Shown: positions 1 through 43,560 of the stretch, piece after piece
Layout: the number at the start of each line of letters is the position of its first letter
Position numbering within the stretch: the stretch's first letter is position 1
Assembly (NCBI GenBank): GCA_022361255.1
Contig: JAKSBG010000242.1
Location: forward strand, 1 to 43,560
Direction of reading: 5' to 3'
Length of the DNA stretch: 43,560 bases
Origin: Verrucomicrobiales bacterium
GTDB lineage: Bacteria > Verrucomicrobiota > Verrucomicrobiia > Verrucomicrobiales > DEV007
Made by a program: the position numbers and the translations under genes
The notes under the pieces: generated by a model
Seen by the model: only the letters and a program-made list of their open reading frames with translations
Databases searched by the model: none
Told to the model about the DNA's origin: nothing

Positions 1-457
1 CAGTGAAAGAAACCCGCGCATCAGCTACGTTTCCCGGCAAGACAAGTGTTCTGCGATTCAACGCGGGACCAAAGTTATAGACCGAAGCCGTTTCCGGGGG
101 GGGGCGGCGGGCAACGCTGAGTGTCCCGTAGGATTTCACGGAAGCAGGGTCGACCTCCAACAGTGCGAGATCGTGTCCGAGGTCATAGCCGGTTAACGAG
201 GCGAAGTGGAGTTCATCGTCTTCGGTTCGGACGTAGCAGGTAATACGTGGATTCGGAAAGAGGTGGGCAGCAGTTATGACATAGGGTTTTCCTTTGCTGT
301 CTCTGACAAATGCGCCCCCGCCCCGCAGTTGTCCATTGATCAGAACTTCGACAGCCGCTCTGCGCACTTTTGCTGCAAGATCCGGCGACAACTCAGTAGC
401 GGGCAGTGATGCTCCCGTCAGCATCAGGCTGAGTATTGCAATTGGGCGGAACGGCAT
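1..457 (-). CDS. trypsin-like secreted serine protease, partial (3' end beyond left edge)
   Basis: The reverse strand reads from an ATG at 457 to the window edge without a stop, giving 152 codons. The first ~21 residues look like a Sec signal peptide (hydrophobic core ILSLMLTGASLPA). There follows a typical S1/trypsin-like N-terminal half: a GGGAFV strand, then VITAAH carrying the catalytic histidine (about residue 65), then HDLALLEV carrying the catalytic aspartate (about residue 98). The serine motif would lie outside the window. It starts 15 bp after the stop of the DUF455/ATP-grasp gene on the same strand, so the two are probably co-transcribed. A run of nine G (C in the coding sense) at 96-104 encodes consecutive prolines, and the frame stays sensible on both sides of it. 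Known for the family: periplasmic or secreted proteolysis. The substrate is unknown. Confidence 0.8.
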   Translation of the reverse strand, partial: MPFRPIAILSLMLTGASLPATELSPDLAAKVRRAAVEVLINGQLRGGGAFVRDSKGKPYVITAAHLFPNPRITCYVRTEDDELHFASLTGYDLGHDLALLEVDPASVKSYGTLSVARRPPPETASVYNFGPALNRRTLVLPGNVADARVSFT

Positions 458-472
458 GGGGTTTGTCAAAGC

Positions 473-2602
473 CTACAAAGTGTCACGCCGTTTGGCAACT
501 GTGATGCGCGCGCTAAACCGCGAGTCCGGCCGCGGCTCAGTCAGAGTTATCGTTCCCGACGACATTTTCCCGTTTCGAAGGGTGTATTCATCTTTGAAGA
601 TGCCTTGCGAGTCAGTTTTTACGATATCGAATCGCAGTCCGCAATCAGGTGCGATTTGTCTTCGTATTTCATGGGCGACTCTTCCCATGGAAAACCTGGT
701 GTTGAATTCACAGGCAATTCGGTGATGGAGCTTCCTGTTGGCATCGCGATACAGATAGCTATCCACACATAGCGGACCGGAGTAAGCGTTTCGCTGAAGC
801 CACTTTGTGAGGTGGTTGCAGAAGTCGCTTTCCTCTTCGTAGTGCTTCAATACATCAGCATTCAGAAAACGGGCGATTTCCGGATCCAGGCCACTACAAA
901 AAGCGGGGAATGAAAATGTTCCCCGATAGCTGCCGGAGGGCGTTACCAATTGCGTTGTCAGTCCTACTCTGCGCAGTTCGGAGCCGTCGAATTGAAATAG
1001 AACTGAAAAGTCGAATTCCCTGTTGTGAAAAGGTTCGATTAGAATTCCTCCTTCCCGTGCGACTTTCGGTTGTAGACCGCGTTTTGACCATTCCTGTAGT
1101 TCGGACAGGGTTATGCGTCTCATTCCTCCTCCCGCCGTGGAAAACGGGCGTTTGAGTTGAATCATCTGCTCTTCAGATTGAGCGAAGTGGTCTAGAGCCG
1201 CGTCGAGGTCTTCCTGACTGCGAACCGTATGACTGTCTCCGAAAGCAAAAGGCAGCGCATCCACCTGAGATGACTTGGAAAACAGTTCGCGAGTCGATGA
1301 AGTCCATCTGAGGCCCGGTTGATCATTTACTGAATTCTCTGCCAGAAATCCGAATTTTTCAGCCAGGTCAGGTCCGAGTCCCCAAGGCCGGAATTCGTTG
1401 ATTTTCCTTTTTTGAAACTCCTCTCCGGAGAGGTCTGTTTCCGGAAGGATTTCCGGAAGGTTGAAGCCCGCGCACCGGAGTTTATCGAGGTGGCCGAGGG
1501 TTGGAGGGTTTCTCAGTACTGCAACGTCGTCACGGCGGGCAAGAAAAGCTGTGAGAATCTCGAGGTCTTCGACGATTGACTGGCTGCGTTTTGTCGGATG
1601 CCAGGGACCGGGAAGCGCAGCGATCCGGTTCTCGGTGTCGGGATTAAACCAGTAGACGTTCGGAGTTCGCCCCTTCGATCTCTCAAAAAGGGAGAGGCGG
1701 TGAATATAGTCACTGTCAAATCCGGCAGCTTTCCTGCCCTCCATGTTGAAGTGAATCCGTGTTCCTTTGGCCCGGCTGGGAGAAAGAGGGAAAATAAGGC
1801 GTTTCTGCAAGGCTGCCCAGTCGCTTTCTTCCTTCGCCTTCCACTTTCGAAACCACTCTAAACCGTAGCCGACATGAGAAATCTCATCCACGTAAATCTG
1901 GTGAAGTATGGCGGCGCTTCCGGTGTCTCCAGCCTGTTTCAATATTTGAGAGTAATGGAGTGCGTAATCGAGGTTTGCCTGTTCGAAAGTAAGGCTCAAC
2001 CTCGAAACATAATCGATCGGCGAGTCCATTGTGGAAACCGCATCCCAGAAAAATCTGTTTAACGGGAACTGGCCGAATTCGACACCGCATTTTTCCAGGC
2101 GGTTGAGATACCAGCGCGTATGGCGTTGTTCTTCCCGCAGAGTTTTTGCAAGTCCTTCACGGAAAGCTTTCGGAGCGTCGGGAAATTTTAGCAGAGCAAG
2201 AGCCATCAGCTCGGCTGCAAGCAATTCGTGATTGGCAAAAAAGTGGAGTAATATCCCTCTGTTTTTATCGTCAACGAGCGCGGCATTGCCGGGTAGGCGC
2301 GGTCTTGCCTCTCCCGTGCGGGCAAATCGAAGTTCATGGGATCTCACTGGCTCTTCCGGAAGCGACGGTGGAGCTTTTGATGCCGAAGACTCCGTTGTAG
2401 AAAGGGGGGCGTGACGTATTTTCTCGTCAAGCTGCTCCGAGAAGAGAACGCGACATGCCAGTTCTTCTATAGTTTCGGGCTTTTTGCCTTTGGGAAAAAT
2501 GGTGTCCTCACTAACGAAGCTCTCCCTTGACCGTTCCATATCCTGACGCGATTCTTCGAAGGTTCGGATTTGTGAATAATTTTTGGATTCCGACCCGGTC
2601 AC
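473..2602 (-). CDS. DUF455 ferritin-like diiron domain fused to ATP-grasp domain
   Basis: A 709-residue cytoplasmic protein with two recognisable parts. Residues ~105-255 match the ferritin-like DUF455 pattern, with a full set of candidate diiron ligands: E131, E158xxH161, E207 and E240xxH243. Residues ~480-690 look like an ATP-grasp ligase: a strand-rich nucleotide-binding part, an EPFHNREFDFSVL segment, and near the C-terminus CEFNTRFSMG, equivalent to the metal-binding E-x-N of ATP-grasp enzymes. The middle (~290-480) is unassigned. The family background suggests iron-dependent oxidation in one half and ATP-dependent carboxylate-amine (or similar) ligation in the other; the substrate cannot be read from sequence. 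It sits directly upstream of the secreted protease gene and is divergent from the LptF-like gene (54 bp between starts). A later ATG at residue 22 is a possible alternative start. Confidence 0.75.
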   Translation of the reverse strand: MTGSESKNYSQIRTFEESRQDMERSRESFVSEDTIFPKGKKPETIEELACRVLFSEQLDEKIRHAPLSTTESSASKAPPSLPEEPVRSHELRFARTGEARPRLPGNAALVDDKNRGILLHFFANHELLAAELMALALLKFPDAPKAFREGLAKTLREEQRHTRWYLNRLEKCGVEFGQFPLNRFFWDAVSTMDSPIDYVSRLSLTFEQANLDYALHYSQILKQAGDTGSAAILHQIYVDEISHVGYGLEWFRKWKAKEESDWAALQKRLIFPLSPSRAKGTRIHFNMEGRKAAGFDSDYIHRLSLFERSKGRTPNVYWFNPDTENRIAALPGPWHPTKRSQSIVEDLEILTAFLARRDDVAVLRNPPTLGHLDKLRCAGFNLPEILPETDLSGEEFQKRKINEFRPWGLGPDLAEKFGFLAENSVNDQPGLRWTSSTRELFSKSSQVDALPFAFGDSHTVRSQEDLDAALDHFAQSEEQMIQLKRPFSTAGGGMRRITLSELQEWSKRGLQPKVAREGGILIEPFHNREFDFSVLFQFDGSELRRVGLTTQLVTPSGSYRGTFSFPAFCSGLDPEIARFLNADVLKHYEEESDFCNHLTKWLQRNAYSGPLCVDSYLYRDANRKLHHRIACEFNTRFSMGRVAHEIRRQIAPDCGLRFDIVKTDSQGIFKDEYTLRNGKMSSGTITLTEPRPDSRFSARITVAKRRDTL

Positions 2603-2656
2603 AGTCCGACAAATGCAGCAGGCAGATGGGAGGCTGCGAAGATTACACTATGGTTC

Positions 2657-4423
2657 ATGATCCGATTTTTGACAAGTAACCCTCTCGCCAAGGCGATTGT
2701 CGGTCTAACGCGATTTCTTTCTGCAAAGTTCGAGAGCATTTTTCAATCGAGCGATAAGCAGGCGCTTACCTTCAAATTGCTAACAGGCTGTCTTGTATTC
2801 GGGCTCGGGATCCTGTTCTTCAAGACTTTACAGGATTATAATGACAGTGGCCTTGCCCTGAGAGAGGAGGGGACGCCCGGGGATCTAGAGGCGTTACCGT
2901 CAATTTTTCCCGTTTTCTGGCAGGGGGTAGGTGTATTTCTCGCTCTCATTTCATTTTGTTTCAGTCTCTGGCTGCGAGAGAAAACCAGCGCTGACGGAAG
3001 GAAGAGCATCATTCTCGTTTCTCTTTGGGTCGCGGCGTTTGCTGCCCTCGCCTCGTGGCTCCCGGCTGACATCCTTGACACGAAAGAAGCAATATCAGGA
3101 AAAGCCCTCGCCGGGGAAACGCCTTCGATTGCGGCGTATCTCGGAGGTCTGATCCTGATTTCCTCCCTGATTCTCAGTATTCCGGTAGCTGCAATGCTCT
3201 ACTTCAGACTCGATCTGATGGATCGCTACACAATCAACAGCTTTCTCTCTCCGTTCATTTTCTGCCTGTTTTCGATGGTCGCGATTTTTATCGTGGGAGA
3301 CATCACGGACAATGGAAACATCTTTGCAGGAATGGAGCTGAGCCGGGTGCTCTGGTTTTACGTTGTTCAACTGCCCTACCTAGTTGTTTTCGTCGTTCCA
3401 ATTGTAGTCTTGCTGGCAGGACTTTTTGCTCTCAGTAAACTTTCCAAATCGAATGAACTGATAAGCATGATCGGAGCAGGGCGAAGCGTAATTCGAATTT
3501 TGATGCCGCTTTTCCTGACCGGTTTTTACACATCGCTCATTTGCCTGGCCTTCAAGTATGAGTGGGCACCTTCCGCAATTGGATACAAGGAGGCAATCGT
3601 GGAAACCGCCAAACGGGAGGCCTGGGCAAAAAAACACGGCAGGAGGGTTCGACAGGACGCCTGGGCGCGACGGGGCTGGATGCATCCGAATGAAGTGGAT
3701 CGAAGAACCTGGTTCGTGGGACGGGTTCCCTACGTTCTCAGTGACGACATGGCTGAAGTTGTCATCTGGCAACTCGACGAAGAGGGATATCCTGACAAAA
3801 TCTGGAAGGCAAACCGTGCTCGCTGGAAGGCAAACAATGATCCTCCGCTGTGGCAGCTGGAAAAGGCGACGCTCTACGATTACGACGAAAATCACATTCC
3901 TCGAATTTCACAGCATAAACTCCTGGAGATTGATGACTGGAGTGAAACCCCCTGGAAAGTGCTCAGCTCTTCACAAGATCCCGAATATCTCGGGATGGCC
4001 GGACTCACAATGTATTTGAACGCCAATGCAGACCGGGATCGAACCAGCCTGGCTCCGTTCCGCACAAACCGCTGGTATATCTTTGCGGAACCTCTGACCT
4101 GCCTTGTCATGATTCTCGTCGCAGCGCCGCTCGGGATCGTGTATTCCCGTCGTGGCGTGATGGGAGGGGTAACAGGCGCAATTATTATTTTTGCATTCAT
4201 GTATCTGATGCGGGGAACCGTGATTGCTCTCGGCCACATTGACCGACTCAGTCCGTTTCTCGCCGCATGGTCCACGAATTTTGTGATTGCTGCGATCGGG
4301 GTGGTTCTTCTCTGGTTTCGTGGGCAGAATCGTGAAATTCCGAAGCTGCGAAACATCTTAGCAGCACCATTCCGAAAAAGGAAAATGGTTCGGGATTCTC
4401 ATTCGGTTGAGATCGGAGCTTGA
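2657..4423 (+). CDS. LptF/LptG (YjgP/YjgQ) family permease with extra N-terminal membrane domain
   Basis: 588 residues. From about residue 190 the protein follows the LptF/LptG pattern: an LDRYTINSFLSPF amphipathic start, TM pairs at ~200-225 and ~235-275, a conserved SKSNELISMIGAG coupling-helix-like segment, a soluble region (~310-460, the beta-jellyroll position) and C-terminal TMs at ~475-555. In the family this is the inner-membrane half of the LptB2FG exporter that moves lipopolysaccharide to the outer membrane. About 190 residues precede the family start and contain roughly four further hydrophobic segments (about 40-60, 88-105, 120-140, 160-188), making the protein far longer than usual LptF/G (~360-390). 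Divergent from the DUF455 gene and followed after 61 bp by a gene of unknown function. The partner ATPase LptB is not in the window. Confidence 0.85.
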   Translation: MIRFLTSNPLAKAIVGLTRFLSAKFESIFQSSDKQALTFKLLTGCLVFGLGILFFKTLQDYNDSGLALREEGTPGDLEALPSIFPVFWQGVGVFLALISFCFSLWLREKTSADGRKSIILVSLWVAAFAALASWLPADILDTKEAISGKALAGETPSIAAYLGGLILISSLILSIPVAAMLYFRLDLMDRYTINSFLSPFIFCLFSMVAIFIVGDITDNGNIFAGMELSRVLWFYVVQLPYLVVFVVPIVVLLAGLFALSKLSKSNELISMIGAGRSVIRILMPLFLTGFYTSLICLAFKYEWAPSAIGYKEAIVETAKREAWAKKHGRRVRQDAWARRGWMHPNEVDRRTWFVGRVPYVLSDDMAEVVIWQLDEEGYPDKIWKANRARWKANNDPPLWQLEKATLYDYDENHIPRISQHKLLEIDDWSETPWKVLSSSQDPEYLGMAGLTMYLNANADRDRTSLAPFRTNRWYIFAEPLTCLVMILVAAPLGIVYSRRGVMGGVTGAIIIFAFMYLMRGTVIALGHIDRLSPFLAAWSTNFVIAAIGVVLLWFRGQNREIPKLRNILAAPFRKRKMVRDSHSVEIGA

Positions 4424-4484
4424 ATCAGAATAAATCCTGTTCTACCTGCCAGCTTCCCCTCCAATAGCCCTTTGTTTCCTCACT

Positions 4485-5195
4485 ATGGCCATCATTCTCG
4501 ATTGGAAAATTCGCGCAACTCAGGCGCAGTGTGAACTCACCGGTGAGGCATTTTCCGATGAGCAGGAATTCTATACCTGCATATTTGACGATCCGGAGTC
4601 AGACGGGTTTATCCGGCGGGACTACGCCGTTGAGTCCTGGGAAAAGGTGCGTGATGAAATCGATCCCAAGCCTTTCTCATTCTGGAAGTCCACCTACAAG
4701 GCGCCTGCGAAGGAGGAGGATGAAAAGAAAATCGATGAGAATTCGATTGAGGGGATGCTCCGGCGTTTTACTGAAGAGGACGATCCAAAAACTGAAAACG
4801 CCAGATATATTCTGGCTCTCATGCTGGAGCGAAAGAAAAAGCTGATTCCCACGGACGTGCAGGAGACGGAAACGAGGAGGTTGTTATTCTACGAGCACGA
4901 AGATTCCGGAGAGGTTTTTATTGTCGGGGATCCCGGGCTGAAACTGGATGAGATTGAAGCAGTACAGATTGAGGTGGCTGGATTGCTGGCAGATGAAGAG
5001 AGTCGGTCTCGCGGGCCTGGAGGGGAAACGGCCTCAGGGGAGGGGCCTGAAGAAGAGGATGTGCCAGAGGCAGAGGGATGTGAGTCGGAGGCGGAATCAA
5101 CCGGCAGCCTGCATCAGGAAGTTGAAGAGAATGCGGGCGAGAATCAGGAAGAGTGCGCCGAGGAGGGCGGTGAGGAAACCACCAAGTCCGAATAG
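4485..5195 (+). CDS. conserved-looking hypothetical protein with acidic low-complexity tail
   Basis: 236 residues, no signal peptide or membrane segment. The first ~160 residues are globular in composition. They begin with a C-x-L-T-G-x-x-F (C16) and F-Y-T-C (C32) spacing that could be a small Cys-based fold, then WEKVRDEIDPKPFSFWKSTY and a helical ARYILALMLERKKKLIP segment. Residues ~165-236 are almost entirely Glu, Gly, Ser and Ala and are probably disordered. The last 99 bp are antisense to the 3' end of the small membrane protein gene at 5097-5378. I do not recognise the family well enough to name a function. Position suggests possible co-transcription with the LptF/G-like gene 61 bp upstream. 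Confidence 0.65.
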   Translation: MAIILDWKIRATQAQCELTGEAFSDEQEFYTCIFDDPESDGFIRRDYAVESWEKVRDEIDPKPFSFWKSTYKAPAKEEDEKKIDENSIEGMLRRFTEEDDPKTENARYILALMLERKKKLIPTDVQETETRRLLFYEHEDSGEVFIVGDPGLKLDEIEAVQIEVAGLLADEESRSRGPGGETASGEGPEEEDVPEAEGCESEAESTGSLHQEVEENAGENQEECAEEGGEETTKSE

Positions 5196-5378
5196 CCAGC
5201 GGTTCGCCTTTCCCGTCATGAAATTCCGAATTTTATCGGACTTAATCTTTCTGTAGGCTCCGGGAAGTAATTCTCCAACGATATAGATGATCAGCTTGAG
5301 TAACCCCAGGGCGATGAGCATCCAGCACATCACCTCCATCAGGCGGAAAGCAACATCGGGTTCAAGAAGTGCGAGCAT
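5097..5378 (-). CDS. small two- or three-TM membrane protein
   Basis: 93 residues with a hydrophobic N-terminal segment (about residues 13-37), a basic connector containing AYRKIKSDKIRNFM, and a second long hydrophobic stretch (about 58-88). This alternation is what a real small membrane protein shows. The gene starts 23 bp downstream of the DUF1460 stop on the same strand, which supports an operon. Its last 99 bp overlap the acidic tail of the convergent gene at 4485-5195, so one strand encodes a membrane helix and the other Glu-rich sequence. The alternative is that this frame is a by-product of the GC-rich Glu codons opposite, but the N-terminal two thirds lie outside the overlap and still look genuine. 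No function is assigned. Confidence 0.6.
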   Translation of the reverse strand: MLALLEPDVAFRLMEVMCWMLIALGLLKLIIYIVGELLPGAYRKIKSDKIRNFMTGKANRWLFGLGGFLTALLGALFLILARILFNFLMQAAG

Positions 5379-5401
5379 ATTGGGAGAAGGAGTTTGCTGT
5401 G

Positions 5402-6415
5402 TCAGCCGATCAGCTTCTTCAGGTTTTTCTGATAGGTTTCAGAGTCCGTCACCGTCTCACTGACATCAAGGGGACGTCCAATAATCGCTCCGGCATGTTT
5501 GCTGTATTTGTTCAGATAGCCGGAGATTGACTTATCGATTACAACCTTTTTGTAATCGCGGGAGGCATGCATAAAGCGGGCAACTCCGTCATCCGTCCTG
5601 TGAATCAAACCGACGTGACTACAAAATCCGCCGTGATATTTGGTTGCGATCCCGATGACGTCTCCGTCCCTCAAATCTGATTCCAAGGCCGCGACCTTTT
5701 GTTTAGGTACGTGATACACGGGCATCGCAGCGACACGGGTTTCCGTTTCACCCATAGGTCCGCGTAATTCGGGATTCATCCGAAGGTAGCGATAACTCTT
5801 CCATAGAGTCGTCATTTCTGAAATCTTGCGGCCATGGATGCGCTCCGCTCCCGGGAGGGTGGGAGTGAGATGTTCAATGGTTCCGCGAGCGTCATTCTCA
5901 AAAAACCACTCCGCGAGGTAGTGAATTCGCTCCAGGTAGTTGCCGGAACAGTTTCCGCCGCGGTAACGGGTGAATTCGATCTGTCTGAGTAGGTCCTGAG
6001 GGGTGTATTCCGATTTTTCAATGCCCAACATGCGTGCCAGGCCCATCGATTGCTCAAAAAAGGTCCAGCAATCGAGTCCGTTCAGATTTACTGACGGTGA
6101 TTCGATTTGATCGTGAATTTCCAGAGTCCAGTTTTCATAGGGTAGCCCGTGCAGTTCTTTGGCGCAGGCGATTACCCGTTTCCCAATGGGGAGTTCTGTC
6201 CAACGTTCATCGATCGCCTTCTTCACGATTGCCTTGAATCTTGCCTCGCCTTTAAAAATCGTCTGCATCGGCAACAGCTGCGACTGAGCTTTCGCCGTGC
6301 CGAATACGCTGTCTCCTCCTGCCTTTTTCTGATCAGCAAAAGTCAAGGTCGACCCAAGCAGAAATGGAGATGCTGCGAGAAGCTTTCGGCGGGCAATGGA
6401 GGGCATCGAACTCAT
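5402..6415 (-). CDS. DUF1460 family, NlpC/P60-like cell-wall amidase-like protein
   Basis: 337 residues from the ATG at 6415; a GTG at 6424 would add three. The N-terminus (ARRKLLAASPFLLGSTLTFA) is a signal peptide with a twin-arginine flavour, so export is expected. The body shows the DUF1460 hallmarks: GLDCWTFFEQ with the candidate nucleophile Cys, a TRYRGGNCSGNYLERIHYL segment, a GDVIGI loop, then GFCSHVGLIH with the candidate catalytic His, and FMHAS. Structures in this family have a papain/NlpC-P60-like fold and it is annotated as N-acetylmuramoyl-L-alanine amidase-like, so a role in peptidoglycan turnover is likely but inferred. It precedes a small membrane protein and is divergent from the dcw cluster, with a 372-bp gap to the first leader frame. 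Confidence 0.8.
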   Translation of the reverse strand: MSSMPSIARRKLLAASPFLLGSTLTFADQKKAGGDSVFGTAKAQSQLLPMQTIFKGEARFKAIVKKAIDERWTELPIGKRVIACAKELHGLPYENWTLEIHDQIESPSVNLNGLDCWTFFEQSMGLARMLGIEKSEYTPQDLLRQIEFTRYRGGNCSGNYLERIHYLAEWFFENDARGTIEHLTPTLPGAERIHGRKISEMTTLWKSYRYLRMNPELRGPMGETETRVAAMPVYHVPKQKVAALESDLRDGDVIGIATKYHGGFCSHVGLIHRTDDGVARFMHASRDYKKVVIDKSISGYLNKYSKHAGAIIGRPLDVSETVTDSETYQKNLKKLIG

Positions 6416-6649
6416 CGTGAACACAGCATATCGTTCTTTCTACGACGCCTCCAGCTTTTTAGTAAACATTTCCGAAATATCCGGTCGAAATGATTGTTGG
6501 CGGCAGCCAGAGCGAAACGGAACCGTGTGTTTGGTCGAGTTGAGGAAAACTCAGCCTTCAATCTCAGAATAACTGATCCGGGAGCAGGGTGCCAAAAGCG
6601 GAGATGACAGAAATTCGGCAACCTGAGATTCTGCAGATGCCCGGGACGC

Positions 6650-6679
6650 CAAAAAAACGGAGAAATTTGGAAACTCCGT
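6650..6679 (-). terminator. terminator-like hairpin with T-run, minus strand
   Basis: On the minus strand the sequence ACGGAG - 11-nt loop - CTCCGT (6679-6657) is followed by seven T (6656-6650). The stem is only 6 bp, so this is a weak intrinsic-terminator candidate. It lies about 235 nt upstream of the DUF1460 start, where it could stop a leader or antisense transcript rather than a full gene. Confidence 0.35.
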
Positions 6680-6707
6680 ATTATTTCAGAAATCTTAATA
6701 TTTAAGC

Positions 6708-6737
6708 TTGCCTTGCGAAGTTTCGAGATAATATAGT
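6708..6737 (+). promoter_or_regulatory. candidate sigma70 promoter for the dcw cluster
   Basis: TTGCCT at 6708-6713 and TATAGT at 6732-6737 with an 18-bp spacer, inside an AT-rich stretch and about 50 bp before the first possible start (6788). The match to TTGACA/TATAAT is reasonable but unproven; an overlapping GATAAT at 6727 gives poorer spacing. Confidence 0.4.
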
Positions 6738-6787
6738 AACACCGCAGTTATTTCTAAATTTGTAGAAATTATAAGGCTCACAAGGCG

Positions 6788-6841
6788 ATGTGTCACAACT
6801 GTAACCGCAACACGATTTCCGTCATTACCAATCGACAATGA
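6788..6841 (+). CDS. possible 17-residue leader peptide upstream of rsmH
   Basis: ATG at 6788 opens a 17-codon frame beginning MCHNCNRN and ending with TGA at 6839-6841. Its stop overlaps (ATGA) the ATG at 6838 of a frame that runs on, without interruption, into rsmH. AAGG at 6782-6785 is a weak ribosome-binding candidate. The N-terminal CHNC is unusual for so short a random frame. It could be a translated leader controlling the dcw cluster, or chance. No homologue is known to me. Confidence 0.25.
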   Translation: MCHNCNRNTISVITNRQ

Positions 6842-6995
6842 TTATCCCTATCAAACCCTGGTTGGACCTCGCAAACGACAAGTCAACGCACCTGGCGCGG
6901 GGCGTTGCGTCACAGGACGGGGGGCTGATACTCTCCGCTGATCCTGAAGCTGACGAATTTCGGCTTGGTGGAGTTGGCTATCGAAATTTGTATGC

Positions 6996-7001
6996 AGGAG
7001 G
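6996..7001 (+). promoter_or_regulatory. strong Shine-Dalgarno that fixes the rsmH start
   Basis: AGGAGG four bases before the ATG at 7006. It is one of the few canonical ribosome-binding sites in this window and argues for initiation at 7006 rather than at the in-frame ATG at 6838. Confidence 0.7.
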
Positions 7002-7005
7002 ATTC

Positions 7006-7935
7006 ATGAGTGATCGAATGGACTTTTATCACGAGCCTATCATGGGCGAACGTATTCTGGAAGCGCTTGAGCCGCTCGAGGGAAAGCAGGTTTTTGATGG
7101 CACTTTGGGGGGAGGCGGGCACTCCCGTATGATTCTGGAAAATGGCGGATTCGTCATCGGGTGTGATCAGGATGAAGCAGCCATCGAGCACGCGACCGAG
7201 CGTCTATCCAGATTTGAAGATCGATTTCTCCCGGTTCGTGGAAATTTCGCGGAAGTTGATGACCTGCTGGGCCACCACGGAATAGACAAAGTTGACGCCG
7301 TTGTGCTCGATCTCGGAGTGTCTTCGCGTCAGTTGGATGATGGTACGAGAGGGTTCTCCTTTCGCGAGGATGCCCCACTTGATATGCGCATGGATAACCG
7401 TTCGGATCTCTCGGCTGCGGTTGTCGTTAATGAGTGGTCTGAAGACGAATTGATTCGAATTTTCAGGGAGTTTGGTGAAGAGCGACGGGCAAGGAGGGTG
7501 GCTGCCGAAATTGTAAAAGCAAGGGCGGTCTCTCCAATCAGGACGACCGGGGAGCTTGCGGCTCTTGTCGAGAAGGCTGTTCCCAGGGTGAGTGGCAAGC
7601 ATCCTGCGACCCGTGTTTTCCAGGCGATTCGAATCGCAGTGAATCGTGAGCTGGAGGTTTTGGAAATCGCGCTAGAGAAGGCGGTGTCGGTGTTGTCACC
7701 AGGTGGCGTGCTTGCCGTAATAACATTTCACTCTTTGGAGGACCGAATTGTGAAACATTTCATGAGGCGCAGAAGTTTGCCTGAAGTTGATCGGCCTGAA
7801 TGGCCGGAGCCACGGCCCAATCCGGATTTTGCCTTTACCCTGCCGTTCAGGAAAGCGGTAGTGGCGGATCCCGAGGAGGTAGCACGGAATCCACGGTCGA
7901 GAAGTGCAAAGTTGAGAATTGCTGTTCGAAATTGA
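7006..7935 (+). CDS. rsmH: 16S rRNA (cytosine1402-N4)-methyltransferase RsmH (MraW)
   Basis: 309 residues from ATG 7006, the usual RsmH length. SAM-binding methyltransferase signatures: HEPIMGERILEAL at the start, FDGTLGGGGHS (motif I), a VVLDLGVSSRQLD block, FSFREDAPLDMRMD, and ITFHSLEDRIVKHFMRR near the C-terminus. It N4-methylates C1402 of 16S rRNA using S-adenosylmethionine and is normally the second gene of dcw clusters after mraZ, which is missing here. The frame is open back to an ATG at 6838, adding 56 residues unlike the family; the AGGAGG at 6996 favours the short form. It begins the cell-wall operon, with ftsL-like 4 bp downstream. Confidence 0.95.
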   Translation: MSDRMDFYHEPIMGERILEALEPLEGKQVFDGTLGGGGHSRMILENGGFVIGCDQDEAAIEHATERLSRFEDRFLPVRGNFAEVDDLLGHHGIDKVDAVVLDLGVSSRQLDDGTRGFSFREDAPLDMRMDNRSDLSAAVVVNEWSEDELIRIFREFGEERRARRVAAEIVKARAVSPIRTTGELAALVEKAVPRVSGKHPATRVFQAIRIAVNRELEVLEIALEKAVSVLSPGGVLAVITFHSLEDRIVKHFMRRRSLPEVDRPEWPEPRPNPDFAFTLPFRKAVVADPEEVARNPRSRSAKLRIAVRN

Positions 7936-7939
7936 CTTG

Positions 7940-8350
7940 ATGGAAAAGAAAGATCGGTATCGCAACGGGATTGGTGTTGTCGCTTTGTGTCGTCTTGTGC
8001 TTGCGGGGGTTCTCCTTCTTGCCTCCGGTGTGGGTTTTGTGCTGATGCGAAATGAGCATGTTCTTGTAGGGCAGGAGATTCGGGCGCTCGAAGAGGAGTC
8101 GGTTGAGCTGGATCGAAAGATTGAGATGTGGGAGCTTCGCATCGCCGGGATTCATGATCGTCAGGAGATTAGCCGGCGTCTTCGCTGGGTCCAGAGTGAC
8201 CTCTTCGAAATTGACTCCGCTAAAGTCATTGAAATCGCTCCTGCGGGAAAGGCGTATAAAGACGAATCCAGCGAAGAGGTTATTGCTGTGCCCCGCCGAG
8301 CCGTTTCCGTAGAGGGCAGTGCCGTTCGCATAGAAGGAGGGGAGCAATGA
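7940..8350 (+). CDS. FtsL-like small bitopic division protein
   Basis: 136 residues from the ATG at 7940 (an upstream TTG at 7919 would overlap rsmH). A short basic cytoplasmic N-terminus, one TM helix at about 13-36, then a charged heptad-like periplasmic coiled coil (about 40-85). This is FtsL/DivIC architecture rather than a sequence match; the position between rsmH and ftsI is the canonical ftsL place. The expected role is to bridge FtsQ/FtsB to the FtsW-FtsI synthase. It overlaps ftsI by 4 bp (ATGA). The C-terminal ~50 residues are unusual for FtsL and unassigned. Confidence 0.7.
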   Translation: MEKKDRYRNGIGVVALCRLVLAGVLLLASGVGFVLMRNEHVLVGQEIRALEEESVELDRKIEMWELRIAGIHDRQEISRRLRWVQSDLFEIDSAKVIEIAPAGKAYKDESSEEVIAVPRRAVSVEGSAVRIEGGEQ

Positions 8351-10233
8351 GTGCTGTTGGTGGTTCAGTGAGGCGCCGGATGGTGATTGCCTGTTTCGGT
8401 GTTGTGGCTTTGTTGAGCGTTCTCAGTGGGCGCCTGGTTTATATTGAGGTGTTTCGCGGAGATGAACTTTCGGCGAAGGCTCGATCCCATTATGAATACA
8501 AAGAGGTGTTGCGTGCGGATCGCGGGAGGATATTTGATCGCTCCGGAGAGTTGTTAGCGAGAAACCAAACCGTTTATTCTCTTGTGGTTGACTGTCACCA
8601 CCTGCGTGATCCGGGGCTGGCATGTATTGGCTTGGCCAGGTTGGAGGAGACGACGCCCCAGGCGGTGCGAAAAAAATATCTCCCCGAAGAGGTGCTTAGC
8701 CGGTACCGGGAGTATGTCGCGGATTCGATGGCCGGTGTGTTGCAAATGACCAGGCAGGAGTTGGCCCGGAAGTTGCACAGAAAAAAGACCGGGGAAATTG
8801 TGTTGGTAAAGAATGTCGAAGATGATTTTGCGCAGAAACTGAGAAAGCTCGTTGAGGAGAAAGCATTGCGCGGTCTCTATCTCCGGGAGGGGGATCGCCG
8901 CTATTATCCCAGCCCGCTCTCCCTGACTCAGGTGATTGGTTATGTGGACGCCGACGGGGTTGGAGCATCCGGCATTGAAAAGACCTTTGACGAAGTGATG
9001 ACGGGAACCCCCGGATACCGGTATTGTGAAAGAGACAGTCGACGACGGGAGATTCATGCGTACCGCGGATTGCAGGTTGATCCGGTAGCCGGAGATGATG
9101 TTTATCTTACCGTAGACATGGGGCTGCAAGCTATCGTTGAGCGGGAGGTGGATGCCGTGATTGACGTCTACGATCCTGCCAAGGTCACTGTAATTTGGAT
9201 GCGTCCGGAGACGGGTGAAGTGCTAGCAATGGCGAGCCGTCCGCACTTTGATCTCACAACTCGAAGGGGGATTCGCGGGAAAGATCCGGTTCGGAGAAAT
9301 ATAGCGGTGACCGATCTCTATCAGCCCGGATCAACTTTTAAGATTGTCGGATACGGTGGGGCATTTGACCGGGGGTTGGCCACTCCATCGATGCAGGTGG
9401 ACTGTCATCAGGGAAGTTTTGATCTGGACGGGTTTGAGCTGAAGGATCACCACCCATACGGGGTTTTAACGTCTCAGATGGCGTTTGCCAAATCGTCCAA
9501 TATCGGTGCCTACCTCGTTGCCCGTCCGCTCAACAAACACGTGTTTCACTATTACATGCAGCAGTTTGGATTTGGTCAGAAGACAGGAATTGAATTGAAT
9601 GCAGAAACAGGTGGACGGGTATATCCGGTCAGCGAGTGGACGCAGACTTCTTTTTCCAGCCAGGTGATGGGATACGAGGTAGCGGTTACGCCACTTCAAA
9701 TTGCGGCGGCCTGTAACGTGATTGCTAACAAAGGGGTTTACCGGCATCCCACGATTATCAAAGGGACTCGTTCCGCAAAAAGAGGCTCGGAAATTGTGAA
9801 AAACGATCCGAAGGCCGCGCGTAAGGTGATTTCAGAAAAGGCGGCGCGACAGGTCCGTCTCTGCATGGAGGAAGCAATGAAAGACCACGGTACAGGGTCA
9901 AAAGGGGATTTTCCCGGATACAGCGTGGCGGGTAAAACCGGCACTGCAAGAAAGCACGTCGAAGGTGTTGGTTACGTGAAAGGGCGTTATATCGCTTCAT
10001 TCATGGGGTTTTTCCCCGCCGAAAACCCGGAGCTTCTGGGATTGGTTGTTATCGACGACCCCAAGGCAGACGGCAGTGAAGTGTATGGAGGATCTGTCGC
10101 TGCTCCCGTTTTCCGGGCGATTGCGGTGGATGCGGTGAAAATTCTCGGTATAGAACCGGACCGCCCCGAGGAACTTGAGCCGGCCGAAAGTGTCGGACTG
10201 GTCAGCGTGACCGGGGAGGCAGCAAGAGAATGA
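8347..10233 (+). CDS. ftsI: peptidoglycan transpeptidase FtsI (class B penicillin-binding protein)
   Basis: 628 residues. One TM helix at about 12-32, a dimerisation/pedestal region starting with RADRGRIFDRSGELLARN, then a transpeptidase domain with the three class B motifs: S329-T-F-K332, S383-S-N385 and K530-T-G532. It cross-links stem peptides of septal peptidoglycan from the outer face of the inner membrane, working with the SEDS glycosyltransferase FtsW encoded downstream. Location inside the dcw cluster supports FtsI rather than the elongation PBP2. It overlaps the ftsL-like gene and murE by 4 bp each, indicating translational coupling. A C-terminal PASTA domain, as in some relatives, is absent. 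Confidence 0.93.
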   Translation: MSAVGGSVRRRMVIACFGVVALLSVLSGRLVYIEVFRGDELSAKARSHYEYKEVLRADRGRIFDRSGELLARNQTVYSLVVDCHHLRDPGLACIGLARLEETTPQAVRKKYLPEEVLSRYREYVADSMAGVLQMTRQELARKLHRKKTGEIVLVKNVEDDFAQKLRKLVEEKALRGLYLREGDRRYYPSPLSLTQVIGYVDADGVGASGIEKTFDEVMTGTPGYRYCERDSRRREIHAYRGLQVDPVAGDDVYLTVDMGLQAIVEREVDAVIDVYDPAKVTVIWMRPETGEVLAMASRPHFDLTTRRGIRGKDPVRRNIAVTDLYQPGSTFKIVGYGGAFDRGLATPSMQVDCHQGSFDLDGFELKDHHPYGVLTSQMAFAKSSNIGAYLVARPLNKHVFHYYMQQFGFGQKTGIELNAETGGRVYPVSEWTQTSFSSQVMGYEVAVTPLQIAAACNVIANKGVYRHPTIIKGTRSAKRGSEIVKNDPKAARKVISEKAARQVRLCMEEAMKDHGTGSKGDFPGYSVAGKTGTARKHVEGVGYVKGRYIASFMGFFPAENPELLGLVVIDDPKADGSEVYGGSVAAPVFRAIAVDAVKILGIEPDRPEELEPAESVGLVSVTGEAARE

Positions 10234-11717
10234 AATTGGAAGATGCTATAGACTCGATTCACGTGAAATCCGTTGTCGGTTCACTCGATTTAGATATTAA
10301 GGGAGTGAGTTACGACTCCAGAAAGGTCTCCGAGGGGGATGTTTTCTGCGCCCTCACTGGATTGGGGGCGGATGGAAATGAGTTTGTTGACGCTGCTGTA
10401 GAAAGCGGGGCTGTTGCTGTGATCTCTGAAAAACCAAATCCCGCAGAGTTCCCCGTAACCTGGCTTCAGGTCAGGGATGCCCGTAGCGCGATGGGGGGGC
10501 TTGCGTCGAACCTTCAGGGACATCCCGGTATGGAAATGCCCGTTATTGGTGTGACCGGGACAAACGGCAAAACGACAACCAGTTTTCTGATTCATTACCT
10601 TCTGGAGTCGATTTTGCGACGTGCCGGACTGATCGGGACCATACATTATTCGAACGGAGACGGTATCGTAGATGCCCCTCACACCACTCCCGAGTCCCCC
10701 GATCTCCACCGCCTGCTTCGGGAAATGCGCAATCACGACTGTCGAGGCGCCGTGATGGAAGTTTCTTCTCACGGGTTGTCACAAAAGCGTGTCGAAGGTG
10801 TACCGTTCGATGTGGGAGTATTTGCGAATTTGACGCAGGATCATCTCGATTACCACGGGACGATGGAAGAATATTTCGGGGCAAAGCGTGTCCTGTTCGA
10901 GATGATGGATGCTGATTCGCGAAAAAAATCTACAGCTCTGATTAATGTGGATGACGCTTTTGGTGACCGTCTCAACAAAGAGCGTTTTGAGAACCTCACG
11001 AAATTCACCTACGGTCGTTCGGCGAACGCCGATTTTCGGGCTTCTGACCTGAAGTCTGATTTTAACGGTACGAGTTTTACACTTTCCTTCAAAGAAAGGA
11101 AGTTCCTCGTTCGGATTCCCCTGATCGGGGATTTTAACGTTTCCAATGCGGTTGCGGCGATTGCATCGGCCTACGCTGTCGGACTGAATCTCCGGGAAGT
11201 GATCTCGAAAATGCCGAATGCCCCGCAGGTTCCGGGTCGCCTCGAGGTTGTCGGAAATCGCCAGATTTCGTATCGCGTATTTGTCGATTACGCACACACC
11301 CCGGACGCCTTGCGTAATGTGCTTTCAACGCTGCGCGCTCTCGAGCCTGCGAGAATCATTACTGTTTTCGGGTGTGGTGGTGACCGCGATGTGACAAAGC
11401 GGCCTCTAATGGCCCGCGCGGCTGAAGAGGGGAGTGACTATTGTGTGCTCACGTCGGACAATCCTCGCACCGAAGATCCCGCCGGAATCATTGTTGACGC
11501 GGAAAAAGGGTTTCAGGGAAGCAATTACGAAGCTGTCGAGGATCGCGCATCGGCGATTGAGACGGCAATCAACCTTGCTGGCGAGCGTGATATTGTTTTG
11601 ATCGCTGGAAAAGGGCACGAACCCTACCAGGAAATCAATGGGGTTCGCCACGACTTTGACGATAGGAAAGTCGCCTCCCGGGTGATCAATGAAAAAGCGG
11701 AAAGGGGAGGGAAATGA
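10230..11717 (+). CDS. murE: UDP-MurNAc-tripeptide synthetase MurE (meso-DAP type)
   Basis: 495 residues with the Mur ligase three-domain layout. The ATP loop TGTNGKTTT lies at 109-117 (K114), and the C-terminal domain contains D410-N-P-R413, the motif associated with meso-diaminopimelate selectivity (lysine-adding enzymes differ here). The reaction is ATP-dependent addition of the third stem residue to UDP-MurNAc-L-Ala-D-Glu in the cytoplasm. A segment matching the carbamylated-lysine region follows the YHGTMEEYFGAKR block near residue 210-225. It overlaps ftsI and murF by 4 bp. The DNPR motif is the direct sequence basis for predicting DAP-type peptidoglycan in this organism. Confidence 0.95.
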   Translation: MKLEDAIDSIHVKSVVGSLDLDIKGVSYDSRKVSEGDVFCALTGLGADGNEFVDAAVESGAVAVISEKPNPAEFPVTWLQVRDARSAMGGLASNLQGHPGMEMPVIGVTGTNGKTTTSFLIHYLLESILRRAGLIGTIHYSNGDGIVDAPHTTPESPDLHRLLREMRNHDCRGAVMEVSSHGLSQKRVEGVPFDVGVFANLTQDHLDYHGTMEEYFGAKRVLFEMMDADSRKKSTALINVDDAFGDRLNKERFENLTKFTYGRSANADFRASDLKSDFNGTSFTLSFKERKFLVRIPLIGDFNVSNAVAAIASAYAVGLNLREVISKMPNAPQVPGRLEVVGNRQISYRVFVDYAHTPDALRNVLSTLRALEPARIITVFGCGGDRDVTKRPLMARAAEEGSDYCVLTSDNPRTEDPAGIIVDAEKGFQGSNYEAVEDRASAIETAINLAGERDIVLIAGKGHEPYQEINGVRHDFDDRKVASRVINEKAERGGK

Positions 11718-13087
11718 GACCTGTATCTCTCTCCGAACTCACCGGGTGGGCCGACGGTGCTTTGATCCAGGGCTCTCCGAATACAATTGTTTCGAATCTC
11801 GTTACTGACAGTCGAAAAGTTGCTGATGGTGATGTGTTTCTCGCGATTAAAGGCGAGAGGTTTGATGCGCACGATTTTCTCGAGGACGTCAGCAATCGAA
11901 ATCCCGCAGCGGTCATTGTGAGTAATCTGACTGCCGCCACGGAGAAATTCACCGGTGCCGTGATTCACGTTCGAGATACACTGAAATCGCTGCAGGCGAT
12001 TGCCCTTCAGCATCGGCGCGCCTCCGGTAACTTGCGCGTCATCGGAATTACGGGAAGTAATGGTAAGACTTCAACGAAGGACTTTATCGGAGCCGTTCTC
12101 TCAGCCGGTGGAAATGTAAACCGGACTGCAGGCAACCTGAACAACCATTTTGGCCTCCCGCTAACGATTCTTTCCGGCACTGCCGAGGATCGTTTTGGTG
12201 TCTGGGAGATGGGTATGAATCATCCCGGCGAGATCGAAGTGCTTGCCGAGATTGCTTCTCCTGACGCTGCAGTGATAACGAATATCGGCACAGCCCACAT
12301 AGAGAACATGGGCACGAGAGAGGCGATCGCTTCAGAGAAATCCGAGATCGCGATGGCGGTTCGTAAGGGGGGATATTGCGTCATGCCTGTGGCCGATGAC
12401 TTCTACGGATTCGTGAAAGAGCGAATTTCCGATCATTGCGATTTGGTCGGAGTTGGGATCGGGGAAGGAGATGTTCGCGCCGGGAATGTGAAAATGTCAG
12501 GAAATGGAAAAGCCGGATTTGATCTGATTCACTCATCGGGAGACTCTGCTTCTGTCATTCTCCCTGTTTCCGGAAAGCACATGGTTTTGAACTCGCTTCT
12601 CGCCGCGGCAGTGGGATTGAAAGAGGGGATTCCTCTCGCCCGCATCGCGTCTGCGCTGAGCACTGCGGAGCTTACAGGAGGCCGGTTGCAGGAAAGGAAG
12701 GCCGGAGGGTTTTCGTTTCTCGATGACAGTTACAACGCCAATCCCGATTCGATGCGGGCTGCCCTGGAGACTCTTCGCGATACCGATGTAAAAGGGCGGC
12801 GAGTCGCCGTTCTCGGCTTTATGGGCGAACTCGGTGAACATGCTGATCCGGAGCATCTCGCACTCGGAAAGCGAGTTTTCGAGACCGGGGTTGATGCTCT
12901 CATCACCGTTTCCGATAAGGCTGAACTCATTCATGAAGGTGCTGAAGGCCTGCTAGTACGTGAGCACTTTTCCAGCCATTCGGAAGCCGCTGGATTTCTC
13001 CGGGATTTCCTCACTCCTGATGATCTCGTTCTCGTGAAAGGCAGCCGAGCCGCTGCGATGGAAAACGTGATCGGGGAACTCAACTGA
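11714..13087 (+). CDS. murF: UDP-MurNAc-tripeptide-D-Ala-D-Ala ligase MurF
   Basis: 457 residues, Mur ligase family. The ATP loop is TGSNGKTST at 113-121 (K118), followed by AGNLNNHFGLPLTIL, EMGMNHPGEI and the DDSYNANPDSM motif near 337-347 that marks MurF. It adds D-Ala-D-Ala to the UDP-MurNAc-tripeptide, completing the cytoplasmic pentapeptide precursor that MraY then uses. The start overlaps the murE stop by 4 bp and mraY follows after 7 bp, so it lies in one dcw transcription unit. Confidence 0.95.
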   Translation: MRPVSLSELTGWADGALIQGSPNTIVSNLVTDSRKVADGDVFLAIKGERFDAHDFLEDVSNRNPAAVIVSNLTAATEKFTGAVIHVRDTLKSLQAIALQHRRASGNLRVIGITGSNGKTSTKDFIGAVLSAGGNVNRTAGNLNNHFGLPLTILSGTAEDRFGVWEMGMNHPGEIEVLAEIASPDAAVITNIGTAHIENMGTREAIASEKSEIAMAVRKGGYCVMPVADDFYGFVKERISDHCDLVGVGIGEGDVRAGNVKMSGNGKAGFDLIHSSGDSASVILPVSGKHMVLNSLLAAAVGLKEGIPLARIASALSTAELTGGRLQERKAGGFSFLDDSYNANPDSMRAALETLRDTDVKGRRVAVLGFMGELGEHADPEHLALGKRVFETGVDALITVSDKAELIHEGAEGLLVREHFSSHSEAAGFLRDFLTPDDLVLVKGSRAAAMENVIGELN

Positions 13088-13094
13088 TTTAGAC

Positions 13095-14204
13095 ATGTTT
13101 TACTACCTCCACGAACTGAAAGATAACTCCACCTGGCTGGAGTTTTTCAATGTTTTCCAATACCAGACTTTTCGCGCAGCCGGAGCGGCTCTCACGGCGT
13201 TTCTTGTTTCCGTACTCCTCGGTGGTCGTGTTATTCTCAAGCTGACTTCGCTCAAGTTGGGACAACCGATCCGGACGAAGGATGAGGTTCACCGGCTCGC
13301 CGAGCTTCATGGTGGAAAAACCGGAACGCCCACAATGGGCGGGATTCTCATTGTCGGAGCGGTTTTGCTTTCTGTGGTGCTCTGGTCACGGATGACGAAT
13401 CCATTTATTCAAACCCTGATCTTCGTCACCATCACTACCGGAGCCCTTGGTTTTGCGGACGACTATCTGAAGGTTACCAGAAAAAACTCCGTCGGTGTCC
13501 GGGGCAAGGTCAAATTGCTCGTGCAGTTCCTTGTTTCATTCATTGCGATTGGCTACCTGTATTTCAATCCGGAAACCAGCGAGCACATTCGCAAGCTCTT
13601 CTTTCCGTCGATCAAATACCCGGTCATCGAAGACATGGGAATTCTGACTTTTGTCCTTCTTCCGCTCGTGATCGTCGGATGCTCCAACGCAGTGAATCTC
13701 ACCGATGGTCTCGACGGGCTGGCTGCGGGCTGCACCGTAACCACTGCGAGTGCTTACGCCATTTTTGCCTATCTGGCAGGACACCAGATTGCGGCCGATC
13801 ACCTCCATATCCCTTACCATCAATATTCCGGAGAAGTCGCAGTCTTTTGCGCAGCTCTCGGCGGTGCGGGGCTCGGGTTTCTCTGGTTTAACTGCCATCC
13901 GGCCAAAGTTTTCATGGGGGACACCGGATCGCTTGCTATTGGAGGAATGTTAGGAATGATCGCAATTTGCTGCAAGCAGGAGCTCCTCCTTGTTGTCATT
14001 GGTTTCGTTTTTGTGATGGAGGCGATGTCCGTCATCCTTCAGGTCGCAAGCTTCAAGCTCACCGGGAAACGAATTTTCAAAATGTCACCGATTCACCACC
14101 ACTTCGAATTGCTGGGGTGGGAAGAGAGCAAGGTGATCAACCGCTTTTGGATTATCTCGATTATCGCTGCGATGATTGGCCTGATGACCTTGAAACTCCG
14201 ATAA
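13095..14204 (+). CDS. mraY: phospho-N-acetylmuramoyl-pentapeptide transferase MraY
   Basis: 369 residues, about ten TM helices. Family signatures are present: KTGTPTMGGILI, the D122-D123-Y-x-K magnesium/substrate motif followed by VTRKNSVGVRGKVKL, NAVNLTDGLDGLA, and the PIHHHFELLGW loop. It transfers phospho-MurNAc-pentapeptide to undecaprenyl phosphate, making lipid I in the inner membrane. The order murF-mraY-murD is the standard dcw order. The next step enzyme, MurG, is not encoded in this window. Confidence 0.96.
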   Translation: MFYYLHELKDNSTWLEFFNVFQYQTFRAAGAALTAFLVSVLLGGRVILKLTSLKLGQPIRTKDEVHRLAELHGGKTGTPTMGGILIVGAVLLSVVLWSRMTNPFIQTLIFVTITTGALGFADDYLKVTRKNSVGVRGKVKLLVQFLVSFIAIGYLYFNPETSEHIRKLFFPSIKYPVIEDMGILTFVLLPLVIVGCSNAVNLTDGLDGLAAGCTVTTASAYAIFAYLAGHQIAADHLHIPYHQYSGEVAVFCAALGGAGLGFLWFNCHPAKVFMGDTGSLAIGGMLGMIAICCKQELLLVVIGFVFVMEAMSVILQVASFKLTGKRIFKMSPIHHHFELLGWEESKVINRFWIISIIAAMIGLMTLKLR

Positions 14205-14206
14205 GT

Positions 14207-15526
14207 ATGAAGCTGGAAGGGAAAGATGTTGCCGTGCTCGGCGCAGGGGGAAGTGGACTTGCTGCCGCTGCTCTTGCGCTTGGCTGTGGTGCGTCCGTGG
14301 CTGCGTATGACAGTGGCGATCCTGAAGAGCTTGCCGAAGCTGTGAAAAAATTTGCGGCTTTGGGTGTAGTTCTAACGACCGGTAAAGCAGCACTTTCCCC
14401 GGAGAAGCGTTTTGATCTGGCTGTCATCAGTCCCGGAATCGATGAGCGCTGGCCGATTGGAAAAGCATTCCGGAATGTTTCCAGTGATTTGATCGGCGAA
14501 ATTGAGTTCGCCTGGCAGCAGAGCAGGATTCCTGTCATTGCGATCACAGGAACTAATGGAAAGACGACCACGACCGGACTCATTACACATATGCTGAACG
14601 GCTGCGGACTCAAAGCAGTTGCTGCGGGAAATATCGGGTATGCCTATAGCGAAGCGGTCGGTTCCGGAGTAGCCTATGACTGGATTGTACTTGAGGTCAG
14701 TTCCTTTCAGTTGGAAACGATTCGCACGTTCCAACCAACTGTTTCAATCTGGACCAATTTTGCCCCTGACCACATGGACCGGTATTCCGCTCTGGAAGAT
14801 TACCGGGCGGCAAAGATGCGAATTTTCGAGAACCATGGCGACGGCTCCACTGCGATAGTGAAGAAAGAGGACGCGCTACCGATTGCAGATGCAGTTACCT
14901 TTTCCGCTTTCGAAACCGGTGGGAACTACTATTACGAATCCGGAAGAATTCTAGTGGCTTCGAGCGACGTCTCCTACGATTTTCGCGGTTCCGCACTCCA
15001 CGGACTACACAATGCTGAGAACGTCATGATGGCTCTCGCGGTGGGGGACCGACTCGGGCTCGATCGTGCCCGGGTCAGCGACTCGATCGATTCATTCCGC
15101 CCTCCGGAACATCGTTGCGAAGCCATAGCGGAACAGGATGGTGTGATCTGGGTGAACGATTCAAAATCCACAAATATCCACTCGCTTGAGAGCGCGCTTC
15201 GCGGGCAGGATTCTCCCGTCGTTCTAATCTGTGGGGGAAAAGAAAAAGGACTCGATTTTGGCGAGCTGACCGGGCTCGTCAGTGCATCCGTCAAAAACGT
15301 GATCTGCATCGGGGAAACGGCCGAAAAAGTTTCACAGATTTGGGAAAATGCGGCCGATTGTTACACAGCGGACTCGGTAGAGGAAGCTGTGGCAATGGCA
15401 GCAAGGTGGGCCACCAGCGGAGACGTTGTTCTCTTTTCGCCCGGTACCTCAAGCTTCGACATGTTCTCCGGATATGTCGAACGCGGCAACAGATTTCGGG
15501 AGGCGGTCCAACAACACCTCTCCTGA
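14207..15526 (+). CDS. murD: UDP-N-acetylmuramoylalanine-D-glutamate ligase MurD
   Basis: 439 residues from the ATG at 14207, two bases after the mraY stop. The frame is open further upstream to 13967, but that part overlaps mraY and is not MurD-like. The N-terminal Rossmann segment VAVLGAGGSGLAAA is followed by the ATP loop GTNGKTTTT (K119), the EVSSFQLE motif, NFAPDHMDRY and the NDSKSTN motif (about 320). It adds D-glutamate to UDP-MurNAc-L-Ala, the second amino-acid step of the precursor pathway. Although it acts before MurE and MurF, its genomic position after mraY is usual. Confidence 0.95.
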   Translation: MKLEGKDVAVLGAGGSGLAAAALALGCGASVAAYDSGDPEELAEAVKKFAALGVVLTTGKAALSPEKRFDLAVISPGIDERWPIGKAFRNVSSDLIGEIEFAWQQSRIPVIAITGTNGKTTTTGLITHMLNGCGLKAVAAGNIGYAYSEAVGSGVAYDWIVLEVSSFQLETIRTFQPTVSIWTNFAPDHMDRYSALEDYRAAKMRIFENHGDGSTAIVKKEDALPIADAVTFSAFETGGNYYYESGRILVASSDVSYDFRGSALHGLHNAENVMMALAVGDRLGLDRARVSDSIDSFRPPEHRCEAIAEQDGVIWVNDSKSTNIHSLESALRGQDSPVVLICGGKEKGLDFGELTGLVSASVKNVICIGETAEKVSQIWENAADCYTADSVEEAVAMAARWATSGDVVLFSPGTSSFDMFSGYVERGNRFREAVQQHLS

Positions 15527-15553
15527 CAAACCAACAACAACCAACGACAAATC

Positions 15554-16303
15554 ATGAGCAATAAAAGAAGAAATCGCCGAACGGCGAAAGGCTCGCGCAA
15601 CACTCCGATGGGAAAGGCCCGCGCGAAAAAGCGGCTTGCCGCCAATATAACCGAAGAACACGACTGGTATCTTGATACACCCGACGTGCGGCTCACTCGA
15701 ATCTTTACGATCGTTCTTGCTCTGCATGCGATCGCCTTTGCCGGTATTGTCGCGTTTAAAATGGTCGACAAAGCTTCTGCAACGACCGGAATCACGATCA
15801 GCAGCGCCAGTAAAAGTCCGTATCGCGATGCGATTGCTCAGGAGAAGAGTGTCTCCGCTGCGGCAGTAAAACCTCCGGTGGAGGCAACGGCACGCCCCAA
15901 GCCTGCCGCTCCGTTGCGTCGGGATCCAGCCGCAGGGAACCAGTATAAAGTTCAAGCGGGGGAAACCCTCGTAGAGATTGCGACAGAGTTGGGAATCAGC
16001 CCCGAAGCTCTTCGAGGCGCAAATTCCATCATCTCTGACAACGAACTGTACCCCGGACGATGGCTCAATGTTCCTGACAAAACTGCATTGGCCAAACCGG
16101 CGGCAGGTCGTGCGCCTGCACCGAAAACGGCTCCTGCAGCACCGTCGAGGGCACAGTCCTACGAAGTGGTTCCGGGTGACACTGCCTGGGCAATTGCCCG
16201 CAAGTTGAATGTTTCTTATAAAGAGCTTCTCAGTGTGAATGGGATTACCCGACCGGAAACTCTTCAAATTGGTCAGAAACTGAAGGTTCCCGCCTCCAAT
16301 TAA
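15554..16303 (+). CDS. bitopic membrane protein with two LysM domains
   Basis: 249 residues. A very basic N-terminus (about 1-30, rich in Arg/Lys), one TM helix at about 49-69, an Ala/Pro-rich linker, then LysM repeats at roughly 130-175 (YKVQAGETLVEIATELGIS) and 203-247 (YEVVPGDTAWAIARKLNVS) separated by another Pro/Ala linker. LysM binds N-acetylglucosamine-containing glycans, so this protein probably tethers the inner membrane to peptidoglycan. It lies between murD and ftsW, where no enzyme is expected, suggesting a role in division or wall assembly. It resembles single-pass divisome accessory proteins only in architecture. Confidence 0.85.
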   Translation: MSNKRRNRRTAKGSRNTPMGKARAKKRLAANITEEHDWYLDTPDVRLTRIFTIVLALHAIAFAGIVAFKMVDKASATTGITISSASKSPYRDAIAQEKSVSAAAVKPPVEATARPKPAAPLRRDPAAGNQYKVQAGETLVEIATELGISPEALRGANSIISDNELYPGRWLNVPDKTALAKPAAGRAPAPKTAPAAPSRAQSYEVVPGDTAWAIARKLNVSYKELLSVNGITRPETLQIGQKLKVPASN

Positions 16304-16328
16304 CCGCAGAATTAAGCTTCATCCTGCT

Positions 16329-17474
16329 ATGCACAGAAAATCAATCTTCTTTCTGCTTTCCGCTGTATCCATCCTCGTTATTGTCGGCGTGGTCATGCTC
16401 ATCAGTACCTGTATTTTCAGTGCAGATGCTGATGCCGAAAACGGGTACCGGGAAGCAAAAAGGCAGGCCGTCTGGCTCGCGGTCGGGATTGCCGTTTGTG
16501 TATTTGCCGCGCGCTGTGACTACCGTTTCTGGCGCCGCAATAATTGGATGATCTTTGTCGGAGTTTGCTTTCTCCTGGCGCTTTGCTTTGTTCCATTCGT
16601 TGGTCTTGAAATCAATGGGGAACGTCGCTGGATCGGGTTCCGACCGTTTCAGATTCAGCCATCAGAGCTTGGAAAAATCGCGGTCGTCGTATTTCTCGCC
16701 TGGTGGTTCAGCCGCCATCCAGACAGCGGACGCCACCTTTTACGCGGCTTTGCCTTTCCGCTCGCGATTGTGGGGATTCCCATCGGCTTGATTCTCTTTG
16801 AGGTTGATATCGGGTCTACGATTGTTCTGACTGCGACAACCTTTCTTGTTCTCTTCGTGGCGGGTACGGATTGGAAGTATTTGACGGGTCTCACAATGAC
16901 CGGAGTAGCAGGGTTTATCGGAATGCTCAGTTACGCACCGGATCGTCTCGAGAGGATCATGGCTTTTCTTGATCTGGAGGCGCACCGCTACGGAGCGGGG
17001 TTCCAGCAATGGATTTCTCTGATGGCAATCGGATCGGGTGGACTCGACGGAAGAGGTGTGGGTGAAGGGCGATTGAAAATGCTCTACATGCCGTTCGCTC
17101 ATACCGACTTTATCTTTCCGATGATCGGTGAGGAGATGGGGCTTGCAGTCACTTTGTTGGTGGTGATTGCTTTTATCACACTCGTTATTTGCGGGTTTGT
17201 TATCGGGTTTCATGCTCCTGACAGATTTGGAATGCTGCTTTCCATAGGGTTGGTCGGTTACATCGGCTTTCAGGCGTTTCTCAACATCGGCGTGGCAACG
17301 TCAATTCTCCCGAACACAGGACTTACCTTGCCGTTTGTCAGTTACGGTGGATCGTCGCTCGTGATCGCCTTTCTCTCTGTTGGGATCCTGATCAATATCT
17401 ATCGACAGGGAATTTCGATAGATGAGGAATCCCGGGAGTGGGTGCGCCGCAAGCGGATCACTCCCCGAGTATAG
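16329..17474 (+). CDS. ftsW: FtsW, SEDS peptidoglycan glycosyltransferase
   Basis: 381 residues, about ten TM helices. SEDS hallmarks: INGERRWI followed by QPSELGKIA, EVDIGSTIV, the extracytoplasmic HTDFIFPMIGEEMG loop with D260 at the position of the catalytic Asp known from RodA, and the C-terminal TLPFVSYGGSSL motif. It polymerises lipid II into glycan strands together with its cognate class B PBP, here FtsI encoded 6 kb upstream. It ends the dcw run in this window: a 10-bp hairpin follows and the next gene is an M81 peptidase rather than murG or murC. A second SEDS gene lies at the right end of the window. Confidence 0.93.
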   Translation: MHRKSIFFLLSAVSILVIVGVVMLISTCIFSADADAENGYREAKRQAVWLAVGIAVCVFAARCDYRFWRRNNWMIFVGVCFLLALCFVPFVGLEINGERRWIGFRPFQIQPSELGKIAVVVFLAWWFSRHPDSGRHLLRGFAFPLAIVGIPIGLILFEVDIGSTIVLTATTFLVLFVAGTDWKYLTGLTMTGVAGFIGMLSYAPDRLERIMAFLDLEAHRYGAGFQQWISLMAIGSGGLDGRGVGEGRLKMLYMPFAHTDFIFPMIGEEMGLAVTLLVVIAFITLVICGFVIGFHAPDRFGMLLSIGLVGYIGFQAFLNIGVATSILPNTGLTLPFVSYGGSSLVIAFLSVGILINIYRQGISIDEESREWVRRKRITPRV

Positions 17475-17488
17475 CCAGATAGGGGCCG

Positions 17489-17519
17489 AACAGGGTTGTG
17501 TTGCCAAGCCAACCCTGTT
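17489..17519. repeat. perfect 10-bp inverted repeat downstream of ftsW
   Basis: AACAGGGTTG at 17489-17498 and CAACCCTGTT at 17510-17519, with an 11-nt loop. It could fold into a stable RNA hairpin 14 nt after the ftsW stop. No T-run follows, so a simple intrinsic terminator is not indicated. It may be a processing or pausing site, or partial terminator, separating the dcw run from the peptidase gene. Confidence 0.55.
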
Positions 17520-17560
17520 GAATGGCTCGCTTGACGGGGTTAGGTCGACACGTTTTTGTC

Positions 17561-19018
17561 ATGAAACGAGTGGGTATTGTCGGACTTCTTCACGAATCAA
17601 ACACTTTTGTTGAAGGGAGAACGACGTGGCCTGATTTTGCCGCTGATCTTATCGCTGAGGGCGAGGGGGTGCGGCAGAGAATGGCCCATGCTCCTCATGA
17701 AATCGGAGGTTTTTTTGAAGGGCTGGAAGAGGCGGGAATCGAGGCGGTTCCGATTTTTGCAGCGCGTGCGCTTCCTTACGGGACGATAGAAGCGGATACA
17801 TTCGACGATCTCCGGGGACAAATGGTCAGGGGAATTCAGAAGGCCGGTGAAATCCACGGAATTCTTGCGGCACCTCACGGTGCAACGGTGGCGGAAAATG
17901 CACTCGATGCGGATGGTGTCTGGCTGGCGGAAGTTCGCAAATTGATAGGCCCTGACATACCGCTTATCGCGACTTTGGACCTGCATGCTAATGTTTCCCC
18001 GCTCATGGTTGAGTCGACGACGGCGTTAATTGCCTACGCAACGAATCCTCACCTCGATCAGCGAGAGACGGGGAAAAAGGCTGCTGAACTCATGGCGAGA
18101 ACTCTTTCGGGCGAAGTCGTTCCGGTTCAGGACGCGGCTTTTCCTTCTCTCGCTATCAATATACAGAGTCAGAATACGGCAGAAGAGCCGATGCTGGATC
18201 TTTATCGTCGCTGTGCTGAAATCTCCAGTGCGGCAGGGGTGCTCTCTCATTCTCTCGTTCTTGGATTCCCGTACGCGGATGTTCCGGAAATGGGCTCATC
18301 TGTGATTGCTGTGGTGGATGCAGATCGTGATTTTGCCACCGAAATGGCAAGTCGCCTCGCCGCTGAAATGGAAACAGACCGCGAGAAATACGAACCCGTT
18401 TTTCTTTCCGTGAACGAAGCTGTGAGGCAAGCAGCTGGAAAGGGGGCTTCGCCCGTTGTTCTGCTCGACATGGGGGACAACGTCGGCGGTGGTTCGCCGG
18501 CCAATAGCACGGCGATTGCAAACTCCTGGGTGCGCTACGGGCGGGGTCAGGGGTTCGTTGTTCTCTGCGACGCTCTGTCCGTCGAGCGGGCTGACGAGGC
18601 AGGCGCGGGAGCTGAGTTGGAAATCGCAGTAGGGGACGCAGAGGATCCTATCAAAGCTACTTTTCGTGTGGTGTCTCTTCACGACGGTTTGTTCTTCGAA
18701 AAAGAAGCGAGACACGGAGGCTTCTCCGATTTTGATCAGGGGAGAACAGCGATTCTGGAAACGATGGACGAACGACTCACCGTGATGGCGACAACCCGGC
18801 GGATGGCACCGTTCAGTTTATCACAGCTGACAAGCTTCGGAGTCGATCCGGAACGATTTCAAATGATCGTCGCCAAAGGCGTGATCGCACCGATGGCGGC
18901 CTATGAGCCGATTGCAAGAGGTGGGTTTATCCACGTCGATTCGCCCGGTGTGACACGGGCAAACATGCGCGAGCTGAACTACAAACATCGGCGTCGACCG
19001 ATGTTTCCTTTCGAGTAG
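17561..19018 (+). CDS. M81 family (MlrC-type) metallopeptidase
   Basis: 485 residues from ATG 17561; an in-frame ATG at 17522 adds 13 residues that do not look family-like. Motifs of the M81/DUF1485 family: VGIVGLLHESNTF at the N-terminus, APHGATV (H106), LDLHAN (D140, H142) and DMGDNVGGGSPAN (from D303), with a DUF1485 C-terminal half ending in PMFPFE. The founding member, MlrC, hydrolyses linearised microcystin fragments, and zinc ligands are expected among the His/Asp listed. No signal peptide is seen, so cytoplasmic action on small peptides is likely. Placed directly after ftsW and convergent with gspD (4 bp between stops). A link to peptidoglycan peptide recycling is only a guess from position. 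Confidence 0.85.
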   Translation: MKRVGIVGLLHESNTFVEGRTTWPDFAADLIAEGEGVRQRMAHAPHEIGGFFEGLEEAGIEAVPIFAARALPYGTIEADTFDDLRGQMVRGIQKAGEIHGILAAPHGATVAENALDADGVWLAEVRKLIGPDIPLIATLDLHANVSPLMVESTTALIAYATNPHLDQRETGKKAAELMARTLSGEVVPVQDAAFPSLAINIQSQNTAEEPMLDLYRRCAEISSAAGVLSHSLVLGFPYADVPEMGSSVIAVVDADRDFATEMASRLAAEMETDREKYEPVFLSVNEAVRQAAGKGASPVVLLDMGDNVGGGSPANSTAIANSWVRYGRGQGFVVLCDALSVERADEAGAGAELEIAVGDAEDPIKATFRVVSLHDGLFFEKEARHGGFSDFDQGRTAILETMDERLTVMATTRRMAPFSLSQLTSFGVDPERFQMIVAKGVIAPMAAYEPIARGGFIHVDSPGVTRANMRELNYKHRRRPMFPFE

Positions 19019-19022
19019 CATT

Positions 19023-21419
19023 CTATTCTCCGACCGGAACGGCCCGAACGGACGGTCGGTTCCGCGCCGGTTCGACTCTCTGCTTTTTGTTCACTTTGCG
19101 GAAGAGATCACGGAAAAAGTGGATTCGCTTCTCGGCGGACTGGAAATCCTGGGATTCGAAGACGTCGATGTTGTCATCTGTACCGTTGGCGAAATCCTGG
19201 ACATTCGGCGCCATCTGCGTCCGCATTTTCATGTCTTCGTCTACCCGCGTGTAATCAGAATGGTTGTTGATGATTTTGGGCTGAATGAAAATCATGAGCT
19301 CCTGTCGCGCGACGTTTTGCTGGGTGGATCCGAAAACACGGCCCAGAAAGGGCAGGCTGGACATGAGGGGAAGTCCGCTTTCATTTTTGCGGTCGTCCTC
19401 TGAAATCAAGCCTCCGAGCAAGACGGTTCCGCCGTCCTGAACCATTACGGTTGTGCCGAGGACCTGTGTGCCGATAGTGGGAATCTGATCGTTCCCGATG
19501 ACGGTACTGCCGACGATGTCGTCGTTGCGCTGTTGAATTTGCAGGGTGATTTCACCGTCAGCGTTGATCAGGGGGATCACGTCGATACGGAGAACAACGT
19601 CTTCGAAATCGATGTTTGCCGTAACTACCTGATTGTTGTTTCCCTGGTCAACATCCAGCGAGGAAAGCGTGCTTCGCGGAACAGCGATTCGCTGACCTGT
19701 TTCGATAGTGGCCTGACGATTGTTCACCGTATAAACCGTCGGGCGCTGGAGAACCTGAAATTTGTTCGTTGATTCGAGCGCGCTGAGAAAGGCATCCGTA
19801 TAGTTGTTGATCTGCCCATACATCGTTAATCCGGCTGCTGCAGGGATCAGATTGTTGGGATCTGTCAGCGTCGCGACATCAATGAGCGGTTGAGAGGTTC
19901 CTGAGCGCGAGGCAAAAGACCCGGCTGTACCGGGGTTGTTTCCGTTTCCGAAGTTGTCCAGACTGCGTAGAAAGTCGACCCCGAAATCGAAATCGTCTCC
20001 AAGCGTTAACTGTGCAATCACAGCAGAGATTTGAATCTGCTGCGGTTTACAGTCCATCTCGTCGATGAGATCATTGATCCGGCGGAGATGTTCGGGAGGG
20101 CCCGACGCGATGAGAACGTTCTGAACGTTGTCAGCCACGAGAAGCGTTTTATCGATGACGATAGATTGCGGCGGCATCGCCTGATCGGTGCCCGCGTTGC
20201 CGAGTGCTCCGGTAGCGCCGCTTCCCGAATTATTTCCAATGCCGCTCTGGTTGTTGAAACTGTTGTTGTTTTGATTGTTCCCGAAACGGTTATTGTTGTT
20301 TTGGGTGTTGTTCTGATTGTTCAACTGTCCCTGATTGGCGCCGAGTCCTTGTCCGCCTTCACCACTGCTGATTTGCGTAATGACGTTGCTCGCGATTTGA
20401 AGAAAGTCGCCGACAGACATATATTTCAGTTCTCTTCGCATGTAGCTGGCTGCCTCGACCGGAGCATCAAGATGCTCGATAATGCTGGTGACGTATTCCA
20501 TGTCCTGAGGCGTCGCGACGACGAGGACCCGATTGGCGCGGGGAATCGCCCGTACGCGGGGCTTGGGAGCGGAAGCTTTAGCGAAATTGGAACTTCCCCG
20601 TTGTGACGGGATCGATGAGGTCCCTTCATTCCCTGCGACAGCGGCGACGGGATTTCGTTGCTGCTGTCCTCCGGCCCGGGGGGCGGAACCGGGAGCTGAT
20701 CCTGAGGATGGGGCATCCTGATCGAGTTCCAGAATATCGATGAGTGCCTCCACGACTTCCTCTGCATTGGCCCGTTCGAGTTGGAATGACTCATTCACGG
20801 TTCGAATCGGACTGACGTCGAGCCGGTCCCGCAGCTCGATGAGTCGTCGAACGACGGGGGCGTTTTCTGTAATAACAACAGCGGATGCGTTTTGCAGTGG
20901 CGTGATTTTTCCGTAGGGATGAAGCTCCACTATGCTGGCGAAGACTTCAGCGGCCGCTTCCGATGTCATATAGGTAAGCGGCATGATGTAGGTGATAACC
21001 TGCTCGGTTTCGGGAATCTCAAATGGTTGTGTGAAGATGGGAGCACCTTCGCTCGTAATTTTTTTGTCAGTATTGTAGGCAATGATTTTGAGCTGGGTGG
21101 GATTCTCCGTCGGAATGATGGCATATCCGTTCAGCAGAAAGCTTTTTTCGACAAAGTCGGCAGCCTCGGCGTAGGTAAGTTTGCCGGATGTGATAATAGA
21201 AAGGGTTTTGTCCTGGATGTTGGAATCCCGGATTACTTTTTTTCCCGTCCATCTTTCGTATTCAAGAAGGATTTGGGGAATCGGAATGTTAGGAAACTGA
21301 ACGTCCGTGGTCAGTGGTGTTCCGTTGGGAGTGTTGTCCTGCGAATTTGCGGTGGGAGCGGTCAGGGTGAGTGCAGCCAGCAGCAGGAAACAGAACGAGA
21401 TTAGAAGTGGAGTTCTCAT
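19023..21419 (-). CDS. gspD: secretin of a type II secretion/type IV pilus-like system (GspD/PilQ)
   Basis: 798 residues. A signal peptide (about 1-26) leads to an N0-like domain beginning DVQFPNIPIPQILLEYERWTGK, then N1-N3 type repeats containing VITENAPVVRRLIELRDRLD and RVLVVATPQDMEYV. A Gly/Asn/Gln low-complexity insert follows (about 358-410), then the C-terminal secretin domain with VQDGGTVLLGGL and LPLMSSLPFLGRVFG, the classic secretin signature. It should form the outer-membrane channel of the system whose inner-membrane and pseudopilin parts are encoded just upstream on the same strand. Here gspD is last in its operon; in classical gsp operons it is near the front. The assembly ATPase (GspE), GspF and the major pseudopilin GspG are not in the window. 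Confidence 0.9.
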   Translation of the reverse strand: MRTPLLISFCFLLLAALTLTAPTANSQDNTPNGTPLTTDVQFPNIPIPQILLEYERWTGKKVIRDSNIQDKTLSIITSGKLTYAEAADFVEKSFLLNGYAIIPTENPTQLKIIAYNTDKKITSEGAPIFTQPFEIPETEQVITYIMPLTYMTSEAAAEVFASIVELHPYGKITPLQNASAVVITENAPVVRRLIELRDRLDVSPIRTVNESFQLERANAEEVVEALIDILELDQDAPSSGSAPGSAPRAGGQQQRNPVAAVAGNEGTSSIPSQRGSSNFAKASAPKPRVRAIPRANRVLVVATPQDMEYVTSIIEHLDAPVEAASYMRRELKYMSVGDFLQIASNVITQISSGEGGQGLGANQGQLNNQNNTQNNNNRFGNNQNNNSFNNQSGIGNNSGSGATGALGNAGTDQAMPPQSIVIDKTLLVADNVQNVLIASGPPEHLRRINDLIDEMDCKPQQIQISAVIAQLTLGDDFDFGVDFLRSLDNFGNGNNPGTAGSFASRSGTSQPLIDVATLTDPNNLIPAAAGLTMYGQINNYTDAFLSALESTNKFQVLQRPTVYTVNNRQATIETGQRIAVPRSTLSSLDVDQGNNNQVVTANIDFEDVVLRIDVIPLINADGEITLQIQQRNDDIVGSTVIGNDQIPTIGTQVLGTTVMVQDGGTVLLGGLISEDDRKNESGLPLMSSLPFLGRVFGSTQQNVARQELMIFIQPKIINNHSDYTRVDEDMKMRTQMAPNVQDFANGTDDNIDVFESQDFQSAEKRIHFFRDLFRKVNKKQRVEPARNRPSVRAVPVGE
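20205..20345 (-). repeat. Asn/Gln-rich low-complexity tract inside gspD
   Basis: Repeated AAC/AAT and CAA codons (GTT/ATT/TTG on the plus strand) encode an insert of mostly Asn, Gln, Gly and Ser between the N-domains and the secretin core. It is likely a flexible loop. Such tracts tend to vary in length between strains by slippage. Confidence 0.7.
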
Positions 21420-21442
21420 ATGAGTAACGGGAATTGAAAAGG

Positions 21443-22138
21443 CTAGTTGCCTCCTACACCTTTCGGAAGAGGAACGCTTCGTCGGCGCGGGGCGTCGTCG
21501 ATCTTGTCGAGTGGGTCGACGTTTTCCGGCTTTTTGGGAGCAGATGCGGGAGGTGCGGGGCGCGAAGCCGGTGAGGACCCGGAATTTTGTTGGGCGCGTT
21601 TCGCGGCTTCCTGGTTTCGCTGCTGTTGTTCCCTCACACGGGCAGCGGCATTGCCCGCAGGCGGTTGTTTTCGATTGTCGGAGCGTGCCTGTTGTTGCGG
21701 CGCACGAATGGAGGCAGTGAGAGCATTTTCTTCGTAGGTAATTTCAGCTTCTTCCTGCCCGTCTGTGATGATCACTTTAGTTCCCTTGGGATCTGCCTGT
21801 TTGTCAGCACTGACAATCGTATAGGGTAGGTCGTAGTTGCTGCCCTGGGAGGTAATACGTATTGTCTTGTTTTCTTTGCTGTCGAACACGTAAGCGATCG
21901 GACCTTGCTGGCTGTCAATTATCAATCCCTGAAGAACCATGTTCCTACCAAAGTTGTTCGTAAGATTTGTCTTTACAGGTTTGATCACTTCCCGGTTGAA
22001 GGGGGAGTTTTCCCAAATGGAAGAATAACGAGTCACCGGATAGCTGGTCGGCAGTGCTTCCTCAGCAGGACCTTCCACTGCGGAGGTGGAGGAGGCCGTT
22101 ATGAGTAGAGCCGGGAAGAAAAAGAAGCGCGTGATCAT
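21443..22138 (-). CDS. GspC/PilP-position periplasmic protein, uncharacterised
   Basis: 231 residues with an N-terminal signal peptide or anchor (about 1-20). Residues ~35-140 contain a beta-rich domain (MVLQGLIIDSQQGPIAYVFD..., then strands ending KVIITDGQEEAEI), loosely like the homology region of GspC or PilP that contacts secretin N0. The remaining ~90 residues are Gln/Ala/Pro/Arg-rich and look disordered. It overlaps the GspM-like gene by 4 bp and precedes gspD by 23 bp, exactly where a linker between inner-membrane platform and secretin would be useful. The position matches Amuc_1099 in the Akkermansia locus as I recall it. The homology is not strong enough to name it gspC. Confidence 0.6.
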   Translation of the reverse strand: MITRFFFFPALLITASSTSAVEGPAEEALPTSYPVTRYSSIWENSPFNREVIKPVKTNLTNNFGRNMVLQGLIIDSQQGPIAYVFDSKENKTIRITSQGSNYDLPYTIVSADKQADPKGTKVIITDGQEEAEITYEENALTASIRAPQQQARSDNRKQPPAGNAAARVREQQQRNQEAAKRAQQNSGSSPASRPAPPASAPKKPENVDPLDKIDDAPRRRSVPLPKGVGGN

Positions 22139-22662
22139 ATGTTTCTCGGGGCATACCAGCGGAGCAGTTCAAATTTCGCAATGATGGATTCAGGATCCTC
22201 CTTATCGGGAGCGAGGGAAAGATTTCGAACGACCCGGAACGTTTCAGGACGGGTCAGATCATAGATCCACCTGAGGACATCGGGAAGAGCGCCCTTGGCC
22301 TGCAGGGATACCCCGGCCTGGATGTAGTGGGGGGATACCTCCTCGTCGATCGGTATCAGGACCCGCTTTGAGGTTTCGACTCCTTTGACTCCGTTCGCCT
22401 GAGCGATATCAAAAATCTCATTAGCGACCTGATCGGACGATGTGTATTTCGGCTGATTGGCCGTGAGCCAGTTTGCCCTCATCTCCCAAAGTTCGCGTTC
22501 TTCGAAAAGAATTTCGATTTCCTCCCACTCTGCAGCCAGATTTTCCTGTTCACTTCGAAGTGCGTCCCGTTTTTCGAAATAAACGTTTGAGAAAATCACG
22601 ACTGCACCGAGCAGGGCCAGTCCCAGCAGAATAAAAAGAAGTCGTTTTTCGCTCTTTTTCAC
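22135..22662 (-). CDS. GspM/PilO-like inner-membrane platform protein
   Basis: 175 residues: a basic N-terminus, one TM helix at about 7-26, a coiled-coil segment (~28-60: EKRDALRSEQENLAAEWEEIEILFEERE), then a ferredoxin-like alpha/beta periplasmic domain (~75-175). This is the architecture of GspM and PilO, which pair with GspL/PilN in the inner membrane. It overlaps gspL-like and the downstream gene by 4 bp each. The sequence is divergent, so the assignment relies on topology and gene order. In the Akkermansia locus the equivalent place is held by the Amuc_1100-type protein. Confidence 0.7.
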   Translation of the reverse strand: MKKSEKRLLFILLGLALLGAVVIFSNVYFEKRDALRSEQENLAAEWEEIEILFEERELWEMRANWLTANQPKYTSSDQVANEIFDIAQANGVKGVETSKRVLIPIDEEVSPHYIQAGVSLQAKGALPDVLRWIYDLTRPETFRVVRNLSLAPDKEDPESIIAKFELLRWYAPRNI

Positions 22663-23873
22663 TGGTCAGTTTGGGTCGCAAATTTGTAGACGCCGGAGGC
22701 ATCGAATTCGATGAGATCGTTTTTTGTTCGCGGCGGTCCGATTTCCCACTCGTAGTCGGTCAGGTTTTCGGCTTTCTCGAGAGCCCCTTTGATCTGGAGA
22801 GCATTTGCCATGCTGGCACCTTCTCCCTCAATGAGGAGTGTGCGGTATCCCTGATACTGAAATTCAGTGAGCCGAAACCCTTTCTCAGGCAGAAGCGTGG
22901 AAACCCGGTGAAAAAGTTCGATCGGATTTCGTTGCGGATCGACTGCGGGGCTGAGGGTATACCACTGCTCCTGCGCAAGTTCGATTCGGTCTGCATCTTC
23001 TCTGTTTGCAGCTATCTTTTTTTCCAGACTTCTGTTTTCCGATTCCAGGAGTCTGATGTGAAGAAAGGCAGCTGCGACCAGCAGCATAACGAAAAAGCAG
23101 GCAAGAATGCCGATCCATATGCCACGGCGCTGTTTTGCTTTCTCGATTTTTCGCTGAGTGATTTCGTGGGGTTCAAGGTCCCAGTCGCCGGGGGCGGCGG
23201 GAGAAGGGCGGGGGCGAAATGCTACCGGAACGTCGCTGGATGAAGTGAGCGATTCGAGGAGTTCCGTTTCGTCCGGTTCCCAGACGATGGTTCTTTCGTG
23301 TTTTTCGATGATCTCCTTCGCCGATAACTCCATCAAAGTGAGTTCAATTTCCCCGGCGAGGGAACTGACATCAACATTTCCAAGCGGCTGAACATGGGCC
23401 CATTGCTTCCCGCGTGAGTAGCCTACAACCCAACCGTTGTTCTCACGCCAAATTACGACGGCATTTTCCGGAGGGGGGTAAAGAGAATACTGGGGGAGGA
23501 AATCTACAAACTCTGTCGGACCATCGACGAGTCCCTCGAAGTTCCAGGGGATTGCCACTGACTGCACCAGGGTACGGGATCCGTTTGTTTCCACTGTTCG
23601 CCAATCGGCGATACGTCCGGGGCCGAGTTCCGGCTTGACTCCGAGTTTCTCGTTTTCTACCGCAACAACTTCGGAGATAATACCCTCGTCCTTGCTGCTG
23701 ATCCAGTGAGGATGTGAAACGAGATCGTTTGTCGGTATCGCATAGATTGCCCGCTGGGGAGCGCGAGGATTGTCGGAAGAGTCCACAGCAATACGATTCC
23801 CATCCTTGAGGTGGTACCAATATCTCCCCGACCGATCATTCAGATAGGCCCAGTCTGACTGCTCACGCTTCAT
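22659..23873 (-). CDS. GspL-like platform protein (actin-like cytoplasmic domain plus TM)
   Basis: 404 residues. A ~245-residue cytoplasmic region of alternating strands, including VVIWRENNGWVVGYSRGKQW, is consistent with the truncated actin-like fold of GspL. It is followed by one TM helix at about 251-273, a short coiled coil (ESENRSLEKKIAANREDADR) and a C-terminal ferredoxin-like domain (~315-400) with EKGFRLTEFQYQGYRTLLIEGEG. GspL links the secretion ATPase GspE to the periplasmic platform through GspM. It has 4-bp overlaps with gspK-like upstream and gspM-like downstream. The function is inferred from fold pattern and order. Confidence 0.75.
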   Translation of the reverse strand: MKREQSDWAYLNDRSGRYWYHLKDGNRIAVDSSDNPRAPQRAIYAIPTNDLVSHPHWISSKDEGIISEVVAVENEKLGVKPELGPGRIADWRTVETNGSRTLVQSVAIPWNFEGLVDGPTEFVDFLPQYSLYPPPENAVVIWRENNGWVVGYSRGKQWAHVQPLGNVDVSSLAGEIELTLMELSAKEIIEKHERTIVWEPDETELLESLTSSSDVPVAFRPRPSPAAPGDWDLEPHEITQRKIEKAKQRRGIWIGILACFFVMLLVAAAFLHIRLLESENRSLEKKIAANREDADRIELAQEQWYTLSPAVDPQRNPIELFHRVSTLLPEKGFRLTEFQYQGYRTLLIEGEGASMANALQIKGALEKAENLTDYEWEIGPPRTKNDLIEFDASGVYKFATQTDQ

Positions 23874-24811
23874 TCAACTCTCCGGGTCTTCCATTGCCGG
23901 ATTTCTCCCCGGTCGCCAGTGTATTGAACGGTCACGATCCTTTCAACCGCTATTGTCCCGAACCTTCCTACCGAAACCAGTCGCTTCGCTTCGTCTTTTA
24001 CAGAGACTCTGGCGCTTATCCTTTCTTCAAAGCCGGTAGGTACTGCCAGAATTTGAAGGGCCGTTTCAACATCACCGAAGGGCTCGTCATCCAGTGTGCC
24101 GCGAATTCCATCGAACCCATTGCGAATTTCGACCAACTGTTCTGCAGCCGCCTCGCCGCACTCGCAGGCGACAACGATCAGTTCTGCAGGGGCTTCATTC
24201 AAGTCCAGTGCTCCCGAACTCATCAGGGTGAAGGCCTCTTTCCAATCGGGATTGGCAGCGATTACCCTCTGAAATCCGTAGACCATTTCCGCTTCTTCCA
24301 GGACTTCGAAGGGGCGGTTGAAGGGCTGATTGGTTCGCTCCAGCCCCAGATAGAGATCTTTTTCGGCGCCACTGTTAGTGGGCTCGTCATCTTCGTCTAC
24401 CCAGTCAATCAAGGCATCGACCACTTCCTGTGATTCATCGAAGCGAAGGCCCCAGCGAGTGAAGAGTTCGTCAAGAACGATCCGGTCGTCCTCGGGATTT
24501 TCGAGCAGGGCGTTCAAGTTGAGGCGTTCACCTTCACTACTGATCCGGGCAAAGAAGGACTCCGTATCAGAAATCTGCTGTGTCAGCAATGGATCCCCCT
24601 GTTTCGTATTCGGGTGAGCGGCCAGAGCGATTCCCTGGTCAGCAAGTTGTTCAGCCCGGAAAATTGAGGAAGCGTTCGATTCAGACTCCAATTCGATAAA
24701 CAAAAACTGCGTCGCAGAGAAAACGGCAATGCTCAGAATGGCAACGATCCAGAGAATTGCCATCAGTGCGGCTCCCCGCAATTTCAGATGGTTTGTGGGG
24801 AATGCCTTCAT
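23870..24811 (-). CDS. GspK-like minor pseudopilin
   Basis: 313 residues. The N-terminus has a short basic leader ending R12-G13, then A-A-L-M-A-I-L-W and a hydrophobic helix to about residue 38: a prepilin-peptidase type leader without the usual Glu at +5, as is typical for GspK. The rest is the long helical-domain insert expected of GspK, with ELFTRWGLRFDESQEVVDALIDWVDEDDEP and a second helix-hairpin-like AALQI/LDLNEAPAELI segment. GspK caps the tip of the pseudopilus with GspI and GspJ, both encoded immediately upstream. Its length matches the family (about 300). Confidence 0.82.
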   Translation of the reverse strand: MKAFPTNHLKLRGAALMAILWIVAILSIAVFSATQFLFIELESESNASSIFRAEQLADQGIALAAHPNTKQGDPLLTQQISDTESFFARISSEGERLNLNALLENPEDDRIVLDELFTRWGLRFDESQEVVDALIDWVDEDDEPTNSGAEKDLYLGLERTNQPFNRPFEVLEEAEMVYGFQRVIAANPDWKEAFTLMSSGALDLNEAPAELIVVACECGEAAAEQLVEIRNGFDGIRGTLDDEPFGDVETALQILAVPTGFEERISARVSVKDEAKRLVSVGRFGTIAVERIVTVQYTGDRGEIRQWKTRRVE

Positions 24812-25518
24812 GGATCATCGCTTTCATCGTCCGAATCGTCATCTTCCGCTGTTTCTGAGCCGGACCGGCGAACGGGAAAATCAGAATCTCCACCTTTTCC
24901 TACGAAGAAAAAGACGCTTCGAAGAGGGGCTGCATCTCCTTCGATCTGGATCGTTAACTCCACCAGGGAGGGATCGATTCCCCCATCGAGGGTGGGTTCC
25001 CATTCTCTTGTCCTGGCGTTGTAAAACCGCCAGGTTAGCTGCCTCATGCGGGGAATCAGCTCAATGTAGGGTGCCTGAATCCTTTCAAAACTGTTTTGCT
25101 GCGCCTCTTCGAAATCGAGAGCAGTCATGTAGTAGATCCCGGATCGAATAAAACCGTCCGGACGAATTTCTGCAGCAATAACTACCCGGTCTATCTCGTC
25201 CTGAAGATTGACTCCAAAATCGAACGCGGTCGGAGTATTGACTAGAGAAAGAAAGGTATCTGTTCCTTTCGAGCGTTCTTCATAGTGGAATTCCAGTGAG
25301 GAAACGTCCGTCGTATTTTCAAATGCCGTTCGACATACTTCGGCAAAACGAATCCGAACTGCGGATGCATTCTGTGATTCTGACACCTCAGTCATCAGTT
25401 CCGAAGTTGCCCCAACGAGGGAAAAGGCAGCAGTCATGAGAAGAAGGAAAACCGCCACTGAGAGCATTAATTCCAGCAGTGTGAAGCCGGGAGCGGATGG
25501 TTCGGCGGGTGGTTTCAT
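24808..25518 (-). CDS. GspJ-like minor pseudopilin
   Basis: 236 residues. The prepilin cleavage motif is G11|F12-T-L-L-E16, with the conserved Glu at +5, followed by a ~22-residue hydrophobic helix. The body contains strand-rich segments (DEIDRVVIAAEIRPDGFIRSGIYYM; MRQLTWRFYNARTREWEP) as in GspJ, and an acidic Asp/Ser-rich tail over the last ~15 residues. It is expected to join the tip complex I-J-K. It shares 1 bp with the gspI stop and overlaps gspK by 4 bp. Confidence 0.82.
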   Translation of the reverse strand: MKPPAEPSAPGFTLLELMLSVAVFLLLMTAAFSLVGATSELMTEVSESQNASAVRIRFAEVCRTAFENTTDVSSLEFHYEERSKGTDTFLSLVNTPTAFDFGVNLQDEIDRVVIAAEIRPDGFIRSGIYYMTALDFEEAQQNSFERIQAPYIELIPRMRQLTWRFYNARTREWEPTLDGGIDPSLVELTIQIEGDAAPLRSVFFFVGKGGDSDFPVRRSGSETAEDDDSDDESDDP

Positions 25519-25964
25519 CAGAACAAACCGGGATAGACGATAGTTTCCGCATAGTCGATTTCCTCAGCTCCACGGGGTTGAGTCTTCCGGAAGGCGGTGA
25601 CGCGCACCGTGAACAGATTGGAAAGTGGCTCTCCTTCCTGATTCTCCAGTTCCAACGGCTCAATATCTATTCGGAAATACAGGCCCATCTCGTTCGGATT
25701 GGTCTCTCTTGAATCCTCCCGCAGGTCGGGATCTCTTGAAACCTCAAGGAGAACGGCTCTCATCTGCTCCCGCAATTCAGCGTCTTCGATCGACTCCGAT
25801 ACGGTGAGGCTGATCAGGTTAATTGCTTTGGCAAGACTCACCGCTGCAATGGCGAAAAGCGCCATTGCCATCAGAAGCTCCAGGAGAGAGAACCCCGAGC
25901 GATGAAGGTGATTTCTTGTTATCAAGTCAGCGCTGATTCTAATGAGTGATTTTGCAATGGGCAA
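25518..25964 (-). CDS. GspI-like minor pseudopilin
   Basis: 148 residues from a TTG at 25964; no ATG precedes the prepilin motif in this frame. The leader is unusually long (24 residues) and ends S23-G24|F25-S-L-L-E29, then a hydrophobic helix AMALFAIAAVSLAKAINLI. The size and the C-terminal strands (FTVRVTAFRKTQPRG) suit GspI. It is the first gene of the seven-gene minus-strand operon. A terminator-like hairpin lies in the 20-55 nt just upstream. No gspG or gspH is adjacent, so the major pseudopilin must be encoded elsewhere. Confidence 0.78.
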   Translation of the reverse strand: MPIAKSLIRISADLITRNHLHRSGFSLLELLMAMALFAIAAVSLAKAINLISLTVSESIEDAELREQMRAVLLEVSRDPDLREDSRETNPNEMGLYFRIDIEPLELENQEGEPLSNLFTVRVTAFRKTQPRGAEEIDYAETIVYPGLF

Positions 25965-25982
25965 GGGCGACGCAAGAGTTTC

Positions 25983-26018
25983 AAAAAAAGGGCGAATTTG
26001 ATAAAGTGAAGATTCGCC
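25983..26018 (-). terminator. terminator-like hairpin in the leader of the gsp operon
   Basis: Reading the minus strand, GGCGAAT (26018-26012), a 14-nt loop and ATTCGCC (25997-25991) form a 7-bp perfect stem, followed after CC-C by seven T (25989-25983). This is a good intrinsic-terminator shape placed about 20-55 nt before the gspI start. It may act as an attenuator of the gsp operon or stop antisense or short leader RNA. No known riboswitch motif was recognised beside it. Confidence 0.5.
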
Positions 26019-26148
26019 GGGCGGGGCCTCGCGCCTTTGGTCTAGTTTTTCAGAAATTAGTAAGGGTGTCAGGGATTTTTCCCTAGCCAGTGTCCGGTAA
26101 GCAAGCGAGACTACTGCATTTTACAACCTGCGAGTTTTTTCACGAGCC

Positions 26149-28923
26149 ATGAGCCATTCCATATCCGTCCGCGCTAATGCCGAATTGATCGATTCGAAAT
26201 ATGCGGATTGGAAATCCGATCCTGATTCCGTTGACGAATCCTGGGCAAGTTTTTTTGAGGGGTTCGAACTGGGACTGACGCAACCGTCTCCGCGAGGTGG
26301 AAAAGCGTTGTTGGCGGACCCGGGAGCCGAGATCGTCGATGGGTTGGATATCGCGACACGGGCACGAATCGTGTCGATGGTGCATCAATATCGATCTCTC
26401 GGTCACACCGCTGCGTGGACCGACCCGCTTGAGCAGGTGACTCCGGAACAACCGTTGCTGAGTCTTGAGCACCTGGGGTTCAAGCCGGAGCACCTCGACG
26501 AGGAAGTTTCAACTCAGTTTTTCCGCGCGGGTAAGCGGATGAAACTGGGGGAAATGATCGATGAACTAAAGGACATTTATTGTAGCAAGATCGGCTTCGA
26601 ATTCATGCACATCCAGACGCCGGATGTTCGCGACTGGTTGCAGGAGAAAATTGAAGCACGAGTTCATGCTCCTGAGTCTTCAATAGAATCGAAGAAAAAC
26701 GCGCTGCGTTGGCTCGCTGAGGCGGAGCTTTTCGAGAAGTTTCTTCATAGAAAATACGTTGGACAGAAGCGGTTTTCATTGGAAGGAGGGGATTCTCTAA
26801 TGGTCGCACTCAACGGCATGGTGGCGAGTTTCCCCCGTTTCGGTGTTCATGAGATGGTAATGGGGATGGCGCACCGGGGGCGACTGAATGTGCTCGCGAA
26901 TTTGCTTCGAAAGCCGCTGACAGTGATTCTTTATGAGTTTTCGGAAAACTATGTTCCAAACCTGGTCGCCGGGGACGGTGATGTGAAGTATCATCTCGGT
27001 TTTGAGTCGGATCTGGATTACGACGGCCATGATATTCGTTTGCATCTCGGTGCTAACCCCAGCCACCTGGAAGCCGTCAACGGGGTCATCGAGGGGAAGG
27101 CGCGGGCACGACAACGCTTGCGCGATCCACAATTACGCGACTCTTTCGTTGAACGGGGCGAGGTCCTTCCTGTTTTGATCCATGGGGACGCTGCTTTTGC
27201 AGGGCAGGGGAGTGTCGCGGAAACGTTGAACCTGTCTCAGTTGCTCGGGTATCGAACTGGTGGAACCGTGCATTTTGTGATCAACAACCAGATCGGCTTC
27301 ACGACAACTCCGAAAGATGCACGATCTTCTGTATATTGCACTGACGTGGCAAAAACAATCGAGGCTCCTGTATTCCATGTGAACGGGGATTCACCGTTGG
27401 ACGTGCTCTTCGTGACGGAGCTCGCATTGGAGTTTCGGCAGGTTTTCGGTCGTGACGTAGTTGTGGATATAGTCTGCTATCGCAGGCACGGACACAATGA
27501 GGGGGATGAGCCGGCATTCACTCTGCCGCAAACATACCGGGAAATCCGCCAACAGGATACACCCTTGAAAGTGTTTCGGGATGAACTGATTCGGAAGGGC
27601 GATCTCACCAACGAAGAGGCCAACGCGATTGAAAACGAATACCAGGAAAAGCTCGACAGCGAGCATGCCGAATTGGAAGCTGCCACAGAAAAGGGCGAAG
27701 GGCACCAGATGGCGGAGGAGATGCCCGAGCCGCAGCCGGAGTTTTCTCATGAGCCTGTCCCCACCGGCGTGCCAATCGAAGTGGTGAGGGATATCGGGAT
27801 GAAAATTTCCACCATTCCCGAGGGAATTTCGGTCAATGAAAAGCTGGAAAAACGCTTTATCAAGCCGCGCCGGGAGGCCGTCGAAACGGGGCAGGGAATC
27901 AGTTGGGCTCTCGGCGAATCACTTGCTTTCGGTTCGCTTCTCAAGGAGGACGTTGCGGTCCGTCTGTCAGGGCAGGACTGTCGGCGGGGGACTTTCAGCC
28001 ACCGCCATGCCGTGCTTTATGACCCGGAGACAAGAAAGCGTTTTACTCCGCTAAACCACCTTTCCGATGACCAGACTCAGAAATTGTGGGTCTACAACAG
28101 CAACCTGTCGGAATTCGCCGTCCTTGGATTCGAATACGGCTATTCAATGACATGCGAAGATGTTCTGGTGTTATGGGAGGCTCAGTTCGGCGACTTTGCG
28201 AACGGTGCGCAGGTTATTATCGATCAGTTTATCAGTTCTGCGGAGTCGAAATGGCAGCGTAGAAGTGATTTGGTAATGCTGTTGCCTCATGGCTATGAAG
28301 GACAGGGGCCCGAACACAGCAGTGCCAGGTTGGAGCGATTTCTCCAGATTTGTGCGGAGCAGAATATGCAAGTATGCAACCTGACAACGCCAGCTCAGTA
28401 TTTTCATGTGTTGCGCCGCCAGGTTGCCCGTGAGTTTCGCAAACCGCTGGTGATCATGACCCCCAAAAGTCTATTGACACACCCTTCCTGTGTATCGAAA
28501 ATCGAGGACTTTGGTGAAGGGACGATTTTTCATGAAGTGCTCGATGACACACGCGAAGATCCGGAAAATGTGAGTCGTCTCATTTTCTGTTCCGGAAAGG
28601 TATACTACGAGCTTGACGACTACCGGAAGAAAAACGAGATCAAAAATGTTGCCATTATTCGATTGGAACAGATTTACCCGTTCTGGGGCAGTCACATCGA
28701 GCAGATCGTTTCGCGTTACGGAAATGCGACGAAGTGGGTATGGTGTCAGGAGGAGCCTCTTAATATGGGGGCGTGGACTTTCGTGGGACCGCGCCTGGAA
28801 AAAATGACAGAGCATTCAGTTCGGTATGCGGGACGCGATACTGCCGCAAGTCCGTCTACAGGCTCGAAAACGATTCATAAGATGGAGCAGCAGCGCCTCA
28901 TCGAAGAAGCTTTCAACAAGTAA
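26149..28923 (+). CDS. sucA: 2-oxoglutarate dehydrogenase E1 component
   Basis: 924 residues, the normal E1o length. The N-terminus SKYADWKSDPDSVDESWASFFEGF is the typical E1o amino-terminal arm. The thiamine diphosphate binding region runs from G346-D347-A-A-F to N379-N380-Q, with GMAHRGRLNVLANLL and HLGANPSHLEAV before it. The C-terminal transketolase-like half includes GYEGQGPEHSSARLERFLQ and the terminal QEEPLNMGAW block. It decarboxylates 2-oxoglutarate and transfers succinyl to the lipoyl group of SucB, encoded 12 bp downstream; the E3 lipoamide dehydrogenase is not in the window. The upstream 184 bp is a divergent control region shared with the gsp operon. Confidence 0.96.
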   Translation: MSHSISVRANAELIDSKYADWKSDPDSVDESWASFFEGFELGLTQPSPRGGKALLADPGAEIVDGLDIATRARIVSMVHQYRSLGHTAAWTDPLEQVTPEQPLLSLEHLGFKPEHLDEEVSTQFFRAGKRMKLGEMIDELKDIYCSKIGFEFMHIQTPDVRDWLQEKIEARVHAPESSIESKKNALRWLAEAELFEKFLHRKYVGQKRFSLEGGDSLMVALNGMVASFPRFGVHEMVMGMAHRGRLNVLANLLRKPLTVILYEFSENYVPNLVAGDGDVKYHLGFESDLDYDGHDIRLHLGANPSHLEAVNGVIEGKARARQRLRDPQLRDSFVERGEVLPVLIHGDAAFAGQGSVAETLNLSQLLGYRTGGTVHFVINNQIGFTTTPKDARSSVYCTDVAKTIEAPVFHVNGDSPLDVLFVTELALEFRQVFGRDVVVDIVCYRRHGHNEGDEPAFTLPQTYREIRQQDTPLKVFRDELIRKGDLTNEEANAIENEYQEKLDSEHAELEAATEKGEGHQMAEEMPEPQPEFSHEPVPTGVPIEVVRDIGMKISTIPEGISVNEKLEKRFIKPRREAVETGQGISWALGESLAFGSLLKEDVAVRLSGQDCRRGTFSHRHAVLYDPETRKRFTPLNHLSDDQTQKLWVYNSNLSEFAVLGFEYGYSMTCEDVLVLWEAQFGDFANGAQVIIDQFISSAESKWQRRSDLVMLLPHGYEGQGPEHSSARLERFLQICAEQNMQVCNLTTPAQYFHVLRRQVAREFRKPLVIMTPKSLLTHPSCVSKIEDFGEGTIFHEVLDDTREDPENVSRLIFCSGKVYYELDDYRKKNEIKNVAIIRLEQIYPFWGSHIEQIVSRYGNATKWVWCQEEPLNMGAWTFVGPRLEKMTEHSVRYAGRDTAASPSTGSKTIHKMEQQRLIEEAFNK

Positions 28924-28935
28924 TATTTTTCACAA

Positions 28936-30174
28936 ATGGCTCACGAAATTAAAATTCCCTCAGTTGGGGAATCCATCACATCTGCCACCCTTGGGACATG
29001 GCACAAAGCTGACAACGAATATGTCGATGCCGGCGAAGTGATTTTAACGATTGAAACTGATAAAATATCGACCGAGCTCGAAACGGATAAAGCCGGTATC
29101 CTGAAGCACCTTGCAGGTGAGGGAGACGAATTGGAAATTGGTGCGGCCGTGGCTTCGATAGAAGAGGGGGAAGCTCCGGAGGGAACTTCGGAGCGGAATG
29201 ATTCCGCCGGGGAAAATGCTCCCGATGAAACTCCTCAGGAAGAAACGGAATCCTCTTCATCGGAAGAAAAAGAAGACAGAATCAAGGCTACTCCGGTTGC
29301 CCGTAAAATAGCAGACGAGCAGGGGATTAATTTATCGAATGTGAAAGGTACGGGAGCCGCAGGAAAGATAACGAAATCAGATGTTATTGGTGCAACCAGT
29401 CAGGAGTCCGGAAAAAGTACAGCCACTCAATCATCTGTTCCGGCAGCAGGGGCGACGCAAGTAGTCGGGGCAGGAAACCGCACAACCCGCACAAAGCTCT
29501 CTCCTCTGCGGCGTAAAATTGCAACACACCTTGTTAATGCGCAACAGGAAGCTGCCATCCTCAGCACGTTCAACGAGTGTGACATGACAAATTTGATGGC
29601 CCTGCGCAAACGGGTGCAGGAGGATTTCGTTGCGAAACATGGGGTTAAGCTGGGATTCATGTCGTTTTTTATCAAAGCGGTTGTGGATGCATTGAAGGCT
29701 GTTCCCGGAATCAATGCACAAATCGACGGCGATGAGATTGTGCAAAACCATTTCTTCGATGTTGGAGTTGCGGTTGGGACAGACAAAGGACTCTTTGTGC
29801 CGGTGGTTCGAGATTGTGATTCCAAGTCATTTGCTGAGATCGAACAGGATATAATTGCCTATGCGACGAAGGCCCGGGAAGGGGCTATCTCTCTGGAAGA
29901 TTTGCAGGGAGGGGTTTTCACAATCACCAACGGTGGCATTTATGGATCTCTCCTCAGTACTCCAATCCTCAATCCGCCTCAGTCCGGGATACTTGGTATG
30001 CACAGCATTCAGCAGCGACCTGTTGCAGTGGATGGTCAGGTGGTAATTCGCCCGATGATGTATCTCGCTTTGAGCTACGATCACCGAATTGTAGATGGAA
30101 AAGAGGCGGTTACTTTTCTGGTGCGGGTTAAAGATTGTATCGAAAATCCGGATAGAATGCTGATCGGGGTCTGA
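28936..30174 (+). CDS. sucB: dihydrolipoyl succinyltransferase, E2 of 2-oxoglutarate dehydrogenase
   Basis: 412 residues. A lipoyl domain (1-~76) carries the ETDK motif, with K43 as the lipoylated lysine. An acidic Glu/Ser linker (~78-115) leads to a peripheral subunit-binding domain (~118-155, [22 protein letters not shown]), a second linker, and the acyltransferase core (~185-412) with H383 in SYDHRIVDG. The enzyme transfers succinyl from the lipoyl arm to CoA in the TCA cycle. The gene sits 12 bp after sucA, so the pair is co-transcribed. Paralogous E2s share this layout; adjacency to E1o decides the assignment. Confidence 0.95.
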
Positions 30175-30234
30175 ACGAATCCGGAAAAAATTGTGAAATC
30201 GTGACAGTCGCCCCGGCTAGATTAAGGGTGAACT

Positions 30235-32502
30235 ATGTCGTCGCGAATTCCGGAGGAACCTGATATTGATGCCTGGCTGTCCGGTCAGCTCTCCAGCGAA
30301 GAGTCACTCGCATTTGAAAGTCAGTTGGAGGAGATCGAACCGTCTCTGACTCCGGAGCAGGATGACTCCACTGATGAATGGAGTGGTTTCAAGCCGGTCT
30401 CACATTCGCCTGAGGTGTCCGGTTTAGTCGAAATGGTAAAAACGCAGTCCGGGACTCTCGAAATTTTGAGCCCCCAACACGAATGCTGGCAGGATTTTGT
30501 TGATCCGGGAGATGGCTCACCGGGAATGCTTGGGCACCTTGGGGTCTATGAATTGCTGGAGGTTATTGCCATCGGGGGAATGGGAATTGTCTTCAAGGCA
30601 TGGGACCCTGATCTGAAACGACATGCAGCATTGAAGATGATTGCTCCGGGCTTGATCGGGAACTCCCGCGCCTGTGAGCGTTTCCTTCGCGAAGCGCGAG
30701 CTGCCGCAAAGTTGGAGCACGAAAATATACTTCCGATCTACGGGGTGTATCATGAGCCGGTTCCGTATTTCACGATGAAATTCGCGGCAGGAGGAACTCT
30801 CGAGGAACGGGTTCATCGTGAGGGCTCCCTGGGCTTTGTGCAAACGAGATTGATCGCATTGCAAATCGCGTCTGCACTGAAGGCTGCCCATGCGGAGGGA
30901 ATTGTCCATCGCGACATCAAGCCGGCGAACGTACTTTTTGATGGAGAAGGCGAGCATCTCCGTGTCTGTGATTTCGGAATAGCCCGCAGTGTTGAAGATC
31001 CGGGTCTGACATATGCGGGGGTCATTACCGGAACCCCCCGGTATATGTCTCCCGAGCAGGCGTCCGGTGCAAAGACAGATGAACGATGCGACCTCTTTTC
31101 ATTGGGAGCTGTCCTGTATTTTTGCGCGGCGGCAGAGGCCCCATTCGACGGGGATACGACCATTTCAGTTTTGCAGAACGTATCCGCTTCGAACGATGTG
31201 ACCGTGCGAACGCGGGAGTATCCTTCCTGGTTTCGCCGGCTTATCGAAAACCTGCTTTCAAAGAATCCTGATCACAGGCCTGCGACAGCGAACGAGGTCA
31301 TAGAGCTGATCGAGACATGCTCCTCACCAAGGTCGGCTCGCGAAAAGCGATCCCGGCGACGGGTGATTTTCGGAATCGGTGCTGCCGGAGTTGCGTCTTT
31401 TTCAGTGGCTCAATTTTGGGAACAACGTGACACCATTCTTCCCGGATACTCTGCGGACAATTTTGATCCCCATCGACCGCCCAGTATTGCCATTCGGGAA
31501 ACAGGGGAGAAGTTCGCGTCTTTTGAATCCCTGTTTGAAGTCGTCACTGATGGATCTGTTGTCGAGCTGGAGGGGAGGCTTGTATGTGATCGCCAATACG
31601 ACGGACCCGAGGGAATAAGCCTGCAGTTTGTTGCAGGCAAGGGCGGCGCAACCGTGGTTGCAAGTCATAGCCAGTATGCACTTTACATGCAGGGGACGAC
31701 TTCGTTTCGGGGCATTCGCTTCCTCCGCGAAAACTGGACAGGACCATTGAAGCCGATTCTCGGAGTCGCGGCACCGGGAGGCTATGCCCGCTTCGAAAAC
31801 TGCCTGTTTCGCAGCCGTCCTCCCTCTCATGAGGAATTTGGTGGTGACGGGGTAGCGATAATCGATTGTGACCTCGCCGAGATCGAGGAGTGCAAGTTTG
31901 ATATGCCAAGTGGTACCAGTGTTCTTCTTGTCGGCAATAACATTGGGAAGGGAGAAATGCGAACAGATGTCTCGCGTTGTGTTTCTGTTAGTCAAATCGC
32001 AATCTTCCGTAGAAATGTCAGTGAAATTTCCCATCAGACGCTTAACTGCTCCGACAGTGTTTTCCTGACGGATTATTTTATGGTTGATTCCTACCGGAAT
32101 TCATTTTTTCCCTGGAGTGCGATGTTCCGTGGCTGTCTTGTGGACTGCGGCATGGCTGTGTATTTCGACGCTGACTTTGAGCCGGATGTATTTGAAAGAG
32201 ACAATAGCTGGAATTCACAGAGGTGCGCTTTCAGGGAGAATGTCCCTTTTCTGGCTACAAACGCCGGAAAGGACAAAGTGCCCCCGGTTTCAAATCAAGT
32301 GACTCTGTGCCATACGCTGGAGGAGTTTCTTGCCCCCTTGTCAGATTCACAATCGGTTGACGACCGGATTGGACTGCCTCTGGACAGGAAACGATGGGAG
32401 GACTCCGGGCGGCGAATTGAAGACATTCAGAAATTTGTTTCCTCTGAATGGCAGGGCTTCATGAGCCGAACTTTGCGCATACTTCCTGAAGTCCAGAAAT
32501 AA
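30235..32502 (+). CDS. Ser/Thr protein kinase with TM segment and probable right-handed beta-helix domain
   Basis: 755 residues. Residues 1-~95 are an acidic N-terminal segment with a WLSGQLSSEESLAFESQL helix like those preceding many planctomycete/verrucomicrobial kinases. The kinase domain (~103-360) has a degenerate glycine loop (IGGMGIVFKAW), K134, H225-R-D227 with KPANV, D246-F-G and GTPRYMSPEQASG. A hydrophobic segment at about 376-396 is followed by ~355 residues with repeating short strands (SVVELEGRLVCD, GISLQFVAGKGGATVVA, TTSFRGIRFL, GYARFENCLFRS), suggestive of a pectate-lyase-type beta-helix outside the cytoplasm. Upstream AAGGGTG suits a ribosome site. It is probably an envelope sensor kinase; the ligand is unknown. 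Confidence 0.88.
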   Translation: MSSRIPEEPDIDAWLSGQLSSEESLAFESQLEEIEPSLTPEQDDSTDEWSGFKPVSHSPEVSGLVEMVKTQSGTLEILSPQHECWQDFVDPGDGSPGMLGHLGVYELLEVIAIGGMGIVFKAWDPDLKRHAALKMIAPGLIGNSRACERFLREARAAAKLEHENILPIYGVYHEPVPYFTMKFAAGGTLEERVHREGSLGFVQTRLIALQIASALKAAHAEGIVHRDIKPANVLFDGEGEHLRVCDFGIARSVEDPGLTYAGVITGTPRYMSPEQASGAKTDERCDLFSLGAVLYFCAAAEAPFDGDTTISVLQNVSASNDVTVRTREYPSWFRRLIENLLSKNPDHRPATANEVIELIETCSSPRSAREKRSRRRVIFGIGAAGVASFSVAQFWEQRDTILPGYSADNFDPHRPPSIAIRETGEKFASFESLFEVVTDGSVVELEGRLVCDRQYDGPEGISLQFVAGKGGATVVASHSQYALYMQGTTSFRGIRFLRENWTGPLKPILGVAAPGGYARFENCLFRSRPPSHEEFGGDGVAIIDCDLAEIEECKFDMPSGTSVLLVGNNIGKGEMRTDVSRCVSVSQIAIFRRNVSEISHQTLNCSDSVFLTDYFMVDSYRNSFFPWSAMFRGCLVDCGMAVYFDADFEPDVFERDNSWNSQRCAFRENVPFLATNAGKDKVPPVSNQVTLCHTLEEFLAPLSDSQSVDDRIGLPLDRKRWEDSGRRIEDIQKFVSSEWQGFMSRTLRILPEVQK

Positions 32503-32626
32503 GTCCGCTCAGAGGAAAAAATGAAACGGAGGGTTCTCAGCAGGGTTTGGATAAAGGTCGAAGAGCGAACAATGCTTCCTTTCCCCCTTCTGAAAATGGT
32601 AAAAACAACGTAAAGAATCCCGCACT

Positions 32627-35083
32627 ATGAAGCTTTCCAGCGTCTTGTTTGTTTTTCTCTCTGCCGTGCTTGTTTCGATGGGCGGAGAGGGAGTGTCCGC
32701 CCCGTCGGATCGCATTGATGAACTGGTGGAGATCAAGCTGAGAGAACAGGGGGGAGAGCCGAATGCTGAAATCCAGGATGCGGTTTTTCTCCGGAGGATT
32801 TACCTTGATGTTGTGGGACGGATTCCAACGATTGAAGAGGCGGAGGCATTCTATGGCGCGGGTTACAAAAGGGACCGGAAACATCTAATCGACGATCTTC
32901 TGGCCAGTGAGGGATACGTGTCTGATTCCTACCATACATGGGCTGACATTCTCCGTATCAATGGTGAGCCGGGTGGAACCGTCAGTTCCGCGTACGAGCT
33001 CTGGGTGAAAAACGCACTTCGGAAAAATATGTCTTATGACGAGTTTGTGTATTCCCTGGTAACGGCCGAAGGGAAATTCTGGGAGAACGGAGCGGTAGGC
33101 TACTATTTCAGGGACCGGGGAATGCCTCTCGAAAATATGTCGAATACGGTTCGGGTTTTTCTGGGAACACGGCTCGAGTGTGCTCAGTGCCACAACCACC
33201 CTTTCGATAAATGGACGCAGATGGACTATTTCAAAATGGCATCGTTCAGCTACGGGATGAATACGCGAAATTATGACTCCCTTAATCGCAGCCTTGCCCT
33301 CCGTGAAAACAGGAAAGACGTTGAAAGGGCATACCGGGCAAAGGCTTTGGAATTAACAGGAAAGAGAAACTTCCCTGTTTTCGCAAAACTGAGTGCACTT
33401 GATCGTTACATGGAGACGGTACCGGAAGTTCCGGAGACGGATTTCAGCGATCTGACAAAGAAGCAGCGGAAGAAACTCGGGAAAAAGGGCCGGGTAGGTC
33501 AAAATGCTCGCGTCGGAATTGCTTATCACACCGTGCTGGGGCTGACGAAGGAGGAATTTGCCGGGGTCGTTGAAGAATGCCTGACTGCTGCCGGGGAAGT
33601 ATCGGGGCGGCGGTCGACAATGCGGGAGGTTCTCAATGAACTTTACGATCCTCTGCAATACACCGCTGTTTCCAGAACTGATAAACTCGCAGAGTTGCCT
33701 CACGATTATTCCTACGAAGACGCCAAGCCTCACGATACCGTGCTGCCGGCCACAATGTTCGGTGACGAAATTGAGCTGGGTGAATCTGAAAGCCGGATCG
33801 AAGCGTACGGACGATGGATGACATCCCCCGGGAACCCAACTTTTACCAAAGTGATCGTGAACCGGCTTTGGAAAGAGGTATTCGGCCACGGGATTTTTGA
33901 GCCGGTTGACGAACTGACCGATCAAACTGTTGTCAGCAATCCGGAGTTAATAGCCTATCTTGAAGAGTTGATGATCGAACTCGATTATGACATGCGCGCA
34001 TTTCAGGCAGTGCTGTATAACTCGAAGACCTATCAGCGCGGTGCGTACGCAGGCGAACTTGAGCCGGGTATGCCGTATTATTTCCCGGGCCCCAGACTTC
34101 GACGTATGTCAGCAGAGCAGATCTGGGACTCTCTGGTCGCTCTCGCTCTACCTGAGTCGGATCTCTACCAGCCAAATCTGGAGAAAAAGCTCACCGCGAT
34201 TGACCGGGTGGGAAAGATTCATGCGAGCCTGGAAGAGCGTCCTTTCGACGAGTTTATGGAAATGCTTCGTGAAGTCGAGCCGATCGTAGTTAGGCTGGAA
34301 ACGGATGCCGCGGAATTTCGGGAGGCTGCGGCCGTAGCAAGAGAAAACGGTGATGTTTCGGAATGGCGTAAGATTCGAAACGAATACCAGAAGAGAAAAA
34401 GGCAGATGTCCCGCGATATTGCAAAGATCGCTTATGATAATCTTGAGGAGGAGATTGACGGAGGCAATCTCCTCCTCGCGATGGGGTTTCTCGATACGGG
34501 AGGACAGTTAACTTCTGAGATGGATGCAAGTGAAGTAGGTATGGATACCAGATACATCACGACGAAGCTTCCGGCTGAGACGACGGGAAATAGAAAGAAA
34601 ACCGGTCTCGGTAAAGCTGTCCGAAAGGAAATGAGAAAATCAGGGGATGGGGCCCGTGAGTCCAGGACCGCGATTCGTGAAGACATTGAGACGTACAGAA
34701 CGATGATTTCCGGAATGGCCCGGGCGTCTGAATTACCGTCTCCTGCAAAACGGGGACATTTTCTCAGGGACTTTGGACAGTCGGATCGCGAAGTGATCGA
34801 GAATGCGGCGGATCTAGCTTCGGTTCCGCAGGCTTTGAATCTGCTAAACGGTTCTGTAGTCGAAGCGCTTACGAACCGGTTTTCGGTCTTTGGTCGCCGA
34901 ATTCATACAGCAGGAAACGTAGAAGAGAAGACCCGCATGATATTTCAGGCGATGCTCACAAGGGAGCCAACGGAAAAAGAGCTGAATCTCGTTCGCGAGG
35001 AAGTCGAGGCGAACGGGAATGATGCCTACGAAGGAATCGTTTGGGCTCTGCTTAACACGCGTCAGTTCCTGTTTGTAGAATGA
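32627..35083 (+). CDS. DUF1549/DUF1553 secreted protein with CxxCH motif
   Basis: 818 residues with a signal peptide (about 1-25). The N-terminal DUF1549 region spans DAVFLRRIYLDVVGRIPTIEEA to the FLGTRLECAQCHNHPFDKW motif (C185-x-x-C188-H189). The C-terminal DUF1553 region starts near NPTFTKVIVNRLWKEVFGHGIFEPVDE and ends in LTREPTEKELNL...LLNTRQFLFVE. Such proteins are abundant in Planctomycetes and Verrucomicrobia, usually paired with a DUF1501 gene and sometimes with a cytochrome domain. Neither is present here. The biochemical role is unknown; the CxxCH could bind haem or metal, or form a disulfide. A charged helical insert lies between ~530 and ~690. Confidence 0.85.
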   Translation: MKLSSVLFVFLSAVLVSMGGEGVSAPSDRIDELVEIKLREQGGEPNAEIQDAVFLRRIYLDVVGRIPTIEEAEAFYGAGYKRDRKHLIDDLLASEGYVSDSYHTWADILRINGEPGGTVSSAYELWVKNALRKNMSYDEFVYSLVTAEGKFWENGAVGYYFRDRGMPLENMSNTVRVFLGTRLECAQCHNHPFDKWTQMDYFKMASFSYGMNTRNYDSLNRSLALRENRKDVERAYRAKALELTGKRNFPVFAKLSALDRYMETVPEVPETDFSDLTKKQRKKLGKKGRVGQNARVGIAYHTVLGLTKEEFAGVVEECLTAAGEVSGRRSTMREVLNELYDPLQYTAVSRTDKLAELPHDYSYEDAKPHDTVLPATMFGDEIELGESESRIEAYGRWMTSPGNPTFTKVIVNRLWKEVFGHGIFEPVDELTDQTVVSNPELIAYLEELMIELDYDMRAFQAVLYNSKTYQRGAYAGELEPGMPYYFPGPRLRRMSAEQIWDSLVALALPESDLYQPNLEKKLTAIDRVGKIHASLEERPFDEFMEMLREVEPIVVRLETDAAEFREAAAVARENGDVSEWRKIRNEYQKRKRQMSRDIAKIAYDNLEEEIDGGNLLLAMGFLDTGGQLTSEMDASEVGMDTRYITTKLPAETTGNRKKTGLGKAVRKEMRKSGDGARESRTAIREDIETYRTMISGMARASELPSPAKRGHFLRDFGQSDREVIENAADLASVPQALNLLNGSVVEALTNRFSVFGRRIHTAGNVEEKTRMIFQAMLTREPTEKELNLVREEVEANGNDAYEGIVWALLNTRQFLFVE

Positions 35084-35258
35084 TGAAATAAAACTATGGC
35101 GCATTGTAGGAAACGCGTCCATATTCCGCCCGCTTGATCGTCGAGCGAGACTATATTGTTCCCGCGAGGAACCTTGCTCCCCCGCAGTTTACTGCGCCAT
35201 GCATGGTCCTGAGGATTTTGTTTTTGGTCTTACCGGCGATCAGGCGACTTCTATTTTT

Positions 35259-35774
35259 ATGAAGCGAACTGCGTTTTTCCCTGCTCTTGCGTTCGCTGCT
35301 TTTCTAACCGGTTGTGGACAGAAAAGCTATGTTGATATTCCCGAAGTTGCGCGTGCACCCGACTTTGTCAGTGAGAGGCATCTTTCGTTCCGCGGGACCG
35401 CCCGTGTCGACCTCTCCGGAATCCACCGGTGGCGTGCCGGTTCAGTCGGCCCAAATAAAACTGCAGCAGCAGGTGGCCAGAATTATCGCTATGTCATTCC
35501 GGTAGTTGCGGATGGTTGGGACAAATCAGAACCCGTTCCACTATGGGTTTCTTTTCCCGTGACAAAACGAGATCAGCGTCAGGAAATGGGAGCGCTCAGA
35601 GCCGCTTTGCAGGCCGGGACGATTCGTGGACAAAACGTTGACTTTCCCGAGCGTACAACCGGTATCGTGAGGGGAAAATCCGCCTGGCAGAGCGCCGTGG
35701 AAAATGCCGAAGCGACACACGGTATACGAAGCAATCCGCGCGCACCGATTGTTTCTTGGCGGCCGCGCAGGTGA
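35259..35774 (+). CDS. small lipoprotein of unknown function
   Basis: 171 residues from ATG 35259, giving a lipoprotein signal peptide MKRTAFFPALAFAAFLTGC with lipobox L-T-G-C19. The frame is open upstream to 35199, but that would bury the signal sequence behind 20 unrelated residues. After the lipid-anchored Cys the protein is soluble, with a strand-rich middle (NYRYVIPVVADGWDKSEPVPLWVSFPV) and a basic C-terminus ending WRPRR. I do not recognise the family. It is convergent with the thioredoxin-fold gene (14 bp between stops). Confidence 0.65.
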   Translation: MKRTAFFPALAFAAFLTGCGQKSYVDIPEVARAPDFVSERHLSFRGTARVDLSGIHRWRAGSVGPNKTAAAGGQNYRYVIPVVADGWDKSEPVPLWVSFPVTKRDQRQEMGALRAALQAGTIRGQNVDFPERTTGIVRGKSAWQSAVENAEATHGIRSNPRAPIVSWRPRR

Positions 35775-35788
35775 CTGAACCGGGTTTG

Positions 35789-36361
35789 TCAGTCGACTTT
35801 TTCGCCGGCGATCAGTTTGCGGATGTTCCCGGCTCCCACCTCCGCATTCATCGTAAAGCCATTGAAAACGACCGTGCCTTCTTTATCAATGACAACCCAC
35901 CAGGGAGTTCCACCGGTTTCGTAGGCAACATTGATGCTGTATGCGTCCTTGGTTTTGGCAAGGTGGCCAAAAGGGATATCGAGATCGAACTCCTCTGCCA
36001 TTGGTTTGAGCATCAATTCACTGTTCGACGTGTAGTCTTCAAAAGGAGTCTGAATTGCGAGAAATGCGACTTCGTCATTGCCATCGAATTCCTTTACGAG
36101 TTCTTGCAGAATAGGGAATTCACGCTTTTTACTCGCTTCGCAGGTGGATTGAAACAGGAAAAGAACGACAACTTTGCCGGGAAAATCATAGAGGGTGAGC
36201 CGATCTTTTCCTTCGGGTAGGTTGATCCAGGTTTGCACGCCGAGTGAGGGAGCTTTCCTGCCCTCGATGCCTTTCAGTGGTTCTGTTTGCACCTGTTCCT
36301 GTGCGTTCAATGAGAAGAAGGGAAGTGCGCTTGCCAATAGGGTGGGGAGAAAACGTTTCAT
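35789..36361 (-). CDS. exported thioredoxin-fold (AhpC/TSA-TlpA type) protein with single active-site Cys
   Basis: 190 residues from ATG 36361; the open frame extends to 36478, but the extra 39 residues precede an obvious signal peptide (MKRFLPTLLASALPFFSLNA) and are discarded. The thioredoxin-like core has KVVVLFLFQSTCEASKKREFPILQEL, then VAFLAIQT, and GGTPWWVVIDKEGTVVFNG with the cis-proline TP. The active site reads C-E-A-S instead of CxxC, so a classical disulfide oxidoreductase mechanism is unlikely; a peroxiredoxin-like or one-Cys thiol role is possible. Divergent from the DUF1080 gene (73 bp). Confidence 0.75.
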   Translation of the reverse strand: MKRFLPTLLASALPFFSLNAQEQVQTEPLKGIEGRKAPSLGVQTWINLPEGKDRLTLYDFPGKVVVLFLFQSTCEASKKREFPILQELVKEFDGNDEVAFLAIQTPFEDYTSNSELMLKPMAEEFDLDIPFGHLAKTKDAYSINVAYETGGTPWWVVIDKEGTVVFNGFTMNAEVGAGNIRKLIAGEKVD

Positions 36362-36434
36362 GATGAGCTGGGAAAGTAGAGTATGGAAATTCTTACACAT
36401 TATTGCGGGCTTGCGATGGAAAAAAATCCGGCTC

Positions 36435-37082
36435 ATGATCATTTTTATGAGTCGAACCATTCTTTTAGTCGCTGCCACGGTGTTTTTCTTTCAAACGGCG
36501 GGGGCGGAACATCCTGAGAAAAATGCTGCAGGATTTACACGGATGCCGCTCTCTGCACTGCAAACCGAAGGCAACTGGCAGCAGCAGGATGACGGCGTCA
36601 TTTTCCTTGAACCGAGGGAAGGGGAGACCGGCTGGAAACGCTATCATCACTACCTGACACTCCCCGGGAAGTATAAAGATTTTATCGTGGATTTCGAATA
36701 CAAGCACGGAGAAGGCGGAAACTCAGGCCTGTACTTTCGGGTTTCGGACATGGTCGATCCAACAATCCACGGCTTTGAGATCCAGATTCTCGATTCGCTC
36801 GGAAAAGCCGATGAAGAAATGGGGCACCATGACAACGGCGGAATTATCAAGACAAAAGGTGCTGATAAAAATGCATCGAAGAAAGCCGGGGAATGGAACC
36901 GTATGACGGTGAAGATGAAAGGGAATAATCTCACTGTAACGTTAAACGGGGCCGTCGTTCAAAAAGTGAATCTCGATAAAAAGCGCCCCAAAGACAAGCC
37001 GCTGCACAAAGAAGGGTTCATTTCCATTCAGGACCACGGTCTTCCCTTCTGGGTACGGAATATTCAGGTCAAAAACCTCTGA
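36435..37082 (+). CDS. DUF1080 (3-keto-disaccharide hydrolase-like) secreted protein
   Basis: 215 residues from ATG 36435; ATG 36447 (four residues shorter) is equally possible and starts directly at the signal peptide MSRTILLVAATVFFFQTAGA. The frame is open further upstream, but that part lies antisense to the neighbouring thioredoxin gene. The mature part is the jelly-roll DUF1080 domain: DFIVDFEYKHGEGGNSGLYFR, HGFEIQILDS, GEWNRMTVKMKGNNLTVTLNGAVV and FISIQDHGLPFWVRNIQVK. Members of this domain in gut and soil bacteria act on 3-keto-glycosides. Periplasmic or extracellular carbohydrate binding or hydrolysis is expected. Confidence 0.85.
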   Translation: MIIFMSRTILLVAATVFFFQTAGAEHPEKNAAGFTRMPLSALQTEGNWQQQDDGVIFLEPREGETGWKRYHHYLTLPGKYKDFIVDFEYKHGEGGNSGLYFRVSDMVDPTIHGFEIQILDSLGKADEEMGHHDNGGIIKTKGADKNASKKAGEWNRMTVKMKGNNLTVTLNGAVVQKVNLDKKRPKDKPLHKEGFISIQDHGLPFWVRNIQVKNL

Positions 37083-37162
37083 GAACGGGCCGGGGAGATT
37101 CGGTTCCGCTATTTTACGGATGCCCCTGAATTTCCCCGAATAAATTGGTTTCCATTTCGCTG

Positions 37163-37203
37163 GGGAGCGATACTTTTCGCGCTCCCGCGCCGGAGCGCGG
37201 AAA
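37163..37203 (+). promoter_or_regulatory. two mutually exclusive hairpins immediately upstream of truB
   Basis: Segment A, GGGAGCG (37163-37169), can pair with CGCTCCC (37180-37186), a 7-bp stem with a 10-nt loop. The overlapping segment TTTTCGCGCTCC (37174-37185) can instead pair with GGAGCGCGGAAA (37192-37203), a 12-bp stem with one G-U and a 6-nt loop. Both compete for the same strand, and the second ends 9 nt before the truB ATG, so it would cover the ribosome-binding region. The layout looks like a translational or transcriptional switch, but no known class was recognised. Confidence 0.45.
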
Positions 37204-37212
37204 TTATTTACT

Positions 37213-37932
37213 ATGAGCACGGAGCCTATAACCGGAGTTTTGCTGGTGGATAAAGGTCAGGACATGACATCACACGATGTTGTGGCAGTCGCCCGTCGCA
37301 CGCTGAATACGAAGAAAATCGGGCATTGTGGCACCCTCGACCCGATGGCTACAGGTTTGCTGATTCTCGTGATTGGAAAAGCGACTAAGATTCAGGACCT
37401 TCTCATGTCAGAGGACAAGGAATACACCGGGTCGCTGGAGTTCGGTAAAACGACAAACACGCAGGATGCCGAAGGGGAAATCGAAACCGAGGCAGACGTG
37501 CCTGATTTTTCAGAAGAGCAGATTCGAGAGGCCTTCAATAAATTCAAAGGCGACTTCTACCAAACCCCCCCGATGGTTTCCGCGATCAAGAAAGACGGGG
37601 TTCCACTCTACAAGCTTGCGCGCCAGGGGAAAGAGGTGAAGCGCGACCCGCGTTTCGTTCACGTCTACAGTTACCGGATCGACGGGATAGACCTTCCTGT
37701 TGTCGAGTTTACCGTGAAATGCAGCAAAGGCTTTTACGTGCGGACATACTGCCACGATATCGGTCAGGAGCTCGGTTGCGGCGCTCATATGAAATCCCTT
37801 AGGCGCACCCGCTCCGGGAAATTCGATCTCGAGCGATCTGTAACATTCGATGAGCTTAAGCACGGGAATCGCGATGATATCGTCGCAAAGATGCTCAGCC
37901 TGCCGGAGGTTTCACGACTTCGAGGTGCGTAA
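37213..37932 (+). CDS. truB: tRNA pseudouridine(55) synthase TruB
   Basis: 239 residues. TruB signatures: GVLLVDKGQDMTSHDVV, then KIGHCGTLDPMATGLL with catalytic D43, EYTGSLEFGKTTNTQDAEGE, QTPPMVSAIKKDGVPLYKLARQG and KCSKGFYVRTYCHDIG. It isomerises U55 in the T-loop of tRNAs. The protein ends at the minimal catalytic core and lacks the C-terminal PUA-like extension of E. coli TruB (~314 residues), as in several other bacteria. No ribosome-binding site is obvious; the upstream sequence is taken up by competing hairpins. Confidence 0.95.
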   Translation: MSTEPITGVLLVDKGQDMTSHDVVAVARRTLNTKKIGHCGTLDPMATGLLILVIGKATKIQDLLMSEDKEYTGSLEFGKTTNTQDAEGEIETEADVPDFSEEQIREAFNKFKGDFYQTPPMVSAIKKDGVPLYKLARQGKEVKRDPRFVHVYSYRIDGIDLPVVEFTVKCSKGFYVRTYCHDIGQELGCGAHMKSLRRTRSGKFDLERSVTFDELKHGNRDDIVAKMLSLPEVSRLRGA

Positions 37933-37945
37933 ACTGGTCCAAAAT

Positions 37946-37964
37946 TCTGCGACCTGATCGCAGA
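37946..37964. terminator. short hairpin after truB
   Basis: TCTGCGA, a 5-nt loop CCTGA, TCGCAGA: a perfect 7-bp stem 14 nt after the truB stop, followed by only three T. It is a weak terminator candidate between truB and the deiodinase-like gene. Confidence 0.35.
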
Positions 37965-37988
37965 TTTCGGGGTTACCATTCCGGTGCT

Positions 37989-38723
37989 TTGAAAACCTTC
38001 GCGCTTCCATTTCTCGTCGCAGGAACTTTCTTCGTCTTTCCCGCTGGTGCGGAGGAGGGAAAAGAACCGTTCTATCAGGATGAATTCTCCGGCAGGACAG
38101 TCAACTCGATGGAAATGGCTTCCGCACTCGTCGTGAACCGCTTCTACAATGCGCCCCGCTACGGAACCCGGGCACCTTCCTTTGCAGCCGAAGATATCGA
38201 AACCGGGGAAACGGTTCTTCTTAAAGAGTTATACGCGGAGAAGCCGGTTGTACTGCTCTTTTCCTCCTGGGGATGCGACGTGATGCGGGACAGTAGCGCC
38301 GACCTTCTCGCGGTTTACGAAAGATTCCGGGCGGATTTTTCTTTTGTCATGATTTACATCCGCGAAGCTCATTCGCTCGACGGACATCATTCCCGGCTCG
38401 GGCGTGTCAAAGACCCGAAATCAGCCGCCGAGAGGAAATCCGCTGCGCAGGGCTGCCGCAAAGCCCTGAAGTTGCCATTTCGCATTCTTACCGACCGCAT
38501 CGACGACCGTATTGCGACTCGCTGGGGAGCGTGGCCAATCCGGCTCTTCGTAGTGAATACGGAAGGCACCGTGGTCTATTCCGGCAAACCCGGTCCGTGG
38601 GGATACAGCCCCGGAAATGGATTCAAAGCAGACCTGGCCGACGAATTGAAAAAACATGCCGACCGCTTTAGTCAGGAGTCGCTGGAGGACTTTCTTGAAA
38701 GCTGTCTCCGCGGGAAAAACTAG
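37989..38723 (+). CDS. iodothyronine deiodinase-like thioredoxin-fold protein (Cys form)
   Basis: 244 residues from a TTG at 37989; no ATG occurs in frame before the mature domain, and the TTG start gives a good signal peptide (MKTFALPFLVAGTFFVFPAGA). The core resembles the T4_deiodinase family: RAPSF..., VVLLFSSWGCDVMRD at the place of the selenocysteine motif, then DFSFVMIYIREAHSLDGHH, which matches the IYI-EAH-x-DGW block of deiodinases. The Sec position is a TGC cysteine. Bacterial members are probably redox or peroxiredoxin-like enzymes of unknown substrate; thyroid-type activity should not be assumed. It lies 55 bp upstream of the kinase/phosphatase fusion. Confidence 0.72.
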   Translation: MKTFALPFLVAGTFFVFPAGAEEGKEPFYQDEFSGRTVNSMEMASALVVNRFYNAPRYGTRAPSFAAEDIETGETVLLKELYAEKPVVLLFSSWGCDVMRDSSADLLAVYERFRADFSFVMIYIREAHSLDGHHSRLGRVKDPKSAAERKSAAQGCRKALKLPFRILTDRIDDRIATRWGAWPIRLFVVNTEGTVVYSGKPGPWGYSPGNGFKADLADELKKHADRFSQESLEDFLESCLRGKN

Positions 38724-38778
38724 TCGATTGAGGGAAACGAATTTTGCAATTTTTCCGGAAGCCGGGACATTCAAAGCT

Positions 38779-39996
38779 ATGAAAATCGCGAAAGACGGCA
38801 TCCGGTCCATCGTAAAAGTCGGCTACGACGGACGAGTCTACAAAACTTTCCGGGGAACGGACAAAGAAAATCGATTCGCGAACGAAGTGCGTGTCCTGAA
38901 GGCCCTCGAAGCCCGGGGCTGTGACTATGTTCCCCGTTTGCTGGACGACGATCCCGACGAGCTTACTATTGTAACCACCAATTGCGGTGCTCCCGCAGAG
39001 ACATCCATCAGCGAAGAAAAAGCGCAGTCCCTTTTTGAAGATCTGGAGAAAGAATTCGGAATTGTTCACGACGATCCGTTTCCCCGTAACATCACCTACA
39101 ACCAGCGATCCGGATCTTTTAACATTATTGATTTCGAGCTCGCGGAGGTAAAGGAGGACCCACAGCATCGCGAAGGCTCCGACGAAGCGCACCGGACTCT
39201 CACCTGGTGCGGCACCTCACGAGATGGAAGACGCAAACCCGGGAATCAGGATGCACTTTCCGTTTTTTCCTCCCACGGAGGATGGGCTGAGTCGCTGGAT
39301 CTCAGCGGGACGCAGTCCATCGACGAGAGCGGGCTTGTTTTTGCCGTCAGCGACGGAATGGGAGGGCAGGCAGGTGGTGAGATTGCCAGCAACCTTGTCG
39401 TCCGCGACTTGCGGCGCTTCCTTCCCGCCATGATGGGGGACTTTCATGGAGCAGCCGATCAGGAGGCCATTCTCGAAGCTGCGGTCCGTTCTCTTCACGA
39501 CTTTGTGAAACGCACCGGTGATCACTCCGACCATCTGAAAGGAATGGGCGCCACAGTTGTCTGCGGGCTTTTTTACCGCACGCGCGTTGTATTCGCTCAC
39601 GTCGGCGACAGCCGGTTCTACCGCTATCGAAACGGCGAGCTCACCCAACTTACCCACGACCACACCTATATTGGCGGTCAGTTCCGTTCCGGGAAGATCA
39701 ACGAACGTCAAATGCGGATGCATCCGCGCCGGAATGTGCTCCAACAGGCTATTGGTGGTGGCTGCCAGTATGTCACCCCGCAAGTAGACTCCTCCTCCAT
39801 TGAGTCCGGAGACTGGTTTCTCATTTGTTCCGACGGAGTCATCGACGGATTGTGGAACAAGAACATCGCCTCGGCCTTCGAGGAAGGTATCGAAAAGGAA
39901 CAGAGCGCCGATGAAATCTGTCAGCGCATTCTCGAGTGGTCTTTTGAAGAAGCCGGGGCGGACGACACCACGCTTTTCGTGGTTAGGGCGAAGTAG
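38779..39996 (+). CDS. Bud32-like kinase fused to PP2C-type protein phosphatase
   Basis: 405 residues from ATG 38779 (earlier in-frame starts overlap the preceding gene). Residues ~10-130 form a minimal kinase-like lobe: K22 in VYKTF, E36 in FANEVRVL, the catalytic loop H97-D-D-P-F-P-R-N104 and metal site D118-F-E. Residues ~150-405 form a complete PP2C phosphatase: NQDA, D192-GMGGQAGG, MGATVV, HVGDSRFYRYR, LTHDHT, a VLQQAIGG strand, WFLICSDGV and DDTTLFVV, with the metal-binding aspartates in place. Both activities on one chain, without a membrane segment, suggest a cytoplasmic switch or a phosphatase controlled by its kinase-like part. The partner protein is unknown. Confidence 0.85.
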   Translation: MKIAKDGIRSIVKVGYDGRVYKTFRGTDKENRFANEVRVLKALEARGCDYVPRLLDDDPDELTIVTTNCGAPAETSISEEKAQSLFEDLEKEFGIVHDDPFPRNITYNQRSGSFNIIDFELAEVKEDPQHREGSDEAHRTLTWCGTSRDGRRKPGNQDALSVFSSHGGWAESLDLSGTQSIDESGLVFAVSDGMGGQAGGEIASNLVVRDLRRFLPAMMGDFHGAADQEAILEAAVRSLHDFVKRTGDHSDHLKGMGATVVCGLFYRTRVVFAHVGDSRFYRYRNGELTQLTHDHTYIGGQFRSGKINERQMRMHPRRNVLQQAIGGGCQYVTPQVDSSSIESGDWFLICSDGVIDGLWNKNIASAFEEGIEKEQSADEICQRILEWSFEEAGADDTTLFVVRAK

Positions 39997-40000
39997 GGGA

Positions 40001-40165
40001 ATGAGAAAAGGAGGGGATCCGGACTCCTGGCAGGAACAGGGGGCAACGGGCGCCATTGAATTGATCCCGATGGAGGGAAATAAAGTCGGGGAGGTTCTTG
40101 TGAAATCTTTTCCGCTTCCCCGGGGGCTCTCAAGGGGTAAAACCCGAATTGAGATTCTTGAATGA
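40001..40165 (+). CDS. possible small protein (54 residues)
   Basis: ATG at 40001, four bases after the stop of the kinase/phosphatase gene, opening a 54-codon frame that ends at 40165, five bases before the argA stop on the other strand. The tight fit between neighbours and a plausible beta-strand pattern (GAIELIPMEGNKVGEVLVK...KTRIEILE) favour a real gene. A purine-rich AGGGGA directly abuts the start, closer than usual. No family is recognised. Confidence 0.35.
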   Translation: MRKGGDPDSWQEQGATGAIELIPMEGNKVGEVLVKSFPLPRGLSRGKTRIEILE

Positions 40166-40170
40166 AAAGA

Positions 40171-41451
40171 CTACACGGTCACCTCGCGAATCAGGAGCAA
40201 GGCATTTCGCTGATTTGTCTCCCACTTTTTGCGCCGTTCCTCCGGCAACTGGTTAAGCCCTTCGGAGCGGACAAACCCTTCTTTCTCAAGATAGCCTGCT
40301 GCTTGAGTTGACAGGGCAAAGAGTTGGCTGAAGCACTTTTCCTTGGCTCTTTGGATTGCTGCTTCGACGAGTAATCGACCATAACCCTGCCCGTTGTGAC
40401 CTCGTTTTACAAAGAGGCAGGCGAGCTCTGCTTTGTTTTCGCTTTCGTAGGGGTGAATTGCGACGCAACCGACAACATTCCCGTCGATCTCCAGCACGAT
40501 GTAATCTTCAATCGACGCGAGTATATCGCTTCGGGTACGCTGTACGAGTTGTTCCTCCTCCATTGCCCGGTGAATCAACAGATAAAGTTCATCGACATCG
40601 CTACGTCTTGCAGAACGGACGCTGCGATATGCGTCTGAGTAGACCATAACGCCGACCCCTTCATTACTGAAGACTTCGGCCAGAATGGCATCCTGACTGG
40701 TTGAGCCTACAAAATGCACCCGGGTGACGCCGTCACGGGTTGCAGCAGCGGCATGTTTCATTTTGGAGGCCATACCCGGATCGAGATTCGGATTTGCGGA
40801 GAGAAATTCCAGAGCACTTTCGCTCGACCAGCTTCCCGGATTGACTCCGAGAAGCTTGCGGGGATCTTCAGTGGATAGAAATAGAATTTTTTCGGCACCC
40901 AGAGCGATCGCAACTTCGCGGGCAACCGAATCGGAGTTCACTCGCAATGTTCGCCCGTCAGCGTCGAAACCGAGCGGTGGGACGACAGGGAGAATTTCCT
41001 GGTCCAAAAAGCTTTGCAGGACATCTGCATCGATTCTTTCAATCGCTCCGGTGAGCCGGGCATCCACGCCACCAATGATTCCTGCGGGGTGGGCATGAAT
41101 TGCGTTGGCAGTGGCGGCCTGCAGTTTCACCGTCGTAAGACTCTGCATCACGGAATTACTGAGCCGCGAAATCGCATCCATACTGACCTCGAGCGTGGCC
41201 TCGTCGGTAACCCCGGTCCCGTCAACATTGGATAAAGGTATCTCTCTCTTCTCCCCGAGGGAACGGATTTGGGCTGCGGCTCCGTGCACGAGCACAATCT
41301 TGATATTCAGGGAACGCAGAACGGCTAGATCAAGCAGGATATTGGAAAAGTCCGGGGAATCAATGACTGCTCCATCAAGGGCAACCACAAAGGTGCGTCC
41401 CCGAAATTGAGGCACATACTGAAGAATGGCTCGGAGGTCGCTGAAGTTCAT
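40171..41451 (-). CDS. argA: N-acetylglutamate synthase ArgA (amino-acid kinase-like plus GNAT)
   Basis: 426 residues. The N-terminal amino-acid-kinase-like domain (~1-270) includes FVVALDGAVIDSPDF, IVLVHGAAAQI, LRVNSDSVAREVAIALGAEKILFL and MASKMKHAAAA. The C-terminal acetyltransferase (GNAT) domain (~285-426) has VGCVAIHPYESENKAELACLFVKRGHNGQGYGRLL, the acetyl-CoA loop, and a QAAGYLEKEGF segment. ArgA acetylates glutamate with acetyl-CoA, the first committed step of arginine biosynthesis in the cytoplasm, and in the family is feedback-inhibited by arginine through the kinase-like domain. It is convergent with the small frame at 40001 and divergent from the ABC-like gene (174 bp). Confidence 0.93.
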   Translation of the reverse strand: MNFSDLRAILQYVPQFRGRTFVVALDGAVIDSPDFSNILLDLAVLRSLNIKIVLVHGAAAQIRSLGEKREIPLSNVDGTGVTDEATLEVSMDAISRLSNSVMQSLTTVKLQAATANAIHAHPAGIIGGVDARLTGAIERIDADVLQSFLDQEILPVVPPLGFDADGRTLRVNSDSVAREVAIALGAEKILFLSTEDPRKLLGVNPGSWSSESALEFLSANPNLDPGMASKMKHAAAATRDGVTRVHFVGSTSQDAILAEVFSNEGVGVMVYSDAYRSVRSARRSDVDELYLLIHRAMEEEQLVQRTRSDILASIEDYIVLEIDGNVVGCVAIHPYESENKAELACLFVKRGHNGQGYGRLLVEAAIQRAKEKCFSQLFALSTQAAGYLEKEGFVRSEGLNQLPEERRKKWETNQRNALLLIREVTV

Positions 41452-41530
41452 TGCCGGAAAATAGCGGAAGGTAAACGAAACCGGCAGAATTTCATCGGAA
41501 TAAAGGAAGGCTGCCTCATGGAAGAGGACT

Positions 41531-41577
41531 GGTAGCCCCGGACTATCCAGGCACTCCGTTCCGTGAGCGGGGCTGCC
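41531..41577. repeat. inverted repeat between argA and the ABC-like gene
   Basis: GGTAGCCCCG (41531-41540) pairs with CGGGGCTGCC (41568-41577) with one T-G wobble, closing a 27-nt loop that itself contains a CAC/GTG pairing. It lies in the divergent region, about 48 bp before the ATG at 41626 and 80 bp before the argA start. It could be an operator or leader structure for either gene. Confidence 0.35.
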
Positions 41578-41625
41578 GAAATCTCCTGCTTTCCCCGGTT
41601 GTGGATTCGCTGTATCCTTCAGGAC

Positions 41626-42408
41626 ATGGAGCTCCTGGAGGTGGAAAATTTGAAATTGCTCGAGCAGCGGCGGCGACGGAGCTGGTTTCGGTACGATTTA
41701 TCTGAGAGAGTCTTAATTGATGATGTCTCTTTCTCGATCGAGAAGTGGCGCAGTCTCGGAATCGTTGGCGAGGAAAACAGCGGGAAGCATGCGCTGGTAA
41801 TGGCGCTCCTGAAATTTCAGGAGGTATCCGAAGGGCGGATTACATTCGGTGAGGTCGTTACGACCGAAATTGGAGAACGTCATTTCAGGCGTCTGAGAAA
41901 GCGGATTCAAGCATTGTTCTCAGAAGGATTTGGGCAACTGACTCCGGAACTCACCGTGGATCAAATGTTTCGGGAGGTGCTTGCCGTCTGGTTTAGAAGA
42001 GAGGGCCGTGAAGCCTGGGAGCGAAGGGTTGAAGAAGTGATGGTTTCCTGCGGGCTGCCCGAAGCAGTTCGACCGCTCTATCCTGCGGAACTCGATGCGG
42101 TAGAGCGTCAGCAGGTGGCATTGGCAAGGGCTCTTTTAAGCAAGCCGGATTTTCTGATTTGTCACGGTTTTACGAAAGGTTTGGATGCTGTTCAGGAGGG
42201 CGAACTTCTAAATTTGATTCGCCGTGTGAGGGAGCAGTATGGCTTGACCCTTCTGGTGACTACGGACGACCTTGCGGTTGCGCATCAATTGAGCGATGAT
42301 ATCGGCGTGCTTCATCGCGGACGACTTGTCGAATTAGCTGACGCAGAATCGATAGTAAACCGGCCCGTGCATGATTATACCCGTCGTCTCGTGAGTTTCT
42401 CGCTTTGA
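41626..42408 (+). CDS. OppF/DppF-like ABC ATPase homologue with all catalytic motifs degenerate
   Basis: 260 residues from ATG 41626; an upstream frame start at 41563 adds 21 unlikely residues. The fold pattern follows oligopeptide-transport ATPases (SLGIVGEENSGKHAL; LRKRIQALFSEGFGQLTPELTV; VQEGELLNLIRRVREQYGLTLLVTTDDL; a PVHDYTRRL tail). Yet each catalytic site is changed: Walker A ends K54-H55 instead of KS/T; the Q-loop Gln is Ser (LFSEGF); LSGGQ is replaced by L156-D-A-V-E160; Walker B reads LICH180-G181 in place of D-E; and the H-loop His is D214. The frame is intact, so this looks like a conserved non-catalytic protein rather than a decaying gene. No permease gene is adjacent. A SEDS gene follows 18 bp downstream. 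Confidence 0.75.
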   Translation: MELLEVENLKLLEQRRRRSWFRYDLSERVLIDDVSFSIEKWRSLGIVGEENSGKHALVMALLKFQEVSEGRITFGEVVTTEIGERHFRRLRKRIQALFSEGFGQLTPELTVDQMFREVLAVWFRREGREAWERRVEEVMVSCGLPEAVRPLYPAELDAVERQQVALARALLSKPDFLICHGFTKGLDAVQEGELLNLIRRVREQYGLTLLVTTDDLAVAHQLSDDIGVLHRGRLVELADAESIVNRPVHDYTRRLVSFSL

Positions 42409-42426
42409 CGACGCTCTCTTTCAATT

Positions 42427-43560
42427 ATGACCCCGCTTTTTCGAAAATTCCTGGGTATCAACTGGCTACTGTTTGCCAATATGGTGGCCCTGTTGATTTT
42501 TGGTGTGTTTGCGGTCTACAGCGCGTGCTGGATGAGGGACCAGGAGGCTCTTGCGACCAAGTGGAAGGATCAGGTATACTGGATTTTACTCGGTCTTGTC
42601 GTGTTCTTTGTCGCTAGCTTGATTGATTACAAATGGATCAAGTATCTGGCGATACCGTTTTATCTGACGGCAACGGGACTGTTGATTTTTACGACCTTTG
42701 CAGGGACTGAGATCAACGGAACTCGTGCCTGGCTTGATGTGGGTCCCATGCTGATTCAAACCTCGCAGCTTGCCATTGCCGGAGGGCTGATTTTGCTCGC
42801 TCTTGTATTGAGCACTCTGCATCGCCTGCATCCGGTGTTGAGAAATCCTTTCATGCGCCTGCTTGTTTCGGGAACGGTTGCGATGATACCGTTCGCATTC
42901 GTCCTTATTCAGGGCGATTTCGGGTCGGCTATCGTTTGGATCCCGGTGGCCGGAGCAATGGTGTTGATCGGAAATATTCCGTTCCGGTTTTTCATCGTGA
43001 TCATTTTGAGCGTTACCATGTTTTTGCCATTCGCATTTTTTTTCGGGTTGAAAGACTACCAGAAGAAGCGGATCACGACGCAGATCGAAATGTTACAGGG
43101 CAAAAAGGTGAACGTTCTTGCCGAGGCCTACAGTGCTCACAACAACCTCCTTGCAATTGGTAGCGGAGGGTGGAGCGGGAAGGGGTTCAAAAATCCTGAT
43201 ACGATCAATAACAAGGGATTTATTTCCCCGGATACCGCGATCAATGATTTTATTTTCCCGGTGTTTTCCGAAGAGTTCGGGTTTCGAGGGAGTCTTCTTG
43301 TGATTGGAGGTTTTCTCCTTCTCTTGATGCAACTGATCTACGTCGCATTTTACAGTCGTGACATGATGGGGCGACTCGTAGTCGTAGGGGTGGTCGGCTT
43401 GCTGTTTGCACACATTTACCAGAATACTGCAAGCAGGAAAGGAGAAGGAGGTGTTAACACATTACCACTTCTCCTTTTCATTCGGTTTAATTGTCTTAAA
43501 GCAGAGACGGACATCGCCAGAATAACAATCAAATCCACTTCGAACTACCTTTCTTATCCA
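42427..43560 (+). CDS. RodA/FtsW-type SEDS protein, C-terminus aberrant and open at right edge
   Basis: ATG 42427; the frame is open to the window edge (378 codons). Residues 1-333 are a good SEDS protein: NGTRAWLDVG followed by QTSQLAIAGG, IQGDFGSAIVWIP, and the extracytoplasmic loop AINDFIFPVFSEEFGF with D274 at the catalytic place, up to LLFAHIYQN333. At this point relatives continue with a last pair of helices containing GIPLPxxSYGG. Here the next 45 codons (TASRKGEGG...) have no such motif in any of the three frames, turn AT-rich and contain a hairpin. The gene therefore seems interrupted near 43426, by an inserted element, a rearrangement or a chimeric contig end. It should be the elongation-type glycosyltransferase (RodA), since ftsW is in the dcw cluster. 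Confidence 0.8.
   Translation, partial: MTPLFRKFLGINWLLFANMVALLIFGVFAVYSACWMRDQEALATKWKDQVYWILLGLVVFFVASLIDYKWIKYLAIPFYLTATGLLIFTTFAGTEINGTRAWLDVGPMLIQTSQLAIAGGLILLALVLSTLHRLHPVLRNPFMRLLVSGTVAMIPFAFVLIQGDFGSAIVWIPVAGAMVLIGNIPFRFFIVIILSVTMFLPFAFFFGLKDYQKKRITTQIEMLQGKKVNVLAEAYSAHNNLLAIGSGGWSGKGFKNPDTINNKGFISPDTAINDFIFPVFSEEFGFRGSLLVIGGFLLLLMQLIYVAFYSRDMMGRLVVVGVVGLLFAHIYQNTASRKGEGGVNTLPLLLFIRFNCLKAETDIARITIKSTSNYLSYP
43438..43477. repeat. 10-bp inverted repeat just inside the rodA break
   Basis: AAAGGAGAAG (43438-43447) and CTTCTCCTTT (43468-43477), with a 20-nt loop that includes the palindrome GTGTTAACAC (43451-43460). It begins about 12 bp after the point where RodA similarity ends. It may be the subterminal hairpin of an inserted element, or a terminator of a gene entering from the right. 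Confidence 0.5.

Follow-up and report, generated by a model that had tools for sequence, protein, structure and literature searches.

The window, the whole 43,560-nucleotide stretch of DNA that was analysed, contains an open reading frame (ORF 41626-42408) whose stop codon lies 18 nt before the ATG of rodA at 42427. The features discussed below are:

41626..42408, + strand: open ORF for an OppF-derived pseudo-ABC-ATPase, 260 aa
41764..41790, + strand: former Walker A, residues 47-55 (VGEENSGKH); Ser/Thr55 replaced, Lys54 kept
41908..41934, + strand: former Q-loop, residues 95-103 (QALFSEGFG); Gln99 replaced by Ser
42088..42111, + strand: former signature, residues 155-162 (ELDAVERQ); now fixed as LDAVE in most genus members
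42151..42168, + strand: former Walker B, residues 176-181 (FLICHG); Asp180-Glu181 replaced by His-Gly
42262..42276, + strand: former H-loop, residues 213-217 (TDDLA); His214 replaced by Asp in 22/22 genus members
42427..43431, + strand: rodA (SEDS polymerase); similarity to other rodA genes ends at about residue 335, close to the end of the contig

The ORF product has an ABC_tran domain (Pfam; 1.5e-14, 55.2 bits against a cut-off of 25) and an OppF-type fold, and by descent is a nucleotide-binding domain (NBD) of the OppF/DppF type. AlphaFold2, using 31 aligned sequences, predicted a complete NBD (pLDDT 94.7, pTM 0.91). The top Foldseek match was OppF of OppBCDF (8z21_D; TM 0.95 on the query; 27% identical along the full chain), and the nearest solved chains were E. 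coli OppF (first in Foldseek), MetN, and PhnK. Unlike OppF and DppF, whose fold it shares, the window protein has damaged motifs, a shortened oligo_HPY region, and no neighbouring permease gene. The best-matching curated models (NCBIfam) were YejF and OppF, both far under their cut-offs; for the OppF equivalog PRK15079.1 the score was 136.3 bits against 540, a cut-off also missed by a canonical relative from the same position before rodA (328.8 bits). FtsE, an ATPase with FtsX as its partner, is an ABC NBD associated with the cell-wall machinery and shares the fold (Z 28.0); the window protein did not reach the FtsE equivalog (82.6 bits against 264.85). A near relative, L058, from a metagenome-assembled genome recorded as Verrucomicrobiales bacterium, was 69% identical.

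The downstream gene matched FTSW_RODA_SPOVE and, among curated models, best matched TIGR02210 (RodA), below the cut-off of that model; the contig ends inside the gene. This is the SEDS gene that the first-pass annotation had placed 18 bp downstream. The last 130 bases (window 43431-43560) do not resemble rodA of relatives and may be an assembly junction or an insertion. The contig also encodes the division SEDS protein FtsW (window 16362-17408).

Catalytic motifs of the window protein and its orthologues

Motif changes were scored against canonical relatives occupying the slot directly before rodA. GESGSGKST of the canonical Walker A reads GEENSGKHA in the window protein, with Ser/Thr55 replaced by His; SGGQ of the signature reads DAVE, and DE of Walker B reads HG. 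The D-loop Asp187 is still present. The protein thus lacks the intact set of five motifs that marks a functional OppF/DppF-type NBD; its ABC fold is retained and its ATP site is damaged. The first-pass annotation had described five lost motifs in a preserved frame with an OppF-like tail. All five are indeed damaged, but the lesion in Walker A falls on the Mg-binding Ser/Thr, not on Lys54. Likewise, the 260-aa frame is open, but the tail consists of the first residues of oligo_HPY only; beyond them the OppF C-terminal region is missing, and the canonical relative lacks the same part.

The window's genus (g1) has 22 full degenerate orthologues, the window copy included, plus one partial copy, and related, partly degenerate copies occur in 13 genomes from other genera of the family (f1). 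Every one of these 36 copies, from more than thirty species, lies directly before rodA, a constant linkage in a neighbourhood whose genes farther upstream and downstream vary between genera. The orthologues thus combine shared substitutions with a shared rodA neighbourhood, as the first-pass annotation would have expected of a selected gene. Neither chance nor sequencing or assembly error accounts for the motif pattern, because it recurs in 22 genomes.

None of the 22 g1 members keeps the Walker A Ser/Thr or the Q-loop Gln; the Walker B Asp is lost in 19/22, and the Walker A Lys in half (11/22, the window copy being among the 11 that keep it). The signature Gln has become Glu160 in all 22 and the signature Ser has become Asp157 in 21, Asp214 replaces the H-loop His throughout, and the D-loop Asp is kept. 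Mean column entropy of Walker A is 0.11 bits in canonical slot proteins and climbs to 1.52 in g1; that of the signature and H-loop columns in g1 stays low, at 0.61, in their new states. This pattern is the mark of a freed site beside a newly constrained face. Other f1 genera show intermediate conditions: the H-loop His persists in g10 and g17, g11 has lost the signature and H-loop but still carries GxxGxGKT and the Walker B Asp, and in g12 the Walker A Lys is replaced by Thr. In the tree, g1, g16, and g12 group apart from canonical slot proteins; the position of g11 and g18, both on long branches, is uncertain.

Selection on the degenerate gene

In the three closest g1 pairs dN/dS was 0.12-0.14 (Nei-Gojobori), against 0.03-0.18 for rodA in the same pairs; values for distant pairs are untrustworthy since sites are near saturation. 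Median dN relative to RodA was about 2.8x in g1 and 0.7x in canonical genomes, so that constraint on the g1 protein is real but looser. The low dN/dS and the residues refixed in new states exclude a recent pseudogene. Together with the orthologues and their shared substitutions, they lend good support to the earlier suggestion of selection for a non-catalytic role. The gene is nevertheless dispensable in places, since two near-complete g1 genomes have rodA but no longer this gene, and pairs with G145, which like G020 is a long branch, gave dN/dS near 0.5.

Linkage to rodA

Other families of the order (f3, f4, and f5) have a canonical OppF-like gene immediately ahead of rodA, as do 15 of the 23 rodA loci examined in other orders of the class; the motifs are intact in all of them. 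Because a canonical OppF holds the slot in these families and orders, the rodA linkage is older than the catalytic loss; being ancestral, it was rejected as proof of a partnership with RodA.

Conversely, no such gene lies beside rodA in at least ten rodA-bearing f1 genomes, namely G045, G167, and eight others with readable upstream flanks, all free of ABC genes before rodA. Three g1 genomes that are 91-92% complete (G011, G014, G022) had no recognisable rodA, MreB, or OppF-derived gene, suggesting loss of the whole rod system; a single deletion could suffice to explain the absence of the gene from rodA-less genomes. In two genomes of family f2 (G024 and G031) MreB is present and just one SEDS protein was found, RodA seemingly being absent.

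Covariation of evolutionary rate with RodA beyond that with FtsW and MreB was weak (partial r 0.33, Mantel p 0.035; r falls to 0.14 on dropping one genome), and was set aside as support. In many g1 genomes rodA is followed by genes for a GldA-type ABC ATPase, an ABC-2 permease, a GldG-like protein, and a DUF4340 protein (loci L038-L051 and L182-L187). This arrangement was not found in the other families examined, and as a genus-only operon of a different ABC subfamily it was discarded as a source of partners.

A lone OppD accompanies the canonical gene

A monophyletic group of 26 OppD proteins (SH-aLRT 100) is encoded at loci where, in 25 of 26 cases, OppF is absent beside the oppD gene. This lone OppD is present in 25/26 genomes with a canonical rodA-linked slot; the exception, G200, has a fragmented assembly in which it was not found. 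It also occurs in G160, where the canonical copy lies away from rodA. None of the 24 degenerate-slot genomes has it, and it is also missing from another 18 genomes for which no rodA-linked copy is known. In 11 class-level outgroup genomes an OppC-type permease gene is directly followed by the lone OppD gene, and no permease gene was seen beside the rodA-linked slot in the loci examined. Read most simply, the rodA-linked canonical gene supplies the F subunit missing at the lone OppD locus; its co-occurrence with lone OppD makes it look like a transporter subunit. The contrast of 25/26 with 0/24 gives a Fisher p of 4e-13 that ignores kinship. Because loss of lone OppD and degeneration fall on one clade, this contrast is close to a single evolutionary event, and is a strong hint rather than statistical proof.

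Two other Opp loci occur in the window's genus: an OppD/OppF pair encoded side by side, and an OppABC operon that has no ATPase genes. The latter was seen at L245, L248, and L254, followed by a feoB-type gene (judged by eye); the ATPases of this OppA-OppB-OppC operon probably come from the OppD/OppF pair encoded at a distance, in L247 and L250. Redundancy with a second OppF (L004 type) is not a sufficient cause of degeneration, since canonical slots coexist with a second OppD/OppF pair in G025, G061, G046, G435, and G468 (and, on a wider list, G200).

Discussion

We consider it probable that the rodA-linked protein is a selected pseudoenzyme descended from the oligopeptide-importer ATPase subunit OppF, and that it now probably has a non-catalytic job. 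Comparison of the slots shows that the ancestral gene before rodA encoded a canonical OppF-type NBD in a permease-free neighbourhood. Co-occurrence and gene order suggest that this NBD was the F subunit of a dispersed importer, with OppD and the other components encoded elsewhere. The window's family no longer has the lone OppD, a pattern near to one event, while having another OppD/OppF pair and an ATPase-less permease operon. The rodA-linked OppF shed its catalytic residues stepwise until nearly all were gone in g1, with the frame and purifying selection retained despite the loss. What the protein does now is a more tentative matter: it may serve as a scaffold or allosteric subunit without ATP turnover, acting through the refixed signature/H-loop face, its partner most plausibly being RodA or another elongation protein.

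The proximity of rodA had earlier suggested a wall-related job. Such a job is possible without being established, given that the linkage is ancestral, that some f1 genomes have rodA without the gene, and that the canonical form is transporter-like. In favour of a RodA-related role for the degenerate protein are the constant linkage of all 36 copies and the lack of the gene in the three g1 genomes that have no recognisable rodA and MreB; against it, the excess rate covariation is also weak. Such a role is possible but less likely than not, and its specific form, in which a stand-alone NBD has turned into a nucleotide-independent RodA accessory subunit that binds via the refixed signature/H-loop face, is doubtful. 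The literature searched, which covered few subscription journals, contained no report of rodA-oppF linkage or of a RodA-linked degenerate ABC ATPase, and no precedent for a stand-alone, OppF-derived, rodA-linked subunit with both site halves damaged.

Among known systems, PhnK and PhnL of carbon-phosphorus lyase are ABC proteins that act outside a transporter (PMC9947105; PDB 7z19). Their ABC fold is similar and is among the top fold matches of the window protein (Z 32.8). Both are reported to require ATP binding and hydrolysis in vivo (PMC9947105), whereas the window protein has no catalytic site, and thus lacks the intact ABC motifs on which ATP-driven remodelling of this kind depends. In heterodimeric ABC exporters, degenerate sites are kept by selection inside transporters (PMC7756269). 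The window protein resembles these in that ABC motifs were lost and the new state is conserved across orthologues; it differs in that the exporters have one degenerate and one working composite site, whereas the Walker and signature halves are both lost from the window chain.

The exporter precedent raises the question of whether the protein still serves a peptide importer as a non-hydrolysing NBD paired with a canonical OppD. Its intact fold, matching OppF in OppBCDF, and the ATPase-less OppABC operon in these genomes are consistent with this reading, as are the selection-kept degenerate sites of the exporters (PMC7756269). It is unlikely all the same, because loss of Walker and signature halves from one chain would damage both composite sites, the inferred OppD partner is missing, and the same genomes have a canonical OppD/OppF pair.

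Slow decay after loss of the transporter, with the gene kept for a while mainly since its deletion would disturb rodA expression through translation coupling, would fit the short gaps between stop and start codons, from a few to about 35 nt, the long branches of G145 and G020, and the lack of such a gene before rodA in G045 and G167. Coupling alone, however, would leave the protein sequence unconserved, and the dN/dS of close pairs and the residues refixed in 22 genomes make this account quite improbable. A nucleotide-sensing switch, in which ATP is bound via Lys54 in the window species and left unhydrolysed, is very unlikely: Lys54 is retained in the window and in 11/22 genus members, and g11 keeps GxxGxGKT and the Walker B Asp, but with the Mg-binding Ser/Thr gone from all 22, Lys from half, and Walker A varying freely, nucleotide binding can hardly be a function shared by the genus.

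Relative to these alternatives, descent from OppF to a selected pseudoenzyme is preferred, and what is new here, on our best reading, is the evolutionary route, by which a peptide-importer subunit persisted as a pseudoenzyme after losing its OppD partner. Because one slot is held by canonical relatives and by half-degenerate and fully degenerate ones, the order of motif loss can be traced in this family, as can its link to the loss of the transporter partner. Were the RodA link true, the elongation machinery of Verrucomicrobiota would gain an unexpected accessory, and an ABC domain would be seen to be useful without nucleotide.

Elsewhere in the window, the gene at 38656-39996 encodes a protein with a PP2C-type phosphatase domain (residues 222-410), preceded by about 200 residues that have no Pfam match and look kinase-like by eye.
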